DNA from: Anoxybacter fermentans | Lineage (GTDB): Bacteria; Bacillota; Halanaerobiia; DY22613 | Reading direction: 5' to 3' | NCBI RefSeq assembly: GCF_003991135.1 | Contig: NZ_CP016379.1 | Coordinates: 2,356,001-2,420,000, forward strand | Length of the DNA stretch: 64,000 bases | In this document: piece after piece, positions 1 to 64,000 of the stretch | Position numbering within the stretch: the stretch's first letter is position 1 | How the letters are laid out: every line of letters begins with the position of its first letter | Translations under genes and position numbers: made by a program | Notes under the pieces: model-generated | What the model saw: the letters and a program-made list of their open reading frames with translations, nothing else | The model's database searches: none | What the model was told of the DNA's origin: nothing

Positions 1-531
1 TACATACTTTACGATATTTCAATACAATGGCAGGAAGGATTTTCAGAAATCATCATTACTGCCGAACCTGATTCTGTAAAACACCCAGGAGATCTAATTC
101 TATTAATTGGTTATTTAAAAGGTTCTAAAACCCAACCCTTAAAAAAGTTTGAACCTTTTAGCCCTCCTTTACCTAATCACAAATGGTGGAAAATAAAAAA
201 AGCAGATACAAACCACTGTTTGTTTTGTCCTAACTGGCAACAATTTCTCTGGCCGCCTATTCCAACCCCAGTCAATCAGGGTCTTGATTTACCCCATATC
301 ATTGGGCTTAAAACAGATGGAAATGGAAACATTCAATATTTTGTGCACGGAATTCCCGGCCGATTCTTGCGCAGTGAACAGCCAGATCAGGGTCGAACAG
401 GTTATCTTTACTGGCATCCCTACTATGGGATTGAAGAACGCATTGGCGCAATGGGCTATTGGCTTTGCTATCTCGACCCGGAAACAAATCAGATTGCTAC
501 ACCAATTGGGGTCACAATTCCACCCAGATAA
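1..531 (+). CDS. Unknown protein, C-terminal part (5' end outside window)
   Basis: The frame is open from base 1 to the TAA at 529-531, giving at least 176 residues, so the true start lies upstream. I do not recognise the family. The visible part is rich in W, P, G and aromatic residues and has no transmembrane segment. A CPNW motif (FCPNWQQFLWPP) and a later segment containing GIPGRFLRSEQP and YLYWHPYYG look like conserved core. A TTG at 220 is internal and is not a likely start. A stem-loop follows directly, so this is the last gene of its transcript. Confidence 0.6.
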   Translation, partial: YILYDISIQWQEGFSEIIITAEPDSVKHPGDLILLIGYLKGSKTQPLKKFEPFSPPLPNHKWWKIKKADTNHCLFCPNWQQFLWPPIPTPVNQGLDLPHIIGLKTDGNGNIQYFVHGIPGRFLRSEQPDQGRTGYLYWHPYYGIEERIGAMGYWLCYLDPETNQIATPIGVTIPPR

Positions 532-558
532 AATTTAATAGGTTGAATAGTGAAAAAA

Positions 559-592
559 GAGCTTTCAGGGCTATTCACCCGAAAGCTCATTA
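559..592 (+). terminator. Stem-loop terminator after the first gene
   Basis: GAGCTTTC (559-566) pairs with GAAAGCTC (581-588) across a 14-nt loop and is followed by ATTATTTTCT. It overlaps the 3' end of the convergent gene at 571-807. Confidence 0.55.
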
Positions 593-807
593 TTTTCTGC
601 CAAATCTGTACATTCCCACTCAATTTTTAATTTTAACTGTCGAGAAGTCCCCTTATCCTTAAACCTGACTTTAAAGACTGTCTCTTCAGGAATCTCTACT
701 TCCTGCCAATCTACCAGAATAGTATGATGATCCCTAATCTGTTTTACCACTTCTTCTAATTTCTGTATTAATTCTTTAGTGCTACTACATCTATGTTTAT
801 ATTTCAT
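571..807 (-). CDS. Amphi-Trp domain-like small protein
   Basis: A 78-residue soluble protein of unknown role. The C-terminal half alternates charged and hydrophobic residues (VEIPEETVFKVRFKD, then LKLKIEWE), which matches my memory of the amphi-Trp domain family, whose function is not established. The N-terminal half is a helix with LEEVVKQIRDH. The ATG at 807 is chosen because AGGAGGG lies 6 nt upstream; an in-frame codon at 846 would add 13 residues without a ribosome site. It lies 51 bp downstream of the mannose-1-phosphate guanylyltransferase gene on the same strand. Family call is moderate only. Confidence 0.55.
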   Translation of the reverse strand: MKYKHRCSSTKELIQKLEEVVKQIRDHHTILVDWQEVEIPEETVFKVRFKDKGTSRQLKLKIEWECTDLAENNELSGE

Positions 808-858
808 AAAAATCCCTCCTGACAAATTAAAATTTTGTTCCAACATATCCTCTCTAAC

Positions 859-1932
859 TTACAAAAACTTATCCAGACTTTTTGATTTAATTAATTCCCG
901 CAAATCTTTAACTTCCTGTGCTCGATTTTTATTACAGATTAAAATTACATCTTCTGTTTCAATAATAATCAGATTTTCAATTCCCAGGGTAGCAATGAAT
1001 TTGTCATTATTGCTTATAATGCAATTTTTAGTATCATAGCCTAAATGAAAACCCATAACAATATTACCATCTTTATCACTCTTCATAATTCTTTCAAGTG
1101 CAGCCCAATTTCCCATATCATCCCAGACAAAAGAAGCCAAAACCATATATACTTCCGAGGCTTTTTCCATAATTCCATAATCTATGGAAATGGGAATAAA
1201 TGTGCTGTACTCTTCTTTAAGTACCTCTTCTTCTTTTTTTGTTCCCATAGCATTTTTAATTTTCATTAATCCCTGGTATAGATGGGGCAAAAAGGATGAG
1301 ATATGGTCCAAAATTACATTTATTTTCCATATAAAAATCCCACTATTCCAGAAATAATCACTTCGGGTATAAAACTCTCTGGCCAGTTTAAGATCAGGTT
1401 TCTCAGTAAACTCTTTCACTCGATAAATGGGCTTATCTACATCTAAACTCAACCGTTCGCCAATCTTTATATATCCATATCCGGTTTCAGGGCGAGTTGG
1501 TTTAATACCCAGAGTGGTCAGACAATCTTTCTCTTTTGCCAGTTCAACGGCAATTTCCAGGGTTTTAGCAAACTCAGTCTCATCACCGATATAATGATCT
1601 GACGGCAAAACAACCATTACTTCTTCGGGGTCGCTCAAACTAATTTTTACTGCAGCCAGGCCTACACAGGCAGCTGTATCCCGTCTAAATGGTTCAATTA
1701 ACACATTCTCTTTTGGAATTTCAGGTATTTCATTATAAATTCGGGGAGCAAACTCTGAGTTTGTCACAATGTAGATTTTCTCAGCTGGAAAGATTTTAGC
1801 AACCCTTCTGACAGTTGCTTGAATCATGGTTATATCTTCAAAGAATTTTAAAAACTGCTTCGGATTATCTATTCGACTTTTCGGCCAGAATCGGGTTCCC
1901 AACCCGCCGGCCATGATAACTGCTGAAACCAT
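859..1932 (-). CDS. Mannose-1-phosphate guanylyltransferase (ManC-type)
   Basis: Predicted to make GDP-mannose from mannose-1-phosphate and GTP in the cytoplasm, supplying glycan synthesis. The N-terminus carries the nucleotidyltransferase signature GGLGTRFWPKSR followed by PKQFL. Further family motifs are VLPSDHYI (about residue 110), ETGYGYI (about 148), FTEKPD (about 175) and YFWNSGIF (about 192). At 357 residues it has the single-domain length, without the isomerase domain of bifunctional AlgA proteins. GGAGGGAGG precedes the ATG. It follows a GT4 glycosyltransferase gene by 25 bp, so the pair probably forms a small glycan operon. Confidence 0.88.
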   Translation of the reverse strand: MVSAVIMAGGLGTRFWPKSRIDNPKQFLKFFEDITMIQATVRRVAKIFPAEKIYIVTNSEFAPRIYNEIPEIPKENVLIEPFRRDTAACVGLAAVKISLSDPEEVMVVLPSDHYIGDETEFAKTLEIAVELAKEKDCLTTLGIKPTRPETGYGYIKIGERLSLDVDKPIYRVKEFTEKPDLKLAREFYTRSDYFWNSGIFIWKINVILDHISSFLPHLYQGLMKIKNAMGTKKEEEVLKEEYSTFIPISIDYGIMEKASEVYMVLASFVWDDMGNWAALERIMKSDKDGNIVMGFHLGYDTKNCIISNNDKFIATLGIENLIIIETEDVILICNKNRAQEVKDLRELIKSKSLDKFL

Positions 1933-1957
1933 TAACCTCCCTCCTAATCATCAGAGT

Positions 1958-3085
1958 TTACATACATTCAGACTGATAGAGTTTATAATATGCCTGTAAT
2001 GTTTGGGCAGCTGTTTTTCGCCAATCGAACTGAGCCACCCGTTTCATACCTCTTTTATGTAAATCAAACCAGAACTCCCTGTCACTAAGGACTCGATACA
2101 TCAACTCTGCCAGACTTACTTCATCACTGGGGTTTACTGTTTCTGCCCCGTCGCCAACCACTTCCGGAATAGAAGTAACATTGGAAGTGATAACTGGAAT
2201 ACCGCAGGCCATAGCTTCTAGTGGTGGTAAACCAAATCCTTCATAATAAGATGGATAAACAAATAGTTTAGCAGCATTATAAAGATAAACCATCTCTTTA
2301 ACCGGGATAAAACCCGGTAAGTCCACTCGCTCTTCTAAGCCTTTTTGGCGAATCAGTTTCATTAAATCCTCATAAGAACGGCCGGGACTTCCGGCAATGA
2401 CTAATCTATAATTTTCAGGAAGCTGATCTTTAATAAGTGCAAAAGCTCTTATAATTGCCTTAATATTTTTCCGATGACTAAACCCTCCAACATAGAGAAT
2501 ATAACCGGGTAGTAAGTTATACTTTTTTAAAAAAGGTTTGAGCTGATCAGAGGGTAAAGGCCGATAAAAGTCTTCTGGGGCTAGATGTGTGACCACAATT
2601 CTATCCGGAGTAAGGTTAAAATAACGAATAATATCTTTTTTCGAATATTCTGAAACGGTAATGATTAAATCTGCTTCCTCCATAATCCGGGGTACTTGAT
2701 TTAAAAATATCCTTAAATAACCTTTTCCTACAGTTTCCGGCATTGTATAAGGGATTAAGTCATGGATAGTAACTACATATTTACTTTCCTTACACCGCGG
2801 TAAACCAATACCGTTCTGAGGAACATGATAAATTTCGATCCTCTCTTCAGATAAACGGATAGGGATATGGACTTCCTCCCAGAATAAATCTTTTTTATGA
2901 CTAATTTCTTCAACTTTAATCAGTGGACCCCTCTGTAAAAAATCATAATCATCCCCAGGCCAGAAAAAATAATATTCATTTGAAGCATCTACCAGTTTAA
3001 GATTTTTTAATAGCTGATAGGTATATGTACCAATTCCGGTTCCACGATACCACTTTGCTGCTCTTCCGTCTATCCCTATTTTCAT
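1958..3085 (-). CDS. Glycosyltransferase family 4 (GT-B fold)
   Basis: A 375-residue retaining glycosyltransferase that would add a sugar from a nucleotide donor, plausibly GDP-mannose given the downstream manC-type gene. The N-terminal domain starts MKIGIDGRA with a glycine-rich GTGIGTYTY acceptor loop. The C-terminal donor domain shows [21 protein letters not shown], and the EX7E region [20 protein letters not shown] prefer the ATG at 3085, where the family normally begins; an in-frame start at 3142 would add a poorly conserved hydrophobic stretch. The ribosome site is weak (GGAGTGGTGG). No membrane anchor is seen. Confidence 0.85.
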
Positions 3086-3195
3086 ACACCACCACTCCCA
3101 TTTCAGCTCTATCTTCAAACAAATGGTTATAACTACTATCAATATATGTAATCCATCCAGATTTGGTTAATAAAAAATTAACCCTGAAATAAGAA

Positions 3196-3221
3196 AAAGT
3201 CCCTTAAAATAAAGGGACTTT
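3196..3221 (-). terminator. Terminator of tRNA-Gly
   Basis: Perfect 10-bp stem AAAGTCCCTT/AAGGGACTTT; on the minus strand it is followed by TTCTTATTT. It lies 55 bp downstream of the tRNA-Gly gene. Confidence 0.7.
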
Positions 3222-3276
3222 CAGTAATAACTTTTAATTTTTTATAAATTTTTACTGTAATACGGATAAAAAATTT

Positions 3277-3352
3277 TGGAGCGGGCGACGAGATTCGAAC
3301 TCGCGACCCTTAGCTTGGGAAGCTAATGCTCTGCCAACTGAGCTACGCCCGC
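3277..3352 (-). tRNA. tRNA-Gly(CCC)
   Basis: Complete cloverleaf of 76 nt on the minus strand with encoded CCA. Acceptor stem GCGGGCG/CGCCCGC, T arm GTTCGAATC, anticodon stem TTAGC/GCTAA around loop TTCCCAA, giving anticodon CCC. It is a single tRNA gene with its own downstream terminator. Confidence 0.95.
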
Positions 3353-3460
3353 ATCCTTTTACATTTTTAATTATAGCATATGGTTTTTGAAAAGGCAATA
3401 GGTAATTCCTAAAGAATTAAATTTTTTAATTAAAGAACAAACTATAAATCCTCATATTTG

Positions 3461-3589
3461 CTAAAACCTAAATTGAACTACTAGATCTCCAACAGCATTA
3501 AGTAATCTATAAACAACCAAGCTGGTAACTATAAAACGCGAATCCCATGTCAACAAACCTAATGCGAGCCCACCTAGTGGAACAATAAT
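3461..3589 (-). pseudogene. Remnant of a membrane protein gene
   Basis: On the minus strand, 42 codons are open between a TAA and a stop at 3461-3463 and read as a hydrophobic membrane-protein tail (IVPLGGLALGLLTW, then VVYRLLNAVGDLVVQF). There is no start codon or ribosome site. It resembles the last transmembrane region of a transporter, but the family cannot be named. The rest of 3360-3650 shows no gene. Confidence 0.3.
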
Positions 3590-3650
3590 TTATATATAAT
3601 ACTAACTTCCTTAAGTAACTCCATAGAAAACCCTGGAAAAAATTCTTTAA

Positions 3651-3697
3651 AAATAGCCCAATATCTCTGGGAAAGAGATATTGGGCTATTTTTGCTT
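3651..3697 (-). terminator. Strong terminator after the DUF2680-like gene
   Basis: A 17-bp perfect stem (3651-3667 with 3675-3691; arms contain AGCCCAATATCTC) with a 7-nt loop and T-runs on both sides, so it may work in both directions. Confidence 0.8.
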
Positions 3698-3711
3698 TTA
3701 TATTTAAGATC

Positions 3712-4185
3712 TTACCATCCCCATCTTCTACCCATCATACCTGGTCCATAACCCCAGTGACCCCAACCTCCAAATCCTGGCCCATCAGCCTTGAACCAAT
3801 AGGGACAACCATAATAACCGCCTCGCCATATAAAAGGAACCGAATCTCCAAATCTTTCTTTATATACCTTATATCTTTCCTTAAGATACTCTGCCTGTTC
3901 TTTAGTAATCCAACCATCATTTAATTGCTGATCAACCCAGGCATTATACTCTTCTTCTGTCCAACCCTGAGTTCTTCTTTTATACATCTCTAACATATAA
4001 TCAGCCTGCTTCTGGGTCAACCAGCCATCTTCAACCTGATCTTTAAGCCATCTAGCATAATCTTCTTCCGAAAGCGAATTAATAAAACCCCTTAAACCAA
4101 ATCCCCAACCACCAAAGGCAAAGGCAGGTACAGTAATCAGACCTAAAAGAGCCAAAACTACAAGAATCAAAGACACCTTCTTCAT
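3712..4185 (-). CDS. Secreted protein with two EEY-helix repeats
   Basis: A 157-residue exported protein. Residues 1-26 form a signal peptide ending VPAFAFGG. The body carries two similar units, LSEEDYARWLKDQVEDGWL and WTEEEYNAWVDQQLNDGWI, each followed by a helix (QADYMLEMYKRR, QAEYLKERYKVY). The tail is rich in G, W and Y (WGHWGYGPGMMGRRWGW). The arrangement recalls DUF2680-type secreted proteins of Firmicutes, whose function is unknown. The ATG at 4185 lies 8 nt after AAGGAG; the earlier GTG/ATG codons overlap the ribosome site. It is a single-gene unit with a strong terminator. Confidence 0.7.
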   Translation of the reverse strand: MKKVSLILVVLALLGLITVPAFAFGGWGFGLRGFINSLSEEDYARWLKDQVEDGWLTQKQADYMLEMYKRRTQGWTEEEYNAWVDQQLNDGWITKEQAEYLKERYKVYKERFGDSVPFIWRGGYYGCPYWFKADGPGFGGWGHWGYGPGMMGRRWGW

Positions 4186-4277
4186 TCCCATCACTCCTTA
4201 CTTTTTTTATTTTCTGACTTAAGTCTATAGTATAAATGTTACAAAAGTATGACATAAATGTTACAAAAGTATTTTAA

Positions 4278-4486
4278 ACTGCAAAAAGCTAATTTTGAGC
4301 GACATAGAAATTTTTCGTCAAATCATCTTAGCGAGATTTCCGACGAAATAAGGCCTCATCACAGGAAGTGATAAGCCAATCAAGGGCCAGGAGGGCCCTT
4401 TGATTAGGAAACCTTATTTCGGCAGAAATCGAGCTTTAGATGATTCGAAAAATTTCTCAAGAAGCGAAAAATTAGCTTTTTGCAGT
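4278..4486. repeat. Long inverted-repeat element, copy 1 (full length, 209 bp)
   Basis: Reference copy of the family. The ends are ACTGCAAAAAGCTAATTTT and its near-perfect inverse AAAATTAGCTTTTTGCAGT. The two arms pair along almost the whole length: inner blocks AAATTTTTCG, ATCATCT, GATTTC, CGAAATAAGG and AATCAAGGGCC each have a matching inverse in the right arm. A small nested hairpin (CATCAC..GTGAT) sits in the left arm near the centre. No open frame of useful length is present. Most copies extend 8 bp outward as ATGATTAA; this one is degenerate there. It separates the minus-strand genes at 3712 and 4534. Confidence 0.9.
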
Positions 4487-4504
4487 TTAACCATAATTTA
4501 GTTA

Positions 4505-4533
4505 AAAAAACCAGTTACTGAGAAGTAACTGGC
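4505..4533 (-). terminator. Terminator of the sigma/anti-sigma operon
   Basis: CCAGTTACT/AGTAACTGG stem directly after the stop codon at 4534, followed on the minus strand by seven T. Confidence 0.8.
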
Positions 4534-5691
4534 TTATCTCTTCAATCTTTTAACCCGAAAAATTACATATCCAATTAAAATTAATACCAGATATGGTAGC
4601 AATGCACCTAGACGAACAATCAGATTATAAAAAGTATTGGTCATTTCCCGTACTGCCTGTTTTAATGCTTTTACAATCCCCCATTGAGAAGAAGTGATAG
4701 GTTCTGGTTCCCTGAACTCTACATCAATGGTACTTAAACTAACTTTATCATCATAATAATTTAATTTTCCCTGTAAACTTTCAATTGTGCTCCGAACTCG
4801 TTCTAACTCCCGTTCTATTTTTAAGATATCATCAACTTTAACAGCTTTAATCAATAACTGACGATATCGCTCTTCCTGAAGTTTGAGATTCTTCAATCTG
4901 GTTTCCAAATCAATATATTCTTCTGTTACATCCTCACCCCGTATAGAGCGAGATAGCACTTTGCCTAACTCTTCAACCCGACTGATAACCTGATAAAACT
5001 GATCTGTTGGAATTCGTAATTCATACCAACTATAATACCTATTAACTTCAGAAATCCAGCTCCGGGAACCAGAAATAAAACCTCCATAGTTTTCGACAAT
5101 CTCTATAATTACATTATCAACTTCTTTTATATCCTTTACTTCTATTTGCAAACTGGCCTTTTTAATGATCTTTCGCTCTATTTGATCCTGGGATGGTGCT
5201 TTTTTAGCTGTTAAAGACATCTCCGGTTGACCCATTTTCAACGGAGTCTTCATTGCCTCAGGTTTAAAATACCTGATCTCACCTCTAAGGTCATATTTGG
5301 GCATTTCAGGAGTTTCTTTTTGATACTGAATATCTGGAAAAAGACCTGCCATTACAACTAAAAGCACCATAACAGTTACCACACCTACAACACTAACAGG
5401 AACACTCAGTTTAAATTTGAGTAATTCCCTTATGCGATTAAGTAAAGTAGATTCCCCTAACTTATCCCTTCTCTCTTTTTCTATCTTTTTTAGAACGGAA
5501 GATAAGAAATTATCAGGTAGTGCAACTGCTTCAACTGATGAAAGAAAATCATAATTTTTCTTATAAATCTCCACTTCATTTTGACATTCCTTACAACTAT
5601 CAAGATGCATTTTAACAAGTTCTTTTTCATCTTTATCCAGGCCACCATCAACATATAGTGGTAATAATTCTTTCAATTCCTCATGTTTCAT
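4534..5691 (-). CDS. Anti-sigma factor with zinc-finger and DUF4349 domain
   Basis: A 385-residue membrane protein likely to hold the adjacent ECF sigma factor inactive. Residues 1-45 form a zinc-binding anti-sigma domain with MHLDSCKECQ (H-x3-C-x2-C). A transmembrane segment (VSVVGVVTVMVLLVVMAGLF) is near residue 100. The outer part is a DUF4349-like domain: KKASLQIEVKDI, then SRSIRGEDVTEEYIDLETRL and a coiled coil ending IESLQGKLNYYDDKVSLSTI. A second transmembrane helix (LLPYLVLILIGYVIF) is at the C-terminus. I choose the ATG at 5691, 6 nt after GGGGGG; an ATG at 5712 overlaps the sigma stop as ATGA and is possible. Fusion of the two domains suggests the periplasmic part senses envelope state. 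Confidence 0.85.
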   Translation of the reverse strand: MKHEELKELLPLYVDGGLDKDEKELVKMHLDSCKECQNEVEIYKKNYDFLSSVEAVALPDNFLSSVLKKIEKERRDKLGESTLLNRIRELLKFKLSVPVSVVGVVTVMVLLVVMAGLFPDIQYQKETPEMPKYDLRGEIRYFKPEAMKTPLKMGQPEMSLTAKKAPSQDQIERKIIKKASLQIEVKDIKEVDNVIIEIVENYGGFISGSRSWISEVNRYYSWYELRIPTDQFYQVISRVEELGKVLSRSIRGEDVTEEYIDLETRLKNLKLQEERYRQLLIKAVKVDDILKIERELERVRSTIESLQGKLNYYDDKVSLSTIDVEFREPEPITSSQWGIVKALKQAVREMTNTFYNLIVRLGALLPYLVLILIGYVIFRVKRLKR

Positions 5692-5708
5692 CCTTTTCCC
5701 CCCTTTAT

Positions 5709-6299
5709 TCATGAACTTACTGATGATCTCAGATTACTCAACTCCTCACGTATATTTCGCCTCGCTCGACTGATCCGGGATTTAACAGTACCGAGAGCAA
5801 CTCCAACAATTTCAGCTATTTCCTCATAACTAAATCCCTGAAATTCTCTTAAAACAATCGCTTCTTTCTGTTCATCCGGTAGTTTATCAATTACTGCCTG
5901 AATTTCATCTCTTAATTCCCGGTTAATTGATATTCTTTCCGGTGTCATACTCTCATCTAAAATTTCCTGCTCAATTTCACCATCTTTATACCGAATCGGT
6001 TCAGATAGACTCCGAATCTTTAAACGCCTTTGACGTTTCCTCAGCTCATCACGGCAGAGATTGGACGTAATAGTAAAAAGCCAGGTAGAAAAACTGGCCT
6101 TTCCCTGGAATAGATGAAGTTTTCGATAGACCCGAATAAACACTTCCTGGGCTAGATCATTAGCATCTTCCGGGTTCCCTAATATCCTATAAATGGTATT
6201 ATAAACTTTCTTTTGATAACGCCTTACAATTTCTTCAAAAGCCTTTTCTTCTCCTTTTTTAAACATTTCTATCAATTCCTTATCCGATACTGCCACCAT
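5709..6299 (-). CDS. ECF RNA polymerase sigma factor (SigW-like)
   Basis: A 196-residue group 4 sigma factor. Region 2 contains YNTIYRILGNPEDANDLAQE and FIRVYRKLHLFQGKASFSTWL (core binding and -10 recognition); region 4 contains LPDEQKEAIVLREFQGFSYEEIAEI and GVALGTVKSRISRARR (-35 recognition helix). GTG at 6305 is in frame, but the ATG at 6299 is 5 nt from AAAGGAG and is preferred. The downstream anti-sigma gene starts within 20 bp, the standard arrangement for a membrane-regulated stress sigma. Targets are not visible here. Confidence 0.92.
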   Translation of the reverse strand: MVAVSDKELIEMFKKGEEKAFEEIVRRYQKKVYNTIYRILGNPEDANDLAQEVFIRVYRKLHLFQGKASFSTWLFTITSNLCRDELRKRQRRLKIRSLSEPIRYKDGEIEQEILDESMTPERISINRELRDEIQAVIDKLPDEQKEAIVLREFQGFSYEEIAEIVGVALGTVKSRISRARRNIREELSNLRSSVSS

Positions 6300-6499
6300 T
6301 TTCACTCCTTTCTAAACCTTTAGACGTGCAAATATTAATTTTGTTCCATTAAAAATTTATTTCCTAAATAACCATAATTTACATCTACAGATTTTATGGA
6401 ATTTTGCAAACAAATATGATATTATTTAGTATAGCCATGTTCCAGAGTTAAAGTTGAGGAGGTCATACCCCAATCATTATAGAGAAAGGAGCATCTGCC

Positions 6500-7693
6500 T
6501 TGAAGAAAATCGCAACACTATTCCTACTAAGTGTTGTACTCGTCTTTGTAATTACTTCCACAACACTGGCTAATCCGTCTGATATCAAAGGGCATTGGGC
6601 AGAAGATTATATTACAAGCTTATTGGATCAAAATATAATGAAGGTTTACGATGATGGGAAATTTAAACCGAACCAGCCCATCACCAGAGCAGAATTTGCA
6701 GAAGCTCTGGCCAGATCTCTTTACCTGGACCAAATGTATACCACAGAATTAACTGATATTGATTCCCATCCTGCCAGAGGTTATATTGCTGCTCTGGTAA
6801 ACGAAGGAATTGTAACCGGTTTTCCTGATAAGACATTCCGCCCTGAAGAAAAACTGACCAGAGCACAGGTAGTTACTATGCTAATTCGGGCATTGGGACT
6901 TGAAGAAAAGCAGAATCAGATTAATATGTCTCACTTTCAATCCTATCTGGATATGAGTGAAGACCATTGGGCAAATATATATGTTAAACTGGCAACTGAG
7001 CTGGATATTCTGAACGGTTACCCTGATGGTACCTTCCGCCCCAATGAATTGACTACCCGGGCTCAGGCTGCCAAGATGCTTAAAATTTTTAAAAACTACA
7101 AGACTATGACAGGTTTTGTTGCCGAGGTTTATCCAGCATCCAATAAATTGGCTATCACCAGTTTGAATGGTGAACGTATTGTTCTAAGTCTTTCTGATAC
7201 TGCTCTGATTGGGCGAAATAACCGTCTTGTTCCAATTACCGAATTTTTAAAAACAGATAGAGTTTTTATCATTACTGATGAAAGTAATCAGGCACGCTAT
7301 GTAAAAGCATACGGCCTGATTACTAAAGCTGACTTAACCGAAAAGGTAAGTCAAATGACAGATTATATTCTGGAACCATTTGAAGTTGAAGCTATTGCCA
7401 AGGGTGATTTCAATGCCATCAAACCTAAACTAATAAACCAAATCAGGACTCGGCTTTTAGATTCAGGATTGACTCCTGATGAAGTTGAAGCTATATTGAA
7501 TACAGATTGGAACACTCTTGAAGAATACGGTAAAATTCGCTTAAGTGAAGCCATTTCTTTAGAAACCGGTCTACCTCTGGACATGGTGAAAGCCATCATG
7601 GAACAGGACTGGGAAAAAGTAAAAGCTTTAGCTAAAGTTGAAGTCATTCACAGACTCGTTCAAGAAATGATGCGTTATGACCTCCTCTCATAA
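6500..7693 (+). CDS. S-layer homology (SLH) domain protein
   Basis: A 397-residue exported protein predicted to bind secondary polymers of the peptidoglycan. It has a signal peptide (residues 1-24, ending TTLANP) and three SLH repeats: DIKGHWAEDYI..GKFKPNQPITRAEF, SHPARGYIAAL..KTFRPEEKLTRAQ and SEDHWANIYVK..GTFRPNELTTRAQ. The C-terminal 200 residues hold a small beta domain (VAEVYPASNKLAITSLNGE) and then helices; I do not recognise that part. The start codon is TTG, supported by AAAGGAG 8 nt upstream. No beta-barrel follows, so it is not an OmpM-type tether. It is transcribed alone, divergent from the sigma operon. Confidence 0.88.
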   Translation: MKKIATLFLLSVVLVFVITSTTLANPSDIKGHWAEDYITSLLDQNIMKVYDDGKFKPNQPITRAEFAEALARSLYLDQMYTTELTDIDSHPARGYIAALVNEGIVTGFPDKTFRPEEKLTRAQVVTMLIRALGLEEKQNQINMSHFQSYLDMSEDHWANIYVKLATELDILNGYPDGTFRPNELTTRAQAAKMLKIFKNYKTMTGFVAEVYPASNKLAITSLNGERIVLSLSDTALIGRNNRLVPITEFLKTDRVFIITDESNQARYVKAYGLITKADLTEKVSQMTDYILEPFEVEAIAKGDFNAIKPKLINQIRTRLLDSGLTPDEVEAILNTDWNTLEEYGKIRLSEAISLETGLPLDMVKAIMEQDWEKVKALAKVEVIHRLVQEMMRYDLLS

Positions 7694-7705
7694 CCGGTTT
7701 TTTCT

Positions 7706-7744
7706 AAAGAAGCTCACCAAACTTTCAGGTGGGCTTCTTTTTTA
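7706..7744 (+). terminator. Terminator of the SLH gene
   Basis: AAGAAGCTCACC pairs with AGGTGGGCTTCTT (one G-T pair) and is followed by a T-run. Confidence 0.85.
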
Positions 7745-7833
7745 TTTTAAACATTTGAACTCCTCCTTAAATTTATATTCCAAATTCAGTACTCTCATCT
7801 CTCTTCTTTAATTCAGTATTTCACCAAAAAATA

Positions 7834-8727
7834 TTATTCTCCTCTGACTTTGAAGTCATTTTTGGAGTAAATTTGAATCAATTCCTTGTTATGGCTAATT
7901 ATCCGGTGATTTATAAGTTTTGACTCCAATTCATCCAGAGTAATATAACGTTCTTTATTCTTAAGAAAAATTTTTAACTCTTTTTCCTTTTGCATAAGTT
8001 TTGGTATCGCTCTAGGATCAATGTAAATAACATTCCCAAACCTGAATCCGATATTCTTATAGAAATAATTTTGATAGATAAAGGAAACCTTATGTGGAAC
8101 TGGATAGATTCCTGCTTCTTTAGTTTTTAAGAGATAAATTAAATATGGTATAAATATCTTATCTTTGATTTCCTTATCCTTTATGAGATTAAGAAATGTG
8201 AAAATATTGTTTGTTCCATATCCGTAAATATCTTCAAGGAGACGAAATTTAAGATCCTCTCCCTCTTTTATAAGAAAAATCGTCTGGTAATATATCTTTA
8301 CCCTGGTCCCTTTTTCAACCAGATGATAAATCAATTCTATATCATTATTATACATCCTGATACACCCTAAAGAAACGGAGCTTCCGATTGAGGTAGAATT
8401 AATATTTCCATGAATTCCATATCCTTTTTTGCTCAATCCCAACCAGTAACTTCCCAAAGGATTAGTTTGTCCAGGCGGAATAGGTTCTCTATTTTTTGGA
8501 TACCAGGTAGGGTCCTTTATTTTATTTATAATTATAAACTCTCCAATCGGGGTCTCATGGCCTGGACGTCCAACTCCAACCGGTGCTTCATATATAATCT
8601 CTTCTGATTGATATACTCGCAAAATAAACTCAGGAATATTGATTCGGATTTCTAACTCTGGTGAATTGGCAATTCCAATTGGACAAAAAAAAATCAAAAA
8701 CAGAATAAAAAAGACCAGCCTTCTCAT
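7834..8727 (-). CDS. L,D-transpeptidase (YkuD family), secreted
   Basis: A 297-residue enzyme expected to form 3-3 cross-links in peptidoglycan or to attach proteins to it. Residues 1-20 are a hydrophobic signal (LVFFILFLIFFCPIGIA). The YkuD domain (about 25-150) contains VGVGRPGHETPIGEF, GIHGNINSTSIGSSVSLGCI and RMYNND, with the catalytic Cys in SLGCIRM and the conserved His in GIHG. The last 150 residues are helical and unrecognised. The ATG at 8727 follows GGAGAGG by 6 nt. A second YkuD gene lies 76 bp upstream on the same strand, so the two may be co-transcribed. Confidence 0.88.
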   Translation of the reverse strand: MRRLVFFILFLIFFCPIGIANSPELEIRINIPEFILRVYQSEEIIYEAPVGVGRPGHETPIGEFIIINKIKDPTWYPKNREPIPPGQTNPLGSYWLGLSKKGYGIHGNINSTSIGSSVSLGCIRMYNNDIELIYHLVEKGTRVKIYYQTIFLIKEGEDLKFRLLEDIYGYGTNNIFTFLNLIKDKEIKDKIFIPYLIYLLKTKEAGIYPVPHKVSFIYQNYFYKNIGFRFGNVIYIDPRAIPKLMQKEKELKIFLKNKERYITLDELESKLINHRIISHNKELIQIYSKNDFKVRGE

Positions 8728-8803
8728 AAAAATCCTCTCCAACTAATGTAATTATATATATATAATATTTTAATCTAATAACGAAAAAAATATCACATCA
8801 AAA

Positions 8804-9958
8804 CTACTGAAAGAGGTAAAAACCCAATTTTTGGAGAGTTGACCAACCCACTTCTCCATCTGCTGGCAAGCCATAATCTTTTTGAAATCTCTGGACAGCT
8901 TTTTTAGTTCTATAACCAAATATTCCATCAGGACGCCATTTATAGTAACCCAATTCTCTTAAACGATTTTGTACCATCCAGACATCTGAACCCCTATCTC
9001 CATCATTAATGGTCCGCCAGGGTAGGTTATAGGGAAAATTACCTCCAACTACAAAAACCCGGGTTCCCCAGGTTACCCATTTATAAAGGGTCTCTATATC
9101 CCGATTGAACATTCTAAAACAGCCATGACTTGCTGCTGTTCCAATAGACCAGGGCTTATTGGTTCCGTGAATTCCATATTTACCGTATGGAACATTAAGA
9201 CCGAGCCAGTGCGTTCCAAATCCTCCGCCCCAACTATCTTTTGATATAATTTTCCAATTTCCGATGGGACTCGGAGTATCCCTTTTTCCAATGGCCACAG
9301 GAAATTTTGCAAATATTTTATTATCCTCAAAAACATACAGTGTTCTTTCATCCAGAACAATTAATATGCTCACCTTTCCTTCGGGTTTAGATTTCCCGAC
9401 AACAGGAATGTTCTCTTCAATGTTCTCTTCATAGACCCGGGCCAGCAGGTTATAGTCATCTAAATCCATAATCCCCGTCGGTTTTAAGCCGTATCTTTTT
9501 TGCAATTTCTTAACAGCAGCCAATGTTTTCGGACCATAGATTCCGTCAATAGCACCGTAATAAAAATCAAGCTTTTTTAAAATTGCCTGAACACCTTTAA
9601 CATCATCATTACGCAGCATTGGTTCAGAATATTTAAGCACCGGATAATTCTCTAATTCACCTTTAATCCATTCTTGACCATTCTCGATCATATGTTTTAA
9701 GAGAAATAAATCTTTACTGGCTTTTATTATATCCTCAAGATTTGCGGCTGGCTCTAATGATAGATTTTGATTCTGTTTTTTAAATTGAATATCCATCTGA
9801 TCAATTGCAGATTCTTCAATTATTTTATTTCGATTCTTTTGATCATCGGAAACGAGCGGTTTCTTGTCCAGATAAAAAATATAAGTAAAAGTAAAAGTTA
9901 AAATAAAAATAAATACAAAAATCAATACAATCCACTTCTTGAATTTAATGGTTTTCAT
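8804..9958 (-). CDS. L,D-transpeptidase with two peptidoglycan-binding domains
   Basis: A 384-residue membrane-anchored enzyme. Domain order: transmembrane anchor (about 9-29, WIVLIFVFIFILTFTFTYIF); helical linker; peptidoglycan-binding domain 1 (about 115-170, VKGVQAILKKLDFYYGAIDG, KTLAAVKKLQKRYGL); YkuD catalytic domain (about 195-315) with GIHGTNKPWSIGTAASHGCF and RMFNRD, including the catalytic Cys; peptidoglycan-binding domain 2 (about 325-384, WMVQNRLRELGYYKWRPDG). The two binding modules bracketing the catalytic domain fit an enzyme held on the sacculus. GGGGGAATAAG precedes the ATG. Confidence 0.92.
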   Translation of the reverse strand: MKTIKFKKWIVLIFVFIFILTFTFTYIFYLDKKPLVSDDQKNRNKIIEESAIDQMDIQFKKQNQNLSLEPAANLEDIIKASKDLFLLKHMIENGQEWIKGELENYPVLKYSEPMLRNDDVKGVQAILKKLDFYYGAIDGIYGPKTLAAVKKLQKRYGLKPTGIMDLDDYNLLARVYEENIEENIPVVGKSKPEGKVSILIVLDERTLYVFEDNKIFAKFPVAIGKRDTPSPIGNWKIISKDSWGGGFGTHWLGLNVPYGKYGIHGTNKPWSIGTAASHGCFRMFNRDIETLYKWVTWGTRVFVVGGNFPYNLPWRTINDGDRGSDVWMVQNRLRELGYYKWRPDGIFGYRTKKAVQRFQKDYGLPADGEVGWSTLQKLGFYLFQ

Positions 9959-10117
9959 CTTATTCCCCCTTTTTTTAAAAAACGTACTCTAAACTAGTTT
10001 TACACTTCATAAAAGAAGTATTCATCACATTAACTGTCAAAATAGCATAGGCAGTTCTTTGGTAAACTAACGGTAAAGAAAAACTTAAGGTAGCGGTAAA
10101 ACAAGGGAGGTGAATTA

Positions 10118-10372
10118 ATGAAAGATGAACAGGATTTTTTAAAACAACAATATAAAGAGGCCATTCGTACTGTAGAAGAAATCTCTAAGGAGCGCAAATT
10201 AAAAGGTAATGCCAATGTCACCGCTGGTCGATATGGTGAACTGGTGGCCAACATGATAAAATATGCTGAATCGAAAATGGCTCTGGAAATGATGGAAAAG
10301 CGGAAACTCCCCACTCATAAACATCTGGAACTGGAAAGTTTACGCGGCCAAAATGTTATCAATCCAACTTAA
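10118..10372 (+). CDS. Small helical protein of unknown function
   Basis: An 84-residue soluble, highly charged protein (DEQDFLKQQYKEAIRTVEEI, MIKYAESKMALEMMEKRKL) predicted to be nearly all helix. GGGAGGTG with 7-nt spacing supports the ATG. I do not recognise the family. It is a single-gene unit between two divergent blocks, with its own terminator 45 bp downstream. No cysteines, signal or membrane segment. Confidence 0.65.
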   Translation: MKDEQDFLKQQYKEAIRTVEEISKERKLKGNANVTAGRYGELVANMIKYAESKMALEMMEKRKLPTHKHLELESLRGQNVINPT

Positions 10373-10417
10373 AAAACCCTCTCCCCTTTTGTAATACTAT
10401 CCCTGCAAAATAATTTA

Positions 10418-10446
10418 ACCCTTCCTGATTCAGGAAGGGTATTTTC
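10418..10446 (+). terminator. Terminator after the 84-residue gene
   Basis: ACCCTTCCTGA/TTCAGGAAGGGT near-perfect palindrome followed by ATTTTCTCCTTTT. Confidence 0.75.
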
Positions 10447-10565
10447 TCCTTTTAGGAACTAATCAGGTATAGATGTAGCCTAAAATTTGCAATAAAAATT
10501 TTTAAAAAAACCTTGCATTTCGAACACAAATATGTTAATATAATAAGCGAGCCGTACGGAAAGAT

Positions 10566-10654
10566 GCCGAAGTGGTGGAATTGGCAGACGCGCCGGACTC
10601 AAAATCCGGTCTGGGTTAAACCAGGTGTGGGTTCGAATCCCACCTTCGGCACCA
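10566..10654 (+). tRNA. tRNA-Leu(CAA)
   Basis: An 89-nt class II tRNA with encoded CCA. Acceptor stem GCCGAAG/CTTCGGC; anticodon stem CCGGA/TCCGG with loop CTCAAAA gives anticodon CAA; long variable arm CTGGGTTAAACCAG; T arm GTTCGAATC. Confidence 0.95.
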
Positions 10655-10659
10655 TACTT

Positions 10660-10747
10660 GCAGAAGTGGTGGAATGGCAGACACGCTAGCTTGAGGGGCT
10701 AGTGGGCGCTTAAGCCCGTGCGGGTTCAAATCCCGCCTTCTGCACCA
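10660..10747 (+). tRNA. tRNA-Leu(GAG)
   Basis: An 88-nt class II tRNA 5 nt after the previous one, so both come from one transcript. Acceptor GCAGAAG/CTTCTGC; anticodon loop TTGAGGG gives GAG; variable arm TGGGCGCTTAAGCCCG; T arm GTTCAAATC; CCA encoded. Confidence 0.95.
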
Positions 10748-10761
10748 ATTTTGTAAATTAT

Positions 10762-10793
10762 ACCTTTGTGGCTTAACCACAAAGGTTTTTTTA
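10762..10793 (+). terminator. Terminator of the tRNA-Leu pair
   Basis: ACCTTTGTGG/CCACAAAGGT, 10-bp perfect stem, followed by seven T. Confidence 0.9.
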
Positions 10794-10802
10794 TTTTATT
10801 CC

Positions 10803-10840
10803 AATAAAAAATCGTCCATTGAAAAATGGACGAACAATTT
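10803..10840 (-). terminator. Terminator-like stem-loop facing the small XRE gene
   Basis: CGTCCATT/AATGGACG stem (10813-10832) with A/T-runs on both sides. On the minus strand it lies 90 bp downstream of the small XRE gene. Confidence 0.6.
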
Positions 10841-10920
10841 TTATTTTAATAACCATTAGTATATTGAAACAATATTATGATTATACTGCAAAAAAGTATA
10901 ATTTCTTAAACATATACAAA

Positions 10921-11130
10921 TTACCTTAGAATAATATAATCTTTAAAATTCAACTTCTCCCTCTCACAAAATTTCATCAATTCACTTATAAATTTTACAC
11001 CAATACCTCGCTGCCCACGCATTACTCTATATACATATGAATAATCAAGATTAAGATTCCTGGCAAAGATGACCTCATTCCACCCCCGTTCTTTTATCAA
11101 TTCCTTGATCTTATTAATATCTAGCTTCAT
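10921..11130 (-). CDS. Small XRE-family HTH regulator
   Basis: A 69-residue single-domain DNA-binding protein. Helices 2-3 of the HTH are WNEVIFARNLNLDYSYVYRV followed by MRGQRGIGV; the C-terminal helix is FISELMKFCEREKLNFKDYI. It lacks any effector domain. GGGGGG lies 8 nt before the ATG. Upstream, the decamer TTTACTATTT occurs twice (11154-11163 and 11173-11182, 19 bp apart on the plus strand), a candidate autoregulatory site. It is transcribed away from the tandem-HTH gene at 11460. Confidence 0.8.
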   Translation of the reverse strand: MKLDINKIKELIKERGWNEVIFARNLNLDYSYVYRVMRGQRGIGVKFISELMKFCEREKLNFKDYIILR

Positions 11131-11262
11131 AAATCGCCCCCCTACAAAGATAATTTACTATTTGTAATTTCTTTTACTATTTATTCTTTCCTTGACTGAC
11201 CAAACCACCATCAACTTAATTACCCAATGTTGTTGAAAAAACAAAGATTGATAGGATATAGA

Positions 11263-11318
11263 AGGCCCCGGGTCTGGCAATTAGGGGTCATGAGGAGGGC
11301 CCGGGGTTTGATAATTTT
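11263..11318 (+). terminator. GC-rich stem-loop
   Basis: CCCCGGG (11266-11272) and CCCGGGG (11300-11306) form a GC stem inside very AT-rich DNA, followed by TTTGATAATTTTTA. No gene on the plus strand needs a terminator here, since the tRNA transcript has its own. Another CCCCGGG occurs just after the paralogous gene (13979 region). Confidence 0.45.
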
Positions 11319-11409
11319 TATATTAGTAAATATTATTTACATATTGTGTTTTTATTGTAACACTATCTGGATAATTTGTCAAGGAAAATTTACATATTTT
11401 ATATTTTTA

Positions 11410-11438
11410 TTGACATTAATTTAATATTACTATATAAT
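11410..11438 (+). promoter_or_regulatory. Vegetative promoter of tandem-HTH gene 1
   Basis: TTGACA (11410-11415), 17 bp, TATAAT (11433-11438): a perfect sigma-A consensus. The nonamer ATTTACATA occurs upstream at 11335 and 11388 and also in the promoter of the paralog at 13428. Confidence 0.85.
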
Positions 11439-11459
11439 TAATTAAGGGTGACTTGAGCA

Positions 11460-11999
11460 ATGGATTTCAACAATTTTGAGAATAAAAAAATACTAATGGG
11501 AAAGCGTCTGGCCGCTCTTTTAAAAGAACATGATCTGAAGAACAAAGATCTTGCAGAAATACTTAATGTATCAGAATCCTATATTTCAGCATGGAAAAAT
11601 GGTCATCGTTTAATCCCTACCCTATATGTACATAAAATTAGTGAATACTTCGGTGTACCAGTCTCTTATATAATGGGGGAAGATATTGAAGATCATTGTC
11701 AAAAAGCAGGAAAGAAAATTGCTCAGGCCAGAAAATTAAAAGGTATGCAATATATTGACCTGGCAAAAAGGACAGGAATTGCACCAATCAGGTTATCACA
11801 GATTGAGAGAGGAATTATAAAAGCTAAAGCTGAAGAACTTGAAAAAATAGCCAAAGAATTAAATCTAACTGTCGATGAATTAACCATTGATTTTGAAAGT
11901 TGTATTGAGAAAATAAAAAAACTCTGTTTAAAGATGGGTGTTTCTGACGAGAGTATTGAAGCTATTATTCAGCAAATTAAATATGATTTGAGGAAGTAA
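11460..11999 (+). CDS. Tandem-HTH regulator with SinR-like tail (copy 1)
   Basis: A 179-residue cytoplasmic regulator with two XRE HTH domains in series. HTH1 (about 12-70): KNKDLAEILNVSESYISAWK. HTH2 (about 80-140): MQYIDLAKRTGIAPIRLSQI. A tail of about 30 residues (IEKIKKLCLKMGVSDESIEA then IIQQIKYDL) follows the pattern of the SinR/SinI dimerisation helices as I recall them. The paralog at 13428 is about 85 percent identical, including a DNA stretch of some 60 bp identical even at third codon positions, which points to recent duplication or gene conversion. The ribosome site (AAGGGTG) is weak. Converges on the peptide gene. Confidence 0.85.
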   Translation: MDFNNFENKKILMGKRLAALLKEHDLKNKDLAEILNVSESYISAWKNGHRLIPTLYVHKISEYFGVPVSYIMGEDIEDHCQKAGKKIAQARKLKGMQYIDLAKRTGIAPIRLSQIERGIIKAKAEELEKIAKELNLTVDELTIDFESCIEKIKKLCLKMGVSDESIEAIIQQIKYDLRK

Positions 12000-12023
12000 A
12001 AAAAAACCACCCCTAACAGGTGG
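11999..12023 (-). terminator. Terminator of the TPR/peptide operon
   Basis: CCACCTGTTAGGGGTGG stem-loop followed on the minus strand by a run of T, 10 bp past the peptide stop codon. Confidence 0.75.
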
Positions 12024-12033
12024 ATGTGTATCT

Positions 12034-12204
12034 CTATGAATCTCCAGGCCAGGTTGGACCATTTAAAATATTTTTTTCAGAATAACTCAGTTCACTAATC
12101 ATTTGTGAATTGTTATTTATAATATCAGTTGACCAGAAAGAGAAATTTATTATTCCGAATACTCCAATAAGTATAATTAAAAATAACAATATATATTTTT
12201 TCAT
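12034..12204 (-). CDS. Secreted signalling-peptide precursor (56 aa), Phr-like
   Basis: A short gene missed by usual length cut-offs. Its ATG (12204-12202) overlaps the TGA of the TPR gene as ATGA, and GGAGG lies about 12 nt upstream inside the TPR gene, so translation is probably coupled. The product begins MKKYILLFLIILIGVFGI, a charged start plus a hydrophobic signal or anchor (residues 4-19), then a polar linker with INNNSQMISELSYSEK, and ends NGPTWPGDS. That layout (export signal, linker, short proline/tryptophan-rich C-terminus) matches pro-peptides of RRNPP systems such as Phr or PapR. The mature form, processing site and import route are inferred, not shown. No other family is suggested. 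Confidence 0.7.
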   Translation of the reverse strand: MKKYILLFLIILIGVFGIINFSFWSTDIINNNSQMISELSYSEKNILNGPTWPGDS

Positions 12205-13115
12205 ATTTCCTTAACCTCCTCCATCATTGAACTTACATAAAGATCATGTTCAGCTTTATATTTTGCTGCTCTTTCAATATCTGTCTCCAAATCCCCCAAT
12301 ATATACGCTACCTCTGCTAATTCAAGAAGTAAATCCTTTTCTTTAAAAATTGACCTTGCCTGTTTAAGATAAAAATAAGCTTTATGATAATCCCCCTGTT
12401 CTTTGTAACATATGCCCCGTACCTTTAAATTTTCTCCTAATTCAATCTCATGATTTCCCTCTAAAATTATCTTATATGATTCATCCAGTCGTTCATGTGC
12501 CTCCTTAAAATTACCGACCTTTACTAATGACAAAGCTATACCATTTAATGAACAGGATTTCAATTGTCCTTCAAACACATCTATTGCTTTTTGATAAAAT
12601 TCTATTGCTCTATAATGATCATTTAAAGCCTGATAAACTTCTGCAATACTATTGTTCAATTTTGCTATATCAATTAAAGATAATCCTCTAACATTTGCTT
12701 CTTCAAATTCCTTTAATGCTTTTTCAAGAAATTTTTTGTTATCATTCATTTTCCCTATTCTACTATAAATTATACCTCTCCCCAAATGTCCCGCATATAC
12801 CCACTGCGGATTATTCATCTGAATTAATTCATTATAACAGGAAATAGCTTGTTTATTCTTCCCCATCTTCCCATAGCTATTTCCTAAAAATTGAGTCAAT
12901 TCAGCATAATTATCTCCCTCATTAATAGTTCTTGCCCACTTCAGTTTTATTATCGCTCTTTCCAATAAATTTAATTGATAATATGATAACGCTATTAACT
13001 TTGCCGCTTCAGGATTTTGCGTTTTAGCAAATGCAATAATCGAATTTTCAAGGGAATCATAATAATTCCTGGCTTCAAAAGCTTCTTTAGCTAAAACCAG
13101 TTCATCACTACACAT
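12201..13115 (-). CDS. TPR-repeat protein, candidate peptide receptor (Rap-like)
   Basis: A 304-residue, all-helical protein made of about seven tetratricopeptide-like repeats, for example AELTQFLGNSYGKMGKNKQA, LNNSIAEVYQALNDHYRAIE and ENLKVRGICYKEQGDYHKAY. No HTH, enzyme motif, signal or membrane segment is present, so it resembles the peptide-binding part of Rap/NprR/PlcR proteins without the DNA-binding domain. The start at 13115 has GGGAGG 8 nt upstream; an in-frame ATG at 13136 has no clear site. The downstream gene encodes a secreted peptide and overlaps by 4 bp. It is divergent from, and between, two tandem-HTH regulators, which are the obvious candidate partners (inference). Confidence 0.8.
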   Translation of the reverse strand: MCSDELVLAKEAFEARNYYDSLENSIIAFAKTQNPEAAKLIALSYYQLNLLERAIIKLKWARTINEGDNYAELTQFLGNSYGKMGKNKQAISCYNELIQMNNPQWVYAGHLGRGIIYSRIGKMNDNKKFLEKALKEFEEANVRGLSLIDIAKLNNSIAEVYQALNDHYRAIEFYQKAIDVFEGQLKSCSLNGIALSLVKVGNFKEAHERLDESYKIILEGNHEIELGENLKVRGICYKEQGDYHKAYFYLKQARSIFKEKDLLLELAEVAYILGDLETDIERAAKYKAEHDLYVSSMMEEVKEI

Positions 13116-13172
13116 CTTCCAGTCCTCCCATTCCATTCTACCCCTTTTTTAAATTATACCTTCCCTTTCCAT

Positions 13173-13201
13173 ATAATATCATAATTATTGTATGATGTCA
13201 A
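13173..13201 (-). promoter_or_regulatory. Promoter of the TPR/peptide operon with internal inverted repeat
   Basis: On the minus strand TTGACA (13201-13196), 17 bp, TATTAT (13178-13173). The spacer is filled by a perfect inverted repeat ATCATA-N7-TATGAT (13178-13196), well placed for a repressor to block RNA polymerase. Confidence 0.75.
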
Positions 13202-13291
13202 TAAATTTTGCTTCTGTATTAATTTGTTAATATTTATAAAGTTAATTATTCATTTAGTTTTATTGCTATTTTATGATTAATTTATACTATA

Positions 13292-13324
13292 TTATGTAAA
13301 ATATTACAAAAATCATTTACATAA
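13292..13324. promoter_or_regulatory. 9-bp inverted repeat between divergent promoters
   Basis: TTATGTAAA (13292-13300) and TTTACATAA (13316-13324) are a perfect inverted pair with a 15-bp spacer, midway between the two divergent promoters. It contains one of the ATTTACATA words shared with the 11460 promoter. Candidate operator for the tandem-HTH proteins; the AT-rich setting lowers certainty. Confidence 0.45.
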
Positions 13325-13369
13325 AATATTATACAACTAGACTTTAAATTAATATATGTTAAATTTTTA

Positions 13370-13398
13370 TTGACCCTGGTTAAAAAGTTTTATATAAT
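13370..13398 (+). promoter_or_regulatory. Vegetative promoter of tandem-HTH gene 2
   Basis: TTGACC (13370-13375), 17 bp, TATAAT (13393-13398). As in copy 1, the -35 is preceded by TTTTTA and an ATTTACATA word overlaps or lies near it (13397). Confidence 0.8.
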
Positions 13399-13427
13399 TT
13401 ACATATAGAGAAGGAGGCTTTAAACAA

Positions 13428-13970
13428 ATGGATTATGACAATCTTAAAGATAAGAAAAAACTAATGGGAGAACGGCTTGCTTTTCTCTTAAAAGAGCATA
13501 ATATAAAAAATAAAGAATTGGCAAAAATACTCAACGTATCAGAATCCTATATTTCAGCATGGAAAAATGGTCATCGTTTAATCCCTACCCTATATATACA
13601 TAAAATTAGTGAATACTTCGGTGTACCAGTCTCCTATCTAATGGGAGAAGATATTGAAAACCATTGGCAAAAAATTGGAAAGAAAATCGCTAAGGCCAGA
13701 AAATTAAAGAATATGCAATATATTGACCTGGCAAAAAAGACTGGAATTGCACCAATCAGGTTATCACAGATTGAAAGGGGAATTATAAAAGCTAAAGCTG
13801 AAGAACTTGAAAAAATCGCCGAAGAGTTAAATTTAACTGTTGATGAATTAACCATCGATTTTGAAAGTTGCATTGAAGAAATAAAAAAACTCTGTGTAAA
13901 AATAGGAGTTTCTGATGAAAGTATCGAAGCTATTATTCAACAAATAAAATTTGATATAGAAATGTACTAA
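13428..13970 (+). CDS. Tandem-HTH regulator with SinR-like tail (copy 2)
   Basis: A 180-residue paralog of the regulator at 11460. The first recognition helix region (SESYISAWKNGHRLIPTLY) is identical in the two, so both should recognise the same DNA words through HTH1; HTH2 (LAKKTGIAPIRLSQIERG) is also almost identical. Differences cluster at the N-terminus and in the last 25 residues (IEEIKKLCVKIGVSDESIEA), where dimer or partner choice would lie. GGAGG lies 11 nt before the ATG. It is divergent from the TPR/peptide operon and shares its 300-bp control region. Confidence 0.85.
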   Translation: MDYDNLKDKKKLMGERLAFLLKEHNIKNKELAKILNVSESYISAWKNGHRLIPTLYIHKISEYFGVPVSYLMGEDIENHWQKIGKKIAKARKLKNMQYIDLAKKTGIAPIRLSQIERGIIKAKAEELEKIAEELNLTVDELTIDFESCIEEIKKLCVKIGVSDESIEAIIQQIKFDIEMY

Positions 13971-14002
13971 TAAAAAAAGCCCCGGGTCATACTGTTAAAA
14001 AA

Positions 14003-14041
14003 TTAGTAGCCAACAGAAAATTCTGTTGGCTAATTTATTTT
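14003..14041 (+). terminator. Terminator of tandem-HTH gene 2
   Basis: AGCCAACAGAA/TTCTGTTGGCT, 11-bp perfect stem, 2-nt core loop, followed by AATTTATTTTATT. Confidence 0.8.
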
Positions 14042-14047
14042 ATTCCC

Positions 14048-14076
14048 TTGACTTTATCACTCAAGTCTGTTAAAAT
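14048..14076 (+). promoter_or_regulatory. Promoter of the FmdB-type gene
   Basis: TTGACT (14048-14053), 17 bp, TAAAAT (14071-14076), 55 bp upstream of the start codon. Confidence 0.65.
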
Positions 14077-14131
14077 TTAAGCAAGCCCCATATACCCCGG
14101 GATAGTATATTTTTGACTGGGAGGTGTTATC

Positions 14132-14323
14132 ATGCCAATTTATGATTTTATCTGCACTGATTGTCAACATCAATTTTCAGTCCGGATATCCTATGCTGAA
14201 AAGAAAAATCTGGTCTGTCCCGAATGTAAATCTACCAATTTAAAAGAAGATTATAGCGGATATGGAACAAGTTTATCCTTCAAATCAACTAAAACTTCTA
14301 ATGTCCATAGGCCTTTTACTTGA
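14132..14323 (+). CDS. FmdB-type zinc-ribbon protein
   Basis: A 63-residue protein beginning MPIYDFICTDCQHQF, with two cysteine pairs (CTDC and CPEC) forming a single zinc ribbon, typical of the FmdB/CxxC_CxxC_SSSS regulatory family. The C-terminus is short and S/T-rich. GGGAGG lies 8 nt before the ATG. The biological role of the family is poorly defined. It is a single-gene unit bounded by terminators. Confidence 0.85.
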   Translation: MPIYDFICTDCQHQFSVRISYAEKKNLVCPECKSTNLKEDYSGYGTSLSFKSTKTSNVHRPFT

Positions 14324-14335
14324 GCAGGTCCTTGT

Positions 14336-14398
14336 TAGAAAGGCTGGAAGCCTTTCAAATAATGCACAAAAACCCTGCAGTGGTTAGCTGCAGGGTTT
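14336..14398 (+). terminator. Two stem-loops after the FmdB-type gene
   Basis: GAAAGGCT/AGCCTTTC (about 14338-14356) and then AAACCCTGCAG/CTGCAGGGTTT (14370-14398). The second is stronger and acts as the likely terminator, though the T-run is poor. Confidence 0.6.
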
Positions 14399-14399
14399 A

Positions 14400-14621
14400 A
14401 AAATATCTTTGTTACCAGAATAAGGTATTATAGTTAATTTTAATAAATTCAACCCAAGACCGATACGATATGGATTAAAAATGGTTAAGCTAAACTTTCG
14501 ATAATCTACACCTGCCTTAAAATTAAAACTTAAAACTAAAAATACCGATTCTAAGCAGGAACTTTCAAATCCTTAAAAAATAAATACTATATAGAGATTT
14601 TAAAATTCTGAGGTGAACATT
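14400..14621. other. Intergenic stretch with a possible gene remnant
   Basis: No gene is seen. On the minus strand part of it (about 14445-14550) reads as NFKAGVDYRKFSLTI then NPYRIGLGLNL without start or stop context, resembling strands of a beta-barrel. This may be a decayed coding fragment or chance. Confidence 0.2.
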
Positions 14622-15695
14622 ATGACAGTGGTTCGATTTGAAAATTTAAAAGTTGGAATGTTAGTAGCAGAAGATATTTTTTCAACCTATGGTAGTATAC
14701 TTGTTAATGCAGGTGACCGCCTGGATGAAAAAATGCTGGAAAAATTGAAATTACATAAAGTAGAGTATGTCAAAATTATCGATGAAGCTGATACAAACTC
14801 CTCTACTACAATTCAACAAGATCAGACTGTAAATCCAGAAGTTTTAGTTAAATTCACCGAGACCTATAATGAAAAAACTAATGAAGTGAAAAATGTTTTT
14901 AACCAGATTGTTAATCATGATTCAAATGTACATCTCGACAATAGTATCTCAGAAATTACCAATGATATAATAGGAACTATTGACAACCAGGAAGATATCT
15001 TGAAATATATTCACAAAATGAAGAAAACTACTCCTTCAATTTATACTCATAGTATTAATGTCTCTATTCTCTGCAACCTTTTTGCCACATTACTGGACTA
15101 TCCTGAAAAGAAGAAAAATGAACTTACCCTGGCAGGGTTACTTCACGATATTGGTAAAGCCGAATTAGGAATCGATATTGAATACAACACCTTAAACATG
15201 GAAAGTCTGGAGCCTGGTATTTTAGAAGTTTATAAAAAACACTCTACTCTAAGTTACCGTATCTTGACCGAAAAAGGTTTACCAAAAAATATCTGCGTAG
15301 GTGTATTGATGCACCACGAAACCGAAAAGGGAACAGGTTTTCCGACTGGTGCTAAATGGAATCAAATCCATGAATTTGCCAAAATTATCGCTATTGCCAA
15401 TTTTTATGACCATATGACCTTTTCTGGAAATACCCGAACAGATATTAATCCCTTTAAGGTCATCAAATTACTAGAAAGGATTAAATATGATAAATTTGAT
15501 ATTCAATTTGTTTCTATTTTCCTGAAAAGAATTGCCAGATATTATCAAAATGAATGGGTTGAATTAACTACGGGTGAAATCGGCCAAATTGTCTTTATTA
15601 ACCCCAATGACCTGGCCCATCCAATTGTTAAAATTGAAAATGTACTAGTAGATTTATCTCAGGAAGATGGAGTTGATATTCAAAGAGTTTTATAA
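14622..15695 (+). CDS. HD-GYP domain protein with altered motifs
   Basis: A 357-residue soluble protein, probably a cyclic-di-GMP phosphodiesterase or a relative. The N-terminal 100 residues form a DUF3391-like cap (MTVVRFENLKVGMLVAEDIF). The HD domain shows THSINVSILC, LLHDIGKAELG and KHSTLSYRIL. The GYP region is variant: HHETEKGTGFP in place of HHExxDGxGYP, and IAIANFYDHMT in place of the usual ADxYD, so one acidic ligand is Asn. Activity may therefore differ or be lost. GAGGTG lies 6 nt before the chosen ATG. It has no membrane or receiver domain and no operon partner. Confidence 0.85.
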   Translation: MTVVRFENLKVGMLVAEDIFSTYGSILVNAGDRLDEKMLEKLKLHKVEYVKIIDEADTNSSTTIQQDQTVNPEVLVKFTETYNEKTNEVKNVFNQIVNHDSNVHLDNSISEITNDIIGTIDNQEDILKYIHKMKKTTPSIYTHSINVSILCNLFATLLDYPEKKKNELTLAGLLHDIGKAELGIDIEYNTLNMESLEPGILEVYKKHSTLSYRILTEKGLPKNICVGVLMHHETEKGTGFPTGAKWNQIHEFAKIIAIANFYDHMTFSGNTRTDINPFKVIKLLERIKYDKFDIQFVSIFLKRIARYYQNEWVELTTGEIGQIVFINPNDLAHPIVKIENVLVDLSQEDGVDIQRVL

Positions 15696-15714
15696 AACTT
15701 CAGACTGTTGAAAA

Positions 15715-15830
15715 AAGGTAGGTGCACATAACTTGCTCCCTCTTCCACTACCGGGCACTCCACCATCCTGGCTGCACGTCCTTAAAAGTCAAGGCTTCCG
15801 CCCTCCTTGCTTTAAGCCTTGACTTATACG
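15715..15830. other. GC-richer intergenic block with 12-bp inverted repeat
   Basis: This stretch is clearly richer in G+C than the flanking DNA. AAGTCAAGGCTT (15786-15797) and AAGCCTTGACTT (15814-15825) form a perfect 12-bp stem with a 16-nt C-rich loop, with no T-run. It is not part of the ACTGC element family. It could be a structured RNA segment or a single copy of another repeat family. Confidence 0.35.
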
Positions 15831-15931
15831 CTTCAGAAATTATATTTAGTTTTTATAGCAGTGTATGGGCAAGTCTCTAAAAAAGAAAGGTTTGTTAACA
15901 AGTTCCTTTTTTATATTATTTCAACTGGAAT

Positions 15932-15988
15932 CTAACTTTAAATGGTTTGAAAAATTTCTTTTGAAGCGAAAAATTAGCTTTTTGCAGT
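15932..15988. repeat. Half of the long inverted-repeat element (right arm only)
   Basis: Matches the outer 57 bp of the right arm, ending GCTTTTTGCAGT; no left arm is found upstream. It lies 29 bp before the amidohydrolase start codon. Confidence 0.75.
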
Positions 15989-16017
15989 AAAATATTGTAT
16001 AAAAAGGAGGAAATATC

Positions 16018-17211
16018 ATGCCTCAGAATCTAGAAAAATTAAAAAATACCGTCTGCCACTGGATTGATAAATCATACGATAAATTCACCTCCCTTGCGAA
16101 AAAAATCTATGAAGAGCCCGAATTGGGCTTTGAGGAAGTAAAAGCAGCTCAATGGTTAACTGAGATCTTGGAGAAATATGGATATATTATAGAAATGGGA
16201 ATTGCTGATCTAAAAACAGCATTTCGTGCCACTTTGCCCGGGAGTTCAAATAAGCCAAAAATAGCCCTTATCTGCGAATATGATGCTCTTCCTGAAATCG
16301 GACACGGATGTGGTCATAACCTTATAGCTACTGCTAGTGTTTGGGCAGGTGCTGCTCTATCCCAACTCGATATAGAACTACCAGGAACTATCTTAATTTT
16401 TGGTACTCCCGGTGAAGAAACTGGTGGCGGCAAAGTTATACTCGTAGATAAACATTACTTTGACGATATCGATGCAGCCATGATGTTTCATCCAAGTACC
16501 GAAAATCGAATTCTTTCCAGTTCCCTGGCTATTGACGCCCTGGAAGTTACCTTTTTTGGTAAGACAGCCCATGCTGCTGGAGCACCACATCTGGGAATCA
16601 ACGCCCTGGACGCAGTTATTCAAACTTTCAATGGAATTAATGCTCTCAGGCAGCACTTAAAAGACGATGTCCGGATTCACGGTATTATCACCGATGGTGG
16701 AAAAGCCCCCAATATAGTTCCAGACCGGGCCCAGGCCAGATTTTACTTAAGGGCAAAAGAAAGAAGCTATCTTGATGAGGTTGTGCAAAAATTTAAAAAT
16801 ATTTGCAAAGGTGCAGCCATGATGACTGGAGCTACCTTTGAAATCCGTAAATTCGAAAACTCTAATGACAACCTGATCTCTAATAAAGTAATCGGTAACT
16901 TTTTTGAAAAGAATTTGCGTACTTTAGGAATTACAGATATCCTGCCATTTCACGAAGGCAGCGGTTCAACTGATATGGGCAATGTAAGTCAAATAGTCCC
17001 TTCTATTCATCCGTATCTAGCTATCGGCAGCAAAAAGCTTAGAGGTCATTCGCGGGAATTTGCTGATGCTACTATATCCCCAGAGGGGCTCAATACTTTA
17101 AAAATTGCAGCTAAAGCTCTGGCTATGACTGTCCTCGATCTTCTTTATAATCCTGATCAATTAAAGAAAGCCAAAATGGAATTAGACGCCAAAATTTGTA
17201 GTGCTAAATAG
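16018..17211 (+). CDS. M20-family amidohydrolase/peptidase (AbgB-like)
   Basis: A 397-residue cytoplasmic zinc hydrolase that would remove an acyl or aminoacyl group from an N-acyl amino acid or p-aminobenzoyl-glutamate-like amide. Metal-binding motifs are EYDALPEIGHGCGHN (Cys/His site), GTPGEETGGG (Glu pair) and the HPSTEN region; the dimerisation (lid) domain is about residues 175-290 with KTAHAAGAPHLGINALDA. The C-terminal metal region is GSGSTDMGNVSQ followed by PYLAIG. GGAGG lies 8 nt upstream. The substrate cannot be read from sequence; it has no clear operon neighbours. Confidence 0.85.
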   Translation: MPQNLEKLKNTVCHWIDKSYDKFTSLAKKIYEEPELGFEEVKAAQWLTEILEKYGYIIEMGIADLKTAFRATLPGSSNKPKIALICEYDALPEIGHGCGHNLIATASVWAGAALSQLDIELPGTILIFGTPGEETGGGKVILVDKHYFDDIDAAMMFHPSTENRILSSSLAIDALEVTFFGKTAHAAGAPHLGINALDAVIQTFNGINALRQHLKDDVRIHGIITDGGKAPNIVPDRAQARFYLRAKERSYLDEVVQKFKNICKGAAMMTGATFEIRKFENSNDNLISNKVIGNFFEKNLRTLGITDILPFHEGSGSTDMGNVSQIVPSIHPYLAIGSKKLRGHSREFADATISPEGLNTLKIAAKALAMTVLDLLYNPDQLKKAKMELDAKICSAK

Positions 17212-17358
17212 CATAATATACACTCCTTTTTCTCTTTAAAACTTTTTCCTACAATAAAAGAAGGATTTTAAGAATGAATCTCGAACTTATTACAAAGACT
17301 AATATCATTGCCTGTAAGTATTAAATTTATTTTTATTATCAACAAAGGAGGTGCTATA

Positions 17359-17580
17359 ATGAAAGAGAGAGTTCAGGAAGTTTTAAATAAAATTAGACCA
17401 GGTCTTCAGGCCGATGGCGGCGATGTAGAATTGATCGATGTTACAGAGGATGGTGTAGTTAAGGTAAGACTTCAGGGAGCATGTGGTGGCTGCCCCATGG
17501 CTCAGATGACATTAAAAAATGGAATTGAAAAAACTTTAAAGGAAGAAATTCCTGAGGTTAAACGGGTTGAAAACGTATAA
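17359..17580 (+). CDS. NifU C-terminal-like Fe-S scaffold (Nfu)
   Basis: A 73-residue protein that carries or delivers iron-sulfur clusters. It has the family signature [18 protein letters not shown], including the CxxC pair, and the N-terminal [17 protein letters not shown]. It has the minimal single-domain length, as in many Firmicutes. The ATG at 17359 follows AAAGGAGG; longer in-frame readings lack a site. Single-gene unit with its own terminator. Confidence 0.92.
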
Positions 17581-17585
17581 ATAAT

Positions 17586-17631
17586 AAAAAACACCTTTGT
17601 AAATCTACTACTTTACAAAGGTGTTTTTTAT
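17586..17631 (+). terminator. Terminator of nfu-like gene
   Basis: AACACCTTTGTAAA/TTTACAAAGGTGTT, 14-bp perfect stem, flanked by A- and T-runs. Confidence 0.9.
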
Positions 17632-17641
17632 TTAAGATTTT

Positions 17642-17690
17642 ACTGCAAAAAGCCAATTTTTAGCTTCATAAAAAACTAACTTTTTGCAGT
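17642..17690. repeat. Minimal inverted-repeat element (49 bp)
   Basis: Only the terminal repeats remain: ACTGCAAAAAGCCAATTTTT, about 10 bp of centre, then CTAACTTTTTGCAGT. It is the shortest member of the family here and lies 11 bp past the nfu terminator. Confidence 0.8.
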
Positions 17691-17783
17691 TTAATCATTT
17701 AAGCTATTTCACAAATATAAATCCCGAAAATATCAAAGATTTTCAGATTTTTGGATCCCACCAGGATTCAAAAAGATGAAAAC

Positions 17784-17897
17784 TATAAAAACGGAGTGGC
17801 CAGTCAGGGAACTAACTTTAAAGAAAAGCGGAAAACTCCCAACTGACCACTCCACATTTATTAATAAAAGGCAAATGCGGGGATAGAATCTTCCTAT
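17784..17897 (-). ncRNA. Candidate standalone small RNA (about 110 nt)
   Basis: A perfect promoter (next entry) drives a short minus-strand transcript that ends in a 16-bp stem: GGAGTGGTCAGTTGGG pairs with TCCCTGACTGGCCACTCC (with G-U pairs), followed by GTTTTTATAG. A small 5' stem (ATAG..CTAT) precedes it. No gene lies downstream on this strand, so it is not a leader. The start of a short frame at the -10 region is not plausible because it begins before the transcript. Class and target unknown. Confidence 0.55.
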
Positions 17898-17903
17898 GTG
17901 CAT

Positions 17904-17932
17904 ATTATAGCATTGTTTTGACTTAATGTCAA
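17904..17932 (-). promoter_or_regulatory. Promoter of the candidate small RNA
   Basis: Minus strand TTGACA (17932-17927), 17 bp, TATAAT (17909-17904): perfect consensus. A 7-bp inverted repeat TTACATT-C-AATGTAA lies just upstream (about 17947-17961). Confidence 0.75.
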
Positions 17933-18032
17933 CGTTTTTTATTAATGTTACATTCAATGTAATAAATTAAATCTTATATTTGACTATTACAAAAAATTAC
18001 GATACAATAATAAAAAATAAATATATGATTAA

Positions 18033-18241
18033 ACTGCAAAAAGCTAATTTTGAGCGCCATAGAAATTTTTCGTTAAACCATCTTAGTAAGATTTCAGTCG
18101 AAATAAGGCCTCATCACAGGATGTGATGAGCTAATCAAGGGCCAGGAGGGCTCATTGATTAGTATGCCTTATTTCGACTGAAATCGAACTTTAGATGGTT
18201 CGAAAAATTTCTCTCGAAGCGAAAAATTAGCTTTTTGCAGT
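18033..18241. repeat. Long inverted-repeat element, copy 3 (full length, 209 bp)
   Basis: Carries the nested hairpin CATCACA-GGA-TGTGATG in its clearest form. It fills the space directly upstream of the tandem-HTH gene at 18273, ending 31 bp before the start codon, so this gene lacks the consensus promoter seen for its four paralogs. Confidence 0.9.
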
Positions 18242-18272
18242 AAAATTATATATAAGAAAGGGAGTTCTTAAA

Positions 18273-18794
18273 ATGAAAGAGTTAAAAATATTAGGGCGAA
18301 ACTTATATCATTTTAGAAAGAAAAACAATCTTTCATACCAGGCCATCGCCAATGCCCTTGGTTTATCTGCTGCTCATGTATGTCGTATCGAAAAAGGAAC
18401 TGCTAAACCTTCCTTTGATGTAATGATAAATTTATCTCAACTGATGAATGTCCCTCTCTATTACCTTTTTCTAGATTTCGGTAATTGTGTAGATTTTACC
18501 AATTTCATCACATCAGTTAAAGATAAAATGAAAACTTTAAATTGGTCACTGGAAACTTTATCTAAAAAAACAGGAATAAATATTTTTAAAATGCTGGATA
18601 TAATCCATGAAAAAATCCAACCCACCCAAGAAGAGATTACCGCTCTTGCTAATATTTTAGGACTACCTATTCCCGATATGCCTACAAATCAAAGATTAAG
18701 TTTACTGGAAAGAATTTTAGAAGATTTAGGCCTGGATAGGGCTCAAATTCGAAATATAATTGATTATGTGAAGTTAGTTATGAAAAAAGATTAA
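18273..18794 (+). CDS. Tandem-HTH regulator with SinR-like tail (copy 3)
   Basis: A 173-residue divergent paralog. HTH1 (about 8-65): NNLSYQAIANALGLSAAHVC then RIEKGTAKPSFDVM. HTH2 (about 85-130) is less typical: LNWSLETLSKKTGINIFKML. The tail SLLERILEDLGLDRAQIRNI then IDYVKLVMKK keeps the family pattern. AAAGGGAG lies 7 nt before the ATG. The upstream space is occupied by the inverted-repeat element, so transcription may start in or be altered by it. No neighbour on the same strand follows. Confidence 0.82.
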   Translation: MKELKILGRNLYHFRKKNNLSYQAIANALGLSAAHVCRIEKGTAKPSFDVMINLSQLMNVPLYYLFLDFGNCVDFTNFITSVKDKMKTLNWSLETLSKKTGINIFKMLDIIHEKIQPTQEEITALANILGLPIPDMPTNQRLSLLERILEDLGLDRAQIRNIIDYVKLVMKKD

Positions 18795-18853
18795 GATATT
18801 TTTCCATTCCCTCTACTAACTCAATCCTCTTTAATGGCAGAAATTAAAATATA

Positions 18854-20053
18854 TCACTGCAGATAATTTTTTAGCTTACAATCATCTTTAATATTTTTCA
18901 TCATATCTTTCCATAACAAACGAAATTCAAAATATTTAGGAACCAGTTCAACAGCTCTTCTTTTTGCCATTTTAACAAATTCCACAGCTTCTCTTCTGGC
19001 ATCTTTTTTAACTAACATTTTCATTAATTTTTCCTCTGCATCCTTGTAAAGTTTATTGTCAAAAAAACTACCTGGATAAGGCATTAATTCCTCAATATCT
19101 ATATTATTTAAGTCATCATGTTTTTTCACTTGCTCTAATTTTTCTTTTTCATAAACAAAACGCAAAATATCTTGTTTTAATTTAGACAAATTAAATCCAT
19201 TATGAGCAGTATCATATGAAGGCGGTAAATGAACTACATTCAGTTCTTTATCTAAAAAGAAATACATCCCCTCCATCCTGGCATTTATCAAATAATCAAT
19301 ATCTTCTCCCCGTGTATTATAAGGATCAAAAGATACTTCTTCGAAAGTTGACCGGGGAATAACCATATTTCCTCCAAACACAACTGGACTTCTCACCAGA
19401 CGATCTTCACACTTATCTAACATCTCAAATGTTAAGTCCATTAAATAATGCTTTTTATCAAATAAATTATCGCTGTAACTATGGTCATCAAGGTTTAAGC
19501 GGTGGTTACCTTTTTCATCTAAATAATAGCCAGCAACACCGGCTACTTTCACTCCCTTATATTCAGTTCCAACATATTCTATAGCTTTTTTAAGATAATC
19601 CTTATCAGTAATAATTTCATCATCATCAATGCCAACGACTACATCACTCTCTTTTAAATGTGAAACTATCAATTGCAAATTTCTTATATTATTATAGTTT
19701 TCTAAATTAATCTCATCTAAAATTTTGTCATATCCTAAATCCCATAATCTCTCTTTTAACCTGTCCAATTGAGTATAGGAGAATTGAATGATATCAAAAT
19801 CATTTTTAAACCTATCAATAATCTCCTTAACTTTTTTTTCTACCTCAGCCCTAATCTGCTTATTTGTAGCAGCACTTATTACTACCACATCAAAATTGGG
19901 ATAACTTAATTTCTTAAAACTTTCAAGGGTTCTAGCTAATGTTCCATCCATATCAAGTGGAGTAGGATGATCAAAAATAGATTCAACTTTTCTACCATTA
20001 ACATTTGTAGGCCAGGTCCAATAAGTAGGAACAACAATAGTTACTTTTTTCAT
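18854..20053 (-). CDS. GT-A fold glycosyltransferase (GT2/GT81-like)
   Basis: A 399-residue soluble protein. The N-terminus VTIVVPTYWTW and GTLARTLESFKKLSYPNFDV are those of a GT-A nucleotide-sugar enzyme; the metal-binding acidic motif is VVGIDDDEI (about 140); the acceptor-side motif RGEDIDYLINARMEG is near 245. The last 90 residues are helical. It is the last gene of the sugar-transport operon (68 bp after the permease), so it may act on the imported sugar or make a compatible solute, but donor and acceptor are unknown. No signal or membrane segment. Confidence 0.7.
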   Translation of the reverse strand: MKKVTIVVPTYWTWPTNVNGRKVESIFDHPTPLDMDGTLARTLESFKKLSYPNFDVVVISAATNKQIRAEVEKKVKEIIDRFKNDFDIIQFSYTQLDRLKERLWDLGYDKILDEINLENYNNIRNLQLIVSHLKESDVVVGIDDDEIITDKDYLKKAIEYVGTEYKGVKVAGVAGYYLDEKGNHRLNLDDHSYSDNLFDKKHYLMDLTFEMLDKCEDRLVRSPVVFGGNMVIPRSTFEEVSFDPYNTRGEDIDYLINARMEGMYFFLDKELNVVHLPPSYDTAHNGFNLSKLKQDILRFVYEKEKLEQVKKHDDLNNIDIEELMPYPGSFFDNKLYKDAEEKLMKMLVKKDARREAVEFVKMAKRRAVELVPKYFEFRLLWKDMMKNIKDDCKLKNYLQ

Positions 20054-20121
20054 TTACTTCCCTCCTAGCTGATATTGTTTTCCAGCCACATTTATCTCTT
20101 TCTGCTTACTTATTTTACTTA

Positions 20122-20964
20122 TCATCCTTTAACTCCACCAAATGTCAGTCCTCCGGTAATAAACCGCTCAATGGATAAAAACAGAACAATTACTGGAATA
20201 GCTGTTAATAAGGAAGCTGCCATCATCCGGCCCCAGATATAATGTTGGGTATAGAACAACTGACTTAATCCAATAGGTAATGTTCTTAGTGCCTCGGAAT
20301 TGATAAAAACAGAAGCAAAAAGATACTCGTTCCAGGAAATCATAAAAGCATAGATGAAAACTGATACAATAGCTGGGGCAGACAAAGGCAATACTATTTT
20401 ATAAATCACCTCTAAACGATTACATCCATCAATTAATGCTGCCTCCTCAATGGCTTCCGGTATGGTCCGGAAATAATTTCCCAGCATATATAGAGATACA
20501 GGTAAAGTCTGAACAACATATGTTATGATTAAAGCTGCTCTGGTATTAAACAAACCCAATTTAGTTATTATCTGAAATAATGGTACAACTAATAATACTC
20601 CGCCAAACATATAGACCAAAAGAACCCCTCTTTGAATAATTCCTCGTCCTTTATACTCCAGCCGGGCAAAACTATACGAACCGAAAATAGCAATTAAAAC
20701 TCCAATCCCTGCAGATATTAAAGCTATAATTAAACTATTTTTAAAATAATTTAAAAAGGGAAAGACATTCGGGTTCAAAACACCTTTATAATGTTCTAAA
20801 GTTGGTTTTTTTGGTAATACTTTCGGCGGGAAAAGAGTCTGTTCAGCTGGAGGTTTAAAAGAAGATGTAATCATCATAATAAAAGGAATCAAAACAAAAG
20901 CCAATACCATAAATAATAAAACAGCAAAACCAATCTTTCTACCTATCACATTCCTTTTTACCAT
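20122..20964 (-). CDS. Sugar ABC transporter permease (MalG type)
   Basis: A 280-residue inner-membrane protein with six predicted helices, beginning GFAVLLFMVLAFVLIPFIMM. The EAA loop that contacts the ATPase is EEAALIDGCNRLEVIYKIVL followed by PLSAPA. It overlaps the upstream permease gene by 7 bp, so the two are translated together. No ATP-binding subunit is encoded in the cluster; a shared MsmX/MsmK-type ATPase elsewhere is expected (known for many Firmicute CUT1 importers). Confidence 0.92.
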   Translation of the reverse strand: MVKRNVIGRKIGFAVLLFMVLAFVLIPFIMMITSSFKPPAEQTLFPPKVLPKKPTLEHYKGVLNPNVFPFLNYFKNSLIIALISAGIGVLIAIFGSYSFARLEYKGRGIIQRGVLLVYMFGGVLLVVPLFQIITKLGLFNTRAALIITYVVQTLPVSLYMLGNYFRTIPEAIEEAALIDGCNRLEVIYKIVLPLSAPAIVSVFIYAFMISWNEYLFASVFINSEALRTLPIGLSQLFYTQHYIWGRMMAASLLTAIPVIVLFLSIERFITGGLTFGGVKG

Positions 20965-21815
20965 TTTAACACCTTCCTTACGTAATATAGAATGAAACTA
21001 AGAACAAAAATAAATAGAATTGTAGTAATGGCTGCCCCTTCACCAAAATTAAAATTAGAAAATGCTTTTTCATAAACATAAACAGGAACCGTCTCTACAG
21101 ATGGGGATAAAAGATAAATCTCATCAAATTTATAAAAATTCCAGATTGTTCTTAAAATCACTAAAGCTCCCAGAACGTATCTTAATTCAGGCAAAGTAAT
21201 ATGGCGGAATTTATCCCAGGCAGTAGCTCCGTCAACCTCAGCAGCTTCATAAAGGGTAACCGGTATTGTTTGTAATTCAGCAAGAATCATCAAAAATGCA
21301 AAAGGGAAGTTACGCCATATATTAAACAAAATAACTGCATAAATAGCAAATTGAGGCGATTCAACCCAGTTTAAATGCTTAGGTAATAAATGTAATAAAT
21401 CTACCAGTACATAATTGGCCATTCCAAAGACAGGGTGAAACAAATACTTCCAGCCAAAAACCAGAGAAATAACCGGAGCCACATAAGGAAGAAGAATAAT
21501 CCCCCTAACAATAGCCCTTCCTTTAAACTCACGATTTAAAAGTAAAGCAACTCCTAATCCCAAAAGAGTAGTACCTAAAACAGTAGCCACTGTAAAAATT
21601 ATTGAGGTTTTAAAAGACATCCAGAAATCTAAATCAGTTAATACTTTTTTATAATGACCTAACCCTATAAAAGTATTCGGTTTAAAGGGATTCATATTTA
21701 CCTTATGTAAGCTTAACCAGAGATTATAACAAATAGGATAGAATATAAGTCCTACTATTAAAAGAACCGTTGGTAATATTAACCAATAACCTAAAATTGC
21801 TTCTTTTCTCTTCAT
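20958..21815 (-). CDS. Sugar ABC transporter permease (MalF type)
   Basis: A 285-residue inner-membrane protein with six helices. N-terminal YWLILPTVLLIVGLIFYPIC; EAA loop YEAAEVDGATAWDKFRHITL. It lacks the large periplasmic loop of enterobacterial MalF, as usual for this family. It follows the binding-protein gene by 63 bp, within which a strong stem-loop lies. Confidence 0.92.
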   Translation of the reverse strand: MKRKEAILGYWLILPTVLLIVGLIFYPICYNLWLSLHKVNMNPFKPNTFIGLGHYKKVLTDLDFWMSFKTSIIFTVATVLGTTLLGLGVALLLNREFKGRAIVRGIILLPYVAPVISLVFGWKYLFHPVFGMANYVLVDLLHLLPKHLNWVESPQFAIYAVILFNIWRNFPFAFLMILAELQTIPVTLYEAAEVDGATAWDKFRHITLPELRYVLGALVILRTIWNFYKFDEIYLLSPSVETVPVYVYEKAFSNFNFGEGAAITTILFIFVLSFILYYVRKVLKW

Positions 21816-21839
21816 AGACTCAGCCTCCTTTTGAAAACT

Positions 21840-21865
21840 CTCCCGCTGGTAAAAACCAGCGGGAG
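21840..21865 (-). other. Intercistronic stem-loop between binding protein and permease
   Basis: CTCCCGCTGGT/ACCAGCGGGAG, 11-bp perfect stem with a 4-nt A loop and no T-run, so it is not a strong terminator. By analogy with malE-malF it would stabilise the binding-protein mRNA and lower permease expression (inference). Confidence 0.6.
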
Positions 21866-21878
21866 ATAAACTAAATAC

Positions 21879-23198
21879 TTACTGACGAACTGCCTGTTCC
21901 ATCTCTTTTTGCGCCCATTTGGCTGCTTCTTCAGCACTCCAACCATTCTCTGTCATCTTCATAATCGCCTGTCCTATAATAAATTGGCTCGTTATTTTTC
22001 CAATCTCAGGGAAAACTTTTCCATTAACATATCCGAATTTACCTATATTATCCAATCCTGCTGCTATTTCAGCAGCCTTTTCTCCATAAACCTTTAACAC
22101 AGGATTATCTAAATATCTTGGGTCCTGAGCAATAGAACGACGTACAGGGTTCATTCCTCCAGGAGCCATATGAAGGAATTTAATATAAGCAGTATCCGAC
22201 ATCAGATACTTAACAAACTTCTTAGCGGCTTCAACCTGTGCTTTTTTATTACCTCTAAGAATTCCTAAAGCAACGATTTGTCCATAAGTAGCAGGGGACT
22301 TATGAATCATTACATTAGCCAGAGCAGTTTTATCTACAAGATTCTCAACAATCGCTCCTTCATAACCAGTTCTACCAATACCAATATCATCCATAATATA
22401 TGTGGAATACATCATCATTGGCACTCTACCCGATAAATATAGGTCCCTAGCATCACGCCAGCCATCGGGGCCAGGAGGGGTAAATTGAGCCAATTTTTTG
22501 TAAAAATCCAAAGTTTCAATCATCTCAGGAGAATTAAAAATTATATTACCATTTTCATCAAAGATACGGGCATTATTAGATAAAGCATACTGTGTAAAAG
22601 TCTGACGGGTATAGGAATCTTTACCTGTACCGATAACGATACCATATTTTTGTTCTTCAGGATTATAAAAGGCCTCAGCAGCTTTTAAAATATTTTCCCA
22701 GGTTATAGGAGGCTCTAAACCTTTCTCCTCAAATAAATCTGTTCTATACCAGATACCCTGAACCCAACCGTGCATAGGTACAGCATAATTACCGCCTTCA
22801 GGAGTCGCTACCATCCTGAGAGCACCTTTATAGAAGTCCTCACGGCCAAGTTCGTCAATAATCTGACCAGCAGCTTCAACGTCCATTAAACCTTCTGCAC
22901 CCAAACGCAATATGTTCTCTGCACCCATTTCAACTACTTCAGGTAACATACCAGCAGCCATACCAGCAGCTAATTTGGTTGGAACATCATTTTCCTGAAC
23001 CGCTACAACATTGACCTTGATATCAGGATTTAATTTCTCAAATTCTTTAACCAGGTCTTTGATAACTGCCATTCTTTCTTCTTCTGTTTCTGTGGTCCAG
23101 AACTCAATTTCAGTCTTTCCACCGGCCATAGCTACAAAAGGAACCAATAAAACCATTACCAACACACTGGCAATTACTATATTTAGTCTATACTTCAT
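21879..23198 (-). CDS. Extracellular sugar-binding protein of ABC importer
   Basis: A 439-residue solute-binding protein of the CUT1 type. Signal peptide of about 27 residues (VIASVLVMVLLVPFVAMAGG) without a lipobox Cys, so it should be released into the periplasm rather than lipid-anchored, in keeping with an outer membrane. The mature part starts TEIEFWTTETEEERMAVIKD and has the hinge-region pattern AGMAAGMLPEVVEMG. The ATG at 23198 is preceded by GGGGG; the longer in-frame reading from 23270 would spoil the signal peptide. First gene of the operon; ligand not predictable. Confidence 0.9.
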   Translation of the reverse strand: MKYRLNIVIASVLVMVLLVPFVAMAGGKTEIEFWTTETEEERMAVIKDLVKEFEKLNPDIKVNVVAVQENDVPTKLAAGMAAGMLPEVVEMGAENILRLGAEGLMDVEAAGQIIDELGREDFYKGALRMVATPEGGNYAVPMHGWVQGIWYRTDLFEEKGLEPPITWENILKAAEAFYNPEEQKYGIVIGTGKDSYTRQTFTQYALSNNARIFDENGNIIFNSPEMIETLDFYKKLAQFTPPGPDGWRDARDLYLSGRVPMMMYSTYIMDDIGIGRTGYEGAIVENLVDKTALANVMIHKSPATYGQIVALGILRGNKKAQVEAAKKFVKYLMSDTAYIKFLHMAPGGMNPVRRSIAQDPRYLDNPVLKVYGEKAAEIAAGLDNIGKFGYVNGKVFPEIGKITSQFIIGQAIMKMTENGWSAEEAAKWAQKEMEQAVRQ

Positions 23199-23352
23199 TT
23201 TTATCCCCCTTTTTAATTTTTTTACAAAAAATAACTTAAAATTCACCTCTACTTGGATCTCACCTCTCACCCCCTAGAAATAAATTTGCCATAATACACT
23301 TTTATAAGGAAAATTAGCTATATAACTTTCCTGGCATTAAAAAGATTTTGGT

Positions 23353-23362
23353 CAAGCCCTTG
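23353..23362. promoter_or_regulatory. LacI-type operator before the sugar operon
   Basis: CAAGCCCTTG, one base away from a perfect palindrome. On the minus strand it reads CAAGGGCTTGACC, merging with a -35-like TTGACC. Confidence 0.55.
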
Positions 23363-23382
23363 CCCAAAATTAAAAAAAACAT

Positions 23383-24396
23383 TTACCCTAAAGATTTCGT
23401 AGAACCTCTAATAATTAACTCACAGGGCAAATAAATTGTCCTTCTTTCTAATTCTTCTCCTTGAATAATCTTATACAACATCTCCATAGCAGTTCTACCC
23501 AAATCTTTAACTGGTTGACCAATAGTAGTCAATTCTGGATCACAGGCCAAAGAAATAATACTATTATCAAAACCTATTACTGAAATATCCTCAGGAACCC
23601 TTAAACCTGCCTTTTTAATCGCCTTGATAGCACCAACTCCCATAGCATCACTGGCAGCAAAAACAGCAGTGGGCAATTTTTTTAAGCTCAGCAAATTCTC
23701 CATGGCCTTTCTCCCACTATCCATTTTAAAATCTCCTTCCTGGACTAATTCCTCTTCAAAGGGTAGATCATAATCAGCCAGAGCATTCTTATAACCCAGT
23801 AAGCGATGATAACCTGACTCTTTATCTATACAAGGACCGCTAATCATGGCAATACGTCGATGACCCAATTTTATCAAATATTCCACCGCTTTATATGATT
23901 CACCAATGTTATCAATATGTATAGATGGGAGAAAGCTTTTGACTTTTCTGGATACTACTACTGTCGGTATCTCCGACTCAACTAAAGCCTTTTCACAAGA
24001 ATCAGGCATTCGACCACTCATAAAAACAATTCCATCAACCTTTTTCTCTTTTAAAATTTTAATATATTTCAATTCTTCTTTTTCTTTTCCGCCAGTAGCA
24101 GAAATAATAAGACTATAACCTTTTAAACTGGCTACCTCCTCTACCCCTCCTATTACTGAAGCAAAATAAGGATTAGCAATATCACTAACAATCAAGCCAA
24201 TAATATGGGTTTTTTGTTTCGCCAAACTTCTGGCAACATCATTAGGATAATAACCTAATTCTTTAGCTATTTTTAAAATCTTATCCCTGGTCTCACTGCT
24301 GGCTTTGGGAATACCGTTAAGAACACGGGAAACTGTAGATTCCGAAACACCAGCTTTTTTGGCTATATCTTTCAAAGTAATAGCCAACTTTCCCAC
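23383..24396 (-). CDS. LacI-family transcriptional regulator of the sugar operon
   Basis: A 337-residue repressor. N-terminal HTH and hinge: ITLKDIAKKAGVSESTVSRV then LNGIPKASSETRDKIL. The periplasmic-binding-like core shows IIGLIVSDIANPYFASVIGG, ISGPCIDKESGYHRLLGYKN and ISVIGFDNS. It is directly upstream of, and in the same direction as, the sugar importer. Operator-like palindromes precede both this gene and the importer (23353 and 24436), so autoregulation plus operon control is likely. Confidence 0.93.
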   Translation of the reverse strand: MGKLAITLKDIAKKAGVSESTVSRVLNGIPKASSETRDKILKIAKELGYYPNDVARSLAKQKTHIIGLIVSDIANPYFASVIGGVEEVASLKGYSLIISATGGKEKEELKYIKILKEKKVDGIVFMSGRMPDSCEKALVESEIPTVVVSRKVKSFLPSIHIDNIGESYKAVEYLIKLGHRRIAMISGPCIDKESGYHRLLGYKNALADYDLPFEEELVQEGDFKMDSGRKAMENLLSLKKLPTAVFAASDAMGVGAIKAIKKAGLRVPEDISVIGFDNSIISLACDPELTTIGQPVKDLGRTAMEMLYKIIQGEELERRTIYLPCELIIRGSTKSLG

Positions 24397-24430
24397 CTGC
24401 CTTATCTACCTAGGAAAATATTATCTTGAT

Positions 24431-24450
24431 TAAGTCAAGCGCTTGTCTTT
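24431..24450. promoter_or_regulatory. LacI-type operator before lacI
   Basis: CAAGCGCTTG (24436-24445) is a perfect palindrome extended by AAG/CTT on each side. On the minus strand its right half runs into TTGACT, a -35-like box, the same layout as at 23353. Confidence 0.65.
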
Positions 24451-24550
24451 TAAAAAAAATATATATTTATTTTGAAATTGCATGAATATTGTGAGTTATA
24501 TATCTATTTTTATTTTAATAAAAATAATTATAAAAGTCAAGAAAAAATAA

Positions 24551-24581
24551 TAAAAAAGAGGGTGTACTTTTACACACCCTC
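24551..24581 (-). terminator. Terminator of the hydrolase operon
   Basis: GAGGGTGT/ACACCCTC stem followed on the minus strand by TTTTTTATTATTTTTTC. Confidence 0.85.
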
Positions 24582-24591
24582 AACACTATCC

Positions 24592-25281
24592 CTAAATCTC
24601 TACACTTTCCCCTGGATTAAGTACTATACACTTAGCATCTGTTTCCTTTTCTATACGGGATTTGAAAACCTTTGCATCCTGTTCAATCACTGGGAAAGTA
24701 TTATAATGAATCGGTACCACCCGTTTTGGTTTTAACATTTTAACTGCCCTAAGAGCATCATCAGGCCCCATAACATAATTATCACCAATGGGCAAGAGGG
24801 CCAGGTCAATCTCAAACTCTTCTCCAATAAATGCCATATCATGGAAGAGTCCAGTGTCACCAGCATGATAGACTGTTAAATCTTTCATCTGGATAACAAA
24901 CCCGCAGGGTTCCCCCAGATACATTGAATTACCATTTTCTACTATAGCAGAACTATGTAGAGCAGGCACCATCTTCACCCGACCGAAATCAAAATTATAA
25001 GAACCTCCAATATTCATCCCATGCACTTTAGGAGCTCCCTGGGCCTTGCAATATAAAGCTAACTCATGGATTGCCACAATGAGAGCATCAGAATTCTTAG
25101 CTATATTCACACTATCACCTAGATGGTCACCATGGCCATGGGTAATCAATATTCCATCTACCTTAAGGTCTGAAGCTTTTATAGCAGCTTGCGGATTACC
25201 CGTCAAAAAGGGGTCAATAACAACTTTTTTTCCTCCCTCTTCAATCAAACATGCAGCATGTCCCAAAAAAGTAATTTTCAT
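24592..25281 (-). CDS. Metal-dependent hydrolase (UPF0173, beta-lactamase fold)
   Basis: A 229-residue cytoplasmic metallohydrolase. The zinc motif is ILITHGHGDHLGDSVNIAKN (HxHxDH), with ligands also in AVHHA-like ALHSSAI, HAGDTGLFHDM and VPIHYNT. The family (YtkL-like) has no settled substrate. It is last in a tight four-gene minus-strand operon with a HAD phosphatase, a YlbF-family protein and a phosphodiesterase (gaps of 17-25 bp). Confidence 0.88.
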   Translation of the reverse strand: MKITFLGHAACLIEEGGKKVVIDPFLTGNPQAAIKASDLKVDGILITHGHGDHLGDSVNIAKNSDALIVAIHELALYCKAQGAPKVHGMNIGGSYNFDFGRVKMVPALHSSAIVENGNSMYLGEPCGFVIQMKDLTVYHAGDTGLFHDMAFIGEEFEIDLALLPIGDNYVMGPDDALRAVKMLKPKRVVPIHYNTFPVIEQDAKVFKSRIEKETDAKCIVLNPGESVEI

Positions 25282-25298
25282 TCTCCTATACTCCCTCC

Positions 25299-26033
25299 TT
25301 ATTTTCTATAAATCAAATTTTTCTCCATAATCTCATGATATAAATCCATTAAACTTCCCCTACCATCAGGAGTAAACCGTCCCGTTCCTCTATCAATTAA
25401 AAAATCCTCTACAATAAAAGTCTTCATCCCCAGAAGAGAAGCGGGTAGATCTTCTTCCATATCATTACCCACCATTAAACATTCCCGGGGATCAACACCT
25501 ATCTTTTCACAGATTTCTTTAAAATAGTTAGGATTAGGCTTACAAAAATGCATTATTTCATAAGATGTGATTAGTTTATATGGATAATCGGCCAACCCTA
25601 CCCAGCGTAACCGTTCTTTAACTGCGGCTTCTGGAAATATAGGATTAGTAGCAATAACCACTTGATATCCAGCATCAAAAATAACATCCATCAATTCTTT
25701 AGCTTTCCATCCTTCAAGTTTAAGATTGATTTCATCTTTTAACTTTGGAAAATCCTTCTCATAAAAAGCATCAAACTCAGGCATGGCTTCCTCAAATTTT
25801 AAAGGAACTCTTTTAAAGAAATCTTCAATAAATACCTCTTGATTAGTTTTCTCTGGATCATTATTTTTAATCATTTCCATAGTAGATGCATACAAATCCT
25901 TAATAAATTGTTCAGGTTTTATAATAGCAGCAAAGCGTCGTGTCAAAGCTTTAAAATATCTGTCAATGAAAATATCTAAATCCATAGGCAATAATGTTCC
26001 ATCCAAATCAAATAATATTGTTGTTATCTTCAT
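25299..26033 (-). CDS. HAD-family hydrolase
   Basis: A 244-residue phosphatase-like protein. Motif I FDLDGTLLPMD holds the nucleophile Asp and the acid/base Asp; motif II region VVIATNP; motif III K in FCKPNP; motif IV VGNDMEEDLPAS. An alpha-helical cap lies between residues 15 and 105. Substrate unknown. 17 bp downstream of it begins the beta-lactamase-fold gene. Confidence 0.88.
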   Translation of the reverse strand: MKITTILFDLDGTLLPMDLDIFIDRYFKALTRRFAAIIKPEQFIKDLYASTMEMIKNNDPEKTNQEVFIEDFFKRVPLKFEEAMPEFDAFYEKDFPKLKDEINLKLEGWKAKELMDVIFDAGYQVVIATNPIFPEAAVKERLRWVGLADYPYKLITSYEIMHFCKPNPNYFKEICEKIGVDPRECLMVGNDMEEDLPASLLGMKTFIVEDFLIDRGTGRFTPDGRGSLMDLYHEIMEKNLIYRK

Positions 26034-26058
26034 CTAGAATTACTCCTTTTAGTCAGTT

Positions 26059-26424
26059 TCAAGATTGCTTATCTTCTCTTTCAAAAATTTCTTTAAATCC
26101 AATCTCCAAATCTCCTGTTATAATCCGCTGTACATCATTCATCATAACAATAAGCCGTCTTTCTAATTCTAAATATCGCCTGATAGTTATATTCATTTGA
26201 ACTACTTCAGCTAATTTCTCAAACTGCTCTACCTCTGCATCTTCAAGCTTTTGGCCCATCATTTGTTTTGATTGGAGTTCAAATTGCTTACGTTGATAAT
26301 CCAGGAGCATCTTTTTAGTAGTTTCATCTGCTTCAACCTCTTTTTTAACCTTAAGATAATCCTGGTACTCATTAGAATTTTTTATCTCCCGTGCAAGTTC
26401 ATACGCTTTGTCATAAACAGACAT
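26059..26424 (-). CDS. YlbF/YmcA-family protein
   Basis: A 121-residue helical protein beginning SVYDKAYELAREIKNSNEYQ, with the family pattern LLDYQRKQFELQSKQMMGQK. In Bacillus relatives form a Y-complex that supports RNase Y-dependent mRNA processing and affects competence, biofilm and sporulation (known for the family). Whether the other two subunits exist here is not visible in the window. Second gene of the operon. Confidence 0.85.
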   Translation of the reverse strand: MSVYDKAYELAREIKNSNEYQDYLKVKKEVEADETTKKMLLDYQRKQFELQSKQMMGQKLEDAEVEQFEKLAEVVQMNITIRRYLELERRLIVMMNDVQRIITGDLEIGFKEIFEREDKQS

Positions 26425-26441
26425 ATTAATCCCCCCTAAAC

Positions 26442-26930
26442 TTATTTAAAATATTTTACTTTACCAATCAATTTCTTCTCTTGAGGAATCAATAGTCCAT
26501 AAGAGTAAAAGACCTCAAATCGCTTATCAGTTGGAGAGCCTGGATTAAAAATCAGAATTCCATTAACACGATCATTATAAGGTCTATGACTGTGCCCAAA
26601 AACAATAGCATCAACTTCATCATCTTCAAAGGTTTCCAATAAACGCCCCAGGGTATTACCATATGGACTGCTGTAGTGAACTAATCCGATCTTAAACCCG
26701 GCATATTCCACAATCCGTTTAGCCGGCAATTTTTCTCTAAGTTCAGGTGGGTCACAATTACCATAAACAGCATATACAGGTGCTATCTCCTCCAACTCTT
26801 TTAATACACTTTCTTCAACTATATCACCTGCATGTAATATTAGATCAACTCCTTTAAAACCCTGAATTACCTCCTTAGGTAATCCTTCAGCTCTTCGGGG
26901 AATATGGGTATCTGAAAGAACACCAATCAT
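26442..26930 (-). CDS. Metallophosphoesterase (YfcE/MJ0936-like)
   Basis: A 162-residue phosphodiesterase. All metal motifs are present: VLSDTHIPRRA, LHAGDIV, YGNCDPP, GHSHRP, and the Tyr-rich C-terminus. Family members act on small phosphodiesters; the true substrate is unclear. It is first in the operon, and its upstream 490 bp contain two inverted-repeat elements in tandem and nothing else recognisable. Confidence 0.9.
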   Translation of the reverse strand: MIGVLSDTHIPRRAEGLPKEVIQGFKGVDLILHAGDIVEESVLKELEEIAPVYAVYGNCDPPELREKLPAKRIVEYAGFKIGLVHYSSPYGNTLGRLLETFEDDEVDAIVFGHSHRPYNDRVNGILIFNPGSPTDKRFEVFYSYGLLIPQEKKLIGKVKYFK

Positions 26931-26998
26931 AAACTCACCTCTTTATCAATTAATATTTACTCATTAATATAATTTTCCCTTTTTAACATGATGATTTT

Positions 26999-27121
26999 AC
27001 TACAAAAAGCTAATTTTGAGCACCATAGAAATTTTTTATTAAACCATCTTAGTGAGATTTCCGTCGAACTTCAGATGGTTTGAAAAATTTCTTTTGAAGA
27101 GAAAAATTAGCTTTTTGCAGT
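26999..27121. repeat. Inverted-repeat element, short class (123 bp)
   Basis: Lacks the central part: the left arm to GATTTCCGTCGAAC joins straight to CTTCAGATGGTTTG of the right arm. The first end is ACTAC instead of ACTGC. Confidence 0.85.
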
Positions 27122-27145
27122 TTAATCATGATATAATATGATTAC

Positions 27146-27357
27146 ACTGTAAAAAGTTAATTTCGAGCGACATAGAAATTTTTCGCTAAACCATCTTAGC
27201 GAGATTTCAGTCGAAATAAGGCCTCATCACAGGGTGTGATGAGCTAGTTCTAAGGGCCAGGAGGGTCCTTTGATTAGGAAAGCCTTATTTCGATTGAAAT
27301 CGAGCTTTAGATGGTTCGAAAAATTTCTTAAAGAGCGAAAAATTAGCTTTTTGCAGT
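27146..27357. repeat. Inverted-repeat element, full length (212 bp)
   Basis: Only 24 bp from the preceding copy. The extended ends ATGATTACACTGT and GCAGTGTAACTAT are flanked by matching AAT triplets (27135-27137 and 27366-27368). The variant G/C pair (ACTGT..GCAGTGT) differs from neighbours, so this is not a simple tandem duplication. Confidence 0.9.
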
Positions 27358-27418
27358 GTAACTATAATATTACTAAAATATGATGATTATACACGATTCT
27401 TAAGAAAGGAGAATTTTT

Positions 27419-27994
27419 ATGCATAACAGCTTACAATATTCTCATCAATTAATTAAAACCCGGGTTCAACCCGGGGACCTGGTAGTCGATGCCACAGCAG
27501 GTAATGGCCACGATACCCTACTATTGGCTCAACTGGTAGGACCTAAAGGAAAGGTCTATAGTTATGATATCCAGGCCTGCGCTCTTAAAGAAACGCGTCA
27601 CCGCCTCCAAAAAGCCGGACTCCTCGAGCGGGTAAAATTAATCCACCGGGGCCATGAAACTATGGATCAGGATCTGGCTCCCGGTCAATCTATAAAGGCA
27701 GTCATGTTCAATTTAGGTTATCTTCCAGGTGGTAATCATTCCATCATCACCAAACCTGATACCACCATTCAGGCTCTCAAAATAGCCTTAAAACATCTTC
27801 TTCCACGGGGACTTATCACTATTGTTGCCTATCATGGCCATCCGGGTGGTAAAAATGAATTATCTGCTCTAGTTAAATATCTCTCTACATTAGATCAATA
27901 TAACTTTGACGTATTACAATATCAATTTATTAATCAGGTTAACCAACCACCTATCCTTTTTGCCATTGAAAAGAAAGCTAAGAGTAAGCTTTGA
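27419..27994 (+). CDS. SAM-dependent methyltransferase, MnmM/YtqB-like
   Basis: A 191-residue class I methyltransferase. The SAM motif is VVDATAGNGHDTLLLAQLVG, near the N-terminus; a second conserved block is VMFNLGYLPGGNHSIITKPD; the motif AYHGHPGGKNEL lies at about 140. Length and motifs match YtqB, which methylates the wobble uridine side chain of tRNA (5-aminomethyl-2-thiouridine; family knowledge). AAAGGAG lies upstream of the ATG. Its 3' end overlaps the convergent cysteine-rich gene by 17 bp. Confidence 0.82.
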   Translation: MHNSLQYSHQLIKTRVQPGDLVVDATAGNGHDTLLLAQLVGPKGKVYSYDIQACALKETRHRLQKAGLLERVKLIHRGHETMDQDLAPGQSIKAVMFNLGYLPGGNHSIITKPDTTIQALKIALKHLLPRGLITIVAYHGHPGGKNELSALVKYLSTLDQYNFDVLQYQFINQVNQPPILFAIEKKAKSKL

Positions 27995-28169
27995 TAAATG
28001 CCTTAATTGATCTGTCATAAGTCTTCTCTACTTCAGGTGGAAAGAAACATCCTGGAAGCTGATTCATCTTACGATGATATGCTATACACTCACAGCAAAC
28101 TCCTTTTCGTGGACAACCTGGATAAGTACAGGTACAGTTCTTTGAATTTTCCTTGACACAAGCCTTCAT
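27978..28169 (-). CDS. Cysteine-rich DUF6485-like protein
   Basis: A 63-residue soluble protein with seven cysteines in CTCTYPGCPRKGVCCECIAY and LPGCFFP, plus His in CIAYHR, so a metal or cluster site is likely. It ends EVEKTYDRSIKAFIKAYS. I believe this is the DUF6485 family; function unknown. Its last residues overlap the convergent methyltransferase gene. Ribosome site GGGGG 8 nt upstream. Confidence 0.75.
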   Translation of the reverse strand: MKACVKENSKNCTCTYPGCPRKGVCCECIAYHRKMNQLPGCFFPPEVEKTYDRSIKAFIKAYS

Positions 28170-28259
28170 TAAATCATTCCCCCTTGTTTAATTTTCTTTA
28201 AATTGATCTTTTATATATAATTCGTCCAGAAAATGATATAATCCTCCTGATCCTTGACT

Positions 28260-28318
28260 AAGCTCATCACTTCTTCATATGAGGCCATTCTTTTCAATTT
28301 CACTAAGATGGTTTAACA
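28260..28318. repeat. Decayed fragment of the inverted-repeat element (inverse orientation)
   Basis: Blocks AGCTCATCA, ATATGAGGCC, TCACTAAGATGGTTTAAC are the inner left arm read on the opposite strand, with its outer end missing. It abuts the next element, which suggests insertion of one copy beside an older one. Confidence 0.65.
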
Positions 28319-28331
28319 AATAACTGATTAA

Positions 28332-28487
28332 ACTGCCAAAAGCTAATTTTAAGCGACATAGAAATTTTTCGCTAAACCATCTCAGTGAGACTTCAGTCGA
28401 AATAAGGCCTCATCACAGGATGTGATGAGCTAATCAAGGGCCAGGATGACCCATTGATTATAAAGTGAAAAATTAGCTTTTTGCAGT
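28332..28487. repeat. Inverted-repeat element with one-sided deletion (156 bp)
   Basis: The left arm is complete to GGGCCAGGATGACCCATTGATTA and then jumps to AAGTGAAAAATTAGC, so most of the right arm is lost, unlike the symmetric short classes. It ends 24 bp before the stop codon of cas6. Confidence 0.85.
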
Positions 28488-28511
28488 AAAATCATAATTT
28501 GATTATGTTAT

Positions 28512-29258
28512 TCATCTAAGAAAATCAATCATCCCAAAACCTTGATAGTTAAATGAGCCCAACCCCCAACTAAAAGCTATTTTTAGAACTTTTTCAGGAC
28601 CTGTCATTTTAAATTTAAAAAGATAACCCTTAATATTTTTACCCTTATAATGAATCAAATTAGCTGCCCTTTCCAACTCAAATTTTTCCGGATCAATGAT
28701 GGTAAACTGAATATCTGCAGGATCAAAAACCTCTCCATAGATCTGCTTTACTTTAAAAATCAGATCACTCCTTAAAAGGTCATAAAACTCACTTTGTAAA
28801 GGATGGCAAAAAACCTCACGACCATCAGGACGAAATACCGATGTAACTACTGGTGCAAGCATAAAACAGGACATTTCTTCTGGCATTTCTGGATCTTTTA
28901 ACATCTGATGCCTCTCAACGGTAAATTTATTTTTACCAACCTTTATCTGATAACGCCCAATCAACCCATTAATTAATGTCTCAGCCAATTCATCTACAGG
29001 AGTGGAAATCAACCATTCCCCTTCTCCCTTAACAATTAACCCCTTGTGGGTAGCTTTATAATTATCGAATAACAGTCTTGAGAAGGTATATGGTTTAGCA
29101 GGCTTATCACCAATTAGTATTCCTTCCCCAAAAAGTTTTTCTGCCATTTGCTCATCTGCATCTTTTACAACTTCATAAATTAGATTGTTCAGATCAGCAT
29201 TATAATTATAGTCAATTAGCTGTTCTTCAACTGTTTTTAATTTCAGGCGAATTCGCAT
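28512..29258 (-). CDS. cas6: CRISPR-associated endoribonuclease Cas6 (orphan)
   Basis: A 248-residue protein of the RAMP fold that would cut CRISPR repeat RNA. It starts MRIRLKLKTVEEQLIDYNYN, the usual Cas6 first strand and helix, has the internal pattern KPYTFSRLLF, and ends with the glycine-rich loop GLGSFNYQGFGMIDF. A His near residue 23-30, the usual general base, is not evident, so catalysis may differ. There is no other cas gene and no CRISPR array in the window. GGGGG lies about 10 nt before the ATG. Nearest structured RNA-forming DNA is the hairpin element just downstream. Confidence 0.85.
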   Translation of the reverse strand: MRIRLKLKTVEEQLIDYNYNADLNNLIYEVVKDADEQMAEKLFGEGILIGDKPAKPYTFSRLLFDNYKATHKGLIVKGEGEWLISTPVDELAETLINGLIGRYQIKVGKNKFTVERHQMLKDPEMPEEMSCFMLAPVVTSVFRPDGREVFCHPLQSEFYDLLRSDLIFKVKQIYGEVFDPADIQFTIIDPEKFELERAANLIHYKGKNIKGYLFKFKMTGPEKVLKIAFSWGLGSFNYQGFGMIDFLR

Positions 29259-29371
29259 CACCTATTACCCCCTCTTTATTCAATTAAACATTATCCCCAA
29301 AATAGTCCCATTTCTTTTTCTATAACTACTTCGAGCTATATTCACCATTTTCCTTTAAATAAAATAATAAA

Positions 29372-29408
29372 ACCTGCCAGGAAAAAGAACCATTAAATCC
29401 TGGCAGGT
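29372..29408 (-). terminator. Terminator of the polyamine operon
   Basis: CCTGCCAGGA/TCCTGGCAGG, 10-bp perfect stem, followed on the minus strand by TTTTATTATTTTATTT. Confidence 0.88.
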
Positions 29409-29428
29409 GACTTTAAATTAATTTCATT

Positions 29429-30304
29429 TTATTTGTCCATAATCAGCAGTGCCTCACGCAAAAGTTTACCGGCAACAAAAACTGTGGTTTTACCAGGGTC
29501 ATAATCTGGAGCTACTTCTACAATATCTAAACCAACCAAATTTAAATCCTTCATCATATAAAGAGTATTAAACAATTCTCGAGAAGAGATTCCGCCCGGT
29601 TCAGGTGTACCTGTACCCGGAGCAAAAGCCGGATCTAAAACATCAATATCAATACTGACATAAACAGGGCGATTTCCAACAGACTTTATTACTTCAGGTA
29701 TTGCCTCAATCACTTTTGCCCGATAAAGATGGGTATTTTTTCTGGCCCAAGCTAACTCTTCTGGAGCACCGGAACGAATTCCCAATTGATAGAGATTTTT
29801 ACCACCAATATAACGGGCAACACACCCCATTACAGTAGCATGGGAAAGGGGTTCACCATAGAACTCCTCTCTCAAATCAGCATGAGCATCGAAATGGATA
29901 ATAACCAGATCAGGGTAATAACGATAAACTGCCTTTATAACCGGCCAGGTAATTAAATGTTCGCCCCCCAGAAAAATTGGCTTTTTACCGGCACTTACAA
30001 TAATTTCAGCAGCTTTTTCTATTAACTCCAGAGACTTTTCGACATTTCCATACGGTAACTCCAGATCACCTGCATCATAAAACTTCACTTCTTCTAAACT
30101 CTTTTCCAATTCAAAACTGAACTCTTCTAAACCGTAAGAAATATTACGGATTCCCTCAGGACCAAAACGAGAACCCGGCCGATAACTGACAGTAAAGTCC
30201 ATAGGTGCCCCCACAATAATAATGTTGGCCTCTTCTGGATTTTCTAGACTGCCCAGGAAACGAAGAGTTCCGGTCATTTGCTCAAGCTTGTCCAGGGTTA
30301 ACAC
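29429..30304 (-). CDS. speB: Agmatinase
   Basis: A 291-residue ureohydrolase that converts agmatine to putrescine and urea. Manganese motifs: FLGGEHLITWP (about 115), IHFDAHADLREEF (about 138) and SIDIDVLDPAFAPGTGTPEP (about 218). Agmatine is the product of the pyruvoyl arginine decarboxylase two genes upstream, so agmatinase rather than arginase is the natural call. It is the last gene of the run, 32 bp after the spermidine synthase gene. Confidence 0.93.
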   Translation of the reverse strand: MLTLDKLEQMTGTLRFLGSLENPEEANIIIVGAPMDFTVSYRPGSRFGPEGIRNISYGLEEFSFELEKSLEEVKFYDAGDLELPYGNVEKSLELIEKAAEIIVSAGKKPIFLGGEHLITWPVIKAVYRYYPDLVIIHFDAHADLREEFYGEPLSHATVMGCVARYIGGKNLYQLGIRSGAPEELAWARKNTHLYRAKVIEAIPEVIKSVGNRPVYVSIDIDVLDPAFAPGTGTPEPGGISSRELFNTLYMMKDLNLVGLDIVEVAPDYDPGKTTVFVAGKLLREALLIMDK

Positions 30305-30336
30305 CTTCTTTCTCTAATAAAAACGTTCGACAAAAA

Positions 30337-31176
30337 TTATTTTTGAGCAATCAAATCACGAACAAAATTTGGTAAAGCAAAAGCTGAACGGTGAATTTCT
30401 GGATTATAATACTTAGTATCAGAAGCAATAGCTTCTGCTCGACTCAAATCTGCATCTTCCGGTTTGTATTTCTTAGAACCCATAGAAAAGCTCCAGAGGA
30501 ATCCCGGATAAGTTGGAATAGTTGCCAGATATAATCTGGTAATGGGGAACACTTCGCTAATTGCTTGATATGTTGGTTTAATTATATCTTTATTCAAGAA
30601 AGGTGACTCTGTCTGTGCTACAAATAATCCATCCTCTTTTAATGCATCATAAACACTTTGGTAAAACTCTTTCTTAAAAAGACCTACCGCAGGTCCGATA
30701 GGATCAGTGGAATCAACCATAATTACATCATATGTATTTTTATTCTTTTTTATAAATTCAATCCCATCCTCAACAAAAATAGTTACTTTAGGATCATCTA
30801 AAGCACAGGCAATTTCAGGTAGGTACTTTTTACTGTTTTCAATAACCCGGCCATCAATCTCAATCAAATGAGCTTCTTCTATAGATGGGTGTTTGATAAT
30901 CTCCCTGATTGCGCCTCCATCTCCTCCACCAATTACAGCAACCTTTTTTGGATTTGGATGGGTAATTAATGGTACATGACTAATCATTTCATGATAAACA
31001 AATTCGTCTTCAATCGTAGTCATCACAATTCCATCTAAAATCAACATACGACCAAATTGCTCAGTATCAACTACGTCTAAACGCTGAAATTTAGTCTGTT
31101 CAGAATGAAGGTGTTTGGAAATTTTGTAACCATAAGCCAATTTATTATTTTGATATTCGGTAAACCAAAGTTCCAT
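30337..31176 (-). CDS. speE: Spermidine synthase
   Basis: A 279-residue aminopropyltransferase joining putrescine and decarboxylated SAM. Motifs: [19 protein letters not shown], the substrate-binding [28 protein letters not shown] and [14 protein letters not shown] with the catalytic Asp. The ATG at 31176 follows AAAGGAGG by 9 nt; a longer in-frame start at 31227 overlaps the upstream gene and is rejected. Between pyruvoyl ArgDC and speB. Confidence 0.95.
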
Positions 31177-31195
31177 AATAATAACCTCCTTTATT

Positions 31196-31654
31196 TTAAT
31201 ACCAGAGGGCAACGGCTGCAAAAGCACAACCGCATTTTTCTACACGGTGTTCAACAGCTTTTGCCATCACTCTGGTTAGCTTTAATCCGCGAATCTTAAA
31301 TGCTTCTTCTACCATTTTTATTACCTGTTCTTCAGCTTCTTTGGCTGAACAGGTTCCGGAATACTCCATTATCACTCCAAATGAATTTTCGGAAAATCCG
31401 ATACCTACACTTGCTGCAATCAACTCACCTGGTTTTTCACTCACAATAGAACCATATGCTGTTGGAGTTAAAGTACCAGGTGGGATATTCAAATTCTCGG
31501 CATATTCAGCCCCCGGTGGTAAAATACTCGAAACTTTTAACAGATTCAAGTTTCCGATTCCTGCATTTAGTAATGCATTATCAAAAGCATTTAACTCACT
31601 AGCACCTTCTGCCGTTCCAGCACAAATAGTGAATTTTTTTGGTGTTGGTAACAT
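31196..31654 (-). CDS. Pyruvoyl-dependent arginine decarboxylase
   Basis: A 152-residue proenzyme that self-cleaves to form a pyruvoyl cofactor and makes agmatine from arginine. The cleavage region is [20 protein letters not shown], where the Ser of VSS becomes the pyruvoyl group. Other motifs: [20 protein letters not shown] and [15 protein letters not shown]. This enzyme type is best known in archaea and chlamydiae; here it takes the place of the PLP-dependent SpeA. AAGGGGGG lies upstream of the ATG. Followed after 19 bp by speE. Confidence 0.92.
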
Positions 31655-31724
31655 ATCATCCCCCCCTTACATTTCTTCCTGTAATTTATAGTATAAGCAT
31701 TGTTATCAATGCTATGTATAGATT

Positions 31725-31767
31725 AAAACCCTATGATACTTACTCTAGATAAATATCATAGGGTTTT
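31725..31767 (-). terminator. Terminator between speD and the rest of the polyamine genes
   Basis: AAAACCCTATGATA/TATCATAGGGTTTT, 14-bp perfect stem flanked by A/T-runs; may attenuate read-through into the decarboxylase gene. Confidence 0.8.
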
Positions 31768-31824
31768 ACAATGTATCACCAGGTTCGGAACTCATAAAAA
31801 TGATAAACTCCTTCCTAGTTTTTG

Positions 31825-32220
31825 TTATGATACTTTTACTTTGGCATCTGACTGAAAGATACCCCTTTTCACTTCATTTGCGGTAACTGATTCGGCTTCG
31901 AATTTTTCGATTATATAGTCTACTGCGTCCCATGGATTAACACTTTCCCCACAGGTAAAAACATCAATGGCTGCATAACCTAATTCAGGCCAGGTATGGA
32001 TCGTTAGGTGTGATTCAGAAATAACAACAACACCACTCACACCTTGGGGGCTGAACTTATGAAAAGCAACCTCTCGAATTTCGGCTCCTGCTGACAATGC
32101 CGCATCAATCATAATCTTTTCCACACTCTTGACATTGTCCAGGAGCTCTACATTGCAGCCATAGGCTTCAAGTAAAACGTGACGTCCCAGAGCACCTCCT
32201 AATTGGCTCTTCATAAGCAT
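31825..32220 (-). CDS. speD: S-adenosylmethionine decarboxylase proenzyme
   Basis: A 131-residue class 1B proenzyme making the aminopropyl donor for SpeE. Self-processing occurs in SESHLTIHTWPELGYAAIDV at the Ser before HLTIH; FTCGE follows. ATG codons at 32220 and 32214 are both compatible with the AAAGGA site; I use 32220. Transcribed first in the polyamine block, with its own terminator. Confidence 0.94.
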   Translation of the reverse strand: MLMKSQLGGALGRHVLLEAYGCNVELLDNVKSVEKIMIDAALSAGAEIREVAFHKFSPQGVSGVVVISESHLTIHTWPELGYAAIDVFTCGESVNPWDAVDYIIEKFEAESVTANEVKRGIFQSDAKVKVS

Positions 32221-32267
32221 CAATCCTTTCTATGGGGATTAACATATTTGGGGGGTTCAACAAATTT

Positions 32268-32295
32268 ATTTTAGCAGATTACGGGGAAATGTCAA
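32268..32295 (-). promoter_or_regulatory. Promoter of speD
   Basis: Minus strand TTGACA (32295-32290), 16 bp, TAAAAT (32273-32268), 48 bp before the start codon. Confidence 0.65.
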
Positions 32296-32425
32296 TAACT
32301 TTTTTAAAAAATTTCTTTGCCACTTCTATGAAAAACAAAACTTTTTCGCTAATACATGCATTCTTATTATTTTGGTTATCAGGTTTTAACTCATGTATAT
32401 TTTTTTACTAATATTATATGATTAT

Positions 32426-32633
32426 ACTGCAAAAAGCTAATTTTGAGCGACATAGAAATTTTTCACCAAATCATCTTAGTGAGATTTCCGACGAAATAAG
32501 GCCTCATCTGAGGATTGATGAGCTAATCAAGGGCCAGGATAGCCCCTTGATTAGGAAGCCTTATTTTGGCGGAAATCAAGCTTTAGATGATTCGAAAAAT
32601 TTCTCAAGAAGTGAAAAATTAGCTTTTTGCAGT
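32426..32633. repeat. Inverted-repeat element, full length (208 bp)
   Basis: Extended ends ATGATTATACTGC and GCAGTTTAACCAT with identical TAT triplets immediately outside (32415-32417 and 32642-32644). Sits between speD (divergent side) and the PsiE-like gene terminus. Confidence 0.9.
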
Positions 32634-32670
32634 TTAACCATTATATTAATTAATCAAATTACCTTTTATT

Positions 32671-33315
32671 TTATTCTAATTCTTTTAAACGGGTTACTTT
32701 TATTTTTTCAATTACTCCATCTTCCATCCGATAAATACTTAATCCAACATCGGCAATTTTGATGGTAGTCCCAGGAACTAATTTTTTACCTTTCTCAGCC
32801 GCAATTCGTGCAACTACCCCTCCGATAGTCTCAGCTATATCCTCCGGGATAAAAGTATTTAAAGCCTTATTTAAGGAACTTACTTTGGTAGCAGCACCCA
32901 CCAAAATACCTTTCTCAGCTTCACGTTCCAGATCCCGGCCGTGAAGATATTTACGAATTGCAAAAATACCTCCAACAGCTAAAACTCCCATTAATATTTC
33001 AAGAAAGGATTCTGTGTAAATAACCATTTTTCTGGCAATAGCAAAAACTAATACCTCCAATAAACTATCTGGTGTATGCTTAACAAGCATAATTACCAAT
33101 TCAAGACCAATAATAAGCAAAAGGAGATGTCCTATAAAGTTTTTAAGGACATCATAAGCCATGCCTGTAGGAGCAGAATAAATAATACCTAAATATCTTG
33201 TCAAATCTCTAATCCCAATTAAAACTCCCGCAATGATAAATAAAGAAAGAATTGATTCAAAGATAATGACAATATTTTGAATCTTGGTTTTTAATTTTCT
33301 TTTATATTTTTTCAA
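32671..33315 (-). CDS. PsiE-like membrane protein with TrkA-C-like domain
   Basis: A 214-residue protein. Residues 1-125 have four transmembrane helices, for example IVIIFESILSLFIIAGVLIG and FIGHLLLLIIGLELVIMLV, in the pattern of the phosphate-starvation-inducible PsiE family (LVFAIARKMVIY). Residues 130-214 form a soluble ligand-binding-like domain ending IKIADVGLSIYRMEDGVIEK, resembling TrkA-C. The fusion suggests ligand gating, but no transport activity is proven for the family. Single gene. Confidence 0.7.
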   Translation of the reverse strand: MKKYKRKLKTKIQNIVIIFESILSLFIIAGVLIGIRDLTRYLGIIYSAPTGMAYDVLKNFIGHLLLLIIGLELVIMLVKHTPDSLLEVLVFAIARKMVIYTESFLEILMGVLAVGGIFAIRKYLHGRDLEREAEKGILVGAATKVSSLNKALNTFIPEDIAETIGGVVARIAAEKGKKLVPGTTIKIADVGLSIYRMEDGVIEKIKVTRLKELE

Positions 33316-33498
33316 AGTAATCTCCTTCCTTTATTAAAATTTTGATCCTTTCTGTAGATAATGCACTGTCCTTAAAAAAACCATATAATTCTTTCTTTAT
33401 TCTATTTTCGATTCCTCTTTTTATTATACTACATACAGCCGATTTGTCCAGCCTGATTATAGATTAAGCCCTTTCGGTAAGTAGTACCAGAAAAATAA

Positions 33499-33520
33499 AA
33501 ACCCCAAAATTAGGGGCTTT
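33499..33520 (-). terminator. Terminator of the selenoprotein gene
   Basis: CCCC-AAAATTA-GGGG stem followed on the minus strand by TTTTTATTTTT, 18 bp past the stop codon. Confidence 0.7.
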
Positions 33521-33538
33521 ATAATTTCTATACTGTGC

Positions 33539-34075
33539 TTATTCCTCTAAAGTAACACCCAGACCATCAGCAATCCGGTTGACATAATTAAAATAAGCTA
33601 CAACCTGATTTATATCAAAAATATCTCTATCGCTAAAACCCGCTTCTCTTAAAGTTTTAATATCCTCTTCTTTAATGTTAAACGGTTCTTTAGTTAACTT
33701 CTCAGCATAAGAAAGCATTAAACGTTCTTTATCGGAAATTTTTGCCTGCCAATAATCCCTGGTAATCTGTTGTACTAAATCATCATCGCCAGTTAACATG
33801 CGGAGCGCCGCTCCGTGATGCTCAGTTCAGTAATGGCAAGAATTGACGCTCGAAACCACTACAGCAATCATTTCCCGCTGTGCTCTGGAGAGTCCGGACT
33901 GACCAAACATTACTCTCCGATACAGATTCAAATGAGCTTCTAAAACGTCTGGATTTAAGCTATGTACTTTTAAGATATTAGCTACCTGTGATTTATCCGG
34001 CCCCATTAAGCGATCATATAATTTTTTCAGTTTACCTTTCGCCTCATTTTCATTAATTACCTTAATCCAGGCCAT
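33539..34075 (-). CDS. AhpD-like peroxidase-related selenoprotein (in-frame UGA = Sec)
   Basis: Read through the TGA at 33827-33829, one frame gives 178 residues of the carboxymuconolactone decarboxylase/AhpD fold: N-terminal half ending VVSSVNSCHY, then UGA, then TEHHGAALRML and a normal C-terminal half (LSYAEKLTKEPFNIKEEDIK, FDINQVVAYFNYVNRIADGL). In the family this site is SxxNxCxYCxxHH, so UGA replaces exactly the second, catalytic Cys of CxxC. A SECIS-like hairpin starts a few bases later. The frame is intact on both sides. As two separate genes the downstream half would have no ribosome site. It should reduce peroxides or disulfides. Confidence 0.82.
33796..33821 (-). promoter_or_regulatory. 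Bacterial SECIS-like hairpin
   Basis: In the mRNA, CGGAGC (33815-33810) pairs with GCUCCG (33806-33801) around loop GGC, with a lower stem GCAU/AUGU. The loop G is 17 nt after the UGA, within the 16-37 nt window described for bacterial SECIS elements. GC-rich in an AT-rich genome. Confidence 0.7.
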
Positions 34076-34177
34076 ACTCTTAAGCCTCCTTAAAAAAAAT
34101 GGTATTTTATTATGTTTGTAGAATTATTATAGCACTTTTTTACGAATATAGCAACCTATCTAAATCCTCGATAACCG

Positions 34178-34324
34178 GAAGTTTTTATTAAAGCAGTTTC
34201 CAAGCAATATGAAATAACCCGGGGAGAACAGAACGCTTTTGCTACCAAAAGTCAGACTAAAGCTATAACTATTGTTGGAGGTATGGGAGTTACTACTATA
34301 AATAGAAAAACTTTAATAACCTAA
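34178..34324 (+). pseudogene. Thiolase gene remnant
   Basis: 48 codons open between stops, without start or ribosome site. They read EVFIKAVSKQYEITRGEQNA then FATKSQTKA, the middle of an acetyl-CoA acetyltransferase, followed directly by VGGMGVTTI, its C-terminal glycine-rich motif. Most of the C-terminal half is deleted. It ends in an intact terminator. Confidence 0.6.
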
Positions 34325-34356
34325 AAAAGCCTGAGCATTTTGCTCGGGCTTTTTAA
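34324..34356 (+). terminator. Terminator of the thiolase remnant
   Basis: AAAAAGCCTGAGC/GCTCGGGCTTTTT, 13-bp stem with one G-T pair. Confidence 0.85.
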
Positions 34357-34407
34357 ATTTTTTATATTGTCATATGTCTATTGTTGTTAAAATAATCATT
34401 TTTATGG

Positions 34408-34436
34408 TTGACTGGAAATTGTTTATATAGTATAAT
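34408..34436 (+). promoter_or_regulatory. Promoter of tandem-HTH gene 4
   Basis: TTGACT (34408-34413), 17 bp, TATAAT (34431-34436), 24 bp before the start codon. Confidence 0.85.
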
Positions 34437-34460
34437 TTACCCATAGAAAGGGGGGTTATA

Positions 34461-34979
34461 ATGCCAAACTTAAATTTATTATCTAATAGGCTCTCCGAAC
34501 TTCGCAGTGAACGCGGCTTGACCTATGAACAGGTAGGGGAAGCTATTGGCAAATCACCTTCAACAATCAATTTAATAGAAAGAAATCTACGTAACCCCTC
34601 TATGGAAACATTAATGAACTTAGCTGAATTTTATCAGGTACCTTTAGAATATCTCCTTGAAGAAGGTACTGAATCAGTTTTTACAAATATAGCGAACATT
34701 CTTAGAAAGGGAATAGAAGAAAGGAATTTAACAGTAATTCAGTTTTCTATGGAAACAGGAGTAAATTATTTTCATCTGGCTGAGACACTACAGGGAAATT
34801 ATAAACTAACTCCACAGGAATTAAAACAAATTCTTAATAAACTCAATCTAACTCTCGCTGATATCCATCCAAAAATAGAAAAATATAAACGTTATGTGAT
34901 CAAATATTTACAAGCATTATTACTGGATGATAATTCAATAGAGATAATTATGGAATACATAGATGAAAAACTTAAATAA
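34461..34979 (+). CDS. Tandem-HTH regulator with SinR-like tail (copy 4)
   Basis: A 172-residue paralog. HTH1 (about 5-62): RGLTYEQVGEAIGKSPSTIN then LIERNLRNPSMETL. The second unit (about 75-135) is HTH-like but weaker: RNLTVIQFSMETGVNYFHLA. The tail VIKYLQALLLDDNSIEIIME then YIDEKLK keeps the hook pattern. GGGGGG lies close to the ATG. An inverted-repeat element follows 87 bp after the stop. No co-directional partner gene. Confidence 0.82.
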   Translation: MPNLNLLSNRLSELRSERGLTYEQVGEAIGKSPSTINLIERNLRNPSMETLMNLAEFYQVPLEYLLEEGTESVFTNIANILRKGIEERNLTVIQFSMETGVNYFHLAETLQGNYKLTPQELKQILNKLNLTLADIHPKIEKYKRYVIKYLQALLLDDNSIEIIMEYIDEKLK

Positions 34980-35065
34980 AAAACTCCCTGTCAATTAATT
35001 CCTAAATCATTATAAAAGTGCAAATAAACGATTTTATATTGCTAAGAACAAAATGGCCTTCGAAC

Positions 35066-35276
35066 ACTACAAAAAGCTAATTTTTCGCTTCATAGTGAAA
35101 TTTTTCAAACCATCTAAAGTTCGATCTCAGTCGAAATAAGGCACACCAATCAACAGGCCCTCCTGGCCCCTGATTAGCTCATCACATCCTGTGATGAGAC
35201 CTTATTTCGACTGAAATCTCACTAAGATGGTTTAATAAAAAATTTAAATAGCGCTCAAAATTAGCTTTTTTGCAGT
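35066..35276. repeat. Inverted-repeat element, full length (211 bp), opposite orientation
   Basis: The arm with TTTTTCGCTTC comes first, so the copy is inverted relative to most others. One end reads ACTAC. Lies between the tandem-HTH gene and the end of ypeB. Confidence 0.9.
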
Positions 35277-35341
35277 TTTTATAAATTATCTGTATCAAAT
35301 GTTATCCTCAATCTACGAAAAATACAATTTCCTAAATATTT

Positions 35342-35382
35342 AAAAAATGGCTGTTGATCTTTTTAATTTTGTCAACAGCCTT
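35342..35382 (-). terminator. Terminator of sleB-ypeB
   Basis: GGCTGTTGA/TCAACAGCC stem followed on the minus strand by ATTTTTTAAATATTT. Confidence 0.85.
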
Positions 35383-35401
35383 AAATTAAAAGTCTTATCT
35401 T

Positions 35402-36769
35402 TTAGTCTGTAAATGTTCCCTCAGGTGTATCAATTACTTTTAAAATATTTACCTCATTCCCGGATTTTACATCATAATAGAGCAAATAAGTCTCCTCTTC
35501 ATATCTAACCCGTGCTTCCCAGGTTAAAACTTCTTTAAGACTAGGTGTCGGAATCAGAGCCAATCTTATAGATTCTATATCAAAACGGTCACCTAAAAGC
35601 TCTCTGATTTCTTCTTTTTTAATTTCCGGTTTGGGAAGTTCACGTTTATGGTGAGACATAAGATAACCTAATGCTTCAAAACCGATTACTTGACCATTAT
35701 CCATTGCAATTTTAAGTTTTATCAAATCCGGATAAATAATTACATCATCCTGTTTATAGGCATAGGAAACAGTTAATACATTATGCTCTATCCAGGAATA
35801 GGTTGGTACCATATTTTCATATCCACGTGTATTGAGAAATTGCTCTCCTTTGTTAAGGGCCTCAATACGTGAAATATTTCTACTCCCAACATTTCTTGGA
35901 TTCATATACCAGATAACATGACCACCTTTTTTAGAAACATCTATAGTAGTATGGTTCTTTTCATTATCGTCAGGTTGGACACTAAATTGGTATGCCGGGA
36001 TTTTTCCTTTAACTTCCGCCAGATCTTTAATAACTAGATTAGGATTATCCTTATAATCTACAAAATCTGAAACAATCTCTCTTGCTTTCTTTTTACTAAT
36101 CATATCTCCCGTTAAACCTTTGGGTTTCTGCTGTTCAATATGGTCTGAAAAAGGGCCATCATAAATAAGGGTTGGAAAAGGTTCATTTTTTTCTACTAAT
36201 GTTTTAAAATTATTTGAAAGAAGATGTTCATCTGCCTTTTCAATCTTCCGACGTGTTCCCCGGATTACTTCACTCCAGGTAATATCACCCTTGTTGATCT
36301 GTGATTCTAAATTGTGTAGAGCCTGAGAAAGATTTCCGGCCTGCTCACGAAGAGATTTCAATTTAGCACGCTGGTCATCTGTCACCTTCCGTTCTTGCAA
36401 ATTCTCTTTAGCCAGAGCTAATGCATAATCTCCCACCTGAGTTAAAAATTTAGATGTTTTCATCAGAGTAGCATTTGAAATAGGGAGTTGATTTAATTGT
36501 TCCTGAGCTGCAAAAGCCTGCCGCCATATATCAGAAAGAAGTGTAACAAACCGTTGCTGACCGTTAGAAACTATACTTTTTCCTAAAAGCACAGTTACAT
36601 CTTCAATTCTATCTAATAGTTTGAAAAAAGACTCCTTATATTGATTGCCAAGATAAATTTCCAACTGTTGGCGCTCCTTATATTGTTCATATCCCCAGAA
36701 ACCAGTAACCAATAATAAGAAAGCCATAAGCACAACAGGAATTATCCAGTTATTTTTCAATTTTTTCAC
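35402..36769 (-). CDS. ypeB: Germination protein YpeB
   Basis: A 455-residue spore protein needed for stability and control of SleB (family knowledge). N-terminal signal anchor (WIIPVVLMAFLLLVTGFWGY), then a helical domain of about 180 residues containing FKTLVEKNEPFPTLIYDGPF and SDHIEQQKPKGL, then three PepSY-like repeats (for example IVSDFVDYKDNPNLVIKDLA, SRIEALNKGEQFLNTRGYEN). It follows sleB by 3 bp, the conserved bicistron, and so confirms that the organism forms spores. Confidence 0.95.
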   Translation of the reverse strand: MKKLKNNWIIPVVLMAFLLLVTGFWGYEQYKERQQLEIYLGNQYKESFFKLLDRIEDVTVLLGKSIVSNGQQRFVTLLSDIWRQAFAAQEQLNQLPISNATLMKTSKFLTQVGDYALALAKENLQERKVTDDQRAKLKSLREQAGNLSQALHNLESQINKGDITWSEVIRGTRRKIEKADEHLLSNNFKTLVEKNEPFPTLIYDGPFSDHIEQQKPKGLTGDMISKKKAREIVSDFVDYKDNPNLVIKDLAEVKGKIPAYQFSVQPDDNEKNHTTIDVSKKGGHVIWYMNPRNVGSRNISRIEALNKGEQFLNTRGYENMVPTYSWIEHNVLTVSYAYKQDDVIIYPDLIKLKIAMDNGQVIGFEALGYLMSHHKRELPKPEIKKEEIRELLGDRFDIESIRLALIPTPSLKEVLTWEARVRYEEETYLLYYDVKSGNEVNILKVIDTPEGTFTD

Positions 36770-36772
36770 CTC

Positions 36773-37471
36773 CTATCTGGCAAAAACGTGATTTCCATAT
36801 CTGACAATAATTTTTCTGGACCAGATCCATTTGCTGACAGGCTTTGACGGATTCCAGAAAAATGTGGCCCCATATGTAGGATCCCAACCATTTAATGCAT
36901 CTCTGGCAGCCCGATAATTTTCATCCTTTGGCGGCAAATTAAACTGGCCATTAGAAACTGACTCAAAGGCCAGAGGTTGATAGATGACACCTGCTATAGT
37001 ATTGGGAAAATCAGGACTTTTTACCCGGTTTAAAATTACTGCTGCCACAGCTACCTGTCCGATATATGGTTCTGCTCTGGCTTCAGCGTGAACTATCCTT
37101 GCCAAAAGGTGAATATCATTATTGTTTGTAACACCTTTAACCCCAGATGCTGCAACCTTTGATGTTCTAACACCCCCTAAACCTAATGCAGCCCAGGTTC
37201 TGGAACCGACAATTCCATCGGGGGTCAATCCATTTTTACGCTGAAAAAACTTCACAGCTGAATAGGTTTTTGCTCCAAAAATCCCATCAACGATTCCTTT
37301 ATAATAACCCCACTGTTTTAAACGCCTCTGAAGAAGAACTACATCTGACCCTCTGCTTCCCCAATACAGGGTTCGTCTGGCTTGTGCCTCAATCCAGGAC
37401 GTTTCCCACAAAGATATACCAATTAAAACTAAAACGGAGATTAAAATAATTGCTGCAATACTTCTTTTCAT
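36773..37471 (-). CDS. sleB: Spore cortex-lytic enzyme SleB
   Basis: A 232-residue lytic transglycosylase that degrades cortex peptidoglycan at germination. Signal peptide (IAAIILISVLVLIGISLW), peptidoglycan-binding domain (about 40-95, VVLLQRRLKQWGYYKGIVDG), then the hydrolase-2 catalytic domain (about 118-232) with LARIVHAEARAEPYIGQVAV and AAVILNRVKSPDFPNTIAGV; the catalytic Glu is in HAEAR. AGGAGGT precedes the ATG. Confidence 0.95.
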   Translation of the reverse strand: MKRSIAAIILISVLVLIGISLWETSWIEAQARRTLYWGSRGSDVVLLQRRLKQWGYYKGIVDGIFGAKTYSAVKFFQRKNGLTPDGIVGSRTWAALGLGGVRTSKVAASGVKGVTNNNDIHLLARIVHAEARAEPYIGQVAVAAVILNRVKSPDFPNTIAGVIYQPLAFESVSNGQFNLPPKDENYRAARDALNGWDPTYGATFFWNPSKPVSKWIWSRKIIVRYGNHVFAR

Positions 37472-37578
37472 AATCTGCTAAGATGACCTCCTTTTGATAA
37501 AGAGATTTTAATTCACTATTTATCTCTATCTTGCTCATTTTCACCTCAATTAATCCATAAAAAAGCTATAAAAATGAA

Positions 37579-37610
37579 ATATGCCCTCTAAATCTAATCG
37601 AGGGCATATT
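37579..37610 (-). terminator. Terminator of the DUF503 gene
   Basis: ATATGCCCTC/GAGGGCATAT, 10-bp perfect stem overlapping the stop codon region. Confidence 0.75.
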
Positions 37611-37891
37611 TAAACCATTTCAATCTGATAATTTATTAATTCCACTTCAAAATTATTTTCAATAAATAAAACTACTTTCTCTAAAACCCGATGGACATGA
37701 GTAGAGTCATTACTGATATAAGCAATACCAAGATAGGCCTGTTTATGTAAATCCTGATACTCCACTTCAGCAATGGAAACTTTAAATTTAGACTGAACCC
37801 GCCCTATAATACTTTTTATAATCCTTCGTTTACCCTTTAATGAATTAACATGTGCCATCCTGAGCTCTATTTCGCAAATACCAACAACCAT
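37610..37891 (-). CDS. DUF503 family protein (YlxP-like)
   Basis: A 93-residue protein with the family signature VGICEIELRMAHVNSLKGKR and a second block FKVSIAEVEYQDLHKQAYLG. In many genomes it lies beside rbfA/infB and is thought to act near ribosome maturation; here it is alone. The ATG at 37891 is chosen; a GTG two codons earlier is equally possible, and longer readings add hydrophobic residues with no support. Confidence 0.85.
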   Translation of the reverse strand: MVVGICEIELRMAHVNSLKGKRRIIKSIIGRVQSKFKVSIAEVEYQDLHKQAYLGIAYISNDSTHVHRVLEKVVLFIENNFEVELINYQIEMV

Positions 37892-37979
37892 TGGCACTAC
37901 ACCCACCTTTTTAATCTTCGATAACTTAATATGATTATAGCACCAAAAGCACAAAGTTTTCAAGTTATTCCAGATAATA

Positions 37980-38017
37980 AAAACCACTGATAGAATTAAA
38001 TCATATCAGTGGTTTTA
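37980..38017 (-). terminator. Terminator of the 74-residue gene
   Basis: AAACCACTGATA/TATCAGTGGTTT, 12-bp perfect stem, T-rich on both sides. Confidence 0.8.
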
Positions 38018-38025
38018 AAGTCAGT

Positions 38026-38250
38026 TTATTTCTTATTCCGCCTCCAACAGTGAAGATAGTAATCATCTTCATGGCCACCTTTAGGCTGAATTATAAAACC
38101 TTTCTCTTCCAAAATCCGGATTAAATCATCTGCTTCATGTGCATCAGCCCGATTCATTAAAAGAATTAACTTTTCATCTGGCCCTATTGAAGCTAGAATA
38201 TCTTCCAACCGCTTTTCATCATTTAAATCAATATTATCCCCAACATCCAT
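38026..38250 (-). CDS. Small protein of unknown function
   Basis: A 74-residue acidic protein (VGDNIDLNDEKRLEDILASI, ADAHEADDLIRILEEKGFII) ending HEDDYYLHCWRRNKK. It looks like a compact alpha/beta fold. Only ATG 38250 is a standard start, but the good ribosome site GGGGAGG lies about 22 nt upstream of it, next to an in-frame ATA codon (ATA CGT GAA ATA TAT ATG), so the protein may be a few residues longer with a non-standard start. Family not recognised. Confidence 0.6.
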   Translation of the reverse strand: MDVGDNIDLNDEKRLEDILASIGPDEKLILLMNRADAHEADDLIRILEEKGFIIQPKGGHEDDYYLHCWRRNKK

Positions 38251-38358
38251 ATATATTTCACGTATTGTAACCGCCTCCCCTTTTTTTAGTATTGTTTACC
38301 CAAAATAAGGGAGACTATACAAGGAGATTTTTCCTATTCATCTCCATTTTACATTCAT

Positions 38359-38805
38359 CTAATACAAATCTTCTTCAGTTTTAACTCGAATACCATACTC
38401 TCTTAATATAGCTGCAGTCACACCTTGACCAGGTTTTATTTTCCCCTGAAAACTCCCATCATAAATCTGACATTTACCACAGGAAGGGCTGCGTTCTTTT
38501 AAAATCGCCTCCTCTACATTAGCTAATTGGGCAATTTTCAGTACCTCTTTTGCTCCTTTGATAAAAGCTTCAGTTACATCTTTTCCCTCTTTGGTTACTA
38601 CCCGGGCCCTTCCGCTTAACACATCCTTTCCATCGCCTCCCTGAATTTCTGCTGGAATCCTGGGAGTAGTCAGTCCCCCCAGTTGTTCAGGACAAATTGG
38701 AATCCACTTCTTATTCTGTAAATATGCAATAAGATCAGGATTATAATTAGAAGTACCATTATATTTACATTCTACACCCAAAAGACAAGCACTAACCAGA
38801 ATCAT
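38359..38805 (-). CDS. DUF523 family protein
   Basis: A 148-residue protein beginning ILVSACLLGVECKYNGTSNY, with conserved CPEQLGGLTTPRIPAEI and AILKERSPSCGKCQIYDGSF. Three conserved Cys positions (C-L-L-G-V-E-C and SCGKC) suggest a metal or thiol site; function unknown. Not clearly linked to its neighbours. Confidence 0.88.
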   Translation of the reverse strand: MILVSACLLGVECKYNGTSNYNPDLIAYLQNKKWIPICPEQLGGLTTPRIPAEIQGGDGKDVLSGRARVVTKEGKDVTEAFIKGAKEVLKIAQLANVEEAILKERSPSCGKCQIYDGSFQGKIKPGQGVTAAILREYGIRVKTEEDLY

Positions 38806-38928
38806 TCTAATCCCCTCTTAAATTAATACTAAGGAAATTAAGCAACCCCTGGTTTCAATAAACTTTCCTTATAAAATTATGAGCCAAAGACTAACTTGTT
38901 CTTTTCAAATTTTTCATAGTATGATTAA

Positions 38929-39101
38929 ACAGCAAAAAGCTAATTTTAAGTAACATAAAAATTTTTCGTTAAACTATCTTAGTAAGATTTCAGTCGAAAT
39001 AGGGCCTCATCTGAGGATTGATGAGCTAATCAAGTCACTGAAATCGAACTTTAGATGGTTCGAAAAACTTCTCTTGAAGCAAAAAATTAGCTTTTTGCAG
39101 T
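38929..39101. repeat. Inverted-repeat element, medium class (173 bp)
   Basis: Centre reads GAGGATTGATGAGCTAATCAAGTCACTGAAATCG, a deletion of the second half of the tip. Extended ends ATGATTAAACAGC and GCAGTTTAATTAT are flanked by AGT on both sides (38918-38920, 39110-39112). Confidence 0.88.
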
Positions 39102-39228
39102 TTAATTATAGTATTATTATACTATAACAAAAAATTTTTTGCAAAAAATTTTCCAATTAAAAAAGGGTATTAGATTTGTTTATAGAAAATATTAATATAA
39201 CTAATACTAGAAAAGGAGTTGAGCAGCA

Positions 39229-39570
39229 ATGTCTGAAAGACCTGTATTTGTTTTCACATCTAATAAATTTGGAAAAGGGCCTGAAGATCTTGGAGATATT
39301 CTGATGCGGGGGCTAATCAGCAACCTGACTAAAGTTGAACCTGCTCCTCAAGTTCTCATCTTTTTAAATTCCGGTGTTCAACTATTGACCAAATCCGAAA
39401 TACAAGAAAATTTAAATATTTTAGAAGAAAAAGGTGTTAAAATTCTCGCCTGCGGTACCTGTGTAAACTACTTTAACTTACAGGATAAGATCAAAAATGA
39501 CTATATCTCCAATATGGGTGAGATTTTAAGTATCATCTCCAACGCACAAAAGGTGGTTAACCTATCATGA
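39229..39570 (+). CDS. YedF-like selenium-metabolism protein (DsrE domain only)
   Basis: A 113-residue DsrE-fold protein: FVFTSNKFGKGPEDLGDILM, then RGLISNLTKVEP, VLIFLNSGVQLL and VKILACGTCVNYF. This is the C-terminal half of YedF as found in selenium-using Firmicutes; the usual N-terminal TusA-like domain is missing. The ATG has AAAGGAG upstream. Its stop overlaps the start of the DUF3343 gene as ATGA. The role in selenium delivery is inferred from family context. Confidence 0.82.
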   Translation: MSERPVFVFTSNKFGKGPEDLGDILMRGLISNLTKVEPAPQVLIFLNSGVQLLTKSEIQENLNILEEKGVKILACGTCVNYFNLQDKIKNDYISNMGEILSIISNAQKVVNLS

Positions 39571-39842
39571 GTTATGTTTTAATCTCCTTTGAATCACCCC
39601 ATCATACTATAAAAGCTGATAAGATTTTAGAGGAATCAAAGATTCCCCGAATGGTTTACCCCATCCCCCGGGAGATTTCTAAAGACTGCGGGATGGGATT
39701 AAGATTACGCCAAACTAATTTAAATCAAGCCCTGGAGTTATTTAATAAAAAAGGAATCTTATATAAACATATCTTTTATGTTGATGCAAAAGATAAGCTA
39801 ACTTTAATTGATCGGTTTAAAGTTAAAGACCAGAACAGTTAA
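39567..39842 (+). CDS. DUF3343 protein, YedF partner
   Basis: A 91-residue protein beginning SYVLISFESPHHTIKADKIL, with PIPREISKDCGMGLRL, the DUF3343 signature holding a conserved Cys. This family occurs next to yedF in genomes with selenium metabolism, as here (4-bp overlap). Exact function unknown; a thiol or selenium carrier role is possible. Confidence 0.85.
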   Translation: MSYVLISFESPHHTIKADKILEESKIPRMVYPIPREISKDCGMGLRLRQTNLNQALELFNKKGILYKHIFYVDAKDKLTLIDRFKVKDQNS

Positions 39843-39862
39843 TACTGTCATCTGGTCTTTTT
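39826..39862 (+). terminator. Terminator of yedF-DUF3343
   Basis: AAAGACCAG/CTGGTCTTT plus inner ACAGT/ACTGT pairing, followed by TTATATT; the stem includes the stop codon. Confidence 0.8.
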
Positions 39863-39941
39863 ATATTATCGGGATAATCTTTTTTGCCCTAATATGGTTG
39901 TTATATCCATTTTTTTATGATATAATTAAAGTAATGATTAA

Positions 39942-40114
39942 ACTGCAAAAAGCTAATTTTGAGCGCCATAGAAATTTTTCGTTAAACCATCTTAGTGAGA
40001 TTTAAGTCGAAATAAGGCCTCATATGAGGATTGATAAGCTAATCAAGTCACTGAAATCGAACTTTAGATGCTCGAAAAATTTCTTTATAAAGCGAAAAAT
40101 TAGCTTTTTGCAGT
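39942..40114. repeat. Inverted-repeat element, medium class (173 bp)
   Basis: Same deletion end-points as the copy at 38929. Flanked by GTA (39931-39933) and GTA (40122-40124), with one base lost from the right extended end. Confidence 0.88.
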
Positions 40115-40160
40115 AAAATCAGTAATTAGATAAAATTTATCTGATTACAGGGGGAAAATT

Positions 40161-40571
40161 ATGCAGATTTCACGAAAAAGTGAATATGCGATCCATTCCC
40201 TGATAATTCTAGCTTTTCACTATGGAGAAGAGATGAGTGTAGATGAACTGGCTGAAATGCAGGATATCTCCCTGACCTACCTGGCCAAAGTGATGCAAAA
40301 GTTATCAAAAGCCGGTTTTGTGGAATCAAGCAAAGGTTTTAAGGGCGGATACCGTCTGGCTCTACCCCCACAAGATATCTCTCTGGCGCAAGTGGTAGCA
40401 CTTTTTGAAAAGGAGGATCAGTTCTATCAATGTATGGATAAAGAACGGGATTGTAAGATGGGTAAAAACTGCATTATTCACAGAGTCTTTCATAAAGCAT
40501 ATCAGGGAATGATAGCTGAGCTAGAGAAAATCCGTATTGCAGATTTGCTATTCGGGTTTAAAGCTAATTAA
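40161..40571 (+). CDS. Rrf2-family transcriptional regulator with cysteine triad
   Basis: A 136-residue regulator. N-terminal winged helix: MQISRKSEYAIHSLIILAFH, MSVDELAEMQDISLTYLAKV, SSKGFKGGYRLA. The C-terminal ligand region has Cys in QCMDKERDCKMGKNCIIHRV, the usual spacing for an Fe-S cluster in IscR/NsrR-type members, so it may sense iron-sulfur state, NO or redox. GGGGGAAA lies before the ATG. It stands alone between two inverted-repeat elements. Confidence 0.9.
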   Translation: MQISRKSEYAIHSLIILAFHYGEEMSVDELAEMQDISLTYLAKVMQKLSKAGFVESSKGFKGGYRLALPPQDISLAQVVALFEKEDQFYQCMDKERDCKMGKNCIIHRVFHKAYQGMIAELEKIRIADLLFGFKAN

Positions 40572-40579
40572 ATGATTAA

Positions 40580-40754
40580 ACTGCAAAAAGCTAATTTTGA
40601 GCGCCATAGAAATTTTTCGTTAAACCATCTTAGTGAGATTTCAATCGAAATAAGGTCTCATCACAGAATGTGATGAGCTAATCAAGTCACTAAAATCGAA
40701 CTTTAGATGGTTCGAAAAATTTCTTTATAAAGCAAAAAATTAGCTTTTTACAGT
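40580..40754. repeat. Inverted-repeat element, medium class (175 bp)
   Basis: Begins 9 bp after the rrf2-type stop codon. The right end reads TTTTTACAGT (one change). Inner hairpin retained as CATCACAGAATGTGATG while the opposite half is deleted. Confidence 0.88.
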
Positions 40755-40793
40755 TTAATCATATTTACACTTACTTTAAAACCTTAAGCTTTC

Positions 40794-41435
40794 CTAATCC
40801 AATGCCCCCGCCGCTATCTTATCATCTTTATCTCCAGAAACAGCAGCCATCACCATAGCCTTTATTCCTTTGACCATTGTTTCTAACGCCATACTGGGTT
40901 GAAGCGGTCTATCAACCACCTGCTCCGGTAAATAAGGAATGTGAATAAATCCTCCCAATTTATCAGTACCTGCCAGAAGATCAAGAATCCCGTACATCAA
41001 GTGATTGCAGACATAAGTTCCGGCACTGTTAGAAATCATAGCAGGAACCCCTGCCTCACGGGCAGCCTTCATCATCCTCTTAATTGGTAAAGTACTGAAG
41101 TAAGCAGCAGGTCCCTTAGAATTGATTGGACGATCAATGGGTTGATTTCCCTCATTATCTGCAATTACTGCATCATCGACATTAATGGCAACCCGTTCGA
41201 TGGAGAGAGCGGTTCTTCCTCCTGCCTGACCAATACCAATTACCAGGTCGGGATCAACTTCATCAATAACTTTCTTTAATTTTTTTATCGACTCACCAAA
41301 TACCACCGGCAATTGCACCAGATGGACTTCTACATCATCCCATCTCTCATTTTCAAGCCGTTTAATCAACTTAAGGGAAGGATTGATGCTTTCTCCTCCA
41401 AAAGGTTCAAAACCTGATAAAAGTACTTTTTTCAT
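40794..41435 (-). CDS. pcp: Pyroglutamyl-peptidase I
   Basis: A 213-residue cysteine peptidase removing N-terminal pyroglutamate. Motifs: VLLSGFEPFGGESINPSLKL, IGIGQAGGRTALSIERVAIN (catalytic Glu), SNSAGTYVCNHLMYG (catalytic Cys) and GFIHIPYLPEQ (catalytic His). The ATG at 41435 is 9 nt from GGGAG; an ATG at 41444 is possible. It follows queG by 15 bp. Confidence 0.93.
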   Translation of the reverse strand: MKKVLLSGFEPFGGESINPSLKLIKRLENERWDDVEVHLVQLPVVFGESIKKLKKVIDEVDPDLVIGIGQAGGRTALSIERVAINVDDAVIADNEGNQPIDRPINSKGPAAYFSTLPIKRMMKAAREAGVPAMISNSAGTYVCNHLMYGILDLLAGTDKLGGFIHIPYLPEQVVDRPLQPSMALETMVKGIKAMVMAAVSGDKDDKIAAGALD

Positions 41436-41450
41436 TTCTATCATCTCCCT

Positions 41451-42566
41451 CTATAAAATTTTTTCCAACCCTTTTCTTAATTCCTCTCTAACCTGCTCAT
41501 CCTTTTCTTTTTGTAAAGCTCTGGCAAGTATTGTTTTTGCTTCTTTTCCCCCAATCTCTCCTATGGCCCAGGCCGCAGCCCCTCTGATGATAGGACGCGG
41601 GTCTTTTAAAGCCTCTTTAAGAATGGATATTGCATGAGGATCTTTTAAATTCCCCAGATTAATAAGAGCATTCCTCTGCAGGATACGTTTACCCCGCCAG
41701 GCCATAGCCGTTTCACCTACCAATTTCCGATATTCACGATTAGATAGCTTTAGAATCTGCTCTAAATCAGGTTTTTTCCCAAGTTTATGAACCTTAAAAA
41801 TACCACTTCCCGGACGGGCTTTCTGATTATAAGGACAGACTTCCTGACAGGTATCACATCCCCAAAGCCTTAAACCCAATTTACGTCTAATCTTTTCATT
41901 AAACAGGCCTTTCTCCTGTGTATAATGTGACAGACATTCATTAGTTTGAATCTCTCCCGGTGCTTTAATTGCCTGTTGGGGACAGGCCTTAAGACAGAGG
42001 ATACAATCACCACAGCCATTCTTCATAGGTTTATCTGGTTTTAAAGGAATATTGAGTAAAATCTCTCCCAAAGCCAAAAATGAACCATATTCAGGGTTAA
42101 TTAAAGCTGAATTCTTCCCGAAAAAACCCAACCCGGCCCGATAGGCCACCTCCCGATCGATTAAAGGACCGGTATCAACAAAAATTTTTGCTTTTACCTC
42201 TGGATATTTTTTCTTTATAAAAGAGACCAGTTCCTCCATCTTTGACCGTAAAATTTTATGATAATCCTCAAATTGAGCAAAACGGGCCAGTTTTCCGTAA
42301 AATAATGTTTTATCATCTTCTTCCCCATCGTCTTCTTTTACCAGATAGGATATACCCACCGCAATTAATGAAGCAGCATCTTTCATTAAAAGTTTTGGAA
42401 AACAGCGCTTTTTAAAATCCATTTCCGTCCAGGGAGAAAGATAGCCCAGCCTTTTCATCTTCTCTAAACGATTATAGGCCTCATAAAAAGGTTTAGCAGT
42501 AGTAATTCCTATTAGATCAATTCCAATTTCCTTTGCATATTTTTTCAATCTTTCTTCAAAAGTCAT
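41451..42566 (-). CDS. queG: Epoxyqueuosine reductase QueG
   Basis: A 371-residue cobalamin-dependent enzyme, last step of queuosine synthesis in tRNA. Two 4Fe-4S motifs: CGDCILCLKACPQQAI and CDTCQEVCPYNQKARP with a preceding CLSHYTQE. N-terminal catalytic Asp is in VDTGPLIDREVAYRAG. Residues 290-371 form HEAT-like repeats (AWRGKRILQRNALINLGNLK, IIRGAAAWAIGEIGGKEAKT), the normal longer form. Upstream of pcp in the same direction. Confidence 0.95.
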   Translation of the reverse strand: MTFEERLKKYAKEIGIDLIGITTAKPFYEAYNRLEKMKRLGYLSPWTEMDFKKRCFPKLLMKDAASLIAVGISYLVKEDDGEEDDKTLFYGKLARFAQFEDYHKILRSKMEELVSFIKKKYPEVKAKIFVDTGPLIDREVAYRAGLGFFGKNSALINPEYGSFLALGEILLNIPLKPDKPMKNGCGDCILCLKACPQQAIKAPGEIQTNECLSHYTQEKGLFNEKIRRKLGLRLWGCDTCQEVCPYNQKARPGSGIFKVHKLGKKPDLEQILKLSNREYRKLVGETAMAWRGKRILQRNALINLGNLKDPHAISILKEALKDPRPIIRGAAAWAIGEIGGKEAKTILARALQKEKDEQVREELRKGLEKIL

Positions 42567-42601
42567 TAACCTTCATTCCTTTTAAGTAATTTACTGATTA
42601 A

Positions 42602-42724
42602 ACTGCAAAAAGCTAGTTTTGAGCGCTATTGAAATTCTTCGTTAAACCATCTTAGTGAGATTTCAGTCGAACTTTAGATGGTTCGAAAAATTTCTTTATA
42701 AAGCGAAAAATTAGCTTTTTGCAG
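42602..42724. repeat. Inverted-repeat element, short class (123 bp), inside a gene end
   Basis: Same structure as 26999-27121. Extended ends CTGATTAAACTGC and GCAGTAAAATCAT with TTA on each side (42591-42593, 42734-42736). The right end supplies the last codons and the stop of the MFS gene. Confidence 0.88.
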
Positions 42725-43958
42725 TAAAATCATTTACTTTAATTTTATCCATTTTCCTTTCAACCTTACTCATTGGAATTAATCCAGAAAAAATCATCAA
42801 TGCTGCTAAAAGAAAAACCCCCTGATAACCTATTTTGCTGATCATAAAAGATCCAAGGATAGGGCTTAAAATCCCTCGAATTCCCAAAAATGTTCCATAA
42901 ATCCCCATATAGTGGTCAACATCATCTCCACCCATTTTGATCATTTGATTTATATAGCCCACATCCTGACTTGCTCCCGCTGCTCCCTGTAAACAGGAAG
43001 CTAGAATCAGCATCCAATAAGACTTGCTGAAAAAATAGATCAGTGGAGTAAATCCGTAAAGAATAATTCCTATATAAATATTAACCATACTCCGGGTACG
43101 ATCATGTACCCAACCCCAGAGGGGGTAAGTCAAAAACCAGACCGGCAAATTGAAAATAGATAATAGGGCAATCTGACTACTAGTTAATTTAAGGACTTTC
43201 ACCTGATAAATAGGATAGGCTGGATATGCAAAAAGATTTCCAAAGCCAAAGATGGAAAAACCCAGAATACACCAGACCATTGCTCGATCTCTAGAAAAAA
43301 TATCAAAAATTTTTCCGATAGAAAATGCCCTAGGTTGATTTTCCACGACTTTGCTTTCCCTCTGTTTTTCATCAATACTGAGAAAAATCATACTGGAGAT
43401 AACTCCGGCAAGACCCGCCAGAAGAAAAAGACTTTTAAATTCCAGATGATCAATCCACCACCCAGCAAGATAAGTAGCACTTACATGAGTTAATCCTAAA
43501 AGAAATTTAACCAATCCCATTAGTCGCCCCCGATACCTATCAGGGTAAATCTTCTTTAAAAGCCCATTATAAGCAGGGATAGCAATAGTAGCAATTATAT
43601 TATGAAAAACCACCAGAATCACAAAAACAATTGGTGATTTTGTAAAGGCTAAAGGAAGAATCAAAAGCCGGGAGATTAACCAGGACCAGAAAATAATCGG
43701 AACTTTCCGTACACTCCGCGCACTCCTATAGCCCCAATAGATTGCAAACATTTGACCAAAAAACGGTGCCGTACTCAAAAGTCCTATCATTTGATCAGTT
43801 GCACCCAAACGAATTGCTATAATTGAGACAAATGGATATACTGCTCCGGCCAAAAGACCAAAAAATGCAGCAGATAGACTATCAACCCATAAATTATGTC
43901 TCACATCCGCATCTAATTTCCAATAGTAAGGAAACAATCGAGAAAAAAGTTGAAACAT
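42711..43958 (-). CDS. MFS transporter, C-terminus formed by a repeat element
   Basis: A 415-residue membrane protein with 12 helices in two sixes (for example LSAAFFGLLAGAVYPFVSII, SFMISKIGYQGVFLLAALMI). The loop between helices 2 and 3 has GYRSARSVRKVP and a conserved IYPDRYRGRLMGLVKFLLGL follows. Substrate unknown. GGAGG 8 nt before the ATG at 43958 decides the start. The final residues FTAKS and the TAA come from the inverted-repeat element, so the native C-terminus was altered by insertion; transport helices are intact. Confidence 0.85.
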   Translation of the reverse strand: MFQLFSRLFPYYWKLDADVRHNLWVDSLSAAFFGLLAGAVYPFVSIIAIRLGATDQMIGLLSTAPFFGQMFAIYWGYRSARSVRKVPIIFWSWLISRLLILPLAFTKSPIVFVILVVFHNIIATIAIPAYNGLLKKIYPDRYRGRLMGLVKFLLGLTHVSATYLAGWWIDHLEFKSLFLLAGLAGVISSMIFLSIDEKQRESKVVENQPRAFSIGKIFDIFSRDRAMVWCILGFSIFGFGNLFAYPAYPIYQVKVLKLTSSQIALLSIFNLPVWFLTYPLWGWVHDRTRSMVNIYIGIILYGFTPLIYFFSKSYWMLILASCLQGAAGASQDVGYINQMIKMGGDDVDHYMGIYGTFLGIRGILSPILGSFMISKIGYQGVFLLAALMIFSGLIPMSKVERKMDKIKVNDFTAKS

Positions 43959-43991
43959 TTCTAATTCCTCCATATTCTATAGTATGATTAA

Positions 43992-44184
43992 ACTGCAAAA
44001 AGTTAATTTTGAGCACCATAGAAATTCTTCGTTAAACCATCTTAGTGAGATTTCAGTCGAAATAAGGCCTCATCACAGTATCTGATAAACCAATCCATAA
44101 GTCGAGGACCCATGGATTACCCTGAAATCGAACTTTAGATAGTTCGAAAAATTTCTTTTGAAGCGAAAAATTAGCTTTTTGCAG
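43992..44184. repeat. Inverted-repeat element, 193 bp
   Basis: Centre replaced by ATCCATAAGTCGAGGACCCATGGATTAC, unique to this copy. Ends ATGATTAAACTGC/GCAGTTTAATCAT flanked by AGT at 43981-43983 and 44194-44196. Confidence 0.88.
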
Positions 44185-44285
44185 TTTAATCATAGTATTT
44201 ATTATACCTTTACAATATCCTCGCCCTAACTCCTTCTTTTATCCTTGCCTTAGACAATTAAAAATATTTCCCGGGAAAATTCGAT

Positions 44286-44331
44286 AAAAAAGCTTACCAG
44301 ACTTTATAGAAAAAAGTCGGTAAGCTTTTTT
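44286..44331 (-). terminator. Terminator of the rRNA methyltransferase gene
   Basis: AAAAAGCTTACC/GGTAAGCTTTTTT, 12-bp stem with a 20-nt loop. Confidence 0.82.
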
Positions 44332-44338
44332 ACAAATG

Positions 44339-45508
44339 TTAAAACACCTGATAGATAAAGAATTTAAGATACAGAGACTCCCGGTAACTCATCAGGATTG
44401 GATGATCTTTAGATTGATAGCGATATTCAACCAACCTGAGCTGTTTGCCCGCATCTGCAGCGGCATCCAAAATTACCTCTGTAAAGATTTCAGGGTACAT
44501 ATAATGTGAACAGGAAGCAGTAACGAGAAAACCACCTGGTTTGACAATCTTCATTCCCCTTAGATTGATCTCCTTATACCCCCGTTTAGCTCCTTCTATC
44601 GCACTCCGGGATTTGCAAAAAGCAGGAGGATCCAGAATAACCACATCAAACTTCTCTCCCCGGTCAGCATATTCCCTGAGTAGATCAAAGGCATTGGCTA
44701 CCTCATATTTAACCCTATCCTCATAACCATTTAAAGCAACATTTTTTTTGACAAAATCAATGGCTTGTTCAGAAATATCCACAGCCGTTACTTCTCTTGC
44801 TCCATAGTGAAGGGCATGTAATGTAAATGCCCCAGTATGGCAAAAACAATCCAGAACCAGTGCATCTCTTACCAGAGGCTCTATGGCTGCACGATTCTCC
44901 TTCTGATCGAGAAAATAACCGGTCTTCTGACCTTCAGCCAGGTCTACCAGCATCCTAATCCCATTCTCCTCTATCTCTACAACGGTATCAAATTCACCTT
45001 TTAAAAAACCTTTCTTTTGTGGCAAACCTTCCAATTCCCGCACCGGGACATCATTCCGCTCATAAATTCCTTTCGGTTGAATAATCTCATCTAAAAGTTC
45101 CACAATCATCTCCTTATATTGATCAATCCCCAATGCCAGGGTCTGAATGACCAGATAATCACCAAATTTATCCACAATCAGCCCGGGGAGAAAATCAGCT
45201 TCTCCAAAGATTACCCTACAGCTAGATGTATCATAAAAACGCTTCCTATATTCCCAGGCCCGGGTAATACGGCGGCGAAAAAAATTCCTATCTATCTCTT
45301 CATCTTCCCGGGTTAAAAGCCGGATCCGGATTTTAGAATTGGGATTTATATAACCGCGGCCAATAAAGCTTCGAGCATGATTCAAAACATTTACAATATC
45401 CCCAGGTTTTACTTCTCCTTCGATCTTTAAAATTTCATTATCATAAATCCAGGGATGACCATTTTCAATACGGCGATTTTTACGTTTGCGTAAGATTACA
45501 TTGGTCAT
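44339..45508 (-). CDS. RlmI/RlmK-type 23S rRNA cytosine methyltransferase
   Basis: A 389-residue SAM-dependent enzyme. N-terminal PUA domain (RKRKNRRIENGHPWIYDNEI); central domain with FLPGLIVDKFGDYLVIQ; Rossmann domain with AEGQKTGYFLDQKENRAAIE, VLDCFCHTGAFTLHA and VILDPPAFCKSRSAIEGAKR (DPPAF-type motif); and ASCSHYM with the conserved Cys. This matches the RlmI family that makes m5C in 23S rRNA; which C is modified is not shown. Single gene. Confidence 0.9.
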   Translation of the reverse strand: MTNVILRKRKNRRIENGHPWIYDNEILKIEGEVKPGDIVNVLNHARSFIGRGYINPNSKIRIRLLTREDEEIDRNFFRRRITRAWEYRKRFYDTSSCRVIFGEADFLPGLIVDKFGDYLVIQTLALGIDQYKEMIVELLDEIIQPKGIYERNDVPVRELEGLPQKKGFLKGEFDTVVEIEENGIRMLVDLAEGQKTGYFLDQKENRAAIEPLVRDALVLDCFCHTGAFTLHALHYGAREVTAVDISEQAIDFVKKNVALNGYEDRVKYEVANAFDLLREYADRGEKFDVVILDPPAFCKSRSAIEGAKRGYKEINLRGMKIVKPGGFLVTASCSHYMYPEIFTEVILDAAADAGKQLRLVEYRYQSKDHPILMSYRESLYLKFFIYQVF

Positions 45509-45537
45509 GGCAAAACTCCTTTCCTGTTAATGATTAT

Positions 45538-45640
45538 ACTGCAAAAAACTAATTTTGAGCGACATAGAAATTTTTCGTCAAATCATCTTAGCGAGATTTC
45601 CAACGAAATAAGGCCTCATCACAGGAGGTGATGAGCTAGT
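45538..45640. repeat. Left half of the inverted-repeat element
   Basis: Intact from ACTGC to CACAGGAGGTGATGAGCTAGTCA, then unrelated sequence; the right arm is missing. It marks the edge of the decayed block to its right. Confidence 0.78.
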
Positions 45641-45889
45641 CAGTCCCTTAGGAATTCTATCACTCAACATTACCTTCAACACCTTGATTAGACAGAAGAT
45701 GAATATTTCCTTCTATACTCTTTTATTATTTTAACCCCATAACTTCATTAAAAAGCTTTTCTGAATTAACTTCAATTTTCCCGGACTGGAAAATGTTTTA
45801 TCTCAGCAATAATCTACTGATAAATGGGTTTGGAAATATCTAATTTCTTCTTTCAAAATAACCATATTGGTCTGGTTAATCAAAACAGC
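45641..45889 (-). other. Decayed sequence with a coding remnant
   Basis: No intact gene. On the minus strand one short stretch (about 45730-45800) reads FQSGKIEVNSEKLFNEVMGL then K and a stop, like the C-terminal end of an ABC ATPase or similar protein; upstream stops interrupt it. Confidence 0.25.
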
Positions 45890-45920
45890 AAAAAAAAACA
45901 CCCATCTTCTGGGTATTTTA
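45890..45920 (-). terminator. Terminator of the broken ABC exporter
   Basis: TACCC/GGGTG stem followed on the minus strand by ten T. Confidence 0.65.
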
Positions 45921-45921
45921 A

Positions 45922-47559
45922 TCAAACCAGATCTTCCAGACCTTCTCCACCATTTTTTGCAGTTTCTAAATATGTCTTTATCAATTCTCTGCTCAGTTTA
46001 TTATTTTCGATTAAATATGATGGATCTCCATCTCCGATTATCTTTCCTTCATTTAAAACTATACATCTATTTGCTAATCTTATAACATTAAGTTTATGTG
46101 AGATAATTATTCCTGATTTGCCCTTTATATGTTTTAATAAAATTTCCATCAAATACTTTTCGTTTAAGACATCTAGATTTGTAAATGGTTCATCCAAAAT
46201 GAAAAATGGTTTGTTTACATACAGAAATCTTGCCAATTGTATCTTCTGTTTCTCTCCACCTGATACAAAATTTCCTCCTTTACCCAAAGGTCGGTTTCTA
46301 AGATGTTGTATCATTAAATATTCCAACTGACTGTAAATAATAAGAAATATTATCAAATATCAAATGTGGTGATATATTTTTAATTTCCTGACTAAATAAT
46401 TTTACTTCACCATGGTAATCTCTTTCAAACCCAAGAAGTATATTAAGCAGTGTAGATTTTCCTTCCCCAGAAAGTCCTATTAACCCTACCAGATCACTTT
46501 TTTTATTAAAAAAGTGACATCTTTTAAAATTAGATTATTATTTTGAGCAAAAGAAAGGTTTCTTATAGTAATAATTTTTTCACTATTTTTCATATCCAAT
46601 GTTGAGTCTTTATAAAATTCTTTAACTTTTTTAGCTTCTTTGAAATATTCTAAAACACTATCAATAGTTATAGCGCTCTCCAATATAACCCGACTGAATG
46701 TTTTAAATATGGATATTGGTTCAACTACAAAAGCAAAATAAGTCCAAAATGCCCACACTGCTCCAATAGTCATCTCGCTTTTCAGTACAAGATGAGAACA
46801 ATAAAATAATATAAAAACTCTTGATATATACTACACAATCTCAGTAAAGATTTTATCAAGATTTATACGCTTAACCTCTGCAGCTATAGCAAGGTTTGTC
46901 ATCTTTGTAAAAATTAAAGAATATTTTTTATCTCTTTTTTCTATAGCTTTACCTGCAATTATTTCATGAAGATTTTCAAAGGTTTCCACAATACTTCTCC
47001 CTAACTCCTGCCATTCTGTAAAATAGGGCCGCGTAGATTGATTTAAGAACTTTGAAAATAGCAACACAAGCAGAGTATTAGTAATATATACAGTAAATAA
47101 TACTTTATTCCACAAAAATACAATAGATAAAACTACTATTGTTCTTATCACTAAAAATATGTTTTGAATAAAAACATAGTCAAGAACTACAAAAGCATTG
47201 TTTACCTGATCATTTAAAAGTTTAGCAAAATAAGCAGACCCTTTTTCTATAAATTTTTTAACCGGAAAATAAAACGAATATCTAAATATTTCATCTCTTA
47301 TTTCCTGGGCTGCCTTATATTTATTTTTATTATATATTATGTCACCTAAATAAGATAATAATATTGCTGAACCATATAAAACTGCTAAAAGAATAATATT
47401 ATTAAAATCTATTTCTTTAAATTTTTCTATTATATTTTTAATTAAGATCGGATAAATGATATTAAAAACAATTAGAAGTGATATCATGACTCCACCCAAA
47501 AATATCAACACCAATCTACGTTTATCTATAGATAACTATAGAATGAAAAAACCTTTCAT
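45922..47559 (-). pseudogene. Broken ABC exporter (membrane + ATPase half-transporter)
   Basis: Once a half-transporter of about 545 residues starting near 47559. The membrane part is readable (LVLIFLGGVMISLLIVFNII, PVKKFIEKGSAYFAKLLNDQ), then the ATPase with Walker A GLSGEGKSTLLN, signature NFVSGGEKQKIQLARFLYVN and Walker B FFILDEPFTNLD. Lesions: TAG at about codon 10 (47530-47528), TAG at 46833-46831, a frameshift in an A-run near 46500 and another near 46357. The type fits export of a peptide or bacteriocin. With both stops and shifts it cannot make a full protein. Confidence 0.82.
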
Positions 47560-48077
47560 CCTTAATTGACTATTTAGAAAATTTTGGTAGTTACACAACA
47601 TAAACCAGTTAATCAACAAACCATAAATTAGTACAATTCATTACATTATAGTTATATCTTTTTTTCTAAATAAGATATTTTCTTTAAGTTTTTTATAATC
47701 TTCTTCACCTTTCCAATATGATATTTTTAAAAGTTTTAATGTACTTCTAAATCACTACCTGTCAATATGGTACAATTTGCTCCAATTATGAACCAGGTGT
47801 GATTTAAGTCTACATACTATACCAACCACTTAATTTATAATTCTTTACTCAACTTCTTTTTTCCTTTTTATTGCTGTTTAAAACCTTATCAGCCCTGATC
47901 CCTGATTTAAAATATAATAGATTTCTGTTTTGAGCTAAATCAAAAAACCTTTTCGATTCTGATTCTCACTTTTTTATACCTCCACTACCAATCCTATATT
48001 TGAGATATGAAATCTTTTTTTAGATTAATATAACCTCTTCTTTGAACTATAAACCCGTATAATTTTCCTTGAAAAAA
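47560..48077. other. AT-rich decayed intergenic region
   Basis: No intact gene. A minus-strand stretch (about 47660-47750) reads LKLLKISYWKGEEDYKKLKE then NILFRKKDIT without start, a likely remnant. The rest shows no recognisable signal. Confidence 0.3.
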
Positions 48078-48111
48078 TTTAACCCGGTCGAAAAAATTCG
48101 ACCGGGCCATT
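48078..48111 (-). terminator. Terminator of hpf
   Basis: CCCGGTCGAA/TTCGACCGGG, 10-bp perfect stem, followed on the minus strand by TTAAATTTTTTC. Confidence 0.88.
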
Positions 48112-48122
48112 ATCCTGTCTAA

Positions 48123-48665
48123 TTAAAACTCAGGCTCAAGCAAACCATATTGACCATTTTTCCGCTTATAAACCACATTCACTTCTTCTGTAGCTGCATT
48201 AACGAAAACAAAGAAATCATGGCCAATTAAATCCATCTGCATTATAGCTTCTTCAACGGACATCGGCTTTATGGCAAAACGCTTGGTTTTTACAATCTTA
48301 GGTTCAACTTCTTCAATATCATCTACAATAAAACTATTTGCAAGATTAAGTTTAAACTCTTTCTTTCTTTCACGGATTTTGCGATTAATCCGGGTTTTGT
48401 ATTTATGTACCTGACGTTCTAACTTATCAATTACACCATCGATAGAAGCATACATATCACCGGAACTCTCTTCCCCACGTAAAAGCAGCCCATCAACTTT
48501 TATGGTAACCTCTACAATATGACGATCCTTTTCTACTTCTAAACCCACCTGAGCTTCAATAAAAGCATCATTAAAATACTTTTCAATCTTACCAACTTTT
48601 TCTTCCACATAATTTTTTAACGCATTGGTTACTTCCAGATTTTTCCCGTAAATAGAAATTTTCAT
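48123..48665 (-). CDS. hpf: Ribosome hibernation promoting factor, long form
   Basis: A 180-residue protein that binds the 30S decoding site and dimerises 70S ribosomes in stationary phase. N-terminal S30AE domain (MKISIYGKNLEVTNALKNYV, LEVEKDRHIVEVTIKVDGLL); C-terminal dimerisation domain (about 125-180) with KRFAIKPMSVEEAIMQMDLI and VFVNAATEEVNVVYKRKNGQ. The ATG at 48665 follows GGGAGGAG. secA, the frequent next gene, is absent here. Confidence 0.95.
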   Translation of the reverse strand: MKISIYGKNLEVTNALKNYVEEKVGKIEKYFNDAFIEAQVGLEVEKDRHIVEVTIKVDGLLLRGEESSGDMYASIDGVIDKLERQVHKYKTRINRKIRERKKEFKLNLANSFIVDDIEEVEPKIVKTKRFAIKPMSVEEAIMQMDLIGHDFFVFVNAATEEVNVVYKRKNGQYGLLEPEF

Positions 48666-48854
48666 GTATACCACTCCTCCCGCCTTTTATTGTTAAATGT
48701 ATTCGACAAAATGTGAATTAATTCCTTCCATATAATTCATTTTATATTAGTTCTTCTCTAGATTAAAACACATCTTTACTATCCCCTATACTATCCTGTA
48801 TTAAAAAGAATTATTCCAATTTAGCTAATACTTATACAAGTCCTTTCGATTAAC

Positions 48855-48897
48855 TTATCCACAAAATGTGTATAAATTATGTGGATAATGTGGATAA
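48855..48897. promoter_or_regulatory. Cluster of four DnaA boxes
   Basis: TTATCCACA (48855-48863, plus), then on the minus strand TTATACACA (48875-48867) and two TTATCCACA (48888-48880 and 48897-48889) that directly abut. All match the TTATNCACA consensus exactly. Weaker TGTGGAAA words follow at about 48965-48982. It lies in the 580-bp gap between hpf and comFC. Confidence 0.8.
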
Positions 48898-49016
48898 GTG
48901 TGTGAACAACCTGAAAAATCAAAGAATTTGAAGTGGATAATTTTTGGACAAAGATATAAAAAAACTGTGGAAAGTGTGGAAAACTTTCGTTATTAGATTA
49001 AGCTATGGATGATTAT

Positions 49017-49224
49017 ACTGCAAAAAGCTAGTGTTGAGCGACATAGAAATTTTTCGCCAAATCATCTTAGCGAGATTTCCGACGAAATAAGGCCTCATCA
49101 CAGGAGATGATAAGCTAATCAAAGACCAGAAGGAACCTTTGATTAGAAAACCTTATTTCGGCGAAAATCGAGCTTTAGATGATTCAAAAAATTTCTCAAG
49201 AAACGAAAAATTAGCTTTTTGCAG
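49017..49224. repeat. Inverted-repeat element, full length (208 bp)
   Basis: Between the DnaA-box cluster and the end of comFC. Extended ends ATGATTATACTGC and GCAGTAAAATCAT are well kept, but no clean target triplet is visible. Confidence 0.9.
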
Positions 49225-49248
49225 TAAAATCATGGATAAAATTTATTT

Positions 49249-49935
49249 CTACATCATCCTCCCAGAAGCCAAAGTATAAACCCCGACCTTTTCTGCTCCT
49301 GCTTCTTTTAAAATTTTGGCAATCTCATTTGTAGTATTACCGGTAGTAAAAATATCGTCAATAATTAACCACCTTCCTCCTTTGATCTCTATTCCCTTTT
49401 TAAGACGAAATGCTCCCTCAAGATTTTTACGGCGTTGGTCTAAGGTAAGCTGATTTTGAGGGTGGGTCTCTTTTACCCTTTCAACCCAATCAAAGCAGGG
49501 TATTTTTAAATAAAACGACAGACCAACCGCCAATAAAAGAGCTTGATTATATCCTCGCTCATGCAACCGACTTTCGTGCAGGGGTACCGGAATTAATCCA
49601 TCCCATTTCTCTTCTTTAAAAATAATGTAATATTGCCTTACCATCAACTCCACCATAGGATAAATTAATTGTCGCTCACCATAATATTTTAAGCGATATA
49701 TCAGTTCCTTAATCAAACCTGTGTATAAAACTGCACTACCCACCAGGTCAATATGTTGTTCAAAAAGCTCAGGTAACTTTTTTAAACCTTTTCCCGCAAA
49801 AAAATTCATCTCATTTAAACATTGATGGCAGATTCCTAACTGAATTTCCCAACTTATAAGCTCATCTTTACATAAACTACATCTGGCCCTTTCAGGATAG
49901 ATCAAATTTAAAATGCCATTAATCAACCTTCTCAT
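49249..49935 (-). CDS. ComFC-like phosphoribosyltransferase-fold protein
   Basis: A 228-residue competence-type protein. N-terminal zinc-finger pairs CSLCKDEL and CHQC; GLIPVPLHESRLHERGYNQA; PRPP-binding WLIIDDIFTTGNTTNEIAKI. In transformable bacteria ComFC supports processing of incoming single-stranded DNA. It overlaps comFA by 17 bp. Confidence 0.92.
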   Translation of the reverse strand: MRRLINGILNLIYPERARCSLCKDELISWEIQLGICHQCLNEMNFFAGKGLKKLPELFEQHIDLVGSAVLYTGLIKELIYRLKYYGERQLIYPMVELMVRQYYIIFKEEKWDGLIPVPLHESRLHERGYNQALLLAVGLSFYLKIPCFDWVERVKETHPQNQLTLDQRRKNLEGAFRLKKGIEIKGGRWLIIDDIFTTGNTTNEIAKILKEAGAEKVGVYTLASGRMM

Positions 49936-51733
49936 CTAAAAGCCCCCTCTCTCTGGCTATCTCATTCATCCTGATAATCCATTCCCTGGCTTTTTTCATC
50001 TCTTTGGAGATAACATGTCCCACAAACCAGACCTTTCCATAAGGAGCCTTAATTGAACGTCCTGCTCTCCCGGCCATCTGGATCAAACTCTGATAATTAA
50101 AGATCTCCTCCTGATTTGCATACAAAACTAATACATTACTTTTTGGTACAGTCACTCCCCGCTCCAGAATAGTCGTAGTAACCAGAACAGGAAAATCACC
50201 CTGCAAAAACTCTTTCACCTTCCTGAAACGTTCCTGGTCTTTACTATGAGTATATTGAACCCAATAGGCCAAACCTATCTCTTTATAAAATTCCTGTAAT
50301 GATCTGCCAAAAATCTCTACCATCCTGCGGGTAGGTAGAAAAATATATAACTGGGCCAGATCTTTATAAATCGTCTCCACAATCCATTCATTCACCTGGT
50401 CTGGCATCCGGGAAAATTCCGGTACTGTTGGTAGTTTTATAGATTTAAGAATTGGAACAGGAACCTCTTTTTTATGAAATCGTACCGGCAGACTCAGAAC
50501 CCGTAATTTACCCGACCTGACCTGTCGTAAAAGATCTTCACCAGGTGTTGCACTTAAATATATCAATCTGCCATCTTTTTTTCTACTCCGCTCTATAAGC
50601 CTTTTTAGCCATTTATCACCCTGATATGGATAGGCGTCCACTTCATCAAAGATAATTAAATCAAAAGCCTGATAAAATCTAACCAACTGATGTACAGTAG
50701 CTACAGTTAATTGGGCCTGTATTAGTTTATTCTCCGCACCGCCATATAAGCCCACCAGACTGACCTCGGGAAAAGCAGCTTTTAATCGCTCTTCCATTTG
50801 CCTGACCACTTCACGTCTGGGAGAAGTAAACAATACCCGTCCGCCCCGTTTCAAAACTTTGGCAATCAGATCAAAAGTTATCTCAGTTTTTCCCGCACCA
50901 CAGACTGCCCATAAAAGCCAGTCTTGCACTTCTTCATCTTCAAACGCATTACTTAATTGTTGAGCCAGTTTCCGTTGGTAAAATGAGAGGGAAAAAGAGT
51001 AATGCGGCTTATAGCTTTCAATCTCCTTTTTCCCCAATTTTACCCCATCTTTTCTCCTGAAAAGGGGTCGGCAGGTTAAACTCTCTCCCATAGATAAACA
51101 TTGAGGGCAATACCAGATCATCTGACCACAAATTCCGCATTTTGTCGGCTTTAAACCTTCATTACCGCACCTTATACAAATGGATTTTGCAGGTAAATTG
51201 GCAGGAATCATCTCAACTTTACCGCTGACCAATAATGAAATCAAATTCTTTTTAATCCTTGAAACCGACTGGTACAAACCCATTTCTTTTAACCCTTCTG
51301 CAATTTCAGAAAAGTAAAAGTTCCTTCCTCTAAGCATTGCTGCCACCTGCTGAACTTCTTTTTTCTCGACTGTCCTGGTCTCTTTTATCAGTGGGATACT
51401 TTTAAAAGATACCGGCCGGACCATAGGAAAAATTTCAACTTCCTTATCTTGAAACCAACTCTCTCTTTTAAGCCATTTTTTCATCCTCTTAATCAGCCAT
51501 TTCTCATTTTTATGATTCCATCTATTTAACCAGGATAACCGATCCAATCTTTCCTTAAGCAGATAAGCTGAATAAAGACTTATAAAGCCTGTCAATGGCC
51601 AGAACCATTCATACCCTTCCTTAATAAGTTCTACCTTATCTAGAGCCAGATCATAAGTTATGGCCTTTTTGACCTGATAAAAACCTTTCCTTACCCGCCC
51701 CGCCAGATAGAGCTGTACCCGGCAACACTTCAT
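49919..51733 (-). CDS. ComFA-like DNA helicase
   Basis: A 604-residue superfamily 2 helicase that pulls transforming DNA through the membrane (family knowledge). A four-Cys zinc finger (about 190-220: CIRCGNEG, CGICGQ, CPQC) precedes Walker A AVCGAGKTEI (about 280) and the box II IIFDEVDAYPY (DEVD). Motif III LIYLSATPGEDLL and motif VI QMAGRAGRSIKAPYG are clear. The N-terminal 180 residues, with SRIKKNLISLLVSGK, are poorly conserved. AAGGTGG is 7 nt before ATG 51733. Confidence 0.92.
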   Translation of the reverse strand: MKCCRVQLYLAGRVRKGFYQVKKAITYDLALDKVELIKEGYEWFWPLTGFISLYSAYLLKERLDRLSWLNRWNHKNEKWLIKRMKKWLKRESWFQDKEVEIFPMVRPVSFKSIPLIKETRTVEKKEVQQVAAMLRGRNFYFSEIAEGLKEMGLYQSVSRIKKNLISLLVSGKVEMIPANLPAKSICIRCGNEGLKPTKCGICGQMIWYCPQCLSMGESLTCRPLFRRKDGVKLGKKEIESYKPHYSFSLSFYQRKLAQQLSNAFEDEEVQDWLLWAVCGAGKTEITFDLIAKVLKRGGRVLFTSPRREVVRQMEERLKAAFPEVSLVGLYGGAENKLIQAQLTVATVHQLVRFYQAFDLIIFDEVDAYPYQGDKWLKRLIERSRKKDGRLIYLSATPGEDLLRQVRSGKLRVLSLPVRFHKKEVPVPILKSIKLPTVPEFSRMPDQVNEWIVETIYKDLAQLYIFLPTRRMVEIFGRSLQEFYKEIGLAYWVQYTHSKDQERFRKVKEFLQGDFPVLVTTTILERGVTVPKSNVLVLYANQEEIFNYQSLIQMAGRAGRSIKAPYGKVWFVGHVISKEMKKAREWIIRMNEIARERGLLDEKVD

Positions 51734-51757
51734 CACTTTACCACCTTTTCCCTCAAA

Positions 51758-51802
51758 AAATAAAGAGCTGTTTCTGGCATATACCAGAAACAGCTTGAGC
51801 TT
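51758..51802. terminator. Bidirectional terminator between sigH and comFA
   Basis: AGCTGTTTCTGG/CCAGAAACAGCT, 12-bp perfect stem, with T-rich sequence on both outer sides. Confidence 0.82.
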
Positions 51803-51818
51803 TTTTATTCAAGATTTT

Positions 51819-51991
51819 ACTGCAAAAAGCTAATTTTTCGCTTCAAAAAAAATTTTTCGAACCATCTAAAGTTCGATTTCAGTGACTTGATTAGCTCATC
51901 AATCCTCATATGAGGCCTTATTTCGACTGAAATCTCACTAAGATGGTTAAACGAAAAATTTCTATAGCACTCAAAATTAACTTTTTGCAGT
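51819..51991. repeat. Inverted-repeat element, medium class (173 bp), opposite orientation
   Basis: Placed between the sigH stop codon (8 bp away) and its terminator, so it is transcribed as part of the sigH 3' UTR. Confidence 0.88.
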
Positions 51992-51999
51992 TTAATCAT

Positions 52000-52665
52000 T
52001 TAATAATTAGCAACTTCATTTTCAAATTTATATCTGAGCTGATGAATCTTTCGTCTGGATCGCTGTAATGCATTATCCACAGTTTTAATAGTTTTGTCTA
52101 ATTCTTCTGAAATTTCTTTATATGATTTAGATTCCAGGTAACTGGTAAAGACCTTCCATTCCAGAGGGGTAAGAACTTTTTTTAGTTCCTGAGTAATCTC
52201 CTCAAGCATTTCTTTATTTATTAAGTCCCTTTCAGGATCCATATTTTCATCGGGTAGTATGTCCAATAGGGTACGACCTCGCCCGCCGTCATCTTTTGTA
52301 TATTTAAGATTCCGATCAATAGATGTTGATGTATTAAGCGGCAGGTGTTTTTGACGGTTAGCCATCTTAACAGCTGATATCAGTTGGCGATTTACACATA
52401 AATGTGCAAATCCTCGAAAAGATGCTTCTCTCATAACTTTATAATCACGAATAGCTTTATAAAGTCCCACCAATCCTTCCTGGATAACATCCTCTTTATC
52501 TAAACCTTTAATGTAAAACAGTCTGGATTTGGAATAAACAATATCCATATTCGATTTGATTAAATACTCCTCTGCTTCACGATCACCATTCTGTGCCAGC
52601 AAAATAACTTCATCCTCTGTCATGTTCTCAAACCTACTAGTCTTCTTATTTGTGGATTTGCCCAT
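52000..52665 (-). CDS. sigH: Sporulation/transition sigma factor SigH
   Basis: A 221-residue sigma-H family factor directing early sporulation and competence genes. Region 2: LIKSNMDIVYSKSRLFYIKG, DVIQEGLVGLYKAIRDYKVM, FRGFAHLCVNRQLISAVKMA then NRQKHLPLN. Region 4: LTPLEWKVFTSYLESKSYKE and TIKTVDNALQRSRRKIH. GGTGGGG precedes the ATG. A perfect vegetative promoter lies 230 bp upstream. Its neighbour comFA, a competence gene, is a typical SigH-linked function, though no SigH promoter was confirmed. Confidence 0.95.
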   Translation of the reverse strand: MGKSTNKKTSRFENMTEDEVILLAQNGDREAEEYLIKSNMDIVYSKSRLFYIKGLDKEDVIQEGLVGLYKAIRDYKVMREASFRGFAHLCVNRQLISAVKMANRQKHLPLNTSTSIDRNLKYTKDDGGRGRTLLDILPDENMDPERDLINKEMLEEITQELKKVLTPLEWKVFTSYLESKSYKEISEELDKTIKTVDNALQRSRRKIHQLRYKFENEVANY

Positions 52666-52891
52666 TTAATCCCCACCTTTATTTCAGTTTTGTACCCCCG
52701 GACTTAAAAAAATCGACCCTCTGAAAATTTGTCGAAAATAGTTCTCTCACCACCTTTTATATAATTTTTTGTTGTATATTGTAATTTTTGTTGATTAAAA
52801 AATATACCTTTCCCTTTTTAACAACTTTAGAATTTCTATTTGAATTTTTCAACATAAATATTATATTTTTTAACGATTACAACACCTTTAT

Positions 52892-52920
52892 ATTATACAC
52901 TTTTTGCTATTATTTGTCAA
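52892..52920 (-). promoter_or_regulatory. Promoter of sigH
   Basis: Minus strand TTGACA (52920-52915), 17 bp, TATAAT (52897-52892); a second TTGACA overlaps just upstream (52927-52922). Implies a 5' UTR of about 220 nt. Confidence 0.8.
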
Positions 52921-52935
52921 GTGTCAAATTTTAGT

Positions 52936-52967
52936 AAAAAAACCCGGGAAAAATATTACCCAGGCTT
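52936..52967 (-). terminator. Terminator after the marR-type gene
   Basis: CCTGGG/CCCGGG stem followed on the minus strand by seven T; short stem. Confidence 0.6.
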
Positions 52968-52978
52968 GACTATCTCAG

Positions 52979-53108
52979 ACTGCAAAAAGCTAATTTTTCG
53001 TTTTAAAAGAAATTTTTCGAACCATCTGTGATAAGGCTATTCTTTTCAATCTCACTAAGATGGTTTAACGAAAAATTTCTAGGGCACTTAAAACTAGCTT
53101 TTTACAGT
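52979..53108. repeat. Inverted-repeat element, short class (130 bp), opposite orientation
   Basis: Abuts the marR-type stop codon (TAA at 53111-53109) and is followed by that gene's terminator, so it is in the 3' UTR. Right end changed to TTTTTACAGT. Confidence 0.85.
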
Positions 53109-53570
53109 TTAATCATTTATTTTTTCACTTTCTGCATCGGTCATAATCTGCAAAAGAAGATTTAAATTATCGATCAATTCGTGCTGACGTTCCATTTCAA
53201 TCATTTCTAGATCCTTTTCAAACTTTTCCCGTCTTTTTTCTAAAATAGTTTCAGTACAGATCCGCCCTTTCTTCGTTAATTTCAATCTTACAACCCGACG
53301 GTCTTCTTCATCTCTATACCGTTCTACTAATTCAACTTTCTCCAGACGATCTATTAATCCAGAAACTGTACTGCATGCAAGAAACATCTGGTCACAAAGT
53401 TCTCCAATAGTAATCCCTTCCTCCCTATATATATTTACCAGTGCAAAAAATTGGGGCGGAGTAATTGCCGACTCCTTAAGACTATCTCGAAGACGTTTGT
53501 TCATAATTCGTGCAATTTTGCGAATTAAATCTTCAATTTCTGCCGCTGTACGCTTAAGTTCATTACTCAT
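53109..53570 (-). CDS. MarR-family transcriptional regulator
   Basis: A 153-residue winged-helix repressor. LKESAITPPQFFALVNIYRE, then ITIGELCDQMFLACSTVSGL and IDRLEKVELVERYRDEEDRR form the HTH and wing. It ends with a helical dimer arm. It lies 27 bp after a small membrane-protein gene in the same direction as the cAMP cluster and may be its last gene. Ligand unknown. Confidence 0.9.
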   Translation of the reverse strand: MSNELKRTAAEIEDLIRKIARIMNKRLRDSLKESAITPPQFFALVNIYREEGITIGELCDQMFLACSTVSGLIDRLEKVELVERYRDEEDRRVVRLKLTKKGRICTETILEKRREKFEKDLEMIEMERQHELIDNLNLLLQIMTDAESEKIND

Positions 53571-53597
53571 TACTCATACTCCTTTCTAATAAAATTT

Positions 53598-53792
53598 CTA
53601 TAGCCAATTTCGTAAATTAATAATTTGAAAAAACTTTTCCAGACAAAGTCTTAAATTTCCTCCAACAAGAGGAACTGTTAAAAAAATCATAAATAAGTGT
53701 AAAACCCAAAAAAAGTTATATTCAAAGAGACTTAAATCTTCAAACTCTTTTTCCACCTCTCCGGTTTCTTCTTTTTTATCTTTTCTTATCAT
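53598..53792 (-). CDS. Small membrane protein
   Basis: A 64-residue protein: charged N-terminus (RKDKKEETGEVEKEFEDLSL) and one hydrophobic segment (FFWVLHLFMIFLTVPLVGGN). Function unknown. GGTGGG is 7 nt before the ATG at 53792, which overlaps the stop codon of the Crp-like gene by 4 bp, so the two are translationally coupled. Confidence 0.65.
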   Translation of the reverse strand: MIRKDKKEETGEVEKEFEDLSLFEYNFFWVLHLFMIFLTVPLVGGNLRLCLEKFFQIINLRNWL

Positions 53793-54478
53793 TTTCTTTC
53801 CCACCTATCTTTTAATTCTTTTCGTTTAGTAATATATATTAACCGATTTTTTATTGTAATATATCCTTCTTTTTGTAATTGACTTAGAATCCGGGATACT
53901 GTTTCCCTGGAAGCGCCTATCTGATTGGCAATGATTTGATGAGTAACCCTTTTTTTTAAAGGAACTGGATCATCATCTTCATTTTCATCAGCATATTGAA
54001 GTAAAAATTGTACAAGCCGTCCCTGAACATCTTTAAAAGTAAGTGATTCAATCTGCTGATTGGCTCTCCTTAATCTCTCTGTCAATTGAACAATCATTTT
54101 TAAAGCAATCTCAGGATATTGATCTATCAAATCACTAAAATGTTTTTGATGTATTACACCTAATCTCGTTTTTGACATTGTCTCAGCAGTAGCCGAACGT
54201 GTCTTCTTATCTATTAAAGCCATTTCACCAAAAAAATCACCCGGGCCAATCAATGCCAGATTTTTTTCCCTTCCATCCGGGGAGATTTTATATATTCTAA
54301 CTTCACCCGACAAAACCAGATAAAAATTATCACCTACTTCTCCTTCGAAGAAAATAATCACATTGCGTTCAAATTGACGGATAACCATGATCTCAATAAC
54401 CCGGGTAAGTTCTTCATCTGTTAATCCCCCAAAGATCGTCTCATTTTTTAAAAAGGTCTTAATATCAATAACTCTCAC
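53789..54478 (-). CDS. Crp/Fnr-family regulator, likely cAMP-responsive
   Basis: A 229-residue regulator. Cyclic-nucleotide domain (about 15-130) with FFEGEVGDNFYLVLSGEVRI and the phosphate-binding cassette DFFGEMALIDKKTRSATAET, which keeps the G-E and R-S-A residues that contact cAMP. C-terminal HTH (about 160-220): THQIIANQIGASRETVSRIL. No Fnr-type Cys cluster. It lies 18 bp after the FecR-domain gene and two genes after an adenylate cyclase, so the signal is probably made locally. Confidence 0.9.
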   Translation of the reverse strand: MRVIDIKTFLKNETIFGGLTDEELTRVIEIMVIRQFERNVIIFFEGEVGDNFYLVLSGEVRIYKISPDGREKNLALIGPGDFFGEMALIDKKTRSATAETMSKTRLGVIHQKHFSDLIDQYPEIALKMIVQLTERLRRANQQIESLTFKDVQGRLVQFLLQYADENEDDDPVPLKKRVTHQIIANQIGASRETVSRILSQLQKEGYITIKNRLIYITKRKELKDRWERK

Positions 54479-54496
54479 CCCCTTTAATTCAAACTT

Positions 54497-55429
54497 CTAA
54501 TCCTCATCCTCTTCTTCGTCTTCATCATCTTCTTCATCTTCATCATCTTTTTCATCTTCATCACCTTCATCTTTATCATCAAAACCTTTAGGATGTTCTC
54601 CTCTACCCTGTCCATTCATAGCTTTTTTGACAGAAGCAGAATTTTTATCTTCAACTTCCTCAGTTTCTTCATCATCTTTAACATCTTTTTTTGCTTTCAT
54701 TTTTTTTTCAGATACATCATGTTCATCCTCATCATCCTGATAATTAATCATATTTTTAATTTCTTCTTTCTTTTTCATTTTCTCTACGCCATAAGCCCAA
54801 TCCTTCAACATCTTTTGATCTTTCTCATCAACTTCAAAAGGTTTAACAGGTTTTTTTCGACCAACAACCCGAGTTTTATATCCACTTGTTACATAAACTT
54901 TTTCTTTGGCCTTTTTCTGTTTTACTTCTACCAATCCTTCACCAACTAAAACTTCCGTAGTTTTCTGGCTCACTTTTACATAAAAAACAGTTCCCCTAAC
55001 ACCTGCAACTGCATTGGGGGTTTCAACTTTAAACTTAAGCATTTTTGATAAAGTCTTTTCAACTTTTACCCAAATTTGCCCCATTTTTAACCAAATAGAA
55101 GAAGAACGTTCCTTAGAAAAAAATTCACTTTCTCCAATACGGATAGTTGTATTCTCAAGGATTCTAACCCGGGTTTTATTATGAAACTCAATCTCCAAAT
55201 AGCTATCATTTCCTACTTTCACCCAATCATTGGCTAACAATTCCTGACCTGGCTGAACATCTTCCCATGCCCAAAATTTCCACCAGGGAGCCCGAAAAAA
55301 TTTTACCTTACCTGAAAAACTCACAATTACAGCTTCTCCCTCTTCTGCAGCAAAATTATATGAAATAGGTAAGATAATAAATAAAATCAGAAAGATAATA
55401 AACCCTATTTGCCAGATATTTTTTCCCAT
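54497..55429 (-). CDS. FecR-domain periplasmic protein with acidic tail
   Basis: A 310-residue exported protein. Signal peptide (IGFIIFLILFIILPISYNFA); FecR domain (about 30-165) with LANDWVKVGNDSYLEIEFHN, IWLKMGQIWVKVEK and VETPNAVAGVRGTVFYVKVS. The C-terminal 90 residues are low-complexity, Lys- then Asp/Glu-rich, ending with a run of D and E. FecR domains often sense or scaffold in the periplasm. It is between the cyclase (8 bp upstream) and the Crp-like gene, suggesting one signalling unit. Confidence 0.85.
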   Translation of the reverse strand: MGKNIWQIGFIIFLILFIILPISYNFAAEEGEAVIVSFSGKVKFFRAPWWKFWAWEDVQPGQELLANDWVKVGNDSYLEIEFHNKTRVRILENTTIRIGESEFFSKERSSSIWLKMGQIWVKVEKTLSKMLKFKVETPNAVAGVRGTVFYVKVSQKTTEVLVGEGLVEVKQKKAKEKVYVTSGYKTRVVGRKKPVKPFEVDEKDQKMLKDWAYGVEKMKKKEEIKNMINYQDDEDEHDVSEKKMKAKKDVKDDEETEEVEDKNSASVKKAMNGQGRGEHPKGFDDKDEGDEDEKDDEDEEDDEDEEEDED

Positions 55430-55437
55430 TACCTATC

Positions 55438-57138
55438 TCACTCCTTTTTTAAGCGATAGATTGTAATCATACCTTCAATACCCTTAATCTCAACTTTCTC
55501 TTCAGTTAATTCCTCAGTAATATCTAAAAGTTTTCCCACTTCCTCAGTCATCACCAATTCCCCTGGCCCTGCCAGTTCTTCTAACCTGGATGCTGTATTG
55601 ACTGTATCTCCAATTACGGTAAAATCCATTCTTTTATAAGAACCAATATTTCCTGAGATTACAGGGCCATATGCTAACCCCATACCGACAGGCAAAGGCA
55701 GTTCTTTTTCGATAACTTTCTTTAATATTTCTAGAGCAGCAAAAAATGCCCGCTTTAAATCATCCTTACCTTCCACTGGAGCGCCAAATACTGCCATCAA
55801 TCCATCCCCAAGATATTTATCCAGGGTTCCTTCAAAGGCAAAAATCACCTCTGCAAAGAGCTTAAGATACTGATTCAATAAATCTACAACTTCCTTCGGT
55901 CGATGTGAATGGGCATAGGCAGTAAAACCCCGAATATCGATAAAGAGAACTGCCGCTTTCTTCTCTTCACCACCCAATTCAATCTCCTTAGTCCCATCCA
56001 GTACCTGCTGTAAAACCTGTGGTGCCAAATACCGATGAAAAGTTTCGTATAGTCTGGCTTTCTCTTTATTTGACAGAAAATATGAAACCAACATTCCAAC
56101 AATTAGACTTCCTCCTAGAAAAAATAATATCGGAAAATAAGGTAAAAGTAAATTGTGATTGATGAAAAAATAAAAACTGCATAAATAATATCCAATACTA
56201 AAAAGTATAAAAACTGACAATTTAGTAATTGGCTTCCATCTAAAAGCTGAATAACCACTCATCAGTGCAATTATGGTTAAAAGTATAAGTCCGTAATGTA
56301 AGGGTAAAGGTTTAATATAATCTCCTGTAAGAAGTGTATTGAGCTGATGTGCATGAATTTCAACCCCAGAGATCAAACCAAATTGGGAGAATGGTGTGAC
56401 AAACTGATCTCCTAAAGCCGGGTCCAGCGCACCTACAAGAACAATCTTTCCAACAAAAAGATTCCGGGGATAATTTCCCTTAAGAATATCAACATATGAA
56501 TAGGTAGGATAACTTCTGGCTGGACCGGGATAATTAATCCAGAAAGGCTGGTCAGGGTAAGTAACTTCCGGTTGATAAAGTTTTGCTATCTGGAGAGCAA
56601 AAGAGGGTACTCCATCTAAATAATTAAAACCTCGTCTAATTGCTCCATCCAGGTCAGGAATCAAATTAATATGACCTGCTCTGGAAACCCGATCAAAAAC
56701 AGGTAAAGGTCTGTAAATCTTATTGACTTCTATTTCCTCACCTAAAAAACCCCGGTATATTGTCAAATCCAAAGTTATAGGTAATACAACCCCTATTTTT
56801 TCCATAGTTTCTGCTAAAGACCTGTCAACCATTGCATCATATGGTTGATCGAAAATAAGATCCATACCTACAACTTTTGCTCCTGCTTTTTTTAACTCTT
56901 TAAGAAGAGCTATATGGGTCTCTCTGGGCCAGGGCCAGCGCCCCAACTCTTTAAGTGAATTTTCATCAATCCCAACAATTACTATCGGGCTTTCTTTTTG
57001 CTCTTCACTTAGAAGATATTTTATAAAAAAGTGATGATTAATTATCCAATATTCAAAAGATTTAAAGAGGTCCATCATGTACAAACCGATAGCAACCAGA
57101 TAAATTACGAATAACCAGAGATAAACTTTTTCTTTCAA
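55438..57138 (-). CDS. CHASE2-domain adenylate cyclase
   Basis: A 566-residue membrane protein. N-terminal helix, a periplasmic CHASE2 sensor (about 50-290: VIVGIDENSLKELGRWPWPR, FVGKIVLVGALDPALGDQFV), three transmembrane helices (about 300-370), then a class III cyclase domain (about 400-566). Catalytic residues: metal Asp in VLFIDIRGF and GDGLMAVFGAP, Lys in TLDKYLGD and Asp in DFTVIGDTVNTASR; the K/D pair indicates ATP, hence cAMP. The TTG at 57138 with AAAGGA is preferred; longer readings run into a terminator stem. Confidence 0.9.
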   Translation of the reverse strand: MKEKVYLWLFVIYLVAIGLYMMDLFKSFEYWIINHHFFIKYLLSEEQKESPIVIVGIDENSLKELGRWPWPRETHIALLKELKKAGAKVVGMDLIFDQPYDAMVDRSLAETMEKIGVVLPITLDLTIYRGFLGEEIEVNKIYRPLPVFDRVSRAGHINLIPDLDGAIRRGFNYLDGVPSFALQIAKLYQPEVTYPDQPFWINYPGPARSYPTYSYVDILKGNYPRNLFVGKIVLVGALDPALGDQFVTPFSQFGLISGVEIHAHQLNTLLTGDYIKPLPLHYGLILLTIIALMSGYSAFRWKPITKLSVFILFSIGYYLCSFYFFINHNLLLPYFPILFFLGGSLIVGMLVSYFLSNKEKARLYETFHRYLAPQVLQQVLDGTKEIELGGEEKKAAVLFIDIRGFTAYAHSHRPKEVVDLLNQYLKLFAEVIFAFEGTLDKYLGDGLMAVFGAPVEGKDDLKRAFFAALEILKKVIEKELPLPVGMGLAYGPVISGNIGSYKRMDFTVIGDTVNTASRLEELAGPGELVMTEEVGKLLDITEELTEEKVEIKGIEGMITIYRLKKE

Positions 57139-57161
57139 ATCCTGTCTTCCTTTCTCTGTTG

Positions 57162-57199
57162 AAAAGGTGTATGCCAAGATCTGACATACACCTTTCTTA
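57162..57199 (-). terminator. Terminator/attenuator before the cyclase gene
   Basis: AAAGGTGTATG/CATACACCTTT, 11-bp stem between the barrel gene and the cyclase gene; few T follow, so partial read-through is likely. Confidence 0.6.
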
Positions 57200-57214
57200 C
57201 CTACCAACTTAAAA

Positions 57215-57757
57215 CTAAATATCTGTTCTCAGACCAAAAACCCAACCCTGGGTCTCACTCTGACCGACAAATTTCTGCCAACCAGCCTGAAAATAAGATC
57301 GAGCAGATAATTGATAATCTAGACCAGCAAAATAGCCTATCTTTTCTGTTGTCATCGAATAAGTTACTCCACCATGTAATTGGATAAAACTATTATGATC
57401 TTTTGAAAAGACAATACCAAGAATTTTATTAACTGGAGTCTTATCATCAAAATCACTATGTAAGCCTACACGTCCTGCTACATTTAGATTACGTTCTTCG
57501 TGGAGTTTAAACTTAATAAACGTATCAAGGTAACTAGCCGGTGAAGTATAGATATACCGTCCCTCCAAAGCCAGGGTTGAGGTTAACCCATATTCGCCTT
57601 CTAATACTATAGCTTTAACCTTTTCAAAAGCCTGTACGTTATAACGAATAGTGAGACGGTTAGGTACAACTTCACCATTACCTATAGCAAAAATATCTTC
57701 AGTTGTAAATACCGCAATGAGTAACAGAAAAGTCATCCAGAAAATCACTCGTTTCAT
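57215..57757 (-). CDS. Outer-membrane beta-barrel-like protein
   Basis: A 180-residue exported protein with a signal peptide (VIFWMTFLLLIAVFTTEDIF) and alternating hydrophobic/polar strands ended by aromatic residues (LTIRYNVQAFEKVKAIVLEG, VTYSMTTEKIGYFAGLDYQL, WVFGLRTDI). The pattern fits an 8-strand barrel of the outer membrane, in line with FlgH/FlgI nearby. Function unknown; first gene of the CHASE2/FecR/Crp block. Confidence 0.65.
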   Translation of the reverse strand: MKRVIFWMTFLLLIAVFTTEDIFAIGNGEVVPNRLTIRYNVQAFEKVKAIVLEGEYGLTSTLALEGRYIYTSPASYLDTFIKFKLHEERNLNVAGRVGLHSDFDDKTPVNKILGIVFSKDHNSFIQLHGGVTYSMTTEKIGYFAGLDYQLSARSYFQAGWQKFVGQSETQGWVFGLRTDI

Positions 57758-57777
57758 TTTGCATTCCCTCCACTTAC

Positions 57778-58614
57778 TTATGATTTAATAGTTGGTTCGA
57801 CTATCCCACTGCAGCGAATTACTTCTAGCCCTTCCTTTTCATATCTCTCAATCAGCTTATTAATACCTACTGAATCGCTGGCCATATGTCCAGCAACAAT
57901 TACATTGCCAATATTTTGCTCTCGAACAGCATTAAGTACCTCTTCTTTCATATGCATTACCACCAGTGTACCGATACCAGCTTCAAAATAAGCTTTGGCC
58001 ACATCCGGCCCACCACCGGTACCACCGGCCATAGTGACAAAGACTTTACCCGCATAGTCATCTTTACTTCCAACCCGAATTTTAGGTTTGGCTCTGGTAT
58101 TTTGATATTCAGGCAATTCCATTAAAGCATCAACAACATCCTGTAATGTAGCTTCAGGTTTGTTCTTCAATCTTTCATCCAGATGATTCTGAACTGTAGT
58201 CTCAGCCAGAATATCACAAGGAGTATGTATCGCCACAAAAGGCATATTTAACAATCTAGCAGCAGAAGCAACCCGATCATAATTTGAAGAATGTAAAGCC
58301 CTTTCAATTTTATCCTGTTGCTTTTTTAAAGCTTTTTGGGCTTTATTGATAGGAACACCCGCAACTACCATACGTTTAATCTGATTGGACATAACCTGAT
58401 ATAAATTTATCTGCGGGTCCCCTGACTTGGGATGATGGGTAATTACACAATCTACATCTAAGTGTTTGGCAAGGAGAAGTTCAGAAGTTTCCATATCCAC
58501 TCCAAATAAAATCCTTTTAATCCCATCACCCTCTACAATAATTCCAGAGTCCTCTGGAATCTCGTCTAATCCTGCTAATTCTAATGCTATCTCCATTAAC
58601 CTCTTAGTATTCAT
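57778..58614 (-). CDS. NIF3/DUF34-family metal-binding protein
   Basis: A 278-residue cytoplasmic protein. Metal-site motifs DCVITHHPKSGDP (about 80) and VIVAGHMASDSVG (about 247); central NMPFVAIHTPCDI. The family binds two metals and is proposed to act in metal insertion or nucleotide metabolism, with no agreed reaction. AAAGGAGG supports the ATG at 58614. It lies between two barrel genes with no clear functional tie. Confidence 0.8.
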   Translation of the reverse strand: MNTKRLMEIALELAGLDEIPEDSGIIVEGDGIKRILFGVDMETSELLLAKHLDVDCVITHHPKSGDPQINLYQVMSNQIKRMVVAGVPINKAQKALKKQQDKIERALHSSNYDRVASAARLLNMPFVAIHTPCDILAETTVQNHLDERLKNKPEATLQDVVDALMELPEYQNTRAKPKIRVGSKDDYAGKVFVTMAGGTGGGPDVAKAYFEAGIGTLVVMHMKEEVLNAVREQNIGNVIVAGHMASDSVGINKLIERYEKEGLEVIRCSGIVEPTIKS

Positions 58615-58680
58615 TTTATAGCCTCCTTTGCACATTCACCCTATAATATATTTATTCGAGGTTTCTACTTAATTTTCCTG

Positions 58681-59334
58681 CTACAACTGGTATTCAAAAC
58701 CAATAGAAATAGAATGTCGTAGTTTATCTGATATAACCTGCTCATCAAAATAATTTTGTCCAGAGAATTTGTACTGGCTATGAAGTGAAAAACCTTGCCA
58801 GAGTTCCTTCTCCCAGCTTAAAGCAAATCCCATAAGAAAATTATCTTTAATAGTTAAAGGATAGATTTCCTGCTGTAAATTCATCCTACACTGGATTTTA
58901 TCTAAATCCTTGAGCCTTATGGACAATTCTAAATTTGTACCTAAAAAATAATAATTTTTCGTTTCAGAACTGGGATATTTTTTATCCCTCAATCTCAGTT
59001 CTGTTTTTAAACGTACTGGATTATTGATTTGATAGGTATAGTTAGCTATAAAATCAAAAGTATAACTATCGTATTGATCTTCTTTAAGAAAATCATTCTC
59101 ATGATAAAGAACTTTAAAATAATAATAACTTTTCGGAGAAAGCTTCTGCTTAAATTTAAGCCAGCTTTCCCGGAAGATATAATCATCCCCTACCCCTTCT
59201 TCACTCTCATACAATCGCTGGCCCTCTTCATAATTACCAGATATAACCGGTCTATAATCTCCCGCAATACAAGAAAACGAAACTGAAGTAAAAAGGATAA
59301 TACCCAAAAAAATGATGAAAGAGATTTTTTTCAT
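58681..59334 (-). CDS. Second outer-membrane beta-barrel-like protein
   Basis: A 217-residue exported protein: signal peptide (ISFIIFLGIILFTSVSFSCI, perhaps with a Cys cleavage site) then strands such as SYYYFKVLYHENDFL, YTFDFIANYTYQI, NYYFLGTNLELSIRL and a terminal HSISIGFEYQL, the usual alternating beta-signal. Role unknown; no known porin motif. Preceded by a GGGG ribosome site. Confidence 0.65.
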   Translation of the reverse strand: MKKISFIIFLGIILFTSVSFSCIAGDYRPVISGNYEEGQRLYESEEGVGDDYIFRESWLKFKQKLSPKSYYYFKVLYHENDFLKEDQYDSYTFDFIANYTYQINNPVRLKTELRLRDKKYPSSETKNYYFLGTNLELSIRLKDLDKIQCRMNLQQEIYPLTIKDNFLMGFALSWEKELWQGFSLHSQYKFSGQNYFDEQVISDKLRHSISIGFEYQL

Positions 59335-59368
59335 GAAAAAACCCCCTTTTAGTTTCCTGTTCTACTAA

Positions 59369-59402
59369 AAAAAAGCCCTGGTAATTATAATTAGGGCTTT
59401 AA
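59369..59402 (-). terminator. Terminator of the 93-residue gene
   Basis: AAAGCCCT/AGGGCTTT stem followed on the minus strand by eight T. Confidence 0.75.
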
Positions 59403-59470
59403 ACTAATCACTTCCTGTAATTTCTCTTTTTAACTATTGCCTATTAGTTCTTTAAATTTCCTAATTTGAT

Positions 59471-59752
59471 CTAAAGGAATAGTGTACCTTGAGTTTTTTT
59501 TACCGCACCTTCAACTTTATTGATAAATTTGCTAACAAAATGATCAAAATGATCAAAAAGATCCTGTCTATCCTCCTTATTTACTACTGCTACATCTTCT
59601 ATCAACTCATAGTGTAAAAGATATTCTTTTATAACCTCTAGCTTTGCACCATTAGTAAATACGAATGTAATTTTCCTTCTATGCGGATGAACTCCTACTA
59701 CATTATCAATTACCTGTCGACCACCCCGAATAAAGTAAAGAATGTAACTCAC
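59471..59752 (-). CDS. Protein of unknown function
   Basis: A 93-residue soluble protein starting with GTG (AAGGAG 9 nt upstream): SYILYFIRGGRQVIDNVVGV, HRRKITFVFTNGAKLEVIKE, then a His/Asp-rich helix DLFDHFDHFVSKFINKV. No family recognised. Transcribed away from the fifth tandem-HTH gene and sharing its 240-bp control region. Confidence 0.6.
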   Translation of the reverse strand: MSYILYFIRGGRQVIDNVVGVHPHRRKITFVFTNGAKLEVIKEYLLHYELIEDVAVVNKEDRQDLFDHFDHFVSKFINKVEGAVKKTQGTLFL

Positions 59753-59885
59753 ATCTATTCACTCCTTTTTATAAAAAACAAAACATATTGCAAATTTTTA
59801 AATTTTTACTTCTATCATATATGCATAACATTAACAAATTTAACTATTTTTCAATTTAATTTTACTATATAGTTCACTCTATGTC

Positions 59886-59964
59886 AAGCAATTGTCCAAA
59901 AAAAATTTTTCTTTAAAACTCTTTTGAAGCAACTGTTGACAATTTTAAGCAATTGAGTTATAAT
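59886..59964 (+). promoter_or_regulatory. Promoter of tandem-HTH gene 5 with three operator-like words
   Basis: TTGACA (59936-59941), 17 bp, TATAAT (59959-59964), both perfect. The word AAGCAATTG or AAGCAACTG occurs at 59886, 59927 and 59947; the intervals are 41 and 20 bp, close to whole helical turns, so the copies would face the same side of the DNA. Confidence 0.75.
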
Positions 59965-59988
59965 ATAAACTGCGGGGAGGAAAATGAT

Positions 59989-60507
59989 ATGACTTTAAAT
60001 ATTGAGAAAATAGGTTTAAAGATAAAAGAATTAAGAAAAGCTCATAACCTAACTTATGCTGAATTTGGCAATAAAACGGGCGTCTCTGGGAGTTACATTA
60101 GCCAGATAGAAAAAAATAAGCGTAAACCTTCTTTAGAAATTCTTTCCCGAATTGTTGATGCTTTTAATATTTCCCTGGCTGAGCTTTTAAATGAAACAGA
60201 AGAAGAATTTAACATTGGTAAAGAGTTAAGAAATATTCGTGAAGCAAAGGGAATGAGTATTCATGAATTATATGAAAAATCTGGTGTATCATTTTTTAAA
60301 CTTGGCCAGGTTGAAAATGGTACTGAAACACTAACCCCTGAAGAGATCGAAAAAGTTGCTAAAGCTCTGGATATTAAAAAAGAGCGCCTCTTTAAAGGAG
60401 TTGAGAATAATTTAGAACGGATCAGGGAATTATGTACTAATCTGGGTCTAAAAGAATCGAGTATTGAGCTCATTATGGAATTTATTGAAAATGAGCTTAA
60501 AAAATAA
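59989..60507 (+). CDS. Tandem-HTH regulator with SinR-like tail (copy 5)
   Basis: A 172-residue paralog. HTH1 (about 10-65): LTYAEFGNKTGVSGSYISQI then EKNKRKPSLEIL. HTH2 (about 78-130): MSIHELYEKSGVSFFKLGQV. Tail: NLERIRELCTNLGLKESSIE then LIMEFIENELKK. Its HTH1 is the closest of the five to SinR as I recall it. GGGGAGG 8 nt before ATG 59989 decides the start; an upstream in-frame start at 59953 is inside the promoter. Ends in a terminator, followed by a repeat element. Confidence 0.87.
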   Translation: MTLNIEKIGLKIKELRKAHNLTYAEFGNKTGVSGSYISQIEKNKRKPSLEILSRIVDAFNISLAELLNETEEEFNIGKELRNIREAKGMSIHELYEKSGVSFFKLGQVENGTETLTPEEIEKVAKALDIKKERLFKGVENNLERIRELCTNLGLKESSIELIMEFIENELKK

Positions 60508-60604
60508 AGTTTGCAAAGTTTTTCTCACTCTAACATCCTATCCCCTACAATATGGAGGACCATAATGATTCCTCACCTTTCCCCTTTTTGGTTCTCCTCT
60601 TTAA

Positions 60605-60635
60605 TTCCGGTTCTTATGAACCGGTATTTTTTTTT
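60605..60635 (+). terminator. Terminator of tandem-HTH gene 5
   Basis: CCGGTTC/GAACCGG with a 4-nt loop, followed by TATTTTTTTTT. Confidence 0.85.
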
Positions 60636-60639
60636 AAAA

Positions 60640-60911
60640 AAAATTATCCCATCTAAACAAATCTTTAGATAATTAAACTGCAAAAAGCTAATTTTGAGCG
60701 TCATAGAAATTTTTCGTTTAACCATCTTAGTGAGATTTCAGTCGAAATAAGACCTCATCACAGGTTGTGATGAGCTAATCAAGGGCCAGGAGACCCCATT
60801 GATTAGTGTGCCTTATTTCGACTGAAATCGAACTTTAGATGGTTAAACGAAAAATTTCTTTTGAAGCGAAAAATTAGCTTTTTGCAGTAAAATCTTAGAT
60901 GGGATAATTTT
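60640..60911. other. 17-bp inverted repeat surrounding an element copy
   Basis: AAAATTATCCCATCTAA (60640-60656) and its exact inverse (60895-60911) bracket the element at 60677-60888. Before the insertion they could have been the two arms of a terminator serving the flagellar operon. Confidence 0.7.
60677..60888. repeat. Inverted-repeat element, full length (212 bp)
   Basis: Well-preserved copy; both inner blocks TTCAGTCGAAATAAG and its inverse are exact, and GGTTAAACGAAAAATTTC of the right arm is closer to perfect symmetry than in other copies. Confidence 0.9.
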
Positions 60912-60920
60912 AATCAAAAG

Positions 60921-61271
60921 TTATTCATTTTGATTTAATTGTAATCGCAATTGCTGATATAAAAGGTCAGCTAAAGAACTGTCTTTTCTGGTAGCTCTTT
61001 TAGCAATCTCTTCATCCATCATATCTTCAAATATCTCTTCTGCAAATCCTCCATCAATTAACTTTGATTTATGAACGGTTTTACGCATCTCTTTAAAAAC
61101 CATTTGCATAAATATAGCTTCAAAATCCTGACAGGCCTTATACAGGGCTTTATCTTTTTTCTCACTCTTCTTCAATCCTTTTTCAATTTGATCCATCTTT
61201 CCCTTTATATGTTCCAACCGAAACTGATCCGGATAGAAGGAACTTCTAATGAAGGTGTTCAATAATATCAC
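60921..61271 (-). CDS. FlgJ-like rod-binding protein
   Basis: A 116-residue protein equal to the N-terminal rod-binding domain of FlgJ: ACQDFEAIFMQMVFKEMRKT then SKLIDGGFAEEIFEDMMDEE and SLADLLYQQL. The C-terminal muramidase of enterobacterial FlgJ is absent, as in many other phyla. Start is probably GTG at 61271; the ribosome site AGAGG is close, and a TTG three codons later is possible. Last gene of the flagellar run, 8 bp after flgI. Confidence 0.88.
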   Translation of the reverse strand: MILLNTFIRSSFYPDQFRLEHIKGKMDQIEKGLKKSEKKDKALYKACQDFEAIFMQMVFKEMRKTVHKSKLIDGGFAEEIFEDMMDEEIAKRATRKDSSLADLLYQQLRLQLNQNE

Positions 61272-61278
61272 ATCCTCT

Positions 61279-62418
61279 CTAAATCAATTCAATCTGAGCA
61301 TATAATGCTCCTGCTTCTTTCATTGCCTGCAAAATTGCTATAATATCCCGGGGGGATGCGCCAATGGCATTTAATGCTTTGACTACATCGCCAATAGTAG
61401 CTCCTGTTTTTAACTCAACCAGCTGTTCTCCTTTTTCTTCTACATTAATCTGAACACCTGTTCCTGTCTCAATCCAGGTATTTCCTGCTTCATCTATAGT
61501 CTGAGTGGTCTCTTCCTGGGTCGAAATAGTCACTGTCAAGTTACCATGGGCTACTGCAACTGTGGAAATCCGCACATTATGACCTATAACAATCGTTCCG
61601 GTTCGCTCATTAATTACAACCTTTGCAGGCATTGATGCCCGTACCTGTAATCCTTGAATCTGAGCTACAAAATTAACTACATCATTTCGGTATTCTATAG
61701 GAACCTTTACCCGGACCCGACCGGCATTGATTGCTTTTGCTAATTTAACCTTTTTATCCAGAAATCTAAAATGTTCATTTATCGTCTGAGCTATAAGATG
61801 AGCTGTCTCAAAGTTAGCTGCATGAAGGAGAAAATCAATCTCAGTTTTATCATTTAAATCAGGTTCCAGGGTCTGTTCAACAATAGCACCATTTGGTATA
61901 CGTCCTACCTGTAGATGATTTTGCTGCATACTGCTTCCTCCACTTTTGGCTCCAAAACCACCTACGGATATTGGTCCTTGAGCTGCAGCATAAATCTGCC
62001 CATTAGGTGCTTTTAATGCCGTAAGGAGCAAAGTTCCTCCCTGCAAACTTTTTGCATCTCCTATCGAGGAAACAGTAACATCTAACTGATCACCTGCTCT
62101 TGCAAAGGGAGGTAGGGTTGCTGTAACCATGACAGCAGCCACATTTTTTGCTCTGGCCTGAGATGGATCAGTAATTATTCCATACTGATTTAATAGGTTT
62201 TTCAGCATCTGAAAAGTCGGACTGAATCTGCTGTCACCTGTACCATCAAGCCCGATAACCAATCCTATTCCCATCAGCATATTGTTCCTGACCCCATCAA
62301 TTCTGGTCAAATCCCTGATATAGACCATAGGGTCTTCAATACTTGCTGCATTAATCTCTGGAATACAGGTGAAAATCAATCCTACTAATATGAAAATTAT
62401 TAAAAGCTTCTTATTCAT
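61279..62418 (-). CDS. flgI: Flagellar P-ring protein FlgI
   Basis: A 379-residue secreted protein forming the P-ring bushing in the periplasm. Signal peptide (LLIIFILVGLIFTCIPEINA), then RIDGVRNNMLMGIGLVIGLD, NVAAVMVTATLPPFARAGDQ, the FGAKSGGSSMQQNHL region and the C-terminal IVELKTGATIGDVVKALNAI-like end (VKALNAIGASPRDIIAILQA). I prefer ATG 62418 (clean signal) over ATG 62433, which has a good site but adds acidic residues. Needs FlgA for assembly. Confidence 0.95.
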   Translation of the reverse strand: MNKKLLIIFILVGLIFTCIPEINAASIEDPMVYIRDLTRIDGVRNNMLMGIGLVIGLDGTGDSRFSPTFQMLKNLLNQYGIITDPSQARAKNVAAVMVTATLPPFARAGDQLDVTVSSIGDAKSLQGGTLLLTALKAPNGQIYAAAQGPISVGGFGAKSGGSSMQQNHLQVGRIPNGAIVEQTLEPDLNDKTEIDFLLHAANFETAHLIAQTINEHFRFLDKKVKLAKAINAGRVRVKVPIEYRNDVVNFVAQIQGLQVRASMPAKVVINERTGTIVIGHNVRISTVAVAHGNLTVTISTQEETTQTIDEAGNTWIETGTGVQINVEEKGEQLVELKTGATIGDVVKALNAIGASPRDIIAILQAMKEAGALYAQIELI

Positions 62419-62441
62419 CTCAACCAACTCCATTTATACCT

Positions 62442-63014
62442 TTAAAAGAGCCAATTAAAGATTTTCTCAAATATACCTGATTTTTGTTTGTCGCCTACTA
62501 CTCCTTCTCCTGTATAACGGATCTCTACATCAGACATATATATCGATTCAATGGTATTATCTGCTTTGATATCCCTTTGACGAATAACTCCGGTAATCTC
62601 AATTTCTTGACTTTCTCCATTAATATTAATAGTTTTTAAACCTCTAACTACCAGATTTCCATTAGGTTGTTTGTCGATCACCCGAGCAGTAATTTGGGCA
62701 TTGAGCAATCCCTGCCGGACAGTTACTCCATCTGCTTCATTTTTATCACTATATTTCAATGAAAAAGTTTTGATAAAATCAAAAATTCCCAGACCAGGTC
62801 CCGCTCCCAATGACGAATCTTGAGAAGTTTCTGTACTGGCCTTCTGGGAAGCAGAAGACTTTTCAACGATAATAATGGTCACCAGATCCCCTATCTCAGA
62901 TGCTACTTTATCTTTATAAATATCTGCCGCCTTATCATCCCAGAGGCTAGTAGCAGAGACCGATATCGGTAATAATAGACAGAATAACAGAGCATAAATT
63001 ATAACTCTCTTCAT
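62442..63014 (-). CDS. flgH: Flagellar L-ring protein FlgH
   Basis: A 190-residue protein of the outer-membrane L-ring. SLWDDKAADIYKDKVASEIG, DLVTIIIVEKSSASQKASTE, GLKTININGESQEIEITGVI and RQRDIKADNTIESIYMSDVE are the family blocks. The signal peptide ends PISVSATSLW with no Cys in a lipobox, so unlike most FlgH it should not be a lipoprotein. GAGGGGTG lies 6 nt before ATG 63014. 12 bp after flgA. Confidence 0.94.
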   Translation of the reverse strand: MKRVIIYALLFCLLLPISVSATSLWDDKAADIYKDKVASEIGDLVTIIIVEKSSASQKASTETSQDSSLGAGPGLGIFDFIKTFSLKYSDKNEADGVTVRQGLLNAQITARVIDKQPNGNLVVRGLKTININGESQEIEITGVIRQRDIKADNTIESIYMSDVEIRYTGEGVVGDKQKSGIFEKIFNWLF

Positions 63015-63026
63015 AATAGACACCCC

Positions 63027-64000
63027 TCATTCTACCTTTACCTGGACCTGTCCAACATCAGTTACCATTGCCAGAATCTTTTTTCCGGAACTTATATTTT
63101 CTACCCAGATCCATTCCCCTTTAGCACCATCTTCTAAAGCTCTACCGATGGTCTGAATATGAATCACCCCATAATTAGCAACAATTAGCACTTGATCATT
63201 ACGATGTATCAATTCAGGTTCTGTTAAATATTCTTTTAAAAGGACCGTACCTTCACTTAAAGAACGCTTTGTCTCTTTCCCTATTAACTCTTCTTCTGAA
63301 AAGACTGGTTCACCAGAAATCCGGGTAATATCCATATATCTTAATTCAATCATGTCAGAAGTAATAATTGTCTTCCTTTCAATAGGTTTTAAAGTAACAA
63401 AAACTGACTCATAAATCTGAACTTCCAGGTTTAAATAAATACGTTTATATACCTTCCCATCTATGAAAATCGTTACAGGTAATGAAATATATCCCCGTAA
63501 TTCACCACCCTGATACGGCCCAACTTTAACCTGATAATCTCCCATAGGAAGCCTGATTTCAGGAAAGCCCCTTACCAGATTAATTCTTATATCATTAAAC
63601 CGGGAAAGTTGACGGTAAATATAATCTTCAACCAACTGCATAACCATCTTTTGATCCAATAATTGAGCAGCCCTTTTAACCACTATTCCTTTATGAGATA
63701 GATTTGTAAAATTGATCATTTCTATATCGATCCCATGTTGCTTAAGAATCGACAGAATAGTATCTGGAGCCAGTGTAAAACGTCCACCAGGTAAAGGAGC
63801 AGGGCCCAGATCAATGTTTTTTAATCTCTCAACTAATTCTCCTTCACCTTCGATTATGGCAATCTCACCTAAATACATTCGCTCTTTTAAAACCTCTACT
63901 TCTGGTTGAAAACTGATTTTCACATTCTCTTCTCCATTAACCATCAATGAAAACAGAAATAGGATAATTAATACAAAAACAGTGTTCCAATTAAGAAGTT
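63027..64000 (-). CDS. flgA: Flagellar P-ring chaperone FlgA (5' end outside window)
   Basis: At least 324 residues. The frame stays open to the window edge and reads a signal-peptide core (VFVLIILFLFSLMVNGEENV) before the mature part, so the start lies beyond 64000; the ATG near 63944 is internal to the signal. The C-terminal SAF/chaperone region holds RKTIITSDMIELRYMDITRI then GKETKRSLSEGTVLLKEYL and ends RNDQVLIVANYGVIHIQTIG. Exported chaperone for FlgI polymerisation. Upstream distal-rod genes are expected past the edge. Confidence 0.9.
   Translation of the reverse strand, partial: LLNWNTVFVLIILFLFSLMVNGEENVKISFQPEVEVLKERMYLGEIAIIEGEGELVERLKNIDLGPAPLPGGRFTLAPDTILSILKQHGIDIEMINFTNLSHKGIVVKRAAQLLDQKMVMQLVEDYIYRQLSRFNDIRINLVRGFPEIRLPMGDYQVKVGPYQGGELRGYISLPVTIFIDGKVYKRIYLNLEVQIYESVFVTLKPIERKTIITSDMIELRYMDITRISGEPVFSEEELIGKETKRSLSEGTVLLKEYLTEPELIHRNDQVLIVANYGVIHIQTIGRALEDGAKGEWIWVENISSGKKILAMVTDVGQVQVKVE

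Follow-up and report, generated by a model that had tools for sequence, protein, structure and literature searches.

Described systems closest to the locus

Receptors of the Rap subfamily consist of a three-helix N-terminal domain and a TPR domain, have a length of about 380 aa, and carry no helix-turn-helix (HTH) domain of their own. Their targets are Spo0F~P or DNA-binding proteins, ComA for example; for most Rap proteins the target is a response regulator or phosphorelay protein. On plasmid pLS20, the receptor RappLS20 binds the XRE repressor Rco directly, and the Phr peptide releases it (PMC7430634, PMC9986798). The Alo systems of Paenibacillaceae comprise up to 40 paralogous receptors per genome with downstream propeptides, some receptors being without a peptide (PMC7425212); AloR has an HTH-TPR architecture (PMC12700828), and Alo receptors can therefore act directly on DNA. 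In Clostridium acetobutylicum, the heptamer AEPTWGW of QspB7 is an active RRNPP peptide (PMC7376267), and the leaderless communication peptides (LCPs) of the RopB system are encoded by receptor-linked mini-ORFs that have no signal sequence (PMC10518010). For Anoxybacter fermentans, an RRNPP_detector study names an HTH-less RRNPPA candidate, subfamily 17, for which loss of the HTH was inferred (Moi et al. 2025, PMC12700828).

How does the present locus, which lies in a 64,000-nucleotide window of the A. fermentans genome, compare with these systems? Like RappLS20-Phr*pLS20-RcopLS20, it combines an HTH-less TPR receptor, a short, probably secreted propeptide and XRE-type regulators, here two HTH-HTH genes that flank the receptor. 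However, the single HTH of Rco is N-terminal and accompanied by a p53-like tetramerisation domain, whereas the window regulators have two HTH domains and come as two near-identical copies. Direct receptor-repressor binding is a feature of pLS20, whereas action in trans at the present locus is proposed by analogy; conjugation genes were not seen in the stretch examined. The window receptor has 304-311 aa, compared with the about 380 aa of Rap proteins. Many paralogous receptors and propeptides per genome, some receptors being peptide-less, are common to the Alo systems and to this family, although the lineage differs. The Qsp comparison rests on short peptides with P and W, PTW being common to AEPTWGW and the window's NGPTWPGDS, but Qsr receptors have their own HTH and the window receptor has none.

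Subfamily 17 and the window receptors are both HTH-less TPR proteins with adjacent propeptides and are probably one receptor family; the accessible part of that paper only names the subfamily, without describing HTH-HTH partners, a peptide motif or leaderless forms. The original prediction that such an arrangement had not been described was thus too strong, given RappLS20-Rco (PMC7430634) and the subfamily named in PMC12700828. The HTH-less RRNPPA subfamily and Rap action on a repressor are already known; the new elements are the split into receptor and tandem-HTH protein, the amplification of this arrangement and the chemistry of the peptides.

Anatomy of the cassette

The features of the cassette, in window coordinates, are as follows.

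10921-11130 (-), 69-aa single-HTH gene, divergent from regulator 1
11335-11343 (+), candidate operator ATTTACATA, copy 1, upstream of regulator 1
11388-11396 (+), candidate operator ATTTACATA, copy 2, just upstream of the regulator 1 -35
11410-11438 (+), promoter of regulator 1, TTGACA-17-TATAAT, 12/12 consensus
11460-11999 (+), HTH-HTH regulator 1, HTH_3 twice, convergent with the TPR operon
12007-12023 (-), intrinsic terminator of the TPR-propeptide operon, short stem followed by a U9 tract
12034-12204 (-), 56-aa propeptide, signal/hydrophobic N-terminus, putative pheromone region near the C-terminal NGPTWPGDS
12201-13136 (-), HTH-less, RRNPP-type TPR receptor gene from the first ATG (311 aa), or 12201-13115 from the second, better-spaced ATG (304 aa), Pfam TPR
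13173-13201 (-), promoter of the TPR-propeptide operon, TTGACA-17-TATTAT, extended -10, 11/12 consensus matches
13315-13323 (+), candidate operator ATTTACATA, copy 3, between the TPR promoter and regulator 2
13370-13398 (+), promoter of regulator 2, TTGACC-17-TATAAT, 11/12 consensus
13397-13405 (+), candidate operator ATTTACATA, copy 4, at the regulator 2 transcription start
13428-13970 (+), HTH-HTH regulator 2, HTH_3 twice, divergent from the TPR operon

The minus-strand TPR gene was called correctly in the original prediction, which had chosen the second ATG, and so was the absence of a DNA-binding domain: the Pfam profile search matched TPR_12 at 2.3e-19 together with further TPR models and found no HTH domain. 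The N-terminus is not hydrophobic, which fits a cytoplasmic receptor. A single-sequence AF2 model was all-helical but weak (pLDDT 61), and RapI (4i1a) ranked 23rd among the generic TPR fold matches of this low-confidence model; because of this weakness, no Rap-specific fold can be assigned, and the attempt to place the protein as Rap or PlcR type by this route was dropped. Among the 60 PDB sequence matches listed for the TPR profile there were only generic TPR proteins and no Rap protein. No NCBIfam model scored above its curated cut-off for the TPR protein or the 56-aa peptide, and a PHROG search returned nothing informative.

The short ORF also has the predicted form, with an ATGA overlap with the TPR gene, a hydrophobic N-terminus and the C-terminal NGPTWPGDS. 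Its own Shine-Dalgarno sequence (AGGAGG) upstream and the terminator just past its stop, with a fold z-score of only -1.15, add to this anatomy.

The two flanking regulators, predicted to be near-identical and to have their own consensus promoters, are indeed 84% identical in protein and 86% in DNA, with identity rising to 98% over the part that encodes the first recognition helix. As the two proteins share recognition helices, they probably have one operator in common. Of the six ATTTACATA copies within the 64 kb, four fall upstream of the two regulators (p about 0.003 under a local Markov model). The description of these proteins as SinR-like holds for the HTH fold and fails for the architecture. 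SinR was the top fold match of the HTH-HTH family AF2 model (pLDDT 83; best PDB match 1b0n) and was also among the best profile matches, but the structural likeness to SinR (1b0n, 3zkc) concerns a single HTH domain of the window regulators, for which SinR gives the best match. These have two HTH_3 domains and a C-terminal helical pair that differs from the SinI-type multimerisation domain, which sets them outside the SinR family. SinR itself, with its single HTH, has SinI rather than a TPR protein as its antagonist.

Tandem-HTH regulators as candidate partners in trans

Could the HTH-less receptor act through the adjacent HTH-HTH regulators? Two related genomes hold 43 family TPR paralogues, 13 in A. 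fermentans and 27-30 in the sister genus. Of the 16 HTH-HTH genes, 9 lie within 1 kb of such a TPR gene, a clustering (p = 9e-14) that involves six loci, and TPR and HTH distances correlate (r = 0.53, p = 0.014). The unit of TPR gene, peptide and convergent HTH-HTH gene at L028/L101 is kept between the genera with no other gene in common; at L111 and L114 the order is different, XRE, propeptide and TPR in series. Furthermore, HTH and TPR domains are fused in L135, the closest outside relative, and a propeptide of like kind follows the fusion gene.

These results all speak against a genuine RRNPP receptor/pheromone pair with another target, such as a response regulator or phosphorelay protein, beside which the HTH-HTH genes would be independent neighbours, for example a mobile-switch relic. 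We regard this alternative as unlikely, yet it is the most serious one: response regulators are the targets of many Rap proteins (PMC7430634), and the majority of TPR-peptide pairs in the sister genome lack an XRE gene beside them. The window receptor's orthologue in the other genus, L104 (40% identity), has no HTH-HTH gene within roughly 4 kb on each side, and only 2 of the 12 HTH-HTH genes in its genome lie near a TPR gene. In A. fermentans, 7 of the 13 TPR paralogues lack an HTH neighbour. Because the HTH-HTH gene is absent beside L104 and L100, it was rejected as an obligatory partner. The predicted action of the receptor on tandem-HTH proteins is thus favoured by genome context and weakened by L104 and most sister-genus copies, and we judge it moderately likely that the XRE regulators are the receptor's partner in trans.

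The cassette as a whole likely, though far from certainly, serves cell-cell signalling as an RRNPP-type unit whose parts are split, with the receptor controlling XRE regulators in trans. After export, cleavage of the 56-aa propeptide would yield a short acidic peptide with Pro, Trp and Asp around GPTWPGD; an Opp-type transporter would bring this peptide back in (nine Opp-type binding proteins were counted), and the HTH-less TPR receptor would bind it in its groove. Lacking a DNA-binding domain, the receptor would most likely control the adjacent tandem-HTH regulators in trans, as RappLS20 controls Rco; by that analogy, the apo-receptor would bind the regulator, and the peptide would alter the binding. 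An anti-repressor sign of receptor action can be proposed only tentatively. The regulators would govern the TPR operon as well as their own promoters, and also the divergent 69-aa single-HTH gene, probably a Cro-like satellite of the module to judge by its sequence, which is 63% identical to the same-place gene at the paralogous locus L029 and 58% identical to that in L107 of the other genus.

The anatomy, conservation and linkage of the cassette are demonstrated at the level of the genome sequence. There is somewhat less than an even chance that they reflect a general split RRNPP architecture, in which HTH-less receptors have dedicated tandem-HTH regulators, together with small satellite genes, as their targets in trans, multiplied within one bacterial family to 13 to 30 private channels running in parallel in each genome, with acidic Pro/Asp pheromones from signal-bearing, motif-repeat and leaderless precursors. 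A. fermentans would then have about a dozen such channels, and its nearest relative about thirty. With 13 receptor genes in the one genome and about 30 in the other, dense peptide communication would be placed in a lineage for which one passing mention of systems of this kind was found in the literature searched, and the locus would offer a testable case of an RRNPP receptor that, having lost its DNA-binding domain, retains control of transcription by way of a separate repressor.

Propeptides across the receptor family

As the original prediction anticipated, a short ORF with a variable C-terminus is kept beside orthologous and paralogous TPR genes, and its reading as a Phr/PapR-type pair is strongly supported; comparison across the family makes an RRNPP-type receptor/propeptide pair very probable. 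The C-terminal part, the mature signal region, varies among paralogues and is matched between orthologues by sequence comparison. L104 has a 57-aa ORF with a common core (GPNWPPDD, compared with GPTWPGD in the window), and for orthologous receptors the partner's peptide core ranked first of 21 in 4 of 6 pairs (p = 4e-4). Such orthologous and paralogous receptor/peptide pairs form a natural series for reading the recognition code. The mature parts are short, acidic and Pro/Asp-rich (P 12.4% vs 3.1%, K+R 2.3% vs 12.4%).

A reading without pheromone release, in which the 56-aa product stays in the membrane as a small protein and there anchors or regulates the TPR protein, is improbable. In its favour, the window copy has a strongly hydrophobic segment (mean hydropathy 3.55) and shows no clear signal-peptidase site. 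In many family copies, however, the hydrophobic part ends in a typical signal-peptidase context (VLADP, AFADP, VFANP), and the conserved part in the paralogues is the P/D/W motif after it. This motif is repeated within the precursors at L033 and L095 and, at the orthologous receptor loci L034 and L094, is made from leaderless ORFs of 12-13 codons (MRRITGPGLDED and MRRNGPGWDDSDL; the L034 ORF lies at about 4352-4390 of its locus) with no hydrophobic segment. Therefore, it is the motif, not the hydrophobic segment, that is kept.

That the short frame is a chance ORF beside an unrelated housekeeping gene, as AT-rich DNA readily yields, is refuted at the family level and has practically no probability left, because a strictly defined signal-bearing short ORF adjoins 24 of the 43 family TPR genes vs 1 of 167 other genes (p = 8e-19), and the core conserved in L104 and the placement of the ribosome-binding site and terminator also speak against it. 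The sole background case turned out to be another propeptide, located immediately upstream of a TPR gene of the family. Under relaxed criteria, which take in ORFs upstream of the TPR gene, the count is 29 of 43. No recognisable peptide was found at several TPR paralogues (L035, L096, L093, L105 and the tandem copies in L107), and a further contig search for relatives gave only generic TPR matches in MAGs, which were left out of the analysis.

Leaderless ORFs were also seen at L032 and L117. As the L032 ORF is missing from L093, its 67%-identical orthologue, we treat it as unproven, and among the leaderless ORFs only the L034/L094 pair is supported by sequence conservation. Like the RopB-linked LCPs, this pair consists of receptor-linked mini-ORFs of about 8-13 codons without a signal sequence; LCPs are hydrophobic, whereas the L034/L094 peptides start with MRR and are acidic at the C-terminus. 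This conserved pair also bears on how signal-less peptides exit the cell.

The TPR–propeptide operon and its family

The cassette and the gene beside it consist of the following features:

10921-11130, single-HTH gene, 69 aa, divergent from regulator 1
11460-11999, plus strand, regulator 1, HTH-HTH gene, convergent with the operon
12023-12007, minus strand, intrinsic terminator ending the operon, short stem followed by a U9 tract
12034-12204, minus strand, propeptide gene, 56 codons, ATGA overlap with the TPR gene
12201-13136, minus strand, TPR gene (alternative start at the second ATG, 13115)
13201-13173, minus strand, strong operon promoter, upstream of the TPR gene
13428-13970, plus strand, regulator 2, HTH-HTH gene, divergent from the operon

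This layout bears out the original prediction of a TPR gene overlapped by a 56-codon gene and flanked by HTH-HTH twins. The better-spaced Shine-Dalgarno belongs to the ATG at 13115, and the fold energy of the terminator is unexceptional alone (z −1.15). Two tRNA-Leu genes in tandem (CAA, GAG; 10566-10747) lie just past the 69-aa HTH gene.

Is the short ORF a regular companion of related TPR genes? Profile searches recovered 13 full-length TPR paralogues in the same genome and 27 in the sister genome, the one further genome of this family in the set of relatives searched; at the same threshold, the family was absent from 59 other relatives, and 398 genomes sampled across the phylum gave one distant match. 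Of the 43 TPR genes examined, 24 had a signal-bearing ORF by strict criteria at the 3' end; among the 167 other genes of these loci, just 1 did (Fisher p = 8e-19), and this lone exception is itself a propeptide, with an XRE gene on one side and a TPR gene on the other. With relaxed criteria and the inclusion of propeptides upstream of the TPR gene (at loci L097, L111, and L114), the count rises to 29/43. These counts indicate that the short ORF beside TPR genes is real at the family level. At L107:5818-10954, five family TPR genes stand head-to-tail with a propeptide after the first only, possibly a row of orphan receptors or a tandem amplification.

Peptide sequences

The mature ends vary, and the core is kept in the orthologue from the other genus (NGPTWPGDS in the window, EGPNWPPDD at L104). 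Similarly, the orthologous loci L028 and L101 end in NPNWADEPD and DPVWDDEPD, and L033 and L095 in GPIEQP repeats and GPIQKPV..GPIQRPV; further propeptides end in CGPWPDPDTDG and TTSNWPGFSED. Across 30 propeptides, the mature regions show high contents of Pro (12.4% vs. 3.1%) and of Asp (10.7% vs. 5.3%) and almost no Lys/Arg (2.3% vs. 12.4%). In four of six orthologous receptor pairs, the receptors' own peptides were the best mutual match among 21 candidates (p = 4e-4). This pattern indicates that the peptide part evolves in the manner of a signal.

Precursor forms differ between loci. The 104-aa propeptide at L033:3745-4059, adjoining a family TPR gene, has a signal sequence followed by about eight near-repeats of GPIEQPMELD; in its orthologue at L095, GPIQ[KR]PV appears twice. 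After the TPR genes of the orthologous receptors L034 and L094 (64% identical), 12- and 13-codon leaderless ORFs occur instead, each ahead of a terminator-like inverted repeat:

L034, about 4352-4390, MRRITGPGLDED
L094, about 4008-4050, MRRNGPGWDDSDL

Both have ribosome-binding sites, and the gene neighborhood around them is conserved. That the propeptide serves as a membrane anchor is disfavored, because the same motif is produced behind a signal sequence, in repeated form, and with no signal at all.

Tandem-HTH regulators and satellite genes

Regulators 1 and 2 share 84% protein and 86% DNA identity. The window twins group together in the tree, as do those at L029, and this clustering by locus suggests local duplication or gene conversion. 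Both regulators probably read one operator, since they share 98% identity in the DNA coding for the first recognition helix. Of the six copies of a candidate operator, ATTTACATA, in the 64 kb, four lie upstream of regulators 1 and 2 (local p about 0.003, choice of word allowed for).

Does the receptor act on these regulators, as the original prediction held? In its own genome, 9 of 16 HTH-HTH genes have a family TPR gene within 1 kb, and such positions make up 1.3% of the genome (p = 9e-14); the corresponding figure for the sister genome is only 2 of 12 (p = 0.02). The HTH-HTH gene is convergent and downstream of the TPR operon in the window and at L028, L029, L031, L038, L101, and L107, and divergent and upstream in the window, L028, and L029. 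Across eight loci, TPR and HTH distances are correlated (r = 0.53, permutation p = 0.014). Furthermore, the neighborhoods of L028 and L101, from different genera, agree in three elements alone: the TPR gene, the convergent HTH-HTH gene, and the core of the peptide. The clustering and this shared unit favor the proposal, but no HTH-HTH neighbor occurs at L104 (the orthologue of the window receptor itself) or at L100 (the orthologue of L038), which is its main weakness; the link is thus frequent, not obligatory. At L111 and L114, a single-HTH XRE gene, propeptide, and TPR gene stand in series. L135, the nearest relative outside the family, is an HTH-TPR fusion (RNPP_C similarity 9.8e-13); behind it lies a signal ORF of 64 aa with a GPIDPPDYPPG-type region at its end. 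This locus is a fused counterpart of the split receptor/regulator arrangement.

Counterparts of the 69-aa HTH gene are divergent from the corresponding regulator at L029 (63% identity) and L107 (58%). A 90-aa protein with no Pfam match has four copies in the genome, every one at TPR/HTH loci (L029, L030, L031, L038); its gene is divergent from an HTH-HTH gene at three of these loci, and at the remaining one it lies downstream of the small HTH gene. Copies of this family are as follows:

L030:4406-4678
L031:2049-2321
L038:1745-2107
L150:1492-1773

These satellite genes would be the obvious first candidates for control by the regulators. The switch may have originated from a cI/cro pair of the phage type, because the small HTH is also seen next to XRE genes that lack a TPR gene, as well as amid phage-like genes.

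Proposed mechanism and relation to known systems

Export, maturation, Opp-type import, and receptor binding are established RRNPP biology. By this scheme, the propeptide would be exported and matured to a peptide around GPTWPGD, imported by an Opp-type system (the genome has nine Opp-type binding proteins), and bound by the TPR receptor. The receptor would then act on the XRE regulators on the model of RappLS20, which binds the repressor Rco directly and is taken off it by its peptide (PMC7430634); the sign of any such action in this cassette is a guess.

The arrangement had been thought undescribed. Receptor-on-repressor action is, as noted for RappLS20, already published, as is an HTH-less RRNPPA "subfamily 17 of Anoxybacter fermentans" (PMC12700828), probably the identical lineage; if this genome is the subfamily 17 species, RRNPP_detector (PMC10075063) has probably predicted the receptor/propeptide pair before. 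Dense receptor/peptide repertoires like those of the two genomes are known in Paenibacillaceae (PMC7425212), an active heptamer with Pro/Trp, akin to the Pro/Trp-bearing peptides here, in C. acetobutylicum (PMC7376267), and leaderless signals, as proposed for L034/L094, for RopB (PMC10518010). What is new is the association of tandem-HTH regulators and satellite genes with receptor/propeptide pairs, a second genus with a larger receptor set, an acidic Pro/Asp peptide class with cores matched between orthologues, and the repeat and leaderless precursor forms.

A further HTH-HTH gene of the same family (18273-18794), some 4 kb away from the cassette, has no TPR neighbor and adjoins a copy of a dispersed repeat. 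This element, of roughly 215 bp with terminal inverted repeats CTGCAAAAAGCTAATTTT...AAAATTAGCTTTTTGCAG, is exemplified at 18035-18240, with further copies near 4282, 27003, 28336, 32430, 39946, 40584, 45542, 49021, and 60681; all ten are on the plus strand. Its core has 444 matches in the 3.56-Mb genome vs. 0 in a reversed control, and among the exact copies listed, the orientation is strongly biased, being all plus in 0-1.73 Mb and mostly minus in 3.0-3.5 Mb.

Follow-up and report, generated by a model that had tools for sequence, protein, structure and literature searches.

In the Rap-Phr systems of Bacillus, a propeptide gene some 50-60 codons long stands behind the receptor gene, and the pheromone is usually the C-terminal part of the propeptide. 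In pLS20 of Bacillus subtilis, as far as the cited accounts go, a Rap protein without the phosphatase residues binds the Xre-type repressor Rco, by which repression is relieved, and the re-imported Phr pentapeptide disrupts this Rap-Rco contact (PMC7430634, PMC3814332). The criteria given for RRNPPA pairs include a TPR receptor of 250-500 aa and an adjacent propeptide of 10-100 aa (PMC10075063). Subfamily 17 of Anoxybacter fermentans was described, in a structural phylogeny, as RRNPPA receptors that lost the HTH (PMC12700828), and since that subfamily is named there, HTH-less receptors of the kind considered in this study have already been predicted. The terms "Anoxybacter", "Halanaerob" and "Xre" are absent from the main text of the RRNPP_detector paper (PMC10075063), and our literature search found no paper on XRE partners of subfamily 17 or on such a module in elements of the Mu type.

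The window, i.e., the whole stretch of 64,000 nucleotides of Anoxybacter fermentans DNA that was analysed, carries a TPR gene on the minus strand (12201-13136) and behind it a 56-codon gene on the same strand (12034-12204), which is the predicted pheromone precursor with a Sec-like N-terminus and the tail NGPTWPGDS. The putative receptor P0002 is a TPR protein of 311 aa and the propeptide of 56 aa is directly adjacent through an ATGA overlap, both within the size ranges of RRNPPA pairs, and separate XRE genes lie nearby (11460-11999 and 13428-13970), as in a RappLS20-like module. We give a rough probability of 0.72 to the reading that the 56-codon gene encodes the precursor of an RRNPPA/Phr-type pheromone for the overlapping TPR protein, including the full scheme of six steps outlined here. 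The ORF is very probably a Phr-like pheromone precursor; there is good support for the gene itself and for its being paired with the TPR gene, and both can be considered highly likely. In the proposed scheme, one mRNA would yield both the TPR protein and the propeptide by the stop-start coupling read from the sequence, and the propeptide would be exported by Sec via its hydrophobic N-terminus. Extracellular proteolysis would then release a short acidic Pro/Trp/Gly C-terminal peptide, about NGPTWPGDS, a step that would fit the similar tails of the window locus and the homologous locus described below. An oligopeptide permease would re-import the peptide, for which nine SBP_bac_5 genes in the genome are candidate oligopeptide-binding-protein genes, and the peptide would bind the TPR solenoid. 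Finally, the flanking XRE regulators would be the most likely partners of the TPR protein, which may counter them as an anti-repressor, the peptide switching this contact, as co-inheritance and the pLS20 precedent suggest. This peptide-switched anti-repressor contact is the least certain step, to which we would give about even odds, and the direction of the peptide effect is one that we infer. Because the anatomy of the locus (an HTH-less TPR protein, a Sec-like propeptide, a separate XRE regulator and permease candidates) matches that of pLS20, the same logic is proposed.

The Pfam search of P0002 returned TPR_12 and other TPR families, no HTH was matched in the Pfam and library search, and the defence library gave no match. 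As it is without an HTH, P0002 is proposed to act by protein contact. The AlphaFold2 model, which was built on a two-row alignment with five models spanning pLDDT 50 to 85, is all-helical, with 16 helices and a mean pLDDT of 85. Its structural matches include RapI (Z 21.6, 252 residues, 3.5 A), NprR (Z 19.6), apo RappLS20 (Z 19.1) and RapH (Z 19.0); LGN (Z 24.0) outranks Rap and designed TPR proteins score as high or higher, so the fold alone cannot identify a pheromone receptor. The RapI alignment begins only at model residue 40 and RapI chain residue 101, therefore a Rap-type N-terminal domain seems to be missing in P0002; the RapH alignment begins at model residue 24 and RapH chain residue 4. 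The sequence similarity of P0002 to RapF reached an E value of 0.006 only.

The search with P0002 gave 9 matches in its own genome (G000) and 12 in a family-level relative of another genus (G001), the one further member of the family in the set of 61 genomes. Across these 61 genomes (the own genome and 60 relatives), strong matches were confined to these two and weak ones occurred in 6 others. A profile built from 12 P0002-like TPR proteins (A1) matched 40 times in the own genome and 57 times in G001 at E 0.001, many of the matches being short or lying in long multi-repeat proteins, and the flanks were examined for the fuller matches only. In 59 genomes of the class, full-length A1 matches of the P0002 kind were found in G000 and G001 and partial ones in 4 others, and in a sample of the phylum (n=299) P0002 matched in the own genome and in G330, as did A1. 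Viral contigs gave no match to query A2 or A4, phages gave none to P0002, P0001 or the TPR protein of L155, and plasmids gave none to P0002; among genome contigs, query A2 matched L033, a contig of G001, and an Aminicenantes sequence at 26%.

The two XRE regulators of the module are 85% identical and each contains two HTH_3 domains, and their only matches in the defence library are of the HTH type. XRE regulator 1 (13428-13970, plus strand) is divergent from the TPR gene, XRE regulator 2 (11460-11999, plus strand) is convergent with the TPR-peptide pair, and no other gene lies inside the module. Promoter-like sites were recognised by consensus match before XRE 1 (13370-13398, plus strand, 11/12) and before XRE 2 (11410-11438, plus strand, 12/12). 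Two ATTTACATAT sites before XRE 2 (11335-11397, plus strand), and ATTTACATAA with ATTTACATAT before XRE 1 (13315-13406, plus strand), are weak candidates for operators whose pattern was picked by eye. The pattern ATTTACATAW, also picked by eye, occurs 6 times in the window (1.1 expected), and 4 of these are before the two XRE genes. As an XRE operator it is a hint only, the two upstream regions being paralogous; it occurs once in the sister locus L133, outside the intergenic regions of the module, and a longer operator consensus had no match in the genome, the window locus included.

A convergent XRE gene stands 91-389 bp behind the TPR gene in L095, L097, L098, L100, L106, L111, L112 and L133. 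The XRE tree groups the window locus with L133 (98/98) and L095 with L098, L111 and L112 (100/99), and the TPR tree repeats both groupings (97/97 and 100/99, respectively). The XRE and TPR distances are correlated (Mantel r 0.51, p 0.006 for 10 pairs; r 0.63, p 0.008 for 8 pairs). The two trees are partly congruent: L099 and L100 pair on the XRE tree and not on the TPR tree. Among the XRE genes, the label "near TPR" was not significantly clustered by their tree (62 of 500 shuffles were as low). The leading alternative keeps the pheromone but gives the TPR protein a Rap-like role, with a response regulator or some other cytosolic protein as its target, and takes the XRE regulators for neighbours only. 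We regard it as unlikely, because 6 of the 10 TPR genes that bear a peptide in the own genome have an XRE gene within 500 bp, because clades are common to both trees, and because, judging by where the RapI alignment starts, P0002 seems to be missing the Rap-type N-terminal domain; what it would explain is that L096, L101 and L104 of G000 and most peptide-bearing TPR genes of G001 have no nearby XRE gene, and that relatives of the XRE genes are also found alone, away from TPR genes. The chance expectation of such linkage is about 1% per gene (about 16 XRE genes in 3.56 Mb, counted by hand), and the linkage counts are not independent because the loci are paralogues.

The TPR genes of G000 and G001 were compared with other genes for the presence of such a small ORF. 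The TPR set contained 50 A1-matching ORFs of at least 120 aa, two of which are pieces of one broken gene (L133), and the comparison set contained 160 other genes of at least 150 aa in the window and the same loci. A small Sec-like ORF, defined as 35-110 aa, positioned at -80 to +60 nt of the stop, with a Shine-Dalgarno-like site and K/R plus a hydrophobic core, was found at the 3' end of 26 of the 50 TPR-profile genes versus 2 of the 160 others; the Fisher value of 3e-17 makes this difference look stronger than it is, because the thresholds were fixed after a first look at the positives. Peptide-bearing TPR genes make up 10 of 15 in the own genome and 16 of 35 in G001. Both exceptions among the other genes look family-like, one having the tail YPDPEPGTTSS.. 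behind the 345-aa gene of L111, and the other being the TTNGPAYDDDESN ORF between the XRE gene and the TPR gene of L115. At L111 (6218-10061), four tandem TPR genes without small ORFs by the criteria adjoin this 345-aa gene. The 24 TPR-profile genes that have no small ORF by the criteria include several core genes that are orthologous between the two genomes (tree pairs L102/L116, L103/L118, L105/L121 and L107/L122) and three genes whose peptide falls outside the criteria (in L110 and L115 it precedes the TPR gene, and the third is the second gene of L113). At L150 (3182-3571), a TPR fragment of 129 aa has a small Sec-like ORF behind it, which contains ADPYVVPDESPK; the XRE gene there is convergent.

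The tails of these peptides, counted after residue 22, contain 3.3 times as much Pro and 1.9 times as much Asp as other genes, and 0.2 times as much Lys plus Arg. A loose pattern of G/D/N/E/I-P, then an aromatic residue, Pro or Leu, then D/E, which was composed after the peptides were seen, fits 23 of the 26 peptides. Examples of the tails are NGPTWPGDS at the window locus, and EGPNWPPDD, DPAWDDEP, NPNWADEPD, DPVWDDEPD, GPWPDPDTDG, NWPDPDEN, TGDPLPHDEWE and repeated GPIEQP elsewhere. Judged by eye, the motif lies directly behind the likely signal-peptidase site in some peptides and at the C-terminal end in others, including the window locus. Repeated GPIEQP / GPIQ(K/R)PV units occur in the propeptides behind an orthologous TPR pair (L018, 2307-2621; L027, 1164-1376), and they are like the tandem pheromone copies of Phr as far as the cited report describes them (PMC11343458). 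The soluble, acidic and Pro-rich nature of the tails, together with dozens of parallel TPR-peptide pairs whose tails diverge yet keep a similar composition, as would be expected of receptors and their ligands, makes it very improbable that the ORF encodes a small membrane peptide, or an antimicrobial/toxic one resembling a bacteriocin or type I toxin, that is co-transcribed with the TPR gene by chance, even though its shortness, hydrophobic N-terminus and lack of a library match would agree with such a peptide.

The best homologue of P0002, with 40% identity, is found in the MAG Halothermothrix sp. B5_bin.9 (L033), where the downstream ORF of 57 aa starts within the TPR gene and carries EGPNWPPDDG and eight more residues. 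The two tails share GPxWPxD (GPTWPGDS in the window, GPNWPPDD at the homologous locus), and the ungapped 9-residue similarity between the parts after residue 24 was equalled in 5 of 20000 shuffles; the motif of L033 is not at the very C-terminus, unlike that of the window peptide. The earlier note on this DNA had pointed to the last 5-12 residues of the product, and this focus agrees with the comparison, in which the tail is the clearest similarity to the peptide of the homologous locus (NGPTWPGDS / EGPNWPPDD). On the TPR tree the window receptor and its closest homologue are paired (96/90), and the larger fragment of the broken L133 gene joins them as their nearest neighbour (97/97). No XRE gene was found near the closest homologous pair (L113).

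The ORF itself runs on the minus strand from 12204 to 12034 with 56 codons and a TAG. The earlier note had proposed such a frame overlapping the TPR gene, its strand not being given, and the features it named could be located: the ATG (12204-12202) overlaps the TPR stop TGA (12203-12201) to form ATGA, and the upstream ribosome-binding site is the Shine-Dalgarno-like GGAGGAGG inside the TPR gene (12215-12222, minus strand), read from the sequence 10 nt before the ATG. The signal-like N-terminus, KKYILLFLIILIGVFGII, is a K/R-led hydrophobic stretch that is Sec-like by hydropathy, and no canonical AXA signal-peptidase site was seen by eye in the product. The terminator claimed within 12 bp of the stop was found as an intrinsic-terminator-like hairpin and T run 10 nt past it (12007-12023, minus strand), which when folded with its flanks was no better than shuffles (z -0.62). 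A promoter-like site of the TPR-peptide pair, TTGACA-17-TATTAT with TG before the -10 (13173-13201, minus strand, 11/12), is a consensus match only. Of 20000 dinucleotide shuffles that kept the ATG in place, 0.9% were open for 56 codons, and none combined at least 50 codons with a hydrophobic stretch that was led by K/R and reached the strength required. The ORF had a codon-usage score of -0.015 per codon and the TPR gene one of 0.192; scores of nine sister peptide genes in the own genome ranged from 0.048 to 0.271, and real 56-codon gene pieces had a mean of 0.17, about 2% of them being as low as the ORF. Codon usage is silent on, or against, the ORF being real, and the product had no match in the family libraries, including the defence library. 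By itself the ORF is suggestive, and it is comparison that carries the case for it. A chance frame in the 3' untranslated stretch, which the codon-usage score and the length of only 56 codons would allow, is the most improbable of the alternatives, given that no shuffle reproduced the length with the signal-like start, that the Shine-Dalgarno, ATGA and terminator are all present, and that the arrangement recurs at sister loci. A real, translationally coupled and secreted small protein, as predicted from the letters, is supported as the best reading of the ORF. To that note the present analysis adds the family found across the genome, the XRE genes on both sides and the connection to RRNPPA systems.

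Related arrangements were also observed elsewhere. In G330, which belongs to another family of the phylum, an HTH-TPR fusion of up to 450 aa (L032, 862-2211) is followed by a Sec-like small ORF (from 2219 on). The XRE-like HTH, read by eye, is on the same chain as the TPR repeats, so the HTH-TPR link has a fused counterpart, and the small ORF is GP- and PP-rich and ends in SAGPNDGPIDPPDYPPGSGDGDSG. In G001, a tyrosine integrase lies beside the gene most closely homologous to the window TPR gene (L156, 2918-6800), and a stop-broken TPR gene with its own peptide and an XRE gene adjoins a serine recombinase (L133, 524-4216). On two further contigs of G001, C4 and C35 (L110/L115), a MuA-like transposase gene is divergent from an XRE-peptide-TPR operon (L154, 836-4659; L155, 848-4663). 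In both operons an XRE gene with a single HTH is joined by a small Sec-like ORF, the tails being STNAPGFDDDEE and TTNGPAYDDDESN, and by a TPR gene without an HTH. The whole has the look of a repressor-pheromone-receptor switch belonging to a Mu-type element. No integrase, recombinase or transposase was found in the immediate surroundings of the window module. Two tRNA-Leu genes lie 0.7 kb from XRE 2; an attachment site was considered and rejected, as the tRNA-Leu ends were not found again around the module as a long direct repeat. A 69-aa ORF with weak phage-HTH matches (phrog_3642) lies between the two tRNA-Leu genes and the XRE gene (10921-11130, minus strand), and two adjacent genes (7834-8742 and 8804-9958, minus strand) are presumably L,D-transpeptidase-like, as judged by eye.

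As a tentative and rather doubtful generalisation, these loci may belong to a split pheromone-receptor family, in which Pro/Asp-rich pheromones and HTH-less TPR anti-repressors with co-inherited XRE repressors are common to chromosomal loci and mobile elements, with an arbitrium-like switch in the latter, and the window locus may be a copy that has settled and whose repressor is duplicated. The co-inherited separate XRE partners, the Pro/Asp-rich peptide code and the XRE-peptide-TPR operons beside Mu-type transposases in G001 are new here. If the pheromone reading is true, many parallel peptide channels (10 peptide-bearing TPR genes here and 16 in G001) would exist in an anaerobic lineage far from Bacillus, and candidate peptide codes would be readable from sequence. 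The natural split of the HTH-TPR receptor would also allow receptor-repressor specificity to be studied on parts that are already apart, and a transposable element would be under pheromone control, provided that the Mu-type loci are borne out.

As compared to the known systems, the window receptor gene precedes a propeptide gene of 56 codons, as in Rap-Phr, but P0002 seems to be without the phosphatase-type N-terminal domain and is about 60-70 residues shorter than Rap proteins. In the HTH-TPR receptors (PlcR, NprR, PrgX and AimR/arbitrium), a peptide-bound TPR is likewise coupled to an XRE-type HTH, which is N-terminal, whereas at the window locus the HTH is on a separate polypeptide. The pair also resembles RRNPPA subfamily 17, whose members are predicted HTH-less TPR receptors, by the description given of that subfamily (PMC12700828). 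Unlike RappLS20-Phr-Rco as described in the cited accounts, the window locus has two XRE copies with two HTH each, another tail chemistry and no Rap-type N-terminal domain seen in the model. With that system it shares an HTH-less TPR protein, a small propeptide behind it and a separate Xre-type regulator, while the export of the propeptide, the import by an oligopeptide permease and the regulator as target are predicted here (PMC7430634, PMC3814332).
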